From the NCBI GenBank assembly GCA_030538425.1, contig JAUNTZ010000026.1, positions 1-37,067 on the forward strand: a stretch of 37,067 bases of DNA, given 5' to 3'. The notes beneath the pieces were generated by a model that saw nothing but the letters and a program-made list of their open reading frames with translations, was not told the DNA's origin and did no database searches. Of this stretch, positions 1 to 37,067 are shown in pieces. Both the position numbers and the translations under genes were made by a program. The stretch is from Paracoccus sp. (in: a-proteobacteria) (GTDB taxonomy: Bacteria > Pseudomonadota > Alphaproteobacteria > Rhodobacterales > Rhodobacteraceae). Position 1 is the stretch's first letter; each line of letters starts with the position of its first letter.

Positions 1-271
1 GGGTCCGAGGGTGAGATCGTCCATCTGGGCGCGGGCGTGTTCGACCGTTACCTTGTCCAGTCGAGGCCAAGCAGTCGCAGCAGACTTTCGGCGAACCCGC
101 CTCGCGATGGTCTCTCGGAACAGTGGCGTTCTCATGGCGCGATGTGCCGGAGCGCCACCCCAGCTCATATCAGCGTCGAACCAGATCGTCAGCGAACCCC
201 GGCGCCTGAGCGCTTCGTTACAGGGTGGCCAGTTCTTGGTGCTGTAGCTTGGGGGGGGTAGGTTTGCTCAT
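1..271 (-). pseudogene. IS5-family transposase, N-terminal remnant (runs off the window)
   Basis: Read on the minus strand, an ATG at 271 begins MSKPTPP, and after a frame slip just beyond a run of eight C (251-258 on the plus strand) the text continues as NW..NEALRRRGSLTIWFD, the typical N-terminus of IS5-family (IS427/IS1031-like) transposases. Further on, in another frame, GFAESLLRLLGLDW (about positions 67-110) matches the next conserved block. Roughly 25 residues that normally lie between the blocks are missing. The reading frame is broken at least twice, so no functional transposase can be made. This is a relic that marks the left boundary of the AT-richer acyltransferase patch. The family call rests on remembered conserved motifs, not on a database search. 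Confidence 0.75.
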
Positions 272-323
272 GCATCCCAGCGACCACACTGGATTTGCGC
301 AACAAAACTTGTTCAGGGGGTAA

Positions 324-1310
324 CTATTTGAGATCAGTTGAAAAGCCCTCGGACAGAGTGGGCGGAAGGTCTATGCCCCTGATAGCATAAATCATCTGCC
401 TCGGCGATCGTAAAAGCCCTGCAGCCATAATAACCTCATCCGATAAATAGCTTGCATTTTCAATCACAACACCGCGAGCCCCAACATTATCTGAATAGTC
501 CAGAGCCCGACGTAGAAGAAAATTTGCCACGTTAGGGCAGCGCACGGCTAATGTCTCACAGATCAGTATTCTCTTCTTTTGGCTTGCCTGCATTAAATCT
601 AAAGCATAGCAACCAATTAAGCCAACGAGCTTTCCGCTGCTGGAGCGCGCAATTAATGAAAAATGTTCTGGCGCATTTAGAGTATGATAAGCCAATTCAT
701 TAGCGTTGGGCGCCCAAAGGAGCGATTTTTCACTTGATCTTGAAGACAGAAGATTAACAGCCTCATCGCAATCAGCAGCTGTTAGCTTGAGGGCCTCCAG
801 CTCAATTGAACTTTCTTCTTTAGCGAGTAACTTTTTTCTATTAACCACAAATTGGGAAAACCGCTGCTCGAATATCTGCATCCCGCGTCGCATCGCCAGT
901 CTCTTCGACGTTTTTGCGATATGTTTTTCGGTCTCATAATATGCAACGCTGACGGCGGATCGATCGCGCTCTATGGGCACTAAGCGCCCAAACTCTGCGG
1001 CGACACTCAATCGCTGATTAAAGGAAGCCTTTGGGTCGATTGCCAAGTGCCTAGAAACATAAGCGTCTCGCCTTTGGCCATTTAGATTTGCCGGTCGATA
1101 CAAATCAACCCTAAAGGCAATCAAATCTCCCATTTTATTTCGAACCCCGCGCAGAATATTTCGGTTCTCGTTGGGCCCGCCATAAAGCCAACGCAAATAG
1201 TCTTCTGTAAAATGCGGGTAGCTATTTTCTCCGTATGAGTCGGCCCATACTTTCTTAAGTAACGAAATTATTTCCGGTACGCTGTCGACCCCAAGATTGA
1301 CGATATCCAT
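324..1310 (-). CDS. GNAT-like acyltransferase-type protein, 328 aa
   Basis: The product is 328 aa. The start at 1310 is supported by AAGGAG ten bases upstream. The N-terminal half (residues 1-110) resembles the GNAT fold region often seen in N-acyltransferases of capsule, lipid or secondary-metabolite loci (FTEDYLRWLYGGPNENRN). The C-terminal half (about 165-320) looks like a second degenerate GNAT repeat, with a VGLIGCY beta strand. I see no clear R/Q-x-x-G-x-G/A acetyl-CoA loop, so donor and acceptor are unknown. An acyl carrier protein lies upstream on the same strand, separated by an IS5 remnant, so an acyl-ACP donor is an attractive inference. Base composition is much more AT-rich than the TCS and transporter genes, suggesting transfer. 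The GNAT call is moderate; the specific reaction is not assignable. Confidence 0.6.
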   Translation of the reverse strand: MDIVNLGVDSVPEIISLLKKVWADSYGENSYPHFTEDYLRWLYGGPNENRNILRGVRNKMGDLIAFRVDLYRPANLNGQRRDAYVSRHLAIDPKASFNQRLSVAAEFGRLVPIERDRSAVSVAYYETEKHIAKTSKRLAMRRGMQIFEQRFSQFVVNRKKLLAKEESSIELEALKLTAADCDEAVNLLSSRSSEKSLLWAPNANELAYHTLNAPEHFSLIARSSSGKLVGLIGCYALDLMQASQKKRILICETLAVRCPNVANFLLRRALDYSDNVGARGVVIENASYLSDEVIMAAGLLRSPRQMIYAIRGIDLPPTLSEGFSTDLK

Positions 1311-1462
1311 TCTATAGCAGCTCCTTTGGTCGGCGTTTTAGGATACCCTCGATCCCAAAGCATATATTTGGAAAAATGACGACTTAGGCTGGAAACATCT
1401 GAAGAACCTGCCTTCTGCAATACAATCTGGCAGATTTAGCACTGTGGTCAAGGGCCTTTACG

Positions 1463-1605
1463 ATGCCGAAACAACCTAGATTCCCGGGTCTACGCGCTCT
1501 GATGAAGAAGGAGACTCGGCCAGAGCAATTCCTGACAGAAATGGAGTATTTGTTCCTCTGGGCCGGCTCCTGACGGTGATCGCGCCACATTATCCCGAAG
1601 TCGGC
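1463..1605 (+). pseudogene. IS5-family transposase N-terminal fragment
   Basis: Starting at the ATG at 1463 the plus strand reads MPKQPRFPGLRALMKKETR, then EQFLTEMEYLFLWAGS and a stop. Shifting one frame at that point gives GRLLTVIAPHYPEVG. Together these reproduce the typical IS5-type N-terminus (EQFLxEMxxxxPWxxLLxLIxPHYPKxG). Nothing recognisable as transposase follows, so only about the first 50 residues remain and they are frameshifted. The fragment sits between the acyl carrier protein gene and the GNAT gene, opposite in direction to both, and may have separated a once contiguous pair. It differs from the IS5 subgroup of the remnant at the left edge. The remainder of 1311-1865 holds no gene I can support. 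Confidence 0.7.
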
Positions 1606-1865
1606 TTAGGCGCTCAGTCCCGGCCTCTTGTGGGTCGGATCGAGGATGAAGCGGATCGGTACACGGATCTCAATGACGGGAAAGGGCGCTGCCTCTACAA
1701 CATCTTCATCGAGCGGCTGCGCGGACAGCCGCCCGCGGTGGTCTACTTCAAACAGTTCGAAACTGTCCGAAAGATGGGGAGTAGATCACTACGGCCAGAC
1801 GCGGGACAAAAGCGCAAAGGTGGCCTCAGTGTCCTATCTGTTCAGCCGCTGTGCGTTGACCTCGC

Positions 1866-2108
1866 TCACGCCTTGGCGCGTTCGATAAAGCCGACCATGT
1901 TGTTGATCGTGTCGAAGTTTTCCAGCGTGATCTCGGATTGCGGGATCTCAACGCCGTGGGTTTCCTCGATATAGGCGATGACCGCCGTCATGGTGAAGCT
2001 GTCGATATAGCCCTCCGAGAACAGCGCGGTCTCGGCGTTGAACTCGGCCTCATCCATGCCGGTTTCCTCGGCGATAAAGCTGTGCAGTTGCTGCGCTATA
2101 TTGGTCAC
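1866..2108 (-). CDS. Acyl carrier protein, 80 aa
   Basis: This is a small acidic protein of 80 aa, the normal size of an acyl or peptidyl carrier protein. The phosphopantetheine site is SEGYIDSF, with Ser in a DSF rather than the usual DSL motif, around residue 37, followed by helix III (AVIAYIEETHGVEIP) and the ENFDTINNMV helix. The chosen start is the GTG at 2108, with CGGAG about nine bases upstream; the longer in-frame ATG at 2162 would add 18 residues that do not fit the family. It is a free-standing carrier, not next to fab genes, so it probably serves a dedicated acyl or aminoacyl transfer. The nearest candidate partner is the downstream GNAT-like gene on the same strand. Confidence 0.88.
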   Translation of the reverse strand: MTNIAQQLHSFIAEETGMDEAEFNAETALFSEGYIDSFTMTAVIAYIEETHGVEIPQSEITLENFDTINNMVGFIERAKA

Positions 2109-2207
2109 GGCGAACACTCCGAAATGTTTAACTGTGGTACCGATAGCCTGCCCCATGGGCAAGTTAAAGCAAAATGTGACGCGGCCCGGGCAGGGCCGCG
2201 CGCGGGC

Positions 2208-3242
2208 TTAGCCCTCGACCGCGTTGCGCCGGTTCCAGCGCAGCGAGGCCAGGAAGGAAATGCCGATCAGCGTTGCGCCGCCCAGACCCGTGATGACCTC
2301 GGGGATATGCACAAGCGGCTGGATGAACATGATCAGCGACAGCGCGATGATCGCATAGAACGCGCCATGTTCCAGATAGCGATATTGCGCCAGCGTGCCC
2401 TTTTCCACCAGCATGATGGTCATGGACCGCACATACATCGCGCCGATGCCCAGACCGATGGCGATGATGAACAGGTTATGGGTCAGCGCGAAGGCCCCGA
2501 TCACGCCGTCAAAGCTGAAGGACGCATCCAGAACCTCAAGGTAAAGGAACGCGCCCAGCCCGCCCTTTGCCGCGCCCGACAGCGCCTGTTGTGAGCTGTC
2601 CAGCAACCCGCCCAGCACCTGCACCAGCAGAAAGGTCAAGAGGCCCCAGATCGCGGACCGGAAGAACACCTGACTGTCGGCAGGCTCCAGAAAGCGCGAG
2701 AAGATCAGCAGGGTGACCAGCGCAATCGCGACCTCGATACCGCGCACGGTGGAATATTTCTGCATGGTTTCCTCAACCACGCGGACCCAGTGGACGTCCT
2801 TTTCATGGTCAAAGAAGAAGGACAGCCCGACCATCATCAGGAAGGTGCCGCCAAAGGCCGCGATGGGCAGATGCGCGTCATGCATGATCCGCGAATATTC
2901 GTCAGGCTGGCTCGCCGCCAGCACAAGCGCGTCCCAGGGCCCGATATTGGCCGCGACAACGACGATCAGCAGCGGGAAGATGATCCGCATCCCGAACACG
3001 GCAATCAGGATCCCCCAGGTCAGAAAGCGGCGCTGCCAGACCGGAGTCATGTCCTTCAGCTTGTTGGCGTTGACGATGGCATTGTCGAATGACAGCGAGA
3101 TCTCCAGCACGGCCAGCACCGCGCAGATAAAGAAAATCGACAGCATGCCGCCGATAGTGCCGGTCATCTGCCAGCCCAGAAACGCGCCCAGCGCGAGGCC
3201 AAGGGCGGTCACGATGAACGCCCATTTGAAATAATGCATCAT
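2208..3242 (-). CDS. TerC/DUF475-family integral membrane protein
   Basis: The protein is about 344 aa from the ATG at 3242 (MMHYFKWAF). An ATG at 3272 and one at 3314 are in frame, but none of the three has a good ribosome site, so the start is uncertain. It has some nine hydrophobic segments. Two acidic membrane motifs are typical of the TerC/DUF475 superfamily: EISLSFDNAIVNANKL near residue 47 and EVLDASFSFDGVIGAFAL near 220. TerC relatives move or protect against metal ions (Mn, tellurite resistance), but DUF475 members are not well characterised. It has no operon partner; the ACP gene lies downstream on the same strand with a 100-base gap. A perfect palindrome about 75-95 bases upstream of the chosen start may be an operator. 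Confidence 0.85.
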   Translation of the reverse strand: MMHYFKWAFIVTALGLALGAFLGWQMTGTIGGMLSIFFICAVLAVLEISLSFDNAIVNANKLKDMTPVWQRRFLTWGILIAVFGMRIIFPLLIVVVAANIGPWDALVLAASQPDEYSRIMHDAHLPIAAFGGTFLMMVGLSFFFDHEKDVHWVRVVEETMQKYSTVRGIEVAIALVTLLIFSRFLEPADSQVFFRSAIWGLLTFLLVQVLGGLLDSSQQALSGAAKGGLGAFLYLEVLDASFSFDGVIGAFALTHNLFIIAIGLGIGAMYVRSMTIMLVEKGTLAQYRYLEHGAFYAIIALSLIMFIQPLVHIPEVITGLGGATLIGISFLASLRWNRRNAVEG

Positions 3243-3315
3243 CGTCGATGATGAGACGGGTCCGGTTTGCATGTGAAAACGCTTTTCGCGGCGCGTTGGG
3301 AAAAGTGCCGACATC

Positions 3316-3337
3316 GCAGATGTGCCGCCACATCTGC
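3316..3337. promoter_or_regulatory. Perfect 9-bp inverted repeat upstream of the TerC-like gene
   Basis: GCAGATGTG and CACATCTGC are separated by CCGC. The palindrome lies 74-95 bases before the likely start of the TerC/DUF475 gene and just inside the longest possible reading frame. It could be a dimer-binding operator or a 5' leader hairpin. I do not see the conserved loops of the yybP-ykoY Mn riboswitch that precedes some terC-type genes. Confidence 0.4.
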
Positions 3338-3475
3338 CAGAGGGGCCCGGTCACTGGCATATCCGCGCTTGAGCGGATGGCGCGCATATTGTGCAGCCGC
3401 GCGGCGTTTTCAAGCCTGACCTGCGCGATGAATTGCATTTTTTTCGCGCTGTTGCCCGGAGGCTTGGACGGCAGG

Positions 3476-4546
3476 CTAGGGTCGCCTTCGTCTTGCGACC
3501 AGACGCGCCATCAGGGGCGCTCCGGTTATGACCACGACGATGCGGGTCAGGTGGTGCAAAATCACGAAGCCCAGATCGGCGCCGACCGCGATTGCCATGA
3601 CGGTGAGTTCGGCCTGACCGCCGGGCAGAAAGGCCAGAAACCCTTCCAGCGGGGTGGCAAGGCCGGTCAGAGTCACGAACTCGGTGAAGGCGGTGGCCAG
3701 CACGGCCAGCACCAGCACAAAGGCAAGGCCCGACAGAACGAACTGGCGCAGCTCGCGCAGGGTGACGCCCACATAGTTCACGCCGATGCCAATGCCGATG
3801 AACAGCTGCGCGGCCATGATCGCCTCGGCCGGCGGGCGCGAGGTGATGATGCCCGCCAGCGACAGAACCGCCGTGACAATCATCGGGCCAAGGATAGAAG
3901 CACCGAACAGCCCGATCCGCTCACCCCCTTTCCAGCCGACAATCGCAGCGACAACCATCAGGCCCAGCTGGGTCAGGCTCATCTCGGCCATCGGCTTGCC
4001 AATCGCCCCCGATAGCGGCGCATCATACAGCCAGACCAGCACCATCGGCGCAATCGTCACCAGCACCGCGACCCGCGTCGCATGGATCAGCGACAGCGCG
4101 CGGACATCGGCCCCGGCCTCCTGCCCAAAGATGATCATGTCTTGCAGCCCGCCCGGCATGGCCGCGTAATAGGATGTCACCGGATCAAAGCCCAGACGGC
4201 GGAAGAACGGCACGCCGACCAGCCCGATCAGCAGCACATAAAGCGGGATGAGCGCGACGCTCAGCGCCATTTGCGGGATCTGGCTGATGACCTCGGGCGT
4301 GATCGAGGCGCCGACCGCCACGCCAAGGATCGTCCGCGCCGCGACCGAGATCTGGCCCAACCCGCGCAGCCGCACACCGGCAAGCGCGGCGATCAGGCAA
4401 AAGCTCATCGGGCCGAACAGGAAGGGCAGCGGCAGACCCAGAGCCGTGAACACCATGGCGCCCGCGATGCCCAGCGCCAGATTGGCAAGGCTGCGGGCCA
4501 TCAGCTTGCGGCGATTTGCGGCGGGTTGGGGTGCGACATCTGGCAT
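3476..4546 (-). CDS. AbrB-type membrane transporter (Gneg_AbrB_dup family)
   Basis: The protein is 356 aa starting at the ATG at 4546, preceded by AAGAGGAT; the longer open frame would run into the divergent gntR promoter. It is almost wholly hydrophobic, with about ten membrane segments in two repeated halves. The halves carry the family's recurring PxPFLFGPM (residues 36-44) and ASILGPMIVTAVL (about 210) elements, and YYAAMPGGLQDMI (about 118) and FLPGGQAELTVMA (about 315) motifs. Despite the family's old name (AbrB, ammonia monooxygenase regulator), this is an integral membrane protein, probably a transporter. It is transcribed divergently from gntR-tcuAB across a shared operator, so import of the same substrate, or export of a product, is inferred. 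The substrate is not known from sequence. Confidence 0.85.
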   Translation of the reverse strand: MPDVAPQPAANRRKLMARSLANLALGIAGAMVFTALGLPLPFLFGPMSFCLIAALAGVRLRGLGQISVAARTILGVAVGASITPEVISQIPQMALSVALIPLYVLLIGLVGVPFFRRLGFDPVTSYYAAMPGGLQDMIIFGQEAGADVRALSLIHATRVAVLVTIAPMVLVWLYDAPLSGAIGKPMAEMSLTQLGLMVVAAIVGWKGGERIGLFGASILGPMIVTAVLSLAGIITSRPPAEAIMAAQLFIGIGIGVNYVGVTLRELRQFVLSGLAFVLVLAVLATAFTEFVTLTGLATPLEGFLAFLPGGQAELTVMAIAVGADLGFVILHHLTRIVVVITGAPLMARLVARRRRP

Positions 4547-4569
4547 CGGTTGATCCTCTTGACGGGTTT

Positions 4570-4597
4570 TGCATACACTTGTATCCAGCCGTATGCA
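4570..4597. promoter_or_regulatory. Nested palindromic operator between abrB and gntR
   Basis: TGCATAC (4570-4576) and GTATGCA (4591-4597) form a perfect 7-bp inverted repeat. Inside it, ATACA-CT-TGTAT (4573-4584) is a second perfect palindrome in the size range bound by GntR/FCD dimers. The block sits 19 bases before the gntR start and 24 bases before the abrB start, exactly where one repressor could control both directions. Assignment to the neighbouring GntR protein is inference. Confidence 0.6.
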
Positions 4598-4615
4598 ATC
4601 CAGAACAGGCCGGTT

Positions 4616-5293
4616 ATGAACGACAATCACGACGCTTTGGGCGAGGAACCGCAGGGCCAGTCAGCCTATCGCCGCCTGCTGGCTGAGATCCGCGCGGGCG
4701 AGCTTGGGCCGGGGATGCGGCTGCGCGAAACCGAACTGGCGGAACGATTCGGCATCTCACGCACCCCCGTGCGTGAAGCGATCCGCCAGCTTGAGGCCGA
4801 CGGGCTTGTGATCCATCAGGCGCGGCAGGGGGCCACGATCCGCAGCCTGGACCATGCCGAGGTGATCGAGCTTTATGAGATGCGCGCGGTTCTGGAAGGC
4901 ACGGCGGCGCGGCTGGCCGCGCGCATGGCGCTTCCGGTTGAGATCTCGGCTCTGGCTGACCTCAACGCGGCGCTTGTCGCGGCGGGGCCGGGGCCGCTTG
5001 CGCAGGATCTCAACCGCCAGTTTCACGCCGCGCTGATGGATGCCGCGCGCAACCGCTTTCTGGTCAAGACCAACAGCGCGTTGAAGAAAACGCTGCTGAT
5101 CCTTGGCCCGACAACGCTGGCCGACCCGTCCCGCGCGGGCGATGCGGCGCAGGAACATGCCGCCATCATCGCCGCGCTGCAATCGCGCGACGGCGACGCC
5201 GCCGAGGCCGCGATGCGCCGCCATATCGAGGCCGCGCTGAACTTTCGCCTGCGCGCGATCCGGGCCAGCGCGCCTGCCGAGGATGACGAATGA
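4616..5293 (+). CDS. GntR-family transcriptional regulator with FCD domain
   Basis: The protein is 225 aa from the ATG at 4616. The N-terminal winged helix-turn-helix (residues 14-75) contains the family signature LRETELAERFGISRTPVREA and LEADGLV. The C-terminal helical FCD domain (about 85-215) holds the expected acidic and His residues (E in YEMRAVLEG; NRQFHAALM; QEHAAII; MRRHIEAA), which usually bind a metal and a carboxylate ligand. It is the first gene of an operon and overlaps tcuA by the ATGA at 5290-5293. It probably represses this operon and divergent abrB until a tricarboxylate binds. This differs from the enterobacterial tcu operon, where a LysR protein (TcuR) is the regulator. The ribosome site is weak (ACAGG). 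Confidence 0.93.
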   Translation: MNDNHDALGEEPQGQSAYRRLLAEIRAGELGPGMRLRETELAERFGISRTPVREAIRQLEADGLVIHQARQGATIRSLDHAEVIELYEMRAVLEGTAARLAARMALPVEISALADLNAALVAAGPGPLAQDLNRQFHAALMDAARNRFLVKTNSALKKTLLILGPTTLADPSRAGDAAQEHAAIIAALQSRDGDAAEAAMRRHIEAALNFRLRAIRASAPAEDDE

Positions 5294-6669
5294 CCGAAAC
5301 CTATGACATCGCGGTGGTCGGCGGCGGCAATGCCGCGCTTTGCGCTGCGATCACGGCGGCGCGGGCAGGCGCGCGGGTCATCATTCTGGAAGGCGCGCCC
5401 GAACCCTATCGCGGCGGTAATTCGCGCCACACCCGCAACTTTCGCTGTATGCACCGGGGGCCAGCGTTTCCCCTGACCGGCAGCTATGACGAGGACGAGT
5501 ATTTCCACGATCTGATGCTGGTGACAAAGGGCAAGACCAACGAACATCTGGCCCGCATGGCGATCCGCACATCCGAAGAATGTCTGCCGTGGATGCAGGA
5601 AAACGGCGTGCGCTTTCAGCCCTCGCTGTCGGGCACGCTGTCGCTGTCGCGCACCAATGCGTTCTTTCTGGGGGGCGGCAAGGCGCTGGTGAACACGTAT
5701 TATAATACCGCCGAAGATCTGGGCGTTTCGGTGATCTACGAAGCGCAGGTGCGCCACGTCCATCGCAACGGGCAGGAAATCACGCATCTTGACGTCGAGG
5801 TGAAAGGCCAGCCGCAAACCATCCACGCCCGCGCCTATGTGCTGGCTTCGGGAGGGTTTCAGGCCGATATCGACTGGCTGGCACGGGCCTGGGGGCCTGC
5901 TGCGCGGAACTTTCTGATCCGCGGCACGCCCTATAACCGCGGCGTGGTGCTGCGCGATCTGCTGGATCAGGGCGCCGACAGCGTGGGCGATCCGACGCAA
6001 TGTCACGCGGTCGCTATTGATGGGCGGGCGCCGAAATATGATGGCGGGATCGTCACGCGGCTGGATTGTGTGCCGTTCTCGGTGGTGGTCAACCGCAACG
6101 GTCAGCGCTTCTATGACGAGGGCGAGGATGTCTGGCCCAAGCGTTACGCAATCTGGGGCCGCCTTGTCGCCGCCCAGCCCGATCAGGTCGGCTATGCGCT
6201 GATCGACGCGAAATCCATCGACCTGTTCATGCCCTCGGTCTTTCCGCCGATCAAGGCGGAGACGATCCCTGAACTGGCGGCGAAAATGGGCCTTGATCCG
6301 GCCTCGGTGACCGCCGCGGTCGAGGCGTTCAACGCCGCCTGCCGTCCGGGCCAGTTCCATCCGACCGAGCTTGACGGGCTGGCCACCACCGGGATCACCC
6401 CGCCCAAAACCAACTGGGCGCGACCGTTGGATACGCCGCCTTTCTATGGCTACCAGCTGCGCCCCGGCGTGACCTTCACCTATCTGGGGCTGAAGGTTTC
6501 CGAGACCGCGCAGGTGCAAAGCGCCGAAGGCCCGATCCGCAACCTATGGGCGGCGGGTGAGATCATGGCCGGCTCGATTCTGGGTCAGGGCTATCTGGCC
6601 GGTTTCGGCATGACCATCGGGACCGTTTTCGGTCGCATCGCAGGACAAGAGGCCGCCGCATATGTCTGA
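5290..6669 (+). CDS. tcuA: FAD-dependent tricarballylate dehydrogenase TcuA
   Basis: The protein is 459 aa, a usual length for the family. It is a flavoprotein of the succinate dehydrogenase/fumarate reductase type. GGGNAALCAAITAARAG (residues 11-27) and E34 form the FAD-binding fold. The RGGNSRHTRNFRC motif after residue 40 is characteristic of TcuA, and GEIMAGSILGQGYLAGFGM near the C-terminus is the second FAD contact. In the characterised Salmonella system TcuA oxidises tricarballylate to cis-aconitate and TcuB reoxidises the flavin. The gene begins inside the gntR stop codon, with GAGGA as ribosome site, and its 3' end overlaps tcuB by eight bases, so translation is coupled. Substrate specificity (tricarballylate versus a related tricarboxylate) is inferred from the family and from the adjoining tricarboxylate transporter. 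Confidence 0.93.
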   Translation: MTETYDIAVVGGGNAALCAAITAARAGARVIILEGAPEPYRGGNSRHTRNFRCMHRGPAFPLTGSYDEDEYFHDLMLVTKGKTNEHLARMAIRTSEECLPWMQENGVRFQPSLSGTLSLSRTNAFFLGGGKALVNTYYNTAEDLGVSVIYEAQVRHVHRNGQEITHLDVEVKGQPQTIHARAYVLASGGFQADIDWLARAWGPAARNFLIRGTPYNRGVVLRDLLDQGADSVGDPTQCHAVAIDGRAPKYDGGIVTRLDCVPFSVVVNRNGQRFYDEGEDVWPKRYAIWGRLVAAQPDQVGYALIDAKSIDLFMPSVFPPIKAETIPELAAKMGLDPASVTAAVEAFNAACRPGQFHPTELDGLATTGITPPKTNWARPLDTPPFYGYQLRPGVTFTYLGLKVSETAQVQSAEGPIRNLWAAGEIMAGSILGQGYLAGFGMTIGTVFGRIAGQEAAAYV

Positions 6670-7717
6670 CACCATCTCCGAAGCCCGCCGCCAGATCGAG
6701 ATCTGCAATGCCTGCCGCTATTGTGAGGGGTTCTGTTCGGTCTTTCCGGCGATGACCCGCAACAAGGCGTTTCTGGATGGCGACCTCACCCATCTGGCGA
6801 ATCTGTGCCACAATTGCCGGGGCTGTTACCACGCCTGCCAATATACCGCGCCGCATGAATTCGCGCTGAACATCCCCGCGGTGCTGGCGGAGGTCCGCAC
6901 CGACAGCTGGGAACGACTGGCCCGCCCGCAAGGCATCGCGCGGCTCTTTCAGCGCCACGGGGTCGCCATGGCGGGACTGTTGGTGGTGGCGCTTGCGCTG
7001 TTCTTCTGGCTGCTGGCCGCGTTCCGGCCTGCCGAGGGCGCCGGGTTTTACGCATATATGGCGCATAACCTGATGATTGCGCTGTTTATTCCGGCCTTCC
7101 TGGGGCCTCTGGCGCTGATCTTTCTGGCGCTGCGCGATTACTGGCGCGAAACCGGCGGCGGGCGCATCCGTCTGGCCGATATCGCCCGCGCCGGTGACAT
7201 GGCCGCGCGGATGAAGAACCTCAAAGGCGGCGGTGACGGCTGCAATTTTGAGGATGGCGACCGTTTCTCGCATAAGCGTCGGGTGTTTCACCAGTTGATG
7301 ATGTGGGGCTTTCTGGCCTGCTTTGCCGCGACAAGCGCAGGCACGGTCATGCATTATATCCTTGGCTGGCCCGCGCCTTATCCGATCTGGTCGCTGCCCA
7401 AACTGCTGGGGATTCCGGGCGGCATTGCAATGGTTGCGGGTGCGGCAGGTCTCGCCAGCCTGAAACTGCGGGCGGAACGCGCGCTTGGCGACGCCCGCGT
7501 CTGGGGCGGTGAGATGGCCTTCATCCTGCTGCTGGGTGCGGTCGCGCTGACCGGGCTCATGCTTTATGCGGCGACCGGGACCACGGCGGTTGGCCCGCTG
7601 CTGGCGGTGCATCTGGCCACGGTGATGACGCTGTTCCTGCTGATGCCGTTTTCAAAGATGGTCCACGGCTTTTTCCGCTTTACCGCGCTGATTGCCGAGG
7701 CGGGCAAGTCGCGCTGA
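6662..7717 (+). CDS. tcuB: TcuB, 4Fe-4S membrane electron-transfer protein
   Basis: The protein is 351 aa. The N-terminus carries two four-cysteine ferredoxin motifs (C15, C18, C21, C25 and C49, C52, C55, C59). Five or six hydrophobic segments follow (about 96-120, 130-155, 212-235, 240-262, 277-300, 305-325), the expected layout of TcuB. The known role is to take electrons from the reduced FAD of TcuA and pass them to the quinone pool. The last gene of the gntR-tcuA-tcuB operon, it ends just before a strong bidirectional terminator. Confidence 0.93.
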   Translation: MSDTISEARRQIEICNACRYCEGFCSVFPAMTRNKAFLDGDLTHLANLCHNCRGCYHACQYTAPHEFALNIPAVLAEVRTDSWERLARPQGIARLFQRHGVAMAGLLVVALALFFWLLAAFRPAEGAGFYAYMAHNLMIALFIPAFLGPLALIFLALRDYWRETGGGRIRLADIARAGDMAARMKNLKGGGDGCNFEDGDRFSHKRRVFHQLMMWGFLACFAATSAGTVMHYILGWPAPYPIWSLPKLLGIPGGIAMVAGAAGLASLKLRAERALGDARVWGGEMAFILLLGAVALTGLMLYAATGTTAVGPLLAVHLATVMTLFLLMPFSKMVHGFFRFTALIAEAGKSR

Positions 7718-7727
7718 GCGGATGAAG

Positions 7728-7752
7728 AAAACCCCCGGCCTGCGGGGGTTTT
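7728..7752. terminator. Bidirectional intrinsic terminator between tcuB and the prpF-like gene
   Basis: AAAACCCCCG and CGGGGGTTTT form a perfect 10-bp stem around GCCTG. With A and T tracts on both sides it can stop transcription from either direction, as expected between the convergent tcuB (ends 7717) and prpF-like gene (ends 7766). Confidence 0.92.
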
Positions 7753-7765
7753 CCTCTGGCTGGGG

Positions 7766-8854
7766 TCAGTCCAGCACCCGCGCGGGCACAAAGACCTCAC
7801 CCGAGATCAGCTTGCGCGCGGTGCGGATCACGCCGCCGCTAATGACCTGCAAATCGGCGCCCTGCCCCTTGGTCCGAAGCGCGATCTCAATCACGCCGCT
7901 GGGATGCTCGATCACCATTTGCCGCGCGTCCCCCTGAGGCCGCCGCGCCAGCCCGTCCGAGACCGAGCCCTCAAGCGCGGCCAAGGTTGAGACGCACAGC
8001 GCGCCGGTCACGGCAAAGGCGGCATGGGTCTTGTGCGGCACCAGATAGCGGGCGGCGATATGGCCGTCGCCCTTGGGCGCGGCAATGACGCCGACCTTGG
8101 GAATGACCTTACCAGTCACATCGCCCAGGCCCATGCGCCGCCCGGCCTCAAGCCGCATCGCCTCAATCCGGGCGAAGAATTCGCGGTCGGCGTCCAGCTC
8201 AGCCGGGGTCTCATGGCCGGTCTTGCCCAGATCGGCGGCGCGAAGGATCATCATCGGCACGGCCACGTCGATCAGCGTGACCTCAACCCCGTCAATGGTT
8301 TCGCGCAGATGGCCGGTCGGCAACAGCGCCCCGGTTTTTGATCCGACAATGTCCATGAAGTTCAGATGAACCGGCGCCGCCGTCCCCGGCACGCCCGCAA
8401 TCGCGGTGTCGCCGTCGTAATTGACCGCCTCACCATCGGTTTGCACCAGAATCTCGATCCGGCTGTCGGTGTTCACGTTGTGAACGACAACCCGCGTCTG
8501 CGCGCCGGTGACCGGGACCATGCCGCGCTCAATCGCGAAGGGGCCGACGCCGGCCAGAATGTTGCCGCAGGACGGCGCGGTATCGACCACCGCCTCGGTG
8601 ACAGAGACCTGCGCGAAGAGATAATCGACATCGACCCCCTCACGATCCGACGGGCCGACCATCGCCACCTTTGAGGTCAGTGGCTCCGCGCCGCCGATCC
8701 CGTCGATCTGGCGCGCATCGGGTGAGCCCATCGCCGCCAGCAGAACACGGTCGCGCGTGGCCTCATCACCGGGCAGGTCGTCCATGCGGAAATACGGCCC
8801 CTTCGAGGTGCCGCCGCGCATCACCATGACCGGAATTGCGTGTTGTTTCGCCAT
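7766..8854 (-). CDS. PrpF-family isomerase (aconitate isomerase or 4-oxalomesaconate tautomerase-like)
   Basis: The protein is 362 aa from the ATG at 8854, preceded by AAGGGGG. It has the PrpF / diaminopimelate-epimerase-like fold. RGGTSKG (residues 13-19), GGAEPLTSKVA with K62, and APSCGN with C96 match the substrate-binding loop and the Lys/Cys pair known in PrpF, with the same 34-residue spacing. Family members shift double bonds: 2-methylaconitate cis/trans isomerase (PrpF), oxalomesaconate tautomerase (GalD) and aconitate delta-isomerase. Because it sits with TcuA, TcuB and a tricarboxylate transporter, interconversion of cis- and trans-aconitate, or processing of the TcuA product, is the best guess. 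It is the last gene after tctAB on the minus strand, 62 bases downstream. Confidence 0.87.
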   Translation of the reverse strand: MAKQHAIPVMVMRGGTSKGPYFRMDDLPGDEATRDRVLLAAMGSPDARQIDGIGGAEPLTSKVAMVGPSDREGVDVDYLFAQVSVTEAVVDTAPSCGNILAGVGPFAIERGMVPVTGAQTRVVVHNVNTDSRIEILVQTDGEAVNYDGDTAIAGVPGTAAPVHLNFMDIVGSKTGALLPTGHLRETIDGVEVTLIDVAVPMMILRAADLGKTGHETPAELDADREFFARIEAMRLEAGRRMGLGDVTGKVIPKVGVIAAPKGDGHIAARYLVPHKTHAAFAVTGALCVSTLAALEGSVSDGLARRPQGDARQMVIEHPSGVIEIALRTKGQGADLQVISGGVIRTARKLISGEVFVPARVLD

Positions 8855-8877
8855 ATTGGCCCCCTTTTCAAATGAAA

Positions 8878-8900
8878 CGGCCCGCAACTGGTGCGGGCCG
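8878..8900 (-). terminator. Stem-loop between the TctAB fusion and the prpF-like gene
   Basis: CGGCCCGC and GCGGGCCG form a perfect 8-bp stem with a 7-base loop. On the minus strand it is followed by TTTCATTTG, so it may be a partial terminator or an RNA-processing site that sets the ratio of transporter to isomerase transcript. Confidence 0.55.
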
Positions 8901-8916
8901 CTTGGTTGTGATGCCG

Positions 8917-10911
8917 TCAGCCCAAAGGCCACGGCAATTGCCCATAGAAATGGTCCTGCAACAGACCGGCGGGCAGCACAAGGTTCAGCGCCGCTGTCAG
9001 CGCCAGCAGCACGCCCGCGCCAAGCGCGGTCAGCAGCACCGTCTGAAGCCAGCTTGCCTTGGCGACGATCCGCAGGAAGGCCACAAAGAACAGCATCAGC
9101 GCCAGGAAATACCCGACAAGCGCGATGGCCACGACAAAGGCCACCAGCCAGGCGATGTATTTCTTGGGCGAGACCGGGCCGTCATCCTCAGCGCGCAGCT
9201 TTTCCTCACTGTCGAAGACCGCACCGCTGGCGCGGTTGCCGGTGACCTGCGGGTAAAGCACGAAAGCGCCCGCGATCAGACCCACGACTGACACACCAAT
9301 CGGGAACACCTTGCCCAGCATTTGCAGGCTGTAAGTGTCGATGATGGTGAACAGGAAAAAGCCCATCAGCGCCAGCGTGAAGGCGATTTGCGGCCAAAGC
9401 GGATGGCTGTCCGAGACCGTGCCCGCGCCCTCGGTCGCGATCTTGTTGTCGCCTTTGCCGGAACGCAGGCTCAGCCAGATCGACAGGATGATGATGCCAA
9501 GGATCACCAGCACGATGGGCCGCGTGAAGAAGCTCCAGCCCGAGAATTGCAGCGCCTGATAGAGGTAACGCTCGGCCTGCGTGGCAAGCACGAAGCCGAT
9601 CAGGAAGGCCGGGCGCGGCCAGCCAAAGCGGCGCAGCAGGATGCCGATAATGCCAAGGCCCACAAGCGCGACCAGATCCAGCAATTGCCGGTTGGGCTGG
9701 AACGCCGCGAATGAGATCACCATGATCATGAAGGGCGCAATCAGCGCGTAACGGATCATCGTGATCCGCGCGATGCCTGGCGCCAGCACCAGACACAGCG
9801 CCGTGCCCATGACGTTGGCAATCGCCAGCGACCACACGATCGTATAGGTCACGTTGAGGTTGGTGGACACCATCGAGGGGCCGGGCTGCAAGCCGATCAG
9901 CACCATGCCCGCCAGAAAAATCGCCATCGAGCCCGAGCCGGGGATGCCGAACAGCAGGGTCGGGACCAGACCGCCGCCCTCTTTCGATGAGGTCGTCGCC
10001 TCAACCGCGATCACGCCGCGAATGTCGCCCTTGCCGAACTGGCTTTTATCCTTGGAAGTCTGGACGACATGGCCATAAGCGATCCAGTCCACGACTGAGC
10101 CGCCAAGCCCCGGGATCATGCCCAGAATGGCGCCCAGACCGGCCAGACGCAGGGTCAGCCAGCGGTAAACCCATGTGTCGCGGATGCCCTGCCCCCAGCC
10201 CGCGCCCAGCGCCGAGCCTTTGGTCGCAATGGTGCTGTTCTTGCGCAGCAGGTCGCCGATCTCCGGCACCGCGAACAGGGCCAGACCCACGATCACCAGC
10301 GGCAGGCCGTTCATCAGATAGAGCGTGCCGAACTCCATCCGGTATTCGCCGGTTGCGGGGGCAGAGCCCACCATGCCCAGCGCCAGACCGGCGGCAGCGG
10401 CGACCAGACCCTTGGCAAGGCTCTGGCCCGACAACACGCCCACCATGGACAGGCCGAACAGGGTCAGCATGAACAGCTCGGCCGCGCCAAAGGACAGGAT
10501 CAGCGGGCGCGCGACCAGAACACAGACGGTCAGCACCAGCGCGCCGAACAGCCCCCCAAACAGTGAGGCCGTGAAGGCCGCCGACAGCGCCCGCGCCGCC
10601 TGCCCCTTCTTGGCCAGCGGAAAGCCGTCAAGAATCGTCGCTTGTGACGCCGATGAGCCCGGAATCCCCATCAGCACGGAGGCGAATGTGTCGGAAATTG
10701 CCAGAACCGGCAGAATCCCGATCAGCATGGCCAGCGCCGAGGTCGGCTCCATCCCATAGACGAATGGCAGCAGCAGCGACATGCCGACAATGCCGCCCAG
10801 ACCGGGCAGGATGCCGACGACAAGGCCGACGCCCACGCCGACCATCAGATATTTGAAATGCTGAAGCGTCAGAACCGTGCCTAACGCGTCATAGACTGCG
10901 TCCATGATCAT
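8917..10911 (-). CDS. Fused TctA-TctB permease of a tripartite tricarboxylate transporter
   Basis: The protein is 664 aa from the ATG at 10911 (MIMDAVYDALG), preceded by GGGGGGCGG; the longer open frame is low-complexity GC-rich spacer. Residues 1 to about 500 are the large TctA permease, with about twelve membrane segments. Its two conserved motifs are GVVVGLVVGILPGLGG-like (about 22-37) and LGMIPGLGGSVVDWIAYG (about 270), plus the LFGIPGSGS loop. From about residue 510 to the end is a TctB-like domain with four membrane segments (IAFTLALMGFFLFTIID onward). In most bacteria TctA and TctB are separate genes of about 500 and 150 aa. With TctC it forms a secondary, ion-driven importer of tricarboxylates. 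It is transcribed after tctC, across a 219-base gap that contains a hairpin. Confidence 0.93.
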   Translation of the reverse strand: MIMDAVYDALGTVLTLQHFKYLMVGVGVGLVVGILPGLGGIVGMSLLLPFVYGMEPTSALAMLIGILPVLAISDTFASVLMGIPGSSASQATILDGFPLAKKGQAARALSAAFTASLFGGLFGALVLTVCVLVARPLILSFGAAELFMLTLFGLSMVGVLSGQSLAKGLVAAAAGLALGMVGSAPATGEYRMEFGTLYLMNGLPLVIVGLALFAVPEIGDLLRKNSTIATKGSALGAGWGQGIRDTWVYRWLTLRLAGLGAILGMIPGLGGSVVDWIAYGHVVQTSKDKSQFGKGDIRGVIAVEATTSSKEGGGLVPTLLFGIPGSGSMAIFLAGMVLIGLQPGPSMVSTNLNVTYTIVWSLAIANVMGTALCLVLAPGIARITMIRYALIAPFMIMVISFAAFQPNRQLLDLVALVGLGIIGILLRRFGWPRPAFLIGFVLATQAERYLYQALQFSGWSFFTRPIVLVILGIIILSIWLSLRSGKGDNKIATEGAGTVSDSHPLWPQIAFTLALMGFFLFTIIDTYSLQMLGKVFPIGVSVVGLIAGAFVLYPQVTGNRASGAVFDSEEKLRAEDDGPVSPKKYIAWLVAFVVAIALVGYFLALMLFFVAFLRIVAKASWLQTVLLTALGAGVLLALTAALNLVLPAGLLQDHFYGQLPWPLG

Positions 10912-11061
10912 GGAACCGCCCCCCATAAGCCCTGCCCTGACGGTCAAAGCGCCGCGACGGGGCGGCGGGGATCTGACCGTATCGGCAAGTGAAAACCGGA
11001 TCGAACCGGCAGGTTGTTCTGGAATATCGCCCTGTTCTGCCGCGCGGCGCCCAAGGCGGGC

Positions 11062-11083
11062 GGCCCGTCCGGTGGGGCGGGCC
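11062..11083 (-). other. Hairpin in the tctC-tctAB intergenic gap
   Basis: GGCCCG and CGGGCC form a 6-bp stem around ten bases in the GC-rich 219-base spacer between the binding-protein and permease genes. Such hairpins often stabilise the upstream mRNA so that the binding protein is made in excess. There is no T-tract. I see no open frame of substance in the spacer. Confidence 0.35.
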
Positions 11084-11130
11084 TGATCGTCACCGGGCCC
11101 GGGCGCGGATGGCACCCGGACCCGTTTATC

Positions 11131-12231
11131 TTAGTCCAGCGTCACGTTGTGGTTCTCGCGCAGATAGTTGCGCACCCATTCACGCGCCTCGGGGTCGATG
11201 GTGGTGCCGATGCGATACAGCGCCTCAACATCATCGCCGACCGCCTGGGTATAGGCGCCCAGAATCTCGCCCGCGCTTGCGACCAGTTCGGGGTCAGCTG
11301 CGGCCGCCGCGAAAGCATCGCGGTAAGCCTGCACGATTTCCGGCGGGGTGTTCGCGGGCAGAACTGCGGGCTTTTGCGCCGCGAAACCGGCGACGAAGAA
11401 CGCCTTATAGGCCTCGAACGCCTCACCCGAGGGGGCCTCGCCATGCATCATCTCATAGGCTTCGACGAAATGCGGGATGTCGGGGAAGGACGGGTCGCGC
11501 TGAATATTGCCGTCCGCGTCCAGCACACCGTAAGAGAACAGCGGCACGGCGGTGCCCTGTTCGACCAGCGGCACCACGTTGGTGAGATAGGCCGAGGTCG
11601 TCTGATAGTCGATGGTCGCCTCGCCGCGTTCAAACGCCAGACGGCCATCGCCGCGCCCGGTCATGCCGAACACATGGCGCACGTTCAGGCCCAGAACCTC
11701 AAAGGCCAGCATCGGCACAAGGTCAAGCGAGGTCGCGCCCTGGCTGGCATAGACCAGCTCACGGTCGCCCAGCTCACCCAGTTCGGACGCATCGGCGATG
11801 CCCAGATTAGAGGGGATATAGACCACGCCGCCGGTCGGCGAGACCAGAACCGGGGTAAAGTTCTCATAGTCGTAACGCACACGGCGGTCGCCCAGCAGAT
11901 AGGGGAACTGGGTCGAAGCCGAGGTGCCCAGCAGTTGCAGCCCGTTCGGACGCGCCCGCGCGGCATATTCGTTGGTCCCGGTGATCGAGCCGCCGCCCGG
12001 CACGTTGCGGATGATCACGTTGGGGTTGCCTTCAAGATGCTTGCCCAGATAGGGCGCCAGAAAGCGCGCCCAGACGTCCGAGCCGCCGCCTTCCGAGAAC
12101 GGCACCCAGAATTCAATCGTCTTGCCCGAAAAATCGGTCGATTGCGCCGAGGCGGGCACGGTGGCCGCAAAGCTCAGCGCGGTCGCGGCGGCGGCAATGG
12201 TCGCGCAAAAGCGACGCTTGGACATGAACAT
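11131..12231 (-). CDS. TctC-type periplasmic tricarboxylate-binding protein
   Basis: The protein is 366 aa from the ATG at 12231, with GGAGG seven bases upstream. A Sec signal peptide (residues 1 to about 28, KRRFCATIAAAATALS and ending ASAQS) directs it to the periplasm. The mature protein begins with the Bug/TctC-family pattern FSGKTIEFWVPFSEGGGSD and continues with IIRNVPGGGSITGTNEYAA, the ligand-loop region. It is somewhat longer than the common 320-330 aa TctC. As first gene of the tctC-tctAB-prpF-like series it would capture the tricarboxylate for the permease. Upstream lie a direct repeat and an AT-rich box that probably belong to its promoter. Confidence 0.9.
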   Translation of the reverse strand: MFMSKRRFCATIAAAATALSFAATVPASAQSTDFSGKTIEFWVPFSEGGGSDVWARFLAPYLGKHLEGNPNVIIRNVPGGGSITGTNEYAARARPNGLQLLGTSASTQFPYLLGDRRVRYDYENFTPVLVSPTGGVVYIPSNLGIADASELGELGDRELVYASQGATSLDLVPMLAFEVLGLNVRHVFGMTGRGDGRLAFERGEATIDYQTTSAYLTNVVPLVEQGTAVPLFSYGVLDADGNIQRDPSFPDIPHFVEAYEMMHGEAPSGEAFEAYKAFFVAGFAAQKPAVLPANTPPEIVQAYRDAFAAAAADPELVASAGEILGAYTQAVGDDVEALYRIGTTIDPEAREWVRNYLRENHNVTLD

Positions 12232-12270
12232 TGGTCTTCCTCCCTCTTGGTCCGGCACAGCGCGGCGCCG

Positions 12271-12296
12271 GTTAACACATTCAGGCGTTAACACAT
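12271..12296. promoter_or_regulatory. Perfect 10-bp direct repeat upstream of tctC
   Basis: GTTAACACAT occurs at 12271-12280 and again at 12287-12296 (16-bp period), 40-65 bases before the tctC start. Further upstream an AT-rich palindrome ATAAATTTAT (12335-12344) lies within GCAAT-n9-ATTGC (12332-12350). Both look like transcription-factor sites in otherwise GC-rich DNA. Neither resembles the GntR palindrome at 4570-4597, so a different regulator may act here. Confidence 0.5.
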
Positions 12297-12364
12297 GAAC
12301 CTGTCATAAAGCTGTCGTGCGAGAGCCCGCAGCAATAAATTTATGATTGCGCCCGCCGTGGCGG

Positions 12365-13366
12365 TCAATTGTTACCCTGAGGCGATTCCGGCGCGGGTTG
12401 CGGGCCGGGTGTCAACAGCCGGATCGGCGCACCTTTCAGCCATGCGGCGACGGCCTCGGCGCTTTGGCGATAGAACATCGCAAAGGTCTGCTCACTGACA
12501 TAGCCCAGATGCGGCGTGACCAGCAGCCGCCCCTGTGAGATCAGCTCAGCGTCGATGATATCGGCCCCTGCGGGCAGCGGCTCAACATCATGCACATCCA
12601 GCGCCGCCCCGCCCAGATGCCCGGATCGCAGCGCGTCCAGCAGGGCGTCGGTCTGCACGATCGGCCCGCGCGAGGTGTTCAGGAACAGCGTATCAGGGCG
12701 CATCGCCGCGAACTGGGCCGCGCCGAACAGCCCGCGCGTTTCCTCAGACAGCACCAGATGCACCGACACAATATCGGAAGCCCCCAACAGCGCGGGCAGG
12801 TCGGGCACGTGATCCACGCCGCAGGCTGCGGCACCCTCCGCGGTCAGGCTGCGCGACCATGCAAGAACGCGCAGCCCGAAAGGCCGCGCCAGCCGCGCCA
12901 CCATCCGCCCGATCCGCCCATACCCCGCGATGCCCAGCACCTGCCCGGACAGATCCCGGCCCAGCCCCGATTGCCAGCCTCCTTGCGCCGCGCTGTTCGC
13001 CTCAACCGGGATACGCCTGCTCAGCGCCAGCATCAGCGCCATGACGAATTCAGCCGTGGTGCTGCCACGCGATTCGGTGCCTGAGACCACGATCCCCCGC
13101 GCATGAGCCGCCGCCACATCAATCGACAGATTGCGCGCGCCGGTGGTCACGATCAGCCGCAGGCTCGGCAGGGCGTTGATGATCTGGGCAGGCAGGGGCG
13201 TGCGCTCGCGCATCACGCAAACCACCTCAAACGGGCGCAGCCTTTCGATCAGCGCGGCCGGGTCGGTGACCCCATCGCGAAACACCGTCACCTCACAGCC
13301 CGGAGGCCAGTCCGCCAGCCGCATCGCCGCGCCCGCGTAATCGTCCAGAACCGCAACCCGTGTCAT
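12365..13366 (-). CDS. D-2-hydroxyacid dehydrogenase, NAD-dependent
   Basis: The protein is 333 aa from the ATG at 13366, with GGGGGCGGA upstream. It is an ordinary member of the D-isomer-specific 2-hydroxyacid dehydrogenase family. The Rossmann motif is GYGRIG (148-153). The catalytic triad is R233 (TSRGP), E262 (HDVEPLP) and H286 (TPHLGY). The family oxidises or reduces 2-hydroxy acids such as D-lactate, glycerate, hydroxypyruvate or 3-phosphoglycerate. The substrate here cannot be told. It lies upstream of tctC on the same strand with a 133-base gap that has its own regulatory repeats, so co-transcription is uncertain. A role in reducing a 2-keto acid derived from tricarboxylate breakdown is possible but unproved. 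Confidence 0.88.
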   Translation of the reverse strand: MTRVAVLDDYAGAAMRLADWPPGCEVTVFRDGVTDPAALIERLRPFEVVCVMRERTPLPAQIINALPSLRLIVTTGARNLSIDVAAAHARGIVVSGTESRGSTTAEFVMALMLALSRRIPVEANSAAQGGWQSGLGRDLSGQVLGIAGYGRIGRMVARLARPFGLRVLAWSRSLTAEGAAACGVDHVPDLPALLGASDIVSVHLVLSEETRGLFGAAQFAAMRPDTLFLNTSRGPIVQTDALLDALRSGHLGGAALDVHDVEPLPAGADIIDAELISQGRLLVTPHLGYVSEQTFAMFYRQSAEAVAAWLKGAPIRLLTPGPQPAPESPQGNN

Positions 13367-13525
13367 TCCGCCCCCATATCCCGCCAAATCTGCGGCGGCG
13401 GCGCGCGGGTCGTCAAGCCTGCCCGATGCAACATTGTTGGCCCTTGTGCTTGCCCCGCGAAAGCGCGAGGCTTTGCATGTTTCGCGGCCCACAACCCCGC
13501 AGATGCAAGATCAAGGAGCAGACAG

Positions 13526-14347
13526 ATGAGCATTCGCAGCATCCTGACCAATTACACCGGCAACGGCGGCGGCCCGGCGGCGCTGCGCATGGCGATTCAG
13601 ATGGCGCATAAATATGACGCCCATCTGACCGCAGCGGTCTGGCTGCCCGAAAACCCGATGCGCCATCAGGCAGGCAGCTTTCTGACCGCTGAGATCGGCA
13701 GCATCCTTGACGAATATGAGGCCGATTTCGTCGCCGGTCGCCGGGCCGATTTTGAAAAGGCGGTGGCTGAGGCCGGGCTGGAGGGCCGCGTCAGCTTTGA
13801 GGCTTATGGCCCGCGCGAACGCAGCATCAACGAGGCCGCGCGGGGTCACGACGTGGTGGTGATCGGCACCGCCGCCAGCGCCGCGCCCAGCCGCGATTTC
13901 GCCGCCCGGCCCGATGTTGTGGCGCTGCGCTCGGGTCGTCCGGTGATCGTCGTGCCGCACAGCTATGACGCGCCCCAGATCATTGAGACAGCCGCCATCG
14001 CCTGGGACGGCAAACGCGCCGCCGCCCGCGCTTTGGCCGATGCGATGCATATTCTGGAGACCAAGCAGCAGGTGATCCTGATGTCGGTCGGTGAGGGGCT
14101 GGATGCGAATCACGGCGCGGATGTGATGCGGCTGATGAAGCTCCACGGCGTCAATGCCGAGCTGATGACCCGCCCGACCGGCCCCCGCGGCACGGGTGAG
14201 ACGCTGATGCAGATGGTGCGCGACAGCGGCGTGGGCCTCTTGGTCATGGGCGCCTATGAGCACAGCAAATTCGCCGAGGACCTGTTGGGCGGCGTGACCC
14301 GCGACATCTTCGACCGCGCCCCGGTGCCGGTGCTGATGTCGCATTGA
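13526..14347 (+). CDS. Universal stress protein (UspA family), two-domain
   Basis: The protein is 273 aa from the ATG at 13526, with AAGGAG seven bases upstream. It carries two tandem Usp-like halves. The first begins MSIRSILTNYTGNGGG and is degenerate in its ATP loop; the second ends GAYEHSKFAEDLLGGVTRDI, close to the G-2x-G-9x-G(S/T) nucleotide-binding pattern. This C-terminal form is common in alphaproteobacteria. It is a cytoplasmic stress-response protein of unspecified partner. It is divergent from the dehydrogenase gene and appears monocistronic, followed by a 10-bp stem-loop. Confidence 0.9.
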   Translation: MSIRSILTNYTGNGGGPAALRMAIQMAHKYDAHLTAAVWLPENPMRHQAGSFLTAEIGSILDEYEADFVAGRRADFEKAVAEAGLEGRVSFEAYGPRERSINEAARGHDVVVIGTAASAAPSRDFAARPDVVALRSGRPVIVVPHSYDAPQIIETAAIAWDGKRAAARALADAMHILETKQQVILMSVGEGLDANHGADVMRLMKLHGVNAELMTRPTGPRGTGETLMQMVRDSGVGLLVMGAYEHSKFAEDLLGGVTRDIFDRAPVPVLMSH

Positions 14348-14422
14348 GGCTTACCCGCCGCGCCCCGAGCGGCGGCGGGGGCGCTTGCTGATCTCTAGCC
14401 GCCGCTAAGGGTTTGAAAATGT

Positions 14423-14453
14423 AGGGTGGCGCTGAGCTGTTAGGCGCCACCCT
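14423..14453 (+). terminator. Strong stem-loop downstream of the usp gene
   Basis: AGGGTGGCGC and GCGCCACCCT form a perfect 10-bp stem with an 11-base loop. There is no T-tract, so it is either a weak or factor-assisted terminator or a dispersed repeat. A smaller hairpin (CCGCCGC / GCGGCGG, 14355-14375) lies directly after the usp stop. Confidence 0.5.
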
Positions 14454-14919
14454 TCGCGGCGCGCCTGAGCCCGCACCCGGTCATGTCCGCCAAGGTCAAG
14501 GCGGCCTCGACCCGGAACGGAGCGGCGGTTGTTCGCCGCCCCGGCATTGCGACCACCCGCGAAGCGCCCACCCGCGCTGTGCGCGTGACGTTCTCCGCAA
14601 ACCGAGTCATGCTGCTCGAAAAGAATGGCTGATCAACAGCATCGCCCCTGCGGACATGGTGAAACGGCGTGGTCTGGACATGCTGCGCGGCTGGACGGGG
14701 CCGAAAAGAGGCGTTGCTTGACCTTGGGCTATCCCGTGAGGACCATGACCGAGGCTTGGATTGCAGCCCGCTCAAGCAGATTAAGATGTGACATCACGAG
14801 CAGAGATTTGGCGTTAACCTGCCACGGGGCCTGCACGAGGTCAGGTCGCATTGAGCCAAGACTCGCCCCCGGAACAAAGCACCGCGCGATACTGAACCGC
14901 GCGGCGCTCTGCCTCAATC
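14454..14919. other. Intergenic stretch with no gene I can support
   Basis: Some 470 bases between the usp stem-loop and the small lipoprotein gene. Open frames exist on both strands but none has a recognisable motif, a good ribosome site and consistent codon bias together. The mixed, stop-interrupted text (for instance a minus-strand MSHLNLLERAAIQA followed shortly by stops) suggests decayed mobile DNA, which I cannot assign. Confidence 0.4.
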
Positions 14920-15162
14920 TCAATAGCTGCGCTGGCAGACGCCCACATCATCGCACAGCGCACCGGCACCCGCGCCGATCAGCGCGCCCTTGGCGGGGTC
15001 CTCCTTCAGCGCGCGGGCAATCAGCGCACCCGCCACGGCACCGCCTGCGGCGCGTTGCGCGTCGGGGGTGATGACTGAGCCGCCGTAAGGGCTGGGCTGG
15101 CAAGCGGCCAGAGCCGCGAGAGCGAAAGCCATGGCGGAAAGACGAAGAGCGGGTTTTTGCAT
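14920..15162 (-). CDS. Small glycine-zipper lipoprotein, 80 aa
   Basis: The protein is 80 aa; its ATG at 15162 has AAAGGA upstream. The signal peptide ends in the lipobox LAAC, so Cys21 would be lipidated. The mature part carries AAGGAVAGALIARALKEDP and GALIGAGAGAL, a glycine-zipper pattern, and ends CDDVGVCQRSY. Such small lipoproteins are usually outer-membrane or periplasmic and envelope-stress linked, but exact functions are unknown. A GCGTAA-type repeat 65-83 bases upstream matches the repeats before the two-component regulator and the hydrolase operon, so it probably belongs to that regulon. Confidence 0.85.
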   Translation of the reverse strand: MQKPALRLSAMAFALAALAACQPSPYGGSVITPDAQRAAGGAVAGALIARALKEDPAKGALIGAGAGALCDDVGVCQRSY

Positions 15163-15226
15163 GTTTACTGTCCTTTTGATGGGGCCGGTGCTGTGACCGG
15201 CATCAGGGGACAGATGCAGGGCAAGG

Positions 15227-15245
15227 CTTACGCCGGGATTACGCG
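15227..15245 (-). promoter_or_regulatory. Response-regulator box upstream of the lipoprotein gene
   Basis: On the coding strand it reads CGCGTAATCCCGGCGTAAG: two GCGTAA half-sites whose starts are 11 bp apart. It is 16/19 identical to the box before the response-regulator gene (17312-17330). An 11-bp period is typical of direct-repeat sites of OmpR/PhoB-class regulators. Assignment to the adjacent regulator is inference. Confidence 0.65.
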
Positions 15246-15282
15246 ATGCGCCGCAGGCGCGCTTTTTTCGACATATCCGCCC

Positions 15283-16599
15283 TCATCCCGAAACCGGCAG
15301 GCTGACCCGGAATGTCGCGCCGGGCGCGGCGTCAGCGACCACCACATCGCCGCCATGCGCCCGCGCAATGTCGCGCACCATTTTCAGGCCAAGCCCCGCG
15401 CCTGCGCCATGGGGGTTGCGGCGGAAGAAGGGCTCGAAGACGCGGGCGCGCTGAGGCTCGGGGATGCCGGGGCCTTGGTCCTGAACCTCGATCACGCCTG
15501 CGAGGCTCAGCCGCACGGTGATCGCGCCGCGCCCGCCGCCATGCTGCACCGCGTTCTGGATCAGGTTCACGACCATCCGGTCAAGCCCCGCGCGGTCGCC
15601 CTGAACCCAGACCGGCGCGTCGGGGCTGTCGAGCGACAGATCGTAGCCCTCGGCCAGCGCATAGGGCGCCAGATCGGCCACCGCATCGGACAGGACCGCG
15701 CGCAGATCAAGGCGCGTCAGGGTCAGGCCCGCCTGCCGGAAACGCTCAATCTCCAGCAATTGCCGGGCAAGGGCGGCAAGGCGGCGGGTGATCTGGCGCA
15801 GGCTTTCACGCTCGGCACTGGCAGGCAGGGCGTCAAGGCGCAGCTGGATGATCGCAATCGGGGTGCGCAGCTCATGCGCGGCGTTCATGAAGAACCGCTC
15901 GGTCGTCTCGAAGCCCGCATCCAGACGGCGCAGCGCCTCGTTCATGCCTTGGGCGAGCGGGACGATCTCACGCGGGAGGCCCTCGGTCGCCAGACGGCTG
16001 CCCCGGCTGTCATAGTCGATCCGCGCGACCTGCCGCGACAGGTCGGTGACGCGGCGCAGGCTGCGGCGGATGAAGGGCGGCACGCAAAGCAGGGTCAGCC
16101 CGATCAGCACCAGAGCGGGCACAAGCACGACGATATTCGCCAGAAAGATGCTGGCCCAGACATCGCTGATATAGCCGCCACCGCCTAGGATGATGGCCAT
16201 GTCGCCGATATGTTCGAACCGGGCGGTCAGGTGCGGGTCGGCATCCTCGCCGCGAATATCCATGACCTTGATGCGCGGTGCGTCGTCCATCATGGCCATC
16301 GCGAAGGGCGGCGGGGCGCCATGGGTCAGCCGAGCCTCCCCCGACTGGACGATGAACCACAGATCGGGCGAGGCATCCTGTATCCGCTGCAATTCCGCAT
16401 TCGGGGTCAGTATCAGCCCGCCCGCATCGCGCGCGGTTGACGCGGTGACCGCGCGGATCGCCTTTCCGCCGACGATCACACCCGAGGGTGAGGCATTGAA
16501 CACCAGCCCCACCGTCAGCGATGAGATCACCACAAAGATCAGGATTTGGAACAGGACCAGCCCGCGCGTGATCCGCCAGCGCAGCGAGGGCGCGCTCAT
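15283..16599 (-). CDS. Sensor histidine kinase
   Basis: The protein is 438 aa. There are two membrane segments (about 13-35 and 150-174) bounding a periplasmic sensor domain of about 115 residues, then a linker. The H-box is NAAHELRTPIAII with phospho-acceptor H242, and the ATPase part has NLIQNAVQHGG (346-356), DQGPGIP (374-380) and GAGAGLGL (398-405). Its start overlaps the response-regulator stop (16596-16599, ATGA), so the two form a coupled operon. The overall build resembles the QseC/TctE/PmrB group of kinases; the stimulus is unknown. Because the regulator's putative boxes precede an esterase operon, an envelope or ester-related signal is plausible. Confidence 0.93.
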   Translation of the reverse strand: MSAPSLRWRITRGLVLFQILIFVVISSLTVGLVFNASPSGVIVGGKAIRAVTASTARDAGGLILTPNAELQRIQDASPDLWFIVQSGEARLTHGAPPPFAMAMMDDAPRIKVMDIRGEDADPHLTARFEHIGDMAIILGGGGYISDVWASIFLANIVVLVPALVLIGLTLLCVPPFIRRSLRRVTDLSRQVARIDYDSRGSRLATEGLPREIVPLAQGMNEALRRLDAGFETTERFFMNAAHELRTPIAIIQLRLDALPASAERESLRQITRRLAALARQLLEIERFRQAGLTLTRLDLRAVLSDAVADLAPYALAEGYDLSLDSPDAPVWVQGDRAGLDRMVVNLIQNAVQHGGGRGAITVRLSLAGVIEVQDQGPGIPEPQRARVFEPFFRRNPHGAGAGLGLKMVRDIARAHGGDVVVADAAPGATFRVSLPVSG

Positions 16600-17273
16600 G
16601 CCCGGCCTGCATGGATGAAATAGCCGACGCCGCGCACATTATGGATCTCCACCCCTGCGCCTGCATCGGCCAGTTTCCGGCGCAGCCGCGACATATTCGC
16701 CTCAAGTGAGTTCGACTGGATCTCATCGTCGAACCCGTAAACCGCATCCTCCAGCGCCGATTTGACGACCGTGCGGCCGGGACGGCGCAAAAGCGTCTCA
16801 AGGATCAGCAATTCGCGCCGCGTCAGGTCGATCTTGGCGCCGCTGACGCGGACCTCGCGCGCATGGAGGTCATATTCCAGCGCGCCAAGGCGGATGGTTT
16901 CGGGCAGAACCTCGGGCGCGCGGCGCAGGACGGCGTTGATGCGGGCCAGAAGCTCGTCCAGCTCAAAGGGTTTGGGCAGGTAATCGTCGGCGCCGATATT
17001 CAGCCCGTCAATGCGCTGATGCGTCTCACCCAAGGCCGAGATCACGATTGACGGCACCGGGCGCGGGCGCGAACGCAGCAGCGGCACAAGGCTCAGCCCA
17101 TCGCCATCGGGCATCTGCCGGTCGATCAGCACGACGTCATGGACATTGTTCTCAAGCGCCTCGCGCGCGATCTCCAGACTGGGCGCGGTATCGACATTGA
17201 TGTTGTGACGCCGCAGGGCCGCGCCCAGGGCCTCGGCCATCTCGGGTTCGTCCTCAACAAGCAGCAATCGCAT
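16596..17273 (-). CDS. OmpR/PhoB-family response regulator (QseB/TctD-like)
   Basis: The protein is 225 aa from the ATG at 17273 (MRLLLVEDEP), with GGAGG six bases upstream; an earlier GTG at 17297 is less likely. The receiver domain (1-115) has acidic E7/D8, phospho-acceptor D51 (VLIDRQMP), S79 and K101 (LPKPFE). The C-terminal winged helix (about 125-222) has the usual RELLILETLLRRPG and SRLRRKL elements. It would be phosphorylated by the downstream kinase. A pair of GCGTAA half-sites 39-57 bases upstream suggests autoregulation, and an identical arrangement serves the divergent hydrolase operon. Confidence 0.94.
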   Translation of the reverse strand: MRLLLVEDEPEMAEALGAALRRHNINVDTAPSLEIAREALENNVHDVVLIDRQMPDGDGLSLVPLLRSRPRPVPSIVISALGETHQRIDGLNIGADDYLPKPFELDELLARINAVLRRAPEVLPETIRLGALEYDLHAREVRVSGAKIDLTRRELLILETLLRRPGRTVVKSALEDAVYGFDDEIQSNSLEANMSRLRRKLADAGAGVEIHNVRGVGYFIHAGRA

Positions 17274-17311
17274 CGGCGCCTCCGTTCTTTGGGTCACTCT
17301 GACGGGCCATC

Positions 17312-17373
17312 CTTACCGCAGGATTACGCGCGGCGGGAGGGAACCGGACGAAAAGGCGTAAGTTTCGCGTAAC
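17312..17373. promoter_or_regulatory. Two oppositely oriented response-regulator boxes in the divergent promoter
   Basis: Box 1 (17312-17330) reads on the minus strand CGCGTAATCCTGCGGTAAG, 39-57 bases before the regulator ATG. Box 2 (17355-17373) reads on the plus strand GGCGTAAGTTTCGCGTAAC, 40-58 bases before the first hydrolase ATG. Each is a pair of G(C/G)GTAA half-sites starting 11 bp apart, in the same orientation relative to its own gene. For the hydrolase operon a TATCAG-like -10 (about 17386) would lie one class-II distance downstream. The symmetry strongly suggests one regulator activating both directions. Confidence 0.7.
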
Positions 17374-17412
17374 AGTCGCGCCCTATCAGCGGGCAACCAT
17401 AACGAATCAAGG

Positions 17413-18378
17413 ATGACCCCATTGTTCCGTCTGACAGCCATTGCCGCTTTTGCCACCCTGTCGCTGATCCCCGCCGCGTCGAGCGCGCAAGGTATTGATT
17501 TCACGACTCATCATTACGCCACCAAGGACGGGCAGGATCTCTATCTGGACCTGATCGTCGATCCCTCGGCAGAGAGCGACGGCCCGCGCCCGGTGATCAT
17601 CTATTCCTTTGGCGGCGGTTGGGAAGAAGGCGACCGTGGCTCCGAGGACGACGCCGAAATGTGGGCGCCCTTCCTCTCCGAAGGCTATGCGGTGGTCGCC
17701 ATCGACTATCGGTTGGGCGTCCGCGATGCCAAGCAATCGGGCGAGTTTAACGATGAAAACGGCACCGAGATCTATCTGCGCGCGATTGAATGGGGGGTCG
17801 AGGATCTCTTCGACGCGACCCGCTTTGTCGTGGATCACGCGGATGAGTGGAACTTGAACGCCGATCAGATCGTGACCTTGGGCGGAAGCGCCGGGGCCAC
17901 AAATTCGCTGGTCGCGGAGTATCACGCGGCGAATGCCACCCCGCTGGCGCAGGCGCATCTGCCCGATGGGTTCCGCTATGCGGGCGTGATCTCGATGGCA
18001 GGCGCCTTCTGGCTGCCCGAAGGCACGCCGCTGGAATTCGCCGCGCGGCCTGCGCCGATCATGTTCTTTCACGGCGCGCAGGACTGGCTTGTGACCTATG
18101 ATGAGGTGCAGGGGGATTTCGCGGGCTATGGCCCGGCCTATTATGTCCGCGAATTCGCCGGGCCGGATTATCCGAAATGGTTCGTCGATTACCCGCAGGG
18201 CGACCACATGCTGGCCGCGCTGCCGATCATGACCCGCCAGCCCGAGATGCTGGCCTTTCTGGAGCGTCTGGCGATCGGGCGCGAGGAGCTGTCCATCCAC
18301 ACCATCGAGGAAGCGACCTTTCCCGCCTCTTTCGAGGGGCTGATGAAAAAGCTTGAGGCTGAGGGGCAGGACCGCTGA
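17413..18378 (+). CDS. Secreted alpha/beta hydrolase (carboxylesterase type)
   Basis: The protein is 321 aa, first gene of a four-hydrolase operon. A Sec signal peptide (residues 1 to about 25, ending SSAQG) exports it. The fold is that of carbohydrate- or lipid-acting esterases. The oxyanion motif is FGGGW (67-71, in place of HGGGW), the nucleophile elbow GGSAGA has S159, and the likely acid and base are D224 (HGAQDW) and H265 (QGDHML). The start is preceded by AAGGATG only, and the next in-frame Met is far inside. The substrate is unknown; exported location and HGGGW-type loop fit acyl-ester side chains of polymers or small esters. The two-component box 40-58 bases upstream suggests induced expression. 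Confidence 0.88.
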   Translation: MTPLFRLTAIAAFATLSLIPAASSAQGIDFTTHHYATKDGQDLYLDLIVDPSAESDGPRPVIIYSFGGGWEEGDRGSEDDAEMWAPFLSEGYAVVAIDYRLGVRDAKQSGEFNDENGTEIYLRAIEWGVEDLFDATRFVVDHADEWNLNADQIVTLGGSAGATNSLVAEYHAANATPLAQAHLPDGFRYAGVISMAGAFWLPEGTPLEFAARPAPIMFFHGAQDWLVTYDEVQGDFAGYGPAYYVREFAGPDYPKWFVDYPQGDHMLAALPIMTRQPEMLAFLERLAIGREELSIHTIEEATFPASFEGLMKKLEAEGQDR

Positions 18379-18379
18379 G

Positions 18380-19282
18380 ATGCTGAAACGGATCAAACTG
18401 GCGGCGCTGGGCGTGATGCTGGCGGGGCTTGCGGCCTGCGGCTGGACGCCCGCCCCCGATTACGCCGCGAAAGGCCCGGTTGAGATGTCCTTCATGGCGC
18501 GCGGCCCCTGGCAGGTCTCGCGCAGCAATAGCGGTGAGGCTTGCACAAGCAAGGGCCAAAGCTGCGAGATCTGGGCCCCCACCGGCCCTGCACCGGACAC
18601 CGCCCCCGGCTTGCGCGGCGGGCGTCACCCGGTGGTCGCATGGGCGAACGGCTCGGGCCAGATGCCCGAGGTTTACACGCAGTTTCTGGAGCATCTGGCC
18701 TCATGGGGCTTTGTCGTGATCGCGCCGCGCGACGACATGACCGGCAACGGCCAGACGGTTTTCGATGCCGCGCAATATATCATCCGGCAGGGCGATAACC
18801 CCGCCAGCCCGTTTCATGGCCGCATCGACCGCGACCGTATGGCGGCGCTTGGTCACTCGCAGGGCGCGTCCTCGGTCGCGGCGCTGCATGCGCGCAATGC
18901 GCCGCTGTTTCGCAGCTATATGGCCTATCACATCTCACCCGGCTGGTTCGCCCGCTGGTGCTGCGGCGTCGATCAGGCCAGCTATGCGGGACTGGTGCCG
19001 CGCGGCTCGATCTTTCACTGGAACAGTCAGGTCGATGGCGGCAATCCCGACTGGTATGAGGCCGTGGGCGGCCCCGCCCCCAAAGCCTTCGCCCTGCTGC
19101 GCCATGCCGGCCACGAGGCCATCGGCCCCCGCCCGCGCCCCTATCTGGGTTATTCGACCGCCTGGCTGATGTGGCAGTTGAACGGCGACCGCCGCGCCGC
19201 GGCCGCCTTTGCGCCGGGGGATGAGTTTTTCAATGAAAGCATCAGTTGGGCTGACAGCCGCGCCGCGCGCACCGGGCTTTGA
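18380..19282 (+). CDS. Lipoprotein alpha/beta hydrolase
   Basis: The protein is 300 aa from the ATG at 18380, one base after the stop of the preceding gene, with AGGA upstream. A lipobox (LAGLAAC, Cys20) indicates a membrane-anchored lipoprotein. The layout is that of the chlorophyllase/cutinase-like hydrolase group (PHA- and polyester-hydrolase relatives): VVAWANGSG as oxyanion region (86-93), nucleophile elbow GHSQGAS with S160, a late RHAGHEAIG His. The conserved CEIWAP and paired cysteines may make disulfides. Related enzymes act on short-chain esters and some polyesters; the actual substrate is unknown. Second gene of the operon. Confidence 0.86.
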   Translation: MLKRIKLAALGVMLAGLAACGWTPAPDYAAKGPVEMSFMARGPWQVSRSNSGEACTSKGQSCEIWAPTGPAPDTAPGLRGGRHPVVAWANGSGQMPEVYTQFLEHLASWGFVVIAPRDDMTGNGQTVFDAAQYIIRQGDNPASPFHGRIDRDRMAALGHSQGASSVAALHARNAPLFRSYMAYHISPGWFARWCCGVDQASYAGLVPRGSIFHWNSQVDGGNPDWYEAVGGPAPKAFALLRHAGHEAIGPRPRPYLGYSTAWLMWQLNGDRRAAAAFAPGDEFFNESISWADSRAARTGL

Positions 19283-19299
19283 CCGCGAAAGGAGATATG

Positions 19300-20181
19300 A
19301 TGAAAACGCCAATTCTTGCCCTTGCCGCCTGCCTTCTGGCGATGGCGACCCACGCCACAGCCGCGCCGCAAATCGCGGATGCCATACCGCTTTACGGCGC
19401 GGACAATCCCGGCAGCCCGGATGACGAGATGCTGACCGGATCGGGCCGCGATCTGCGCAACGTCACCTATCCGACGCTGACGCCGGTTCTGCCCGCGCCC
19501 GGCACCGCCAACGGCGCGGCGGTGATCGTGGCACCGGGTGGCGGCTTTTTGTTCCTGTCAATGGACAGCGAGGGTTTGGATGTGGCGCAAGCATTGGCCG
19601 ATCAGGGCGTGACGGGTTTTGTGCTGAAATACCGGCTCAACCCGACGCCTGCGGACCAAGGGGCCTATGCGCGGGAGCTGTTCAGCGTGATTTTGGGCGC
19701 AAGCGGCATCGGTCCCGCGCCGGATCTGGACCCGGCCGAGGCCCGCGATGATGCCACTGCGGCGATTGATCTGCTGCGCAACCGGGCCGAGGACTGGGAG
19801 ATCGACCCGGAACGCGTGGGCATTATCGGCTTTTCCGCCGGGGCGATTGCGGCGCGGGATGCGGTGCTGCATGGCGCCTCGCCTGATTTTCTGGGCCTGA
19901 TCTATGGCCCGATGGAGGCGGTCGAGGTGCCCGAGGGCGCGCCTCCGCTTTTCACCGCTTTGGCCATGGATGACGGCATGTTCAGCCGTGGCGATTTCGG
20001 GCTGGCCACCGCCTGGCGCGACGCCGGGCGCCCGGTCGAGCTGCATGTCTATCAAAGCGGCGGCCACGGATTCGGCCTTGGCAAACCGGGCGAAACGAAC
20101 GCCCTGCTGATACCGCAATTTATGGCTTGGCTGGAGATGCAGGGCTTTGTGCCCGGTGACGATGCCCTACAGCCAGAATAA
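19300..20181 (+). CDS. Exported alpha/beta hydrolase (acetyl/xylan-esterase-like)
   Basis: The protein is 293 aa from the ATG at 19300, with AAAGGAG upstream; a tandem ATG at 19297 is possible. The signal peptide ends near THATAAPQ. The oxyanion loop is VAPGGGFLF (77-85), the nucleophile elbow GFSAGA has S179, the acid is likely the D of AMDDGMF and the base the H of GGHGFG. The pattern matches the esterase group often annotated as acetyl esterase, or as esterase fused to xylanases, which removes acetyl groups from sugars. Third gene of the operon, 17 bases after the second. The substrate is inferred only at family level. Confidence 0.86.
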   Translation: MKTPILALAACLLAMATHATAAPQIADAIPLYGADNPGSPDDEMLTGSGRDLRNVTYPTLTPVLPAPGTANGAAVIVAPGGGFLFLSMDSEGLDVAQALADQGVTGFVLKYRLNPTPADQGAYARELFSVILGASGIGPAPDLDPAEARDDATAAIDLLRNRAEDWEIDPERVGIIGFSAGAIAARDAVLHGASPDFLGLIYGPMEAVEVPEGAPPLFTALAMDDGMFSRGDFGLATAWRDAGRPVELHVYQSGGHGFGLGKPGETNALLIPQFMAWLEMQGFVPGDDALQPE

Positions 20182-20193
20182 GAAAGGAAAGCC

Positions 20194-21339
20194 ATGACAA
20201 CCGGAAACCCCCTGCGCACAACCCGCCGCCTGCTTGGCCGCAGCGCGAAAATCATCGCCTTCGCCACGCTTGCCGTTGTCGCTCTGGTCGCTCTGGCGGG
20301 GTTCCTCTGGATCAGGTCGGTGCAGGAGAGCTTTCCCGAACTGACGGGCTCGCCTGAGATCGGGACATGGTATGGCATCTACCCCGAAGGCGCGCGCTCG
20401 GCCCTGGGTGAGCCCTATCACGGCATCTTCAGACGCGGTTCGTCGAATAATGTGATGGTGCTGTTCAATGGCGGCGGTGCCGCTGTGGATGCTCAGACCG
20501 CCTCTGGCCCGGATCGCGCCTTCAACACGGATACGGGCGGCGATGTTCTGGCCCGGCTTGGCCTTGGCAGCGACGATGCTGCCAACCCTTTCGCCGATTG
20601 GACCGTCATTAACCTGCCCTACACGACCGGAGATTTCCACATCGGTGCGGGGGATTTCACCTTTCAGAACGCCGATGGTGAGACCGAGACGCTCCACCAT
20701 AACGGCTTCCTGAATTTTGATCTGGTGATGGCAGAGATCATGCCGCATCTGCCCGCGCCCGAGCGCCTGCTGATCTCGGGCTATTCGGCTGGAGGCTTTG
20801 CCGCCGCTCTGATGGCCGATCACGTCATGGGCTATTTTCCCGAGACGAGTGATGTGACCGTCGCGGTGGACAGCGCGCTGTTGCTCAACGACGACTGGCA
20901 CGGCATCGCTGCGAATATCTGGCAGCCACCGGCTGAGATCACCCGGCAGATCACCGGCGATAACCTGACGTTGGACGCACTGACGGCGCTTGCGGCGGAT
21001 CATCCGCAGGTGAAGGTGCTGTTCCTGTCCTCAATCCGCGACGATGCGCTGGTCGAGGTGCAGGAATATTTCGACACCGGCACCATGCGCAAGACCTCTG
21101 CGGGCGGCGATGCTTATGAGGCGGCTTTGGCCGATTTCGTGCGAGCCCTGCGCGCGGCGGTGCCGAATACGGCGTTCTACATCTTCGATACCGAACGGAG
21201 CGAGGAAAACCTGACCTTTCACACCGCGCTGCTGCTGTTCTCCTTCACCGAGGGTCTGGCGCCGATCACCCCCGCGCAATGGATTGCAAATGCGGTGAAC
21301 GGCCAGATTGAGGATGTCGGGCTGGACTTGCTGCCTTAA
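20194..21339 (+). CDS. Membrane-anchored pectinacetylesterase-like hydrolase
   Basis: The protein is 381 aa, the fourth and last hydrolase of the operon, 12 bases after the third, with AAAGGAAA as ribosome site. An uncleaved-looking N-terminal membrane segment (residues 20-40) with a positive flank anchors it facing the periplasm. The text is that of the pectinacetylesterase/Notum superfamily: VLFNGGGA oxyanion loop (89-96), LPYTTGDFHIG (141-151, usual PYCTGD-x-H-x-G), GFLNFDLVMAEI, and nucleophile elbow GYSAGG with S198. Known relatives deacetylate pectin or deacylate palmitoleoylated protein. It is divergent in fold detail from the three upstream hydrolases, so the operon joins different esterase families rather than duplicates. 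Confidence 0.86.
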   Translation: MTTGNPLRTTRRLLGRSAKIIAFATLAVVALVALAGFLWIRSVQESFPELTGSPEIGTWYGIYPEGARSALGEPYHGIFRRGSSNNVMVLFNGGGAAVDAQTASGPDRAFNTDTGGDVLARLGLGSDDAANPFADWTVINLPYTTGDFHIGAGDFTFQNADGETETLHHNGFLNFDLVMAEIMPHLPAPERLLISGYSAGGFAAALMADHVMGYFPETSDVTVAVDSALLLNDDWHGIAANIWQPPAEITRQITGDNLTLDALTALAADHPQVKVLFLSSIRDDALVEVQEYFDTGTMRKTSAGGDAYEAALADFVRALRAAVPNTAFYIFDTERSEENLTFHTALLLFSFTEGLAPITPAQWIANAVNGQIEDVGLDLLP

Positions 21340-21363
21340 AATAATAATCTTGGGCCGCTATAT

Positions 21364-21398
21364 TGGGTTGGGCTTCATATCCATTTGATCCCAACCCA
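21364..21398. terminator. Inverted repeat between the convergent hydrolase operon and amine oxidase gene
   Basis: TGGGTTGGG (21364-21372) and CCCAACCCA (21390-21398) form a perfect 9-bp stem with a 17-base AT-rich loop. It lies between two convergent transcripts. There is no long T-tract in either direction, so efficiency is uncertain. Confidence 0.5.
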
Positions 21399-21444
21399 TT
21401 TGGGCAAATCCATATTCATCAGCCATTCCAGACTTGCAACGGGG

Positions 21445-22806
21445 TCAGCCCCCGATTTCAGCTGCCGCGCGCTGTCCCGATAGCAGGGCGCCGTGCACGG
21501 TCGCAAACATCTGCTTGTGCGTTGCTTCACCGGCGAAAAACACTCGGTCCGAAATGGGCGCGGCCAGATCGTCACGTATTGCGGGGCTGGACCCGACCGT
21601 GTGGAACGAATAGCCACCCAGACTATACGGGTCCTGACCCCAGCGGGTAATTTGAAAATCGACCGGGTCGGGTATATTATTTCCAAAGATCAGCTTGAGC
21701 CGGGCCATGGCACTCGCGACGATTTCAGCATCATCCCAATCCTCGATTTGACGCGCAAAGCCACCTGCATTGAAGCCAAGCAAAATGGGTTTTCCCGTCA
21801 GCCGCGCCAGATTGAGCCATTGACTCCATTGGCCATGCTGGGACAATGGCGGAACATATTCCATCCAGTCTTCTTGCGGCCAGAACTGATTTGGAAAATA
21901 CAGATAGCATTTATTGAAATGGCCCATACCAAGCTTATTGATCGCGACCATCTTTCGATCCGACAAAGCGGGGACGAACCGAATGGCCCCGGCTTTCAGC
22001 ACGCCCAGCGGCACCGTCACCAGAACACGGTCAGCGATAAAGCTACCCCTATTGGTCATGATACGGATTTCAGGCATGGTTGAATCAATTTCATTCACCA
22101 CATGCCCCAATCGCACATTCAGACCACGCGCCAGATAATTCGTCAAATCCTGATAGCCATTGGCGAATATCGCATCGGCGCCCTGGTATCCCTCCATACT
22201 GTCAAACCAATAGGTCGATATCTCGTCCCGACTGCCTGCATATTCCTGCTCGACAGTGCTGTTTGTAATGAACGATATAAGTTCCTTATCGGCGAGGTCG
22301 AGACTGTCCCAATTCAATTGATTTTCGACTGTCACCCTGACCGAACGATCAACTTCAAGGTCTTGGCCATGTTCCAAAGCCCTCTCATGCGCAATCTTGA
22401 GCGCGGACAAATGTGCAAGACGGGCAGCATTCATCGGCTGTCCGTTTGATTCATAAAAAACCACGCTGTTATAACTGGTCGTAATCAGCTTTGCGCCAGC
22501 GTCATGGGCGAGTGGCGTAAGTGGATTCCCATCCAGCTCATGGATCCAGGACGCGCCAAGATCGACAGGCGCATCGGCCCAGGCTGCACTTGTCCAGGTG
22601 CGACCGCCCAGCCGGTTGCGCGCCTCCAGCACGATGACCTCATGGCCGCGCCCGACCAACTGCCGGGCGGCGACCAGACCCGCCATTCCCGCGCCGATCA
22701 CGATCACCTTGAGCGGATTCTGCGTTGCGCCCGCCCGCCTGGCTCCCGCCGTCGTGGCCATGGCCGCAGTCGCGACGGCGGTATTGAGTAAAGTGCGGCG
22801 TCGCAT
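21445..22806 (-). CDS. Tat-exported flavin monoamine/polyamine oxidase
   Basis: The protein is 453 aa from the ATG at 22806, with GGAGG upstream; the longer open frame is spurious. The N-terminus MRRRTLLNTAVATAAMATTAG looks like a twin-arginine signal. VIVIGAGMAGLVAARQL (35-51), E61 and RLGGRT (65-70) form the FAD-binding fold. LTNYLARGLNVRLGHVV and RVFFAGEATHKQMFATVHGA near the C-terminus are typical of flavin amine oxidases. It would oxidise an amine to an aldehyde with H2O2 in the periplasm; the amine is not predictable. Codon and base use is clearly more AT-rich than the flanking genes, suggesting recent acquisition. It has no operon partner and is convergent with the hydrolase operon. 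Confidence 0.87.
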   Translation of the reverse strand: MRRRTLLNTAVATAAMATTAGARRAGATQNPLKVIVIGAGMAGLVAARQLVGRGHEVIVLEARNRLGGRTWTSAAWADAPVDLGASWIHELDGNPLTPLAHDAGAKLITTSYNSVVFYESNGQPMNAARLAHLSALKIAHERALEHGQDLEVDRSVRVTVENQLNWDSLDLADKELISFITNSTVEQEYAGSRDEISTYWFDSMEGYQGADAIFANGYQDLTNYLARGLNVRLGHVVNEIDSTMPEIRIMTNRGSFIADRVLVTVPLGVLKAGAIRFVPALSDRKMVAINKLGMGHFNKCYLYFPNQFWPQEDWMEYVPPLSQHGQWSQWLNLARLTGKPILLGFNAGGFARQIEDWDDAEIVASAMARLKLIFGNNIPDPVDFQITRWGQDPYSLGGYSFHTVGSSPAIRDDLAAPISDRVFFAGEATHKQMFATVHGALLSGQRAAAEIGG

Positions 22807-23111
22807 GGGTTGGGCCTCCTCCGTTTGCAGGGTAAGGTTAGCGACTGGCGGTCGCAGGTCAACGCGTCGTTGCGGTCCGTTGAGTTTATCGGCCCGCCGC
22901 CTATCTTGTTGCCAGAGTGGCATCAGTAGGATCGCGAAGAGGCACAAATGACGGCCATCGCGGCCCCGGCGCGGTTGCGGTGACAACCGGCACGGCCAAG
23001 GGGAAAGGAAGTGACCCCAAGATGGGCCGAAAACGCATCCTCTGGGCGGCCCATGACATGGTCCTGAAACGCCCCGCGCTGGCATGATGATTACAAAAAG
23101 GAGTTTGCAAA
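22807..23111. other. Intergenic region between amine oxidase and SDR genes
   Basis: Divergent promoter space of 305 bases. The SDR gene has its ribosome site (AAGGAG) at the right end, the oxidase its GGAGG at the left. I find no convincing small gene, RNA or palindrome in between. Confidence 0.4.
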
Positions 23112-23897
23112 ATGGATGGCACCGCAAGACCGCTTGCCCTTGTCACCGGCGGATCTGCCGGGATTGGGCTTGAACTGGCAAAACTGCTGGCGGCGGGCGG
23201 ATATGAGCTGATCGTGACCGGCAGCAGCGACCGCACCGCCAAGGCCGCCCAAGACCTGCGCGCGACGGGCGTGCCGGTCACGCCGGTGCAGTCCGACCTG
23301 TCCACGCCCGAAGGGGTTGCCTCTGTCGTGGCAGCCGTCGGCACGCGCCCGCTGGACGCGCTGATCCTGAATGCGGGCATTGCCACCGGCGGGGCGTCGT
23401 TTCTGGATATGCCGCTGGAGCGGCATCTGGGCCTGATCGACCTGAATATCGGCAGCACGGTGCGGCTGTGCCATGCGCTTTTGCCCAATGTGATCGCAGC
23501 AGAGGGCAAGGTTCTGATGGTCAGCTCGCTTTCGGCGACGACGCCCACGCCCTATGAAGGGGTTTACGGGCCGTCAAAATCCTTCATGACCTCCTTCGGC
23601 CACGGTCTACGAGAGGAATTGCGGGGCACCGGTGTCACGGTCACGATCCTGCATCCCGGCGCGACCGCCACCGATTTTCACGCCCGCGCCGGGATGGGCG
23701 CGACCGGGTTTGGCGACAATAGCTGGAAAAACGACCCAGCCCTGATTGCCCGGCAAGGCTATGAGGCGATGCTGGCGGAGGTGACCTCGCTGATCGGCGG
23801 AGATGCCGAGACGCAACAAGCGGGCGAGGACCACAAGCGCCTGTCCGAGGAAGAAAAAGCCCGCCGCCACGCGGAAATGGCAAGGCCGAGGCGGTAG
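23112..23897 (+). CDS. Short-chain dehydrogenase/reductase
   Basis: The protein is 261 aa, with AAGGAG nine bases before the ATG. It is a classical SDR: TGGSAGIG cofactor motif (12-19), NAG (87-89), catalytic S139, Y152 and K156 (YGPSK). The C-terminal tail (about 225-261) is unusually charged. The DltE-like subgroup with FMTSFGHGLREEL acts on many alcohols and ketones, so no substrate can be named. It stands alone between two intergenic stretches, divergent from the amine oxidase. NADP preference is plausible but not certain because the beta-2 end (TGSSDR) is basic. Confidence 0.9.
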   Translation: MDGTARPLALVTGGSAGIGLELAKLLAAGGYELIVTGSSDRTAKAAQDLRATGVPVTPVQSDLSTPEGVASVVAAVGTRPLDALILNAGIATGGASFLDMPLERHLGLIDLNIGSTVRLCHALLPNVIAAEGKVLMVSSLSATTPTPYEGVYGPSKSFMTSFGHGLREELRGTGVTVTILHPGATATDFHARAGMGATGFGDNSWKNDPALIARQGYEAMLAEVTSLIGGDAETQQAGEDHKRLSEEEKARRHAEMARPRR

Positions 23898-24590
23898 GGT
23901 GGGATTTGGTCCTGACTTGGGCAGCGCAGCGCTGATGAATATGGCGCTGCGCTGAGGTGATTTGCGTGCGCGTCCGTCTTTCCCGGGCCGGGCGGCGGAG
24001 GCATCCAACGCTCACCGGCTGATTTGCCTGATGGCTGGTGTTCGGGACGGCTATCGCGTGGGGGTGTCTCGGCCTTATTGGGCCGACCGAGCGGGTCTCG
24101 AAAGAAGGTAGATCGGCGCAGGTCGCCGCTGCGCTCTGACACGGTGGTTTGTGGGCAACGAGATGCCCTTCTAGATCGAGGCGGGGGCATGAGCATCTGG
24201 TGCTCAGGCACTAAATGGCTTGCCTGTGGGCGGCTATGGCGCGGCCTCGATGGTGGGGCAGAGCTGATCCTGAAGGAAGGCCGAGGCAGGATAAGCTGGC
24301 ACTAAGGCGCTCGATGGCTTCCGACGTTCTATGCGAAAGATCACGCCCGCCGCCGGGGGTATCACGCCAGTCACATTTATCCATTGGTTTCCGGCGGTTG
24401 GATCTGGCTCGGGCTGCGGGCGAGGCTCAGGGATGGGATGCCCTGTCCGTCTGCGGGGCAAGCCTTGTCGTTGCCGTGGCATCGCCGATCCTTGCCTTTT
24501 TCATGAGGTGCCCCAAGCATCGCACTCCAGCAAGACAACCACCGGAACCGGCCCCATGGCCGCACTTGCCGAACCAGGCGGGGTCACGCC
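23898..24590. other. Intergenic stretch of about 690 bases without a supported gene
   Basis: Several open frames on both strands are interrupted by stops and have no motif I recognise. Base composition is GC-rich but codon-position bias is lost, which fits decayed coding DNA. I find no tRNA, terminator-like T-tract hairpin or repeat array here. Confidence 0.4.
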
Positions 24591-25436
24591 TCACCCCACC
24601 AGATCTCCCAGCAATACCGGCCAGATGGCCTGATTGCGGCGCGAGAACGCCTCGATATGGCCGATCTTGCGCAGGCCGAAATCGGCGGGGTTCAGCAGGT
24701 GCCGCGTCACCCGGCCCGGGTCCAGCGTATCGCCATAGCGCCAGACGGCATCAGGCGGCACGACCCTATCGTCGGCGCTGACCATCAGCCGCCATGGCGG
24801 GCCGCTCGGGTCGGGTTCGGGCGGGGGCAGGCTCACCCCGATATCATCCGCCCAGAAACCGCGCCGCGTGCACCAACGCCGCCATTGCCAATAGACCTCC
24901 GCCGGCAGATCCGCGCCCAGCATCAGCCTGCGCCCCGGCAGATAGCCCGCAAGTGCAGTCGCCAGCGGCCCCGGCCCATACCAGAAACTCAGCACCAAAA
25001 GCAGATAGGGCATCGGGTGATCCGCCACATGGGCAAAGCCCGAACCGATGGTCGTGATCCCGGCCACGCGGGCATCCTGCCGCCGAAAGGCCAGCCCCAG
25101 CCCGCCAATCGAGTGACCAAGGATCAAGAGCGGCCCCAAAGGCGCCAGATCGCGCAAAGCGCGCTCGGCTGCCTCTTGATCATGCACGGCCCAATCCGCC
25201 ATCGTCGCGCGCGCGTGGCGCATTGCACCCGTGGTCGAGGCCCCGAAATCCCTGTAATCATAGGTCAGCACGCCCACACCCTGCGCCGCCGCCCATTGCG
25301 CGAAACCGGCATAATAGCCCTGCGGCACCCCGGTCGCGCCATGCAGGACCAGATGCGCCCGCGCCTTGCCCTGCGGCGGATAGAACAGGCCGGACAGGGT
25401 GGCGCCTTTGGCCTCGATGCTGACAGTCTGCGGCAT
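24591..25436 (-). CDS. Cytoplasmic alpha/beta hydrolase
   Basis: The protein is 281 aa from the ATG at 25436, preceded by GAGGGGGAT. It has no signal peptide. The nucleophile elbow is GHSIGG (107-112, S109); the oxyanion region LHGATGVPQGYY (31-42) and a C-terminal GHIEAF (His base) complete the expected sites, with D in SADDRVV as likely acid. This layout matches the group of putative lipases/hydrolases with a long C-terminal cap (COG4757-like). Last of the minus-strand set 28794-24591, 103 bases after the monooxygenase gene. The substrate is unknown. Confidence 0.85.
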   Translation of the reverse strand: MPQTVSIEAKGATLSGLFYPPQGKARAHLVLHGATGVPQGYYAGFAQWAAAQGVGVLTYDYRDFGASTTGAMRHARATMADWAVHDQEAAERALRDLAPLGPLLILGHSIGGLGLAFRRQDARVAGITTIGSGFAHVADHPMPYLLLVLSFWYGPGPLATALAGYLPGRRLMLGADLPAEVYWQWRRWCTRRGFWADDIGVSLPPPEPDPSGPPWRLMVSADDRVVPPDAVWRYGDTLDPGRVTRHLLNPADFGLRKIGHIEAFSRRNQAIWPVLLGDLVG

Positions 25437-25539
25437 GATCCCCCTCGGTTTTCCTTTGGATAGCATCCAAAGAAGGCCCATGCCGCCCCGACGTCGCGTT
25501 AACCGGCCCGTCGCGTGACGCCTACCGCTCAGCCTTGAC

Positions 25540-25866
25540 CTACTCCACCCCCCATTCAAACGCCTTGGCACCCAGCATTGCCGGGGTCGTCTCGATCACG
25601 CGGCGGGACAGGAACTTGCCGTCGATGGCGGCGATGAAGGCCTGAAAATGCAGGGTGTCGCGGTGGGCCTGATAGGCGGCCTCATCGCGGTAGGTTTCCA
25701 CGACATACAGCCGGGTCGCGTCGGTGGCATCCGTCGCGACAGACATTGACAACACGCCCGGCTCGTCCCGAACCGAATTGCGGATATTGTCCCGGCCCGC
25801 CGCCATGAAGGTTTCCACATCATCCGGGGCCAGGGTGAATTCAAAGATGCGCAGGATCGGGGGCAT
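25540..25866 (-). CDS. ABM-fold monooxygenase (putative quinol monooxygenase)
   Basis: The protein is 108 aa from the ATG at 25866; an in-frame GTG at 25881 is possible. It has the ferredoxin-like antibiotic-biosynthesis-monooxygenase fold: FEFTLAPDDVETFMAAGRDN, EPGVLSMSVATD, YVVETYRDEAAYQAHRDTLHF (split over residues 55-75). Family members such as YgiN oxidise quinols or aromatic rings without cofactor. Its start is only 14 bases downstream of a strong minus-strand terminator, so it either has a leaky supply of message from the upstream hydrolase or its own promoter in the hairpin region. Confidence 0.83.
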   Translation of the reverse strand: MPPILRIFEFTLAPDDVETFMAAGRDNIRNSVRDEPGVLSMSVATDATDATRLYVVETYRDEAAYQAHRDTLHFQAFIAAIDGKFLSRRVIETTPAMLGAKAFEWGVE

Positions 25867-25879
25867 GGTGCTTTCCCAC

Positions 25880-25908
25880 AAAAAAAGGCGCGGGGTTGGT
25901 CCCGCGCC
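25880..25908 (-). terminator. Intrinsic terminator after the YcjY-like hydrolase gene
   Basis: GGCGCGGG (25887-25894) and CCCGCGCC (25901-25908) form a perfect 8-bp stem with a 6-base loop. On the minus strand it is followed by seven T (25886-25880). It ends the hydrolase transcript nine bases after the stop and immediately precedes the ABM monooxygenase start. Confidence 0.9.
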
Positions 25909-25917
25909 GTATGCGCC

Positions 25918-26976
25918 CTACGCGCCGAGGGCCTCATCGAAAAACGCCTGCAACTTGTCCCAGGGGATCACATTCACCCCGTCATAGAGATCGACATGGC
26001 CCGCGTCCTCGATCAAGAACAGCTCTTTGGGTTCCGCCGCAGCCTCATAGGCGGCCTGGCTGAAGCTCAGCGATTCCGCCCTGTCGCCGGCGATCAGCAG
26101 GATCGGGCGGGGCGAGATATGGTGCAGGTCATTCATCGGGTAAAAATTCAGGAACCGCGCATTGCTGGCCAGCGTGGGCCGGGTGATGCTGTCATCCGTC
26201 GCGCCTTCGGGGACGACCTTGCCGCGCGGGGTGCGATAGAAATCGTAAAAATCGCGCTGTAATTGCGGGGTGTCGTCGGTGATCTCCAGCACGGTGCCGC
26301 CGGTATAGGCCACCGCGCCGCCTGCGGCTTGGGCGTCGCGCTGCGCCGCAGAGGCCTCGATGGCGGCCTGCCAGCCCTCATCGGTGCCGCCCGCGACCAG
26401 CATCCGCGTGGCCGCGCCCATGTCCAGCATGCTGGTGGTAGCGATGGCGCGCAGGCGCGGGTCGATCTTGGCCGCCGAGAGCGCAAAGCCGCCGCTGGCG
26501 CAGACCCCGATCACGCCGATGCGGGCGGCGTCCACGACATCCTGCGTGGTCAGGTAATCGACGGCGGCGCTGAAAGCCTCGGCATAAGCGTCGGGGGCGA
26601 CGGTATTGCGCGGCTGCCCCTCGCTTTCGCCCCAATAGGGCAGGTCGATGGCAAGGGTGACATAGCCGCGCTCGGCCATTTTGGTGGCGTAAAGCGTGGC
26701 GGCCTGTTCCTTGACCGCGCCCATCGGATGCCCGACGATCAGCGCCGGCAAGGGGCCGGTCGCATCCTTCGGGCGGATCAGATTGCCCGCGATTTCAAGC
26801 CCGAGCTGGCTGGGAAAGCGGACCACGGCCCGCGAGACCTGATCGCTGGTGTAGAAATTGTCAGAGCCGATATTCATGCTGTTCGCCTTTGCTGAAGATG
26901 GGGTGACGAATGGCAGGGCAAACGCGGCCCCAACCAGTTGCAAAACCCTGCGACGGTCAGGTGGTTGGTCGGTCAT
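25918..26976 (-). CDS. Tat-signal alpha/beta hydrolase, YcjY-like, Cys at nucleophile elbow
   Basis: The protein is 352 aa from the ATG at 26976; a GTG at 26985 is the alternative. The N-terminus has RRRVLQLVGAAFALP, a twin-arginine-like signal. The hydrolase body has GHPMGAVKEQAA as oxyanion region and GVIGVCASGG as nucleophile elbow, so the catalytic position appears to be Cys (G-x-C-x-x-GG), as in YcjY and dienelactone-hydrolase relatives. The likely acid is D in IAGDRAES and the base H in EDAGHVDLYD. It is a tandem paralogue of the upstream gene (27166-28233): similar length and near-identical C-terminal architecture (EPKEL, VIPWDKLQAFFDEAL). The substrate is unknown. Confidence 0.86.
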   Translation of the reverse strand: MTDQPPDRRRVLQLVGAAFALPFVTPSSAKANSMNIGSDNFYTSDQVSRAVVRFPSQLGLEIAGNLIRPKDATGPLPALIVGHPMGAVKEQAATLYATKMAERGYVTLAIDLPYWGESEGQPRNTVAPDAYAEAFSAAVDYLTTQDVVDAARIGVIGVCASGGFALSAAKIDPRLRAIATTSMLDMGAATRMLVAGGTDEGWQAAIEASAAQRDAQAAGGAVAYTGGTVLEITDDTPQLQRDFYDFYRTPRGKVVPEGATDDSITRPTLASNARFLNFYPMNDLHHISPRPILLIAGDRAESLSFSQAAYEAAAEPKELFLIEDAGHVDLYDGVNVIPWDKLQAFFDEALGA

Positions 26977-27165
26977 ATCAGTCACTCTGCTGGAAATCCT
27001 GCCTTAGAACTCCTGCCGTGTGGGGCGGAGGGTCCTAGCGCTGATCGCCACATCGGCGGGTTGCTCGATGGCATGGTCAACCAGATTGAGCCTCAACGCA
27101 AATCCGCTTTACGGCAACAGCCGGGCGATGGCGGCGCGAGGCTTCCCCCGCGCCATGTGGTCGGC

Positions 27166-28233
27166 TCATGCGGCGCTCAGGGCGTCCTCGAAGAACGCCT
27201 GCAACCTGTCAAACGGGATCACATCCATCTGGTCATACAGATCGGTATGGCTGGCACCGGGCACGATCAGCAGCTCCTTCGGCTCGACCGCAGCTTCATA
27301 GGCGCTTTCACTGAAATAGCGCGAATGGGCGTTTTCACCGTGGATCAGCAGCACCGGGCGCGGCGAGACCTCGGCGATGTAGGTCATGAGCGGCATGTTC
27401 ATGAAGGAAAGCGGCGTTGTCACCGACCACGCATTGCCCGAGTTGACGGCACGCGGGTGATAGCCGCGACCCATGTAATAATCATGATAGTCGATCATGA
27501 ATTGCGGCGCGTCCGGCGCCACCTCGGTGTTGAACGCAGGCTGATAAGCGGGCGTGTCTGCCTCGGCATCCTCCCAACGCTGGTTGCTGAGGGCCGCAAG
27601 CCCCTCGGCCCGCTGCTCGGGCATCACGCTGTCGTCATAGCCGCGCGACATGACGCGGCTCATGTCATACATGGTGCTGGCGGCCACCGCCTTGACGCGC
27701 TTGTCGACGGCGACGGCATTCAGCGCCAGTCCGCCCCAGCCGCAAATGCCGATGACGCCGATCCGCTCGCGGTCAACCTCGGGGCGCAGGCCGATGGCGT
27801 CAACGGCGGCCATGACATCCTCAGTATTGATGTCGGGCGAGGCGATATTGCGCGGGTTGCCGCCGCTTTCGCCGGTGAAAGAGCCGTCAAAGGCCAGCGT
27901 CACGAAACCGCGCTCGGCCATGGTCTGCGCATAAAGGCCCGAGGATTGCTCCTTCACGGCGCCGAAGGGTCCGCAAACGACGATGGCGGGCAGCGCGTCC
28001 GCGCGATCTTTCGGCAGATACAGGTCGCCCGCCAATGTAATGCCGTAACGGTTTGTAAAGGTGATCTTTTCATGGTCAACGAGATCACTTTTCGGGAAAA
28101 CCTTGTCCCAGTCGTTTGTCATGGTCTGTGCCTTTGCAATGTTAGGGGCGGTAAAGCTGGCGAGGCCCAGTGCGGCAACACTCACGCTGCCGAGTTGCAG
28201 GACCGCGCGGCGGTGGAGAGATGGATGGGCCAT
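27166..28233 (-). CDS. Tat-signal alpha/beta hydrolase, YcjY-like, paralogue
   Basis: The protein is 355 aa; the ATG at 28233 has AAGGAG upstream. The N-terminal LHRRAVLQLGSVSVAALGL is twin-arginine-like and ends near IAKAQT. GPFGAVKEQSSGLYAQ and GVIGICGWGG mark the oxyanion region and nucleophile elbow; Cys again occupies the nucleophile place. LLIHGENAHSR offers Glu where the paralogue has Asp, and GASHTDLYD gives the His. The 190-base gap to the next paralogue holds no gene. The truncated SDR gene ends 18 bases upstream, so SDR remnant and hydrolases look like one transcription unit, divergent from the LysR gene at 28896. Confidence 0.88.
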   Translation of the reverse strand: MAHPSLHRRAVLQLGSVSVAALGLASFTAPNIAKAQTMTNDWDKVFPKSDLVDHEKITFTNRYGITLAGDLYLPKDRADALPAIVVCGPFGAVKEQSSGLYAQTMAERGFVTLAFDGSFTGESGGNPRNIASPDINTEDVMAAVDAIGLRPEVDRERIGVIGICGWGGLALNAVAVDKRVKAVAASTMYDMSRVMSRGYDDSVMPEQRAEGLAALSNQRWEDAEADTPAYQPAFNTEVAPDAPQFMIDYHDYYMGRGYHPRAVNSGNAWSVTTPLSFMNMPLMTYIAEVSPRPVLLIHGENAHSRYFSESAYEAAVEPKELLIVPGASHTDLYDQMDVIPFDRLQAFFEDALSAA

Positions 28234-28251
28234 GTGATACTCCTTGAAAAT

Positions 28252-28794
28252 CTATGCTTCGTGGGGCGGAGGGGGGATGGCGGGGCCCACGCTGTCGGCG
28301 CTGGCGTTGGGCTCGGAGCTGTCAAGTTTTAGCGCGCGGTCAATGGCGCCGGGGTAACGCGCGGTCACGCGGATGTTGTCGCCCGCGACCTCCGCCCGCA
28401 GCCCTTCGGACATCGCCTTCACGGCAAACTTCGTCGCGCTGTAAACCGTGCCGACCCCGACCGAGACCTTCAGCCCCGCGACCGAGGACAGCTTGTCGAT
28501 ATGGCCCGAGTTCTGCGCCCGCATCCCCGGCAGAGCGGCGATGCCGTGAAGGCCGCCTTTGATATTCAGGTAGATCATCCGGTCCGGTTCACCGACGCGC
28601 AGCTTGGCCACTGGCGACTGAGAGAAGATGCCCCCATTCTTGACCGGCAGATCGACGCGGCCAAAGCGCGCATCGTCGGCCAGCGCCACCAGAGCGGGCG
28701 CATCACCCAGAACATGCGCCGCGCCCTGCGCGACCGCGCCGGTCAGTTTCGCGCCATGGCCCTGAACGCTGTCATGAACGGTGCTGACCGGCAT
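28252..28794 (-). pseudogene. Truncated short-chain dehydrogenase
   Basis: The frame gives 180 aa with AGAGGACAG as a plausible ribosome site before the ATG at 28794. The C-terminal two thirds is a clear [15 protein letters not shown] (usual VDVLVNNAG), [38 protein letters not shown]. The whole N-terminal Rossmann part with the TGxxxGIG cofactor site is missing and replaced by about 30 unrelated residues; the NNAG motif is altered to KNGG and one position after ALPGM is deleted. Ser and YxxxK survive. It cannot bind NAD(P) normally, so I call it a decayed gene that still heads the operon. Confidence 0.7.
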
Positions 28795-28848
28795 GATCTG
28801 TCCTCTCTTTCGATTCCGGACAGATGGTGTCGATGATTGCCAGAATTA

Positions 28849-28870
28849 GATGATAATGGGTTGCATCATC
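28849..28870. promoter_or_regulatory. Inverted repeat in the LysR/SDR-hydrolase divergent promoter
   Basis: GATGAT (28849-28854) and ATCATC (28865-28870) form a perfect 6-bp inverted repeat spaced by ten bases, 26-47 bases before the LysR start. Position and dyad shape fit a LysR-type binding site controlling the divergent hydrolase set. The factor is inferred from adjacency. Confidence 0.45.
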
Positions 28871-28895
28871 CGTAACCTCGGGTTGATAATCACGC

Positions 28896-29858
28896 ATGGA
28901 ACCCTCGACCCGCGTGCGCGCCATCCTGTCTTTCGTGCAATCCGCCGATGCGGGCAGCTTTGCCGCGGCCGCGCGGGCTTTGGGGATTTCGGCGGCGGCG
29001 GTCAGCAAGAACGTGGCGGGGCTGGAGGCCGCGCTGGGCGTGCGGCTGATGAACCGCACCACCCGCAGTTTGCAACTGACGCATGAGGGCGAGGCGTTTC
29101 TGGCCCAGTCGCGCACCGCGCTTCAGGCGCTTGATCAGGCGGTGGAGATCGCACGGGCGCGGCAGTTCGGGCCAAGCGGGCCGGTGCGGATTTCCTCCGT
29201 CGCGTCCTTCGGGCGGGGGCATCTGCTGCCGAAGCTGCCCGGTCTGACGGCGCGGCATCCGGCGCTGTCGGTCAGCGTGGATTTCGACGACCGCGTGACC
29301 GATCTGGTCCGCGACGGCTATGACATCGCCATCCGGGGCGGCACGATCCCCGAAACCGGGCTGATCGCGCGGCGGATCTGTCGGCTGAACATGGCGGTGG
29401 TGGCCGCCCCCGCCTATCTGGAGGCCCACGGCACGCCGCGCACTCCCCAAGACCTGCTGACCCACCGCCTGATCGCCCGCAGCTTTCTGGGCGGGCGAGT
29501 GCCGCCATGGGGGTTCCGCGCCTTCGGCGGCGAGGTCAGTTTCGATCCGACCCCAGCCGCCAGCCTGACCCTTTCCGCCCCCGAGGCGGTGGTGGACGCC
29601 GCCCTTGCCGGCGCGGGGATCGCGCAGGCCGGCGTGCATCTGGCCTGGCCGCATCTGCAATCGGGCGCGCTTCGGCTGGTGCTGCACGATTACCACCACC
29701 CCGGCGATTACCAGATGGTCATGCAATACCCCCACCGCGCCCTGATCGCCCCCCGCGTCCGCGCGGCGGTCGATTACCTGCTGGACGCCTTTGCCGCAGA
29801 TGAGGCGCTGCATGTGCCGATGGAGGCGCTGGCAGAGATGGCGCGAGCGGCGCCTTAG
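28896..29858 (+). CDS. LysR-family transcriptional regulator
   Basis: The protein is 320 aa. The N-terminal helix-turn-helix (residues 15-65) reads GSFAAAARALGISAAAVSKNV and LMNRTTRSLQLTHEG. The C-terminal effector domain is the common two-lobed type (RISSVASFGRGHLLP, DIAIRGGTIPETGL). It is divergent from the SDR-remnant/hydrolase set and probably controls it. Its last four bases overlap the end of the convergent second LysR gene (29855-29858). Confidence 0.92.
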   Translation: MEPSTRVRAILSFVQSADAGSFAAAARALGISAAAVSKNVAGLEAALGVRLMNRTTRSLQLTHEGEAFLAQSRTALQALDQAVEIARARQFGPSGPVRISSVASFGRGHLLPKLPGLTARHPALSVSVDFDDRVTDLVRDGYDIAIRGGTIPETGLIARRICRLNMAVVAAPAYLEAHGTPRTPQDLLTHRLIARSFLGGRVPPWGFRAFGGEVSFDPTPAASLTLSAPEAVVDAALAGAGIAQAGVHLAWPHLQSGALRLVLHDYHHPGDYQMVMQYPHRALIAPRVRAAVDYLLDAFAADEALHVPMEALAEMARAAP

Positions 29859-30724
29859 CCCGATATCAGCATTTGCACAAATGCCGTGACCTTTGGCGGG
29901 CGGAAGCGGGCGGCGGGATAGACGGCGTGGATGCCGCCTTCGGGCAGCGTCCAGTCGGGCAGAAGATGGATCAGCCGCCCAAGCCGCAGGTGGTCGGTCA
30001 CGACATAATCGGGCAGCACCGCCATGCCGCCCCCCGCCAGCGCCATAGCCAGCGTGGCCGTGGTGGTATTGGCGGTCAGCACGGCGCTGAGCCGGGTGTT
30101 TGCGACCGTGGCCGCATGGGCAAACCGCCATGTCAGCGGATCGCGCAGCGCGGTGTTGGCGATGAAGGGGCGCTCGGGCAGATCCTCGGGCGTGAGCGGC
30201 GCGGGAATGTCGGGGCTGGCCACCAGAAGCTGACGGAATGAGCCGATCCGGCGGGCCTGGAGCGTGGAATCCTCCAGCCAGCCCGCTCGGATCGAGAGGT
30301 CGATCTGCGCCGCCACCGGGTCCAGACGACTATCCGACAGGATCAGCTCAACCGTGCAATCGCGATAGCGCCGGGTGAACGCCGCCGCCACCGGCGCAAT
30401 GACCTGAGCGCCGTAATCATTGCTGGCCGCGACGCGCAGATGGCCCGAGGGCGCGGCATTTCCTTGCGCGATTTCGCCCAGCGCATCGCCCGCATCCTGC
30501 AAGATCCGCGCGGAGCGGGCGTGCAGCAGACGCCCCGCCTCGGTCGGCGTGACAGAGCGGGTCGTGCGGGACAGTAAAGCGGTTCTCAGCTCATCCTCAA
30601 GCCGCGCAACCTGTTGGCTGACCACGGTTTTCGTGATGCCAAGCCGCTGGGCCGCGCGGGTGAATGAGCCGGTCTCGACCACGGCGACGAAATAAGAGAG
30701 GCGGTTCAGATTGACGGGCTGCAT
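29855..30724 (-). CDS. LysR-family transcriptional regulator
   Basis: The protein is 289 aa. The N-terminal helix-turn-helix has GSFTRAAQRLGITKTVVSQQV and LLSRTTRSVTPTEAG; the effector domain has LRVAASNDYGAQVIAPV and DLSIRAGWLEDSTLQ. The protein is divergent from the DsbA-like/MBL/solute-binding operon, with a T-N11-A-type palindrome between them, and most likely regulates that operon. No inducer can be inferred. Confidence 0.92.
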   Translation of the reverse strand: MQPVNLNRLSYFVAVVETGSFTRAAQRLGITKTVVSQQVARLEDELRTALLSRTTRSVTPTEAGRLLHARSARILQDAGDALGEIAQGNAAPSGHLRVAASNDYGAQVIAPVAAAFTRRYRDCTVELILSDSRLDPVAAQIDLSIRAGWLEDSTLQARRIGSFRQLLVASPDIPAPLTPEDLPERPFIANTALRDPLTWRFAHAATVANTRLSAVLTANTTTATLAMALAGGGMAVLPDYVVTDHLRLGRLIHLLPDWTLPEGGIHAVYPAARFRPPKVTAFVQMLISG

Positions 30725-30733
30725 GGGTCATTG

Positions 30734-30750
30734 TGTGCTGTTGGCGCACA
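30734..30750. promoter_or_regulatory. LysR-type palindrome before the DsbA-like operon
   Basis: TGTGC and GCACA are separated by seven bases, and the inner T30736 and A30748 are 11 bases apart (T-N11-A). It sits 10-26 bases before the LysR start and 74-90 before the dsbA-like start, the usual place of a LysR recognition site serving both. Confidence 0.55.
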
Positions 30751-30823
30751 GTATGTCCCAAAACCGGATATTTTGCAAACGATACAGCGCTGCTATCTTC
30801 CCCCCAACGACAGGAGTGCGACA

Positions 30824-31414
30824 ATGAAACTGACCTATCTTTTCGACCCTCTCTGCGGCTGGTGCTATGCTGCGGCCCCGGCGATCCGGGCGCTGGCGGA
30901 TGCGGGGCTTGCCATCGACGCCCTGCCGACCGGGCTTTTCGCAGGCGAAGGGGGGCGGGCGATGGATGCGGCTTTTTCCGCCTATGCCTGGGAAAACGAT
31001 CAGCGAATTGCGGCGCTGACCGGGCAGCCCTTCAGCGACGCTTACCGGCAAAACGTCCTGAAGGCGGGCGGGCGCTTCGATTCGACCGCCGCGACGCTGG
31101 CGGTTGTTGCCGCAGGCCCGCGTGGGCTGGAGGCGCTGAGCCTTTTGCAGCATGCCCGCTATGTGGACGGGCGCGATACCTCGGATGCGGACGTGGTGGC
31201 GCGGATCATCGCGGATGCGGGCCTGCCGCCGGTGACGGATCAGACCCGCGCGGCCTGCCACGACCGCATCACCCATGCCCGCTGCCTGATGGCGCAGTTC
31301 GGGGCGCGGGGCGTGCCGGTGCTGATCCTTGAGGATGGCCGGGGGGCGCGTCTGCTGCCCAGCCAGATGCTTTACGACAATACAACCGATCTGGTCGCCC
31401 AACCGGCCGCATGA
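30824..31414 (+). CDS. DsbA-family (FrnE-like) thioredoxin-fold protein
   Basis: The protein is 196 aa from the ATG at 30824, with CAGGAG upstream. It has no signal peptide, so it is cytoplasmic. The redox motif is CGWC (C11, C14) in YLFDPLCGWCYAAAPAI, followed by the all-helical insert (about 60-150) and the cis-Pro loop ARGVPVLIL. This is the DsbA/2-hydroxychromene-2-carboxylate isomerase-like group (FrnE/YwbO style) with oxidoreductase or glutathione-transferase-type roles. First gene of a three-gene operon with the MBL-fold protein 18 bases downstream. Confidence 0.87.
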   Translation: MKLTYLFDPLCGWCYAAAPAIRALADAGLAIDALPTGLFAGEGGRAMDAAFSAYAWENDQRIAALTGQPFSDAYRQNVLKAGGRFDSTAATLAVVAAGPRGLEALSLLQHARYVDGRDTSDADVVARIIADAGLPPVTDQTRAACHDRITHARCLMAQFGARGVPVLILEDGRGARLLPSQMLYDNTTDLVAQPAA

Positions 31415-31432
31415 CCCTGAAAGGACCATCCC

Positions 31433-32335
31433 ATGATGACCCGCAGAGAGACGTTGAAAACCGCGCTTGCCGCCACCGCCCTGACCGGGCTTGGCCTGCG
31501 CGCCCAGGCCGATACCCCGCTGCAATGGCAGTATTTTCAGGCCGATGAGGCGGGTTTCAACCGCACCCCGGTGCTGGTGAGCGGCCCGACCGAGGCGGTG
31601 CTGATCGACGGCGGTTTCACCCTGTCCGATGGCCGCGCTTTGGCAGAGGCGATCCGGGCCACCGGCAAGCGGCTGACGACGATCTATGTCACCTGCAACG
31701 ACCCCGACTATTATTTCAGCCTGCGCCCCGTGGTCGAGGCTTTCCCCGATGCGGCCGTCATTGCGGCACCTGCGACGGTTGAGGCGATCAACGCCAATGT
31801 GCAGGCCAAGCTGGACGTCTGGGGCCCGCAACTGGGTGAGAACGGCCCGCAGGTGCTGGGTGATGTGGTGATCCCCACCCCGTCCGAGGCGTCAAGCCTT
31901 TCGGTTGACGGGCAGGCGCTGAATATCGTGGACGTGCCGACCATGCATGACCGCCGCTATATTCATGTGCCGTCGCTGAATGCGGTGTTCGGCGGCGTGC
32001 TGGTCTATTCCGGCCTTCATGTCTGGACCGCCGATGAGGCCACGACCGAGGCGCGCGCCGCATGGATTGCCGCGCTTGACGATCTGCTGGCGCTGGACCC
32101 CGCCATGCTGATCCCCGGCCATCAAAGCGAAGGTGCCGCGCAGGGTGTCGAGGCCGTCCGCTTTACCCGCGATTATCTGACGGCCTTCGATGCCGAGGTC
32201 ACCAAGGCCCAAGCCGCAGGTCAGGACAGCGCCGCCGTCATCGCCGCCATGACCGCCGCCTATCCCGACCTGCCGGGCGCGGATTCGCTGGAACTGGGCG
32301 CAAAAGTCGCCATGGGCGAGATGGAATGGGGTTAA
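31433..32335 (+). CDS. Exported metallo-beta-lactamase-fold protein with altered metal site
   Basis: The protein is 300 aa; AAAGGA precedes the tandem ATGs at 31433/31436. The N-terminus TRRETLKTALAATALTGLGL looks like a twin-arginine signal. The MBL fold is clear: NRTPVLVSGPTEAVLIDGGF, TTIYVT, VLVYSGLHVW, PAMLIPGH. But the first metal motif, normally THxHxDH or THPDPDH, reads TCNDPDYYF (87-95), so the two usual His are Cys88 and Tyr93, and the bridging Asp near 189 (aGDl) reads GVL. H172 and H230 remain. Binding of two zinc ions as in typical hydrolases is therefore doubtful; one metal or a non-catalytic role is possible. The gene lies between a thiol oxidoreductase and a solute-binding protein. 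Confidence 0.82.
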   Translation: MMTRRETLKTALAATALTGLGLRAQADTPLQWQYFQADEAGFNRTPVLVSGPTEAVLIDGGFTLSDGRALAEAIRATGKRLTTIYVTCNDPDYYFSLRPVVEAFPDAAVIAAPATVEAINANVQAKLDVWGPQLGENGPQVLGDVVIPTPSEASSLSVDGQALNIVDVPTMHDRRYIHVPSLNAVFGGVLVYSGLHVWTADEATTEARAAWIAALDDLLALDPAMLIPGHQSEGAAQGVEAVRFTRDYLTAFDAEVTKAQAAGQDSAAVIAAMTAAYPDLPGADSLELGAKVAMGEMEWG

Positions 32336-32337
32336 CC

Positions 32338-33432
32338 ATGAAGATCAAGACAACTCTTGCGGCGGTTCTGCTGGCCGCCCCCGCGCTGGCCGATATCGGC
32401 CCTGAAACCCGGACCTTGGACCAGATCCATCAGGCCGCTTTGGCCGAAGGTGGCCGCGTCATCGTCTATGCCGGCGGCGATACCGCGGGCCAGCAGGACG
32501 GGATGAAACAGGCCTTCGAGACGCGCTTTCCCGGCATGGTGCTCGACATCATCGTGGATTATTCCAAGTTCCACGAGGCGCGGATCGACAACCAAATCGC
32601 CACCGATACGCTGGTCCCGGATGTGGTCCAGATCCAGACCTTGCAGAACTTTCCCCGCTGGAAGGCCGATGGCGTTCTGGAACCCTATAAGCCGCTGAAC
32701 TGGGAGCACATCTATGAGCCGTTCCGCGATGCGGACGGGGCCTATACCGGGATTTTCGTCGATGCGTTTTCCAATGTGGTGAACACGGAGCTGCTGCCCG
32801 ACCCGTCGACATGGCCGCGTGAGGCGCGCGACTATCTGCGCCCCGATCTGAAGGGCCGGATCGTCCTGACCTATCCGACCGATGACGATGCGGTGCTGTT
32901 CTGGTTCAAGCAGGTGGTCGATCAATACGGCTGGGGCTATGTCGCCGATCTGGCCGCGCAAGAGCCGATCTTTGTGCGCGGCACGCAGGCCCCCGCCGAT
33001 ATGGTCGAAAGCGGTGAGGCAGTTGCCAGCTTTTCCACCGATGGCGCGCTGATCCCGTGGGAAGGCACCGTTTCGCGCTTTGTGCTGCCCGAGCATGACC
33101 CCTTCGTCGCATGGCCGCAGCAGGCCGCGATCCTGAAAGGCGCGCGCCGCCCGGAGGGTGCCAAGCTCTATCTGAACTGGCTTTTGGATGACGAGACGCA
33201 GGCCAACACCTGGTATATGTGGTCCGTCCGCACCGATATCGCCCCGCCCGAGGGCTATAAGCCGATCTGGGACTACCCGAACGGCGACCCGCTGGCCTTT
33301 GGCCGCTTTATGGCCGACCGAGAGGAGGTCGAACGTTTCCGCAGCCAGATCGGCCTGTATCTGGGCGAGGCACAGGGCGAGCCCTCGCCGGGGCATCCGG
33401 GCCTTCACCCGGAGGTGGCGCTGCCGCATTGA
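32338..33432 (+). CDS. ABC-type extracellular solute-binding protein (iron/organic-cofactor type)
   Basis: The protein is 364 aa from the ATG at 32338, two bases after the MBL stop. A Sec signal (residues 1-18, ending PALADI) exports it. The mature domain belongs to the family-1 bacterial solute-binding group of Fe(III)/thiamine/2-aminoethylphosphonate binders (GGRVIVYAGGDTAGQQDGMKQ split over residues 36-60, PDVVQIQTLQNF, VFVDAFSNVVNT-like). No permease or ATPase gene follows; a strong terminator does, so it is an orphan binding protein that may serve a distant transporter. Last gene of the operon. The ligand is unknown. Confidence 0.87.
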   Translation: MKIKTTLAAVLLAAPALADIGPETRTLDQIHQAALAEGGRVIVYAGGDTAGQQDGMKQAFETRFPGMVLDIIVDYSKFHEARIDNQIATDTLVPDVVQIQTLQNFPRWKADGVLEPYKPLNWEHIYEPFRDADGAYTGIFVDAFSNVVNTELLPDPSTWPREARDYLRPDLKGRIVLTYPTDDDAVLFWFKQVVDQYGWGYVADLAAQEPIFVRGTQAPADMVESGEAVASFSTDGALIPWEGTVSRFVLPEHDPFVAWPQQAAILKGARRPEGAKLYLNWLLDDETQANTWYMWSVRTDIAPPEGYKPIWDYPNGDPLAFGRFMADREEVERFRSQIGLYLGEAQGEPSPGHPGLHPEVALPH

Positions 33433-33436
33433 ACGG

Positions 33437-33462
33437 AAAGGGGGGCGGAAACGCCCCCTTTT
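33437..33462 (+). terminator. Intrinsic terminator after the solute-binding protein gene
   Basis: AAAGGGGGGCG and CGCCCCCTTTT form an 11-bp stem (one wobble) with a GAAA tetraloop and a TTTT tail. It ends the DsbA-like/MBL/solute-binding operon. The AT-rich island begins shortly after it. Confidence 0.9.
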
Positions 33463-33621
33463 GGCTACGGCTGATCGTTGTTCTGGTCGCGGGCGCCTTG
33501 CGGCGCTGCGGTTATTTCGGGGCGAAGACGGGCCTTTTCTCGCGTCCTGTGCGACCACTATGGTTTTTGTCATTAACCTCATTGCGATGATGCTGGCAGC
33601 GCGAACGAATGGACATTTAAC

Positions 33622-34067
33622 CTAAAAAATCACCTTTCCCTCCGTCAGATCCAGAAAAAATCTGAACAATCCGACATCAAATCTTTTCTCAACACCGGGT
33701 CCAATTCCGCAGAGCCTCGTCTCTGGCGAGTTTGACGTATCCAGATAAAAATAAACCCCGCTGCCATCATCGCCAATCGCTACAAAGCCCTGCCGATCAG
33801 CACCAACCTGCCCCGATTGCCTCAACTGCTTTGTAACAGAAACAACATTTTGCCAAAGCGGAGGCTCGTTACCTGCTATTTCGGGAAGCCCATAGACCTC
33901 AACACCCCCGCCAGAACTGCACCATATTTTCGCAATAGCTCAAGATATTCATCTGGAAACTCAACGCGCAGCTCAGCCTCCGCCGCCGCAATTGTCAGAT
34001 CTTCAACGGGACCGAAAACATGACCTGTCTGACAGAGCCGCTCAAAGTCTTCGCGATCGGAATTCAT
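33622..34067 (-). pseudogene. SUKH (SMI1/KNR4) immunity gene with a one-base frameshift
   Basis: The 5' part, from the ATG at 34067 with GGTGAGG upstream, reads up to EFPDEYLELLRKYGAVLAG, the standard SUKH core. It then leaves frame and stops at 33876. Shifting by one base at the run of five G (33905-33909 on this strand) continues VEVYGLPEIAGNEPPLWQNV and ends GFVAIGDDGSGVYFYLDTS...IGPGVE, the expected SUKH C-terminus. Restoring one G gives a 148-aa protein. SUKH proteins neutralise diverse toxins of contact-dependent or polymorphic systems. As read the gene is inactive, unless slippage at the G-run restores it or the deletion is a sequence error. Low GC, one of four clustered immunity-type genes. 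Confidence 0.85.
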
Positions 34068-34232
34068 AATAGCCTCACCGGGGATAGTTCCTCGAAATTA
34101 CAAGGTTAGCTATTGCTTACACTGATATGAATTGAATAGCTGAGATTGATGCAGAAAGGCGTGCTTCAAAAACCACCCAAGGTCAAAACTGAAAATCTTC
34201 CAGCCAATCAGAAGAACCTCAAGATCAAGCGA

Positions 34233-34746
34233 CTATAGCGAGACTGTTGATCCCGCAATAAGCCTCCTCAACCGCCGACGATACGGCCAGTCTTGAGCTG
34301 TGCCCTCTCCAAAAACCTCAACAAATCGCGACTTGCTCATCCTCATACGCCGACCCGGCTGAACCGGCCGCGCATCAAGAGAGTAAGCAGCACCACAACG
34401 ATCACAGCCAAGAACAATCTCACCGCTCACAGTTTGCTCATAGAAGGCACGATCATCCCCGCAAAAAGGCGGCTCAAAATCCGAGACCAAAAACACAAAC
34501 TCGGCCAGCATATTGTAAAAATTATTAGCAAAGTCTGACTTTTTCCCACATTCAAAAATACGCACCGCCCGCAAGATTTGAGTCAACGTATCATTAAATG
34601 GACAATGCTCAAAACGTCACTTGGCAACGGTCCCCATAACCCTGATCAACAAGCATCCGCATCGCGTCATTCAGGGCGCGCTCACTGCCCTTAGAAGCAA
34701 ACCCCATAAAATATGCAAACTGATCTCGACGACAAGTCAAGTCCAT
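34233..34746 (-). pseudogene. Immunity-like protein split by a one-base frameshift
   Basis: A 45-aa frame starts at the ATG at 34746 with GGAGG upstream (MDLTCRRDQFAYFMGF... CQVTF) and stops at 34609. A 117-aa frame follows. Removing one T from the TTTT run (34611-34614, plus-strand AAAA) joins them as CQVTFEHCPFNDTLTQILRA into one protein of about 170 aa that ends RLRRLIAGSTVSL. The second part has a CDRCG motif and an acidic, Phe-rich middle. I do not recognise a named family, but size, low GC, strand and neighbours fit an immunity protein. The excellent ribosome site lies before the 45-aa part, which argues that the two halves were one gene. Confidence 0.65.
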
Positions 34747-34922
34747 ACTAACACCTCCGGTACCCGCAGCTTAAACCATGATCCGCCAATTCGCGTCGCT
34801 CCTTCATAGTTGCTAGGCGGCGCCGACGCGTCAAGTCGATCCGCAGAACCTTAAGAGTAAGCCGCTGCGCGGTCTGAGACAGTGATACTCTCGGCAATCA
34901 GATTATCCAAACCGTGCAGCCG

Positions 34923-35495
34923 TTACGCCATGCTTGCGATGCGCCGCCACTGTCCTGCATAGCTTTCGCAACCGAGCTTCAATAACAATCTGCATAAAAT
35001 GCCTTCTGGATCACTGCGATCCTCAAGGACAGCCTCATACAAAGCACTGGCGAGAACAATAAAGTCCGAAAAGCTATTCGAAATAGCATTGATTTTCGCC
35101 CGTTCCGAAGTTGTGATATCAACAAAATAGACAGTGCTCATCCGATGAAAGGGCGCCCCTTTCGGCACAGCGATAATATCCGCGTCAAAATTCGCAACGT
35201 GAAGCAAGTCCTGCGGCAATATTGAGTTACTCATACTAGAATTAAAATCCAAGAGCGACCGACAGAGATCTCGGGGGTCTCCAGGGCACAGTTCGAAAAA
35301 CCCCAATGACACCCCCTCCATGTAAAGATCTTTGGCGCAGCGAACATAACTCTCCGGCAATCCAAGCTCACGCGCGACGTCGTCAAGATCATCAATTGCC
35401 TCACTGCGGCGCCTCAACACCGGCGCTCCGAACAACGAAAATTCCTTCTCACGGCCAGCATAAAACTCCAGCGCATCATCAAGATTTTCGATCAT
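34923..35495 (-). CDS. SUKH-like immunity protein, intact
   Basis: The protein is 190 aa from the ATG at 35495, with AGGTGAG close upstream. The second half has the SMI1/KNR4-type pattern PQDLLHVANFDADIIAVPKG, STVYFVDITTSERAKINAIS and FSDFIVLASALYE, ending in a helical tail. The first half is helical and acidic. It lacks the compact N-terminal helix pattern of the 148-aa SUKH relative, so it may be a distinct SUKH subfamily. It is the only uninterrupted gene of the four immunity-type genes here. No matching toxin is visible in the window. AT-rich relative to the chromosome. Confidence 0.65.
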   Translation of the reverse strand: MIENLDDALEFYAGREKEFSLFGAPVLRRRSEAIDDLDDVARELGLPESYVRCAKDLYMEGVSLGFFELCPGDPRDLCRSLLDFNSSMSNSILPQDLLHVANFDADIIAVPKGAPFHRMSTVYFVDITTSERAKINAISNSFSDFIVLASALYEAVLEDRSDPEGILCRLLLKLGCESYAGQWRRIASMA

Positions 35496-35502
35496 TACTC
35501 AC

Positions 35503-36121
35503 CTATTTGTTGATTAAAATACAAAAAATTCCATAAAGTAGGATGAGCGTCGCAACGAAAGGAGTTAGCCCACCCGGGCAATTACGCGGCAAAGCGACAG
35601 CATCGTCGCCGCTCTTCAGCCAAGAAGCCTCCTTATCAGAAGGTCCAGGAATCAGCCCGAACCGCCCTTCAAATCTCCATTCCAACACGCGGTCCGGAGC
35701 GGAGGGCATTGTGCCCCGATCCCATCCAGGATTTGGAATTTGGGACGACCCAATGCGTGCGGAACTCTTTAAAACTAAGATTATAGGCCGTAAGTGGCTC
35801 GGCGGCAAGCGGCTTCGCAGCTACTTCGGGCCAAGCGCCATCACCCTTGATCGGTCGATGGCCGGGCTGGAAGCGTTCGGCGCGCACCCAATGGCCGTCA
35901 AAAATGACACCCGAATCGAAATGTCCCGTCGACGCGCGAGGGACGCAATCAAGCCCACTGGCACCAAAAGTCGAGGGTTTCGCAGGGACGCTCCCAATCG
36001 AAGATCTTTCAACACGCAAGCCGAAACGCGTTCTGAGATATGGCCATGCCGAGATATCATGTGCCAGAGCAGGCTGAGAATGCCCCATCAAGAAAAAATT
36101 GGCCACAAGTATGTGGCTTAA
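35503..36121. other. Long stretch open on both strands, identity unresolved
   Basis: On the plus strand 35543-36121 is open for 192 codons. On the minus strand 35669-36106 is open for 145 codons, and another minus frame is open from 36060 to 35503 apart from one TAG at 35821-35823. None has a convincing ribosome site or a motif I know. It is more GC-rich than the immunity genes on either side. It might be a toxin-tip remnant, a decayed mobile element or an unrelated small gene; I cannot choose a strand. Confidence 0.35.
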
Positions 36122-36124
36122 TCA

Positions 36125-36508
36125 TTACAAATTAAAGAATGGAAAGGTCCACCTGAACCGACTTTCTATATGAGGGTTAGAAGCCAGTTTCTGCAACGCA
36201 ACACTACGGGAAACGGCATCACTTTTGAAATCAAAGCTGCGCTTGTAGCCAATCCTACCTAACGCGTCATCTTCGTCCTCCGTATGCTTCCAATACGGGT
36301 TGAAGCCCATGATCCTCAGCGGCACAAAGTCGAACTTCTCCTTCAAATCAATAATGTCTCAGAAATAGCTCGGCACATCATCTTCTGTTTCGACAACCCA
36401 AAAAATCCACTTCTTGAACTCATCAAAGCTGATTATGCCGGCGGTCAGACAAGATTGAACAAAGCCGATATCTTCACTGTCACTCTTCGTCAGGCGAAAA
36501 CGTCCCAT
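36125..36508 (-). pseudogene. Immunity-like gene interrupted by one in-frame TGA
   Basis: From the ATG at 36508 the frame reads MGRFRLTKSDSEDIGFVQSC, FDEFKKWIFWVVETEDDVPSYF, then TGA (36361-36359), then DIIDLKEKFDFVPLRIMGFN and on to SNPHIESRFRWTFPFFNL. The frame is open on both sides of the stop, and composition and style are continuous, so this is one gene of 127 codons with a nonsense mutation. The architecture (short acidic protein, DEFKxW near the N-terminus, GFNP and GIGYKR motifs) resembles a small bacterial family often found among toxin-immunity genes; that link is from memory and moderate. Translation could restart at a TTG or Met beyond the stop but would lose half the fold. Confidence 0.7.
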
Positions 36509-36664
36509 CTCTATTTTCCATCACTCATTGCTTCATCACCTATATGTCATATTTTCCCGCGTTCGGTTTGGCCAATAAATTGCACTCGGGCCGCGTCGCG
36601 GGCGAGGACGGTGACTGGTTGCGCTCGTTAATAGGCAACAGCCCTTTCGCCATTTGCCGCCATT

Positions 36665-36708
36665 GGGACCAAGGTAGATCACTCGATCGATCTACGCGAT
36701 CGGGTCCC
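36665..36708. repeat. Nested inverted repeats at the right edge of the AT-rich island
   Basis: GTAGATC (36674-36680) and GATCTAC (36689-36695) form a perfect 7-bp dyad around eight bases, and an outer GGGACC (36665-36670) pairs with GGTCCC (36703-36708). The surrounding 311 bases (36509-36819) hold no gene I can support. The dyad lies at the junction between the AT-rich island and GC-rich chromosome and might be an element end or attachment remnant, which I cannot prove. Confidence 0.4.
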
Positions 36709-36776
36709 GGCGGTGGTTCACGATACCCGACGCCAACGCACGACGAAGGGCGCCGGAATAAAAATGCTTGAGCATC

Positions 36777-36809
36777 CCTGCCCGACGCCAATCCCGCCGG
36801 GCAGGTTTT
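36777..36809. terminator. Stem-loop with T-tract downstream of the tannase-like gene
   Basis: CCTGCCCG (36777-36784) and CGGGCAGG (36798-36805) form a perfect 8-bp stem with a TTTT tail on the plus strand. It lies just after the end of the minus-strand tannase-like gene. The T-tract favours the plus direction, so it may also insulate that gene from the island. Confidence 0.65.
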
Positions 36810-36819
36810 CGGCACAGAC

Positions 36820-37067
36820 CTACTCAGCGCAGGCGAAGCCGTCGCCCTCGGGCTGGGCATAGGCGGGCCAGGCGCAGAGCGGGCGGGCGTCCGCGGCCTC
36901 GCCGCCCGGGACCGCCGCCTCCATCACCTCAGGCGCGGTTCCCTGCTCGACCCAATCGACCAGAGGCGTCAGCGCGTCAAAGCTGACCGGGCCGTCGCCG
37001 CCCGCGCAATGGTGCATCCCCGGCACCAGGAACACGCGCGAGAACGCGTCCGCGCCCTCGCCGCCAT
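36820..37067 (-). CDS. Tannase/feruloyl esterase family protein, C-terminal part (runs off the window)
   Basis: Only the last 81 residues or so are in the window, and the frame continues past the right edge. FSRVFLVPGMHHCAGGDGP carries the family's C-terminal catalytic His (usual VPGMxHCxGGxGP), followed by SFDALTPLVDWVEQGTAPE and RPLCAWPAYAQPEGDG with the paired Cys typical of secreted tannases and feruloyl or MHET-type esterases. These enzymes cleave esters of aromatic acids. The signal peptide and nucleophile lie outside. It adds one more esterase to a window already rich in them. Confidence 0.85.
   Translation of the reverse strand, partial: GGEGADAFSRVFLVPGMHHCAGGDGPVSFDALTPLVDWVEQGTAPEVMEAAVPGGEAADARPLCAWPAYAQPEGDGFACAE

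Follow-up and report, generated by a model that had tools for sequence, protein, structure and literature searches.

The stretch of DNA analysed here, hereafter the window, is one whole contig of 37,067 nucleotides from a draft genome (G000) of 2.69 Mb and 86.6% completeness. At the locus under study a two-component system is encoded on the minus strand. It comprises a response regulator of the OmpR/PhoB class (16596..17273), whose Response_reg and Trans_reg_C domains both score above the cut-off and whose recognition helix reads SNSLEANMSRLR, and a sensor histidine kinase of 438 amino acids (15283..16599) with HisKA and HATPase_c domains; Pfam gave no match for the N-terminal sensor (periplasmic) region of the kinase. 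On the same strand lies the gene of a small YMGG-like glycine-zipper protein of 80 amino acids (14920..15162), which exceeds the PF13441 cut-off by little (29.1 bits vs 28.9) and in which a lipoprotein signal was recognized by eye.

A divergent operon of four hydrolase genes occupies the plus strand. Esterase 1 (17413..18378) is a BD-FAE-like alpha/beta hydrolase (PF20434, 7.6e-19) with a signal peptide and a GGSAG motif; esterase 2 (18380..19282) is chlorophyllase/PETase-like (PF07224, 6.1e-08; PDB 2fx5, 1.4e-20) with a lipoprotein signal and GHSQG; esterase 3 (19279..20181), of the Abhydrolase_3 type, gives matches to AxeA1 and PaeX below the cut-off and contains GFSAG; esterase 4 (20194..21339) belongs to the pectinacetylesterase family (PF03283, 2.5e-12) and has an N-terminal membrane anchor and GYSAG. 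Signals and motifs were assigned by eye, which gives a GxSxG nucleophile motif in 4/4 hydrolases and an export signal in the first three. By sequence, the nearest solved structures of esterases 1-3 are esterases, lipases and PETase-like enzymes, one structure match of esterase 3 being named a xylanase; for esterase 4 there was no solved-structure match by sequence.

Three boxes at the locus and in one orthologous genome

Three of these genes are each preceded by a box made of two direct half-sites. Box 1 (CGCGTAATCCCGGCGTAAG; 15227..15245, minus strand) lies ahead of the lipoprotein gene and box 3 (GGCGTAAGTTTCGCGTAAC; 17355..17373, plus strand) ahead of esterase 1, and both have the form GCGTAA-N5-GCGTAA (12/12). 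Box 2 (CGCGTAATCCTGCGGTAAG; 17312..17330, minus strand), ahead of the response regulator, is GCGTAA-N5-CGGTAA (10/12) and therefore has two mismatches to that form. The sequence-only reading had placed the boxes at these coordinates, with this orientation and spacing, and we found all of this in the sequence. As it had also claimed, boxes 1 and 2 agree at 16/19 positions and all three have the same relative orientation, every box reading toward the gene downstream of it. The gap to the start codon is 38 bases for box 2 and the response regulator, 39 for box 3 and esterase 1, and 64 for box 1 and the lipoprotein; the promoters of the response regulator and esterase 1 stand back to back within 139 bp. 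Two direct half-sites with an 11-bp period, as found here, define a direct-repeat box of the OmpR/PhoB class.

Allowing up to two mismatches, GCGTAA-N5-GCGTAA has 6 matches in the window vs 1.66 expected, and 2/100 shuffles reach 6. The exact form has only two sites in all of G000, boxes 1 and 3, both in this locus. At 11 bp behind each box we observed a candidate -10 element: CATCTG behind box 1 (15211..15216, minus strand; weak, 2/6), CAGAGT behind box 2 (17296..17301, minus strand; weak, 3/6) and TATCAG behind box 3 (17384..17389, plus strand; 4/6).

Among the 125 same-genus genomes searched, one (G009) holds the sole close ortholog found (locus L126); matches to the response regulator at E <= 1e-60 occur in 8/125, the window's own included. 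Identity to G009 is 86% for the response regulator, 84% for the lipoprotein, 63% for the kinase and 76-86% for the esterases. In the G009 esterase 4 (L126:13142-13819), similarity is confined to the first 198 residues; the frame stops after 225 amino acids and the gene looks disrupted. Boxes are present in G009 at all three places, namely CCGTAATGTCCGCGTAA before the lipoprotein gene (11/12), GTGTAACGCTCCGGTAA at -59 before the response regulator (9/12) and ACGTAAGGTTGGCGTAA toward esterase 1 (11/12). In the intergenic alignments of the two genomes, the boxes and the TAT (esterase) or CAT (lipoprotein) that follows them are among the conserved stretches, and at the offsets of the candidate -10 elements L126 has CATCAG behind the lipoprotein box and TATCGC behind the esterase box. 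Conservation upstream of orthologous genes, on which the earlier proposal had been made to depend, was thus found in the one full ortholog available, that of G009.

The esterase operon has a narrow distribution. Esterase 2 occurs in 2/125 genomes of the genus, the window's own included, and esterase 1 in 1/394 genomes of the family, namely the window's own, G009 being absent from that sample; plasmid searches with esterases 2 and 4 gave distant matches only, the best being 33% and 37% identical. Since the operon is found in two genomes only, its link with the box is supported by a single pair of orthologs. Such rarity is what would be seen if the esterase operon were a passenger, with a box 3 that arose by chance or serves only the two-component system. 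However, box 3 matches at 12/12, faces esterase 1, is followed by the closest -10 match among the three boxes and is conserved together with its TAT in G009, which makes a passenger operon quite unlikely in our opinion.

The box in relatives of the response regulator

The comparison was extended to 36 response regulator loci, 45-86% identical, which were collected with their surroundings by tblastn against plasmids and by genome searches. They come from plasmids of Agrobacterium, Rhizobium, Sinorhizobium/Ensifer, Shinella, Devosia, Phyllobacterium, Caulobacter, Methylocystis and Methylosinus and from genomes that include a Devosia-labelled draft. The loci were picked for spread from longer lists (for example, 60 listed of 142 plasmid records), and in the wide searches scoring was limited to the 7 or 23 best candidates of each genome, so that relatives may be missed.

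A box matching GCGYAA-N5-GCGYAA at 11/12 or better is present in the scanned flanks of 21/37 loci (the window and 20/36 relatives), and 16/37 have none. Nine of these 16 boxless loci fall in one clade of 10 rows (support 99/97), several being of the window's genus; the only match of that clade, in L133, is doubtful, with a second half-site without A at position 5 and a -10 score of 1/6. In eight relatives (L039, L127, L130, L135, L169, L170, L181 and L182) the box lies 51-64 bp ahead of the start of the response regulator, and degenerate copies (8-10/12) are found at -59 to -70 in L140, L142, L144, L171, L173 and L177. The autoregulatory boxes of the relatives mostly have the C form.

To measure the period we used 29 loci with 60.5 kb of flank, leaving out the window, the G009 ortholog and the near duplicates L134, L138, L141, L144, L171 and L185. 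GCGYAA repeats with period 11 gave 23 hits in 16/58 segments, vs 0-4 hits for each of the other periods from 7 to 22; 200 dinucleotide shuffles of the flanks gave a mean of 2.41 and a maximum of 7. Within the 200 bp before the response regulator, period 11 gave 11 hits in 9/29 loci and the other periods 0-1, for a shuffle mean of 0.18 and a maximum of 2. When all 4096 hexamers were scored as 11-bp direct repeats, GCAATG and CGCAAT came out on top (9/29 and 8/29 loci, one mismatch). GCGTAA as stated beforehand is found in 1/29 of these promoters at one mismatch and in 6/29 at two; the GCGYAA form was picked after the relatives had been seen, a choice against which the hexamer enumeration guards only in part. 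At the same threshold, the 200 bp before control response regulators contained a box in 0/27 cases for regulators 37-47% identical from related genomes, and in 1/79 for a second set taken from genome contigs; the matches listed in that contig search were mostly distant regulators; L039, a good relative, was set apart and 79 were left as controls. The sole control with a box is L105 (Variovorax, 38%), where it is T-type and points away from the response regulator. The comparison of sequences thus shows the box to be conserved with its period and its position. That the repeats are due to chance would agree with genome-wide counts at or below control (see below), but the period-11 counts in relatives, the hexamer enumeration and the control regulators make it extremely improbable.

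Some loci showed additional arrangements. In L169 (about 1.54 kb before the response regulator) and L181 (-64, -53 before it), three consecutive half-sites follow each other at 11-bp steps, which suggests that more than one dimer may bind; overlapping matches on the opposite strand are also present in L169 and L170. L178 (Caulobacter rhizosphaerae plasmid) has a mixed minus-strand box, GCGTAAT/GCGCAAT (12/12), some 2.86 kb behind the response regulator start; a gene with a YcgJ family annotation follows it after about 300 bp. In L184:1-6000 (Methylosinus sp. C49 plasmid pMSC49c), the response regulator is 45% identical and has a T-type box (11/12) at -123; methanobactin genes (mbnABC) and TonB receptors are close to this distantly related two-component system.

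We also aligned 34 boxes, among which are some close to the response regulator with as few as 9/12 matches and some with no known gene behind them. The mean match to TATAAT is highest at 28 bases from the box start, that is 11 bp behind the box (2.32 vs a mean of 1.31), a value reached by 0/2000 rotations; smaller maxima stand at offsets 25 (2.06) and 30 (1.85). Without the window and G009, the 28 remaining boxes give a peak of 2.18, reached by 1/2000 rotations; a preferred spacing is shown by this comparison. With 11 bp between box and -10, the -35 would fall inside the box. Since the box covers the expected -35 and a weak -10 stands most often 11 bp behind it, a dimer bound over the -35 would most likely stand in for a good -35 in recruiting RNA polymerase, as does PhoB, which takes over the role of the -35 at its promoters. 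True sites of the response regulator could instead mediate repression, or activation at some promoters and repression at others: a box over the expected -35 could also seat a repressor, the -10 elements are poor, matching at 0-4 of 6 positions, and the promoters of the response regulator and esterase 1 are back to back in 139 bp. The preferred distance between box and -10 fits, however, with PhoB-type activation, and we regard a repressing or dual-acting response regulator as unlikely.

Recognition helix and the fourth base of the half-site

Base 4 of the half-site differs between groups of relatives and follows the recognition helix. Response regulators with LE-x-N in this helix (9 loci, near duplicates included) have T at position 4 in 22/22 letters. 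For those with LD-x-H, C accounts for 37/40 letters; T appears twice, in the mixed boxes of L181 and L182, and G once. Fisher's test gives p = 1e-14 by letters, which are not independent and from which the G was set aside, and p = 6e-6 by loci, with mixed loci counted as C-type. In the receiver-domain tree a single T/C change suffices (support 98/97), so that the association amounts to one evolutionary event. Both forms are held by G009 as paralogs, L126 being T-type and L127 C-type, and their presence in one genome strengthens the association.

Residues 1-220 of the response regulator align with BasR (PDB 8jo2/4s04). In this alignment the N/H position falls at His193 of KpPmrA and the E/D position at Glu191, in a numbering derived from residues named in PMC3973317 and PMC4660055; the former presents His193 and His195 of KpPmrA as likely determinants of base specificity. 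PmrA has Glu together with His (BasR sequence) and a box core TAA, so that it may be Glu/Asp that follows base 4.

The boxes might be bound by another regulator, the two-component system being merely one of its targets. This seems very unlikely from the sequences, because the boxes accompany the response regulator subfamily across families and plasmids, because the control regulators are mostly without them and because base 4 tracks the helix of the response regulator, even between the G009 paralogs L126 and L127. Sequence comparison in this way ties the box to one response regulator subfamily. The proposal that the boxes are regulatory 11-bp direct repeats belonging to the adjacent OmpR/PhoB-class response regulator is very probably right, given the period-11 counts in relatives, the controls and the link between helix and base.

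Apparently local regulon, changing cargo and known systems

The sequence-only reading had also offered the boxes as the mark of a candidate regulon, to be doubted if the motif occurred at random frequency. Genome-wide, GCGTAA-N5-GCGTAA is indeed at or below its reversed control: G000 has 8 sites vs 15 for the reversed pattern at up to one mismatch and 151 vs 333 at up to two, and G009 has 215 vs 596 at up to two. A wide regulon is therefore not supported, the motif being no commoner than the reversed control in either genome. Support for the boxes is local and comparative, and of the proposed regulon the link between response regulator, lipoprotein and esterase operon is supported. The longer string GCGTAA-N5-GCGTAA-N11-YAT, whose counts stay near those of its control, has 7 sites in G000 vs 4 for the control, with no mismatch only at the lipoprotein and esterase promoters and two mismatches at the other five. 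In G009 it has 13 sites vs 11, and the best three, with one mismatch, are the two orthologous promoters and a site inside ORFs. The sole exact GCGTAA-N5-GCGTAA of G009 (L147) is outside this locus, within an ORF of 308 amino acids.

We examined 29 loci of extra sites in the two genomes, some of which cover the same site and one of which (L201) is a nearby site and not the listed one. Most of these sites are inside ORFs, a weak kind of evidence in GC-rich DNA. Four may precede a gene and be true sites: L005 and L006 in G000, L148 and L155 in G009. The ORFs behind them match, in this order, FAA_hydrolase, an Mrp/ApbC-type ATPase, an AAA_31/CbiA (ParA-type) ATPase and an ANTAR-domain regulator; these are unrelated genes, with no envelope gene among them and no overlap between the two genomes. 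The regulon of the box thus appears to be local.

The genes directly behind the boxes vary from one relative to another. Glycine-zipper proteins, above the Pfam cut-off or closely similar, are found in the window, G009, L141 and L142, and below the cut-off in L136; outer-membrane barrels (PF13505) in L137, L138, L140, L144 and L039; HlyD-type efflux adaptors (PF16576/PF13437) in L127, L130 and L135. In L139 the box is followed by a small protein with a lipoprotein-like start, for which Pfam gave no match. Weaker T-type boxes (9-10/12) stand before a second glycine-zipper gene in L136 and L137; in L142 and L171 they precede the efflux adaptor, and in L139 a gene annotated as beta-lactamase. Before the response regulator of L136, L137 and L139, and before the EF-hand gene of L136, the best scores were 7-9 and no comparable box was found. 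What this cargo has in common is the cell envelope: the signalling cassette and its box recur across Alphaproteobacteria and the envelope cargo changes. An ester- or envelope-related signal had been suggested for the system; the former is too narrow for the family, and the latter fits better since the boxes of relatives precede glycine-zipper, outer-membrane barrel and efflux-adaptor genes.

These observations lead us to propose the following mechanism. The kinase would sense an envelope-located signal through its periplasmic region and phosphorylate the response regulator. A phosphorylated dimer would then bind the box head-to-tail, with one DNA-binding domain per half-site (GCGTAA, or GCGCAAT in sister systems), the 11-bp period placing both domains on the same face of the helix. 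Through box 2, a proposed autoregulatory site, the response regulator would switch on its own two-component operon, and through the other boxes the glycine-zipper lipoprotein and the divergent operon of four exported esterases. In this scheme, we infer the binding of the response regulator, activation rather than repression, an envelope-derived signal and the substrate of the esterases. Judging from the sequences, it is highly probable that the boxes are sites for a dimer of the adjacent response regulator, which would activate its own operon, the lipoprotein and the esterases.

More tentatively, and as a reading that has nearly as much for it as against it, the helix pair may set base 4 throughout this alphaproteobacterial subfamily (Glu..Asn for T, Asp..His for C), so that co-resident paralogs would be insulated from each other, cargo could be swapped freely, and specificity and box would have moved in one step. 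The clade concerned would be spread over at least three bacterial families, with esterases, glycine-zipper lipoproteins, outer-membrane barrels and RND/MacB efflux as cargo.

The site and the regulator are of a known kind. Like PmrA (BasR), the window's system combines an OmpR/PhoB-class response regulator with two hexamer half-sites and a 5-bp gap; for PmrA of Klebsiella/Salmonella, PMC3973317 and PMC4660055 describe two hexamers 5 bp apart (CTTAAT/CCTAAG) and head-to-tail binding. Unlike PmrA, the half-site is GCGTAA (GCGCAAT in sisters) and not of the CTTAA type, only the TAA core being common, and the response regulator has Asn where KpPmrA has His193. The targets differ too: antibiotic-resistance genes for PmrA, according to PMC4660055, and esterases and a glycine-zipper protein behind the boxes of the window. 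The response regulator stays below the cut-offs of the equivalog models for PmrA (NF007928, 154 bits vs 330), TctD (NF012023, 168 vs 337), QseB (NF007663, 125 vs 345) and PhoB (TIGR02154, 147 vs 296), and assignment to any of these four was rejected on that ground. TctD (Pseudomonas, Salmonella) is its best NCBIfam match, though below cut-off; it has a small regulon that includes its own gene, as stated in PMC4513871, and a small regulon with the regulator's own gene is also what we propose here. Unlike with TctD, no tricarboxylate transporter was seen among the annotated neighbours in 24 plasmid stretches (5/24 without annotation). The pho box of P. aeruginosa, which PMC4513871 gives as two (T)GTCAT boxes separated by 5 nt, is likewise an 11-bp direct repeat, with another half-site sequence.

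The same cassette is found on the At plasmid of Agrobacterium fabrum C58 (L142; ATU_RS24755-24765), with a YMGG glycine-zipper gene, a response regulator 57% identical and a kinase 42% identical. As in the window, a T-type box precedes the glycine-zipper gene; an efflux adaptor and a MacB pump then follow in place of esterases, and this pair has a second weak box before it. A virB-type type IV secretion cluster precedes the cassette by about 1 kb. No paper on this C58 system was found under four guessed old locus tags, and no description of the GCGTAA/GCGCAAT box and its response regulator subfamily was found in the titles and abstracts among the literature matches listed; the half-site was thus not found described.

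The box provides a concrete, cheaply testable binding-site candidate for a response regulator subfamily with boxes on plasmids of Agrobacterium, Rhizobium, Sinorhizobium/Ensifer, Shinella and Devosia, and candidate targets of a number of unstudied sensor systems can be predicted from it. In the window's own system, four different exported esterases would be tied to one signal. Finally, the association of base and helix in the G009 paralogs would constitute a natural experiment on how OmpR-type regulators avoid cross-talk.
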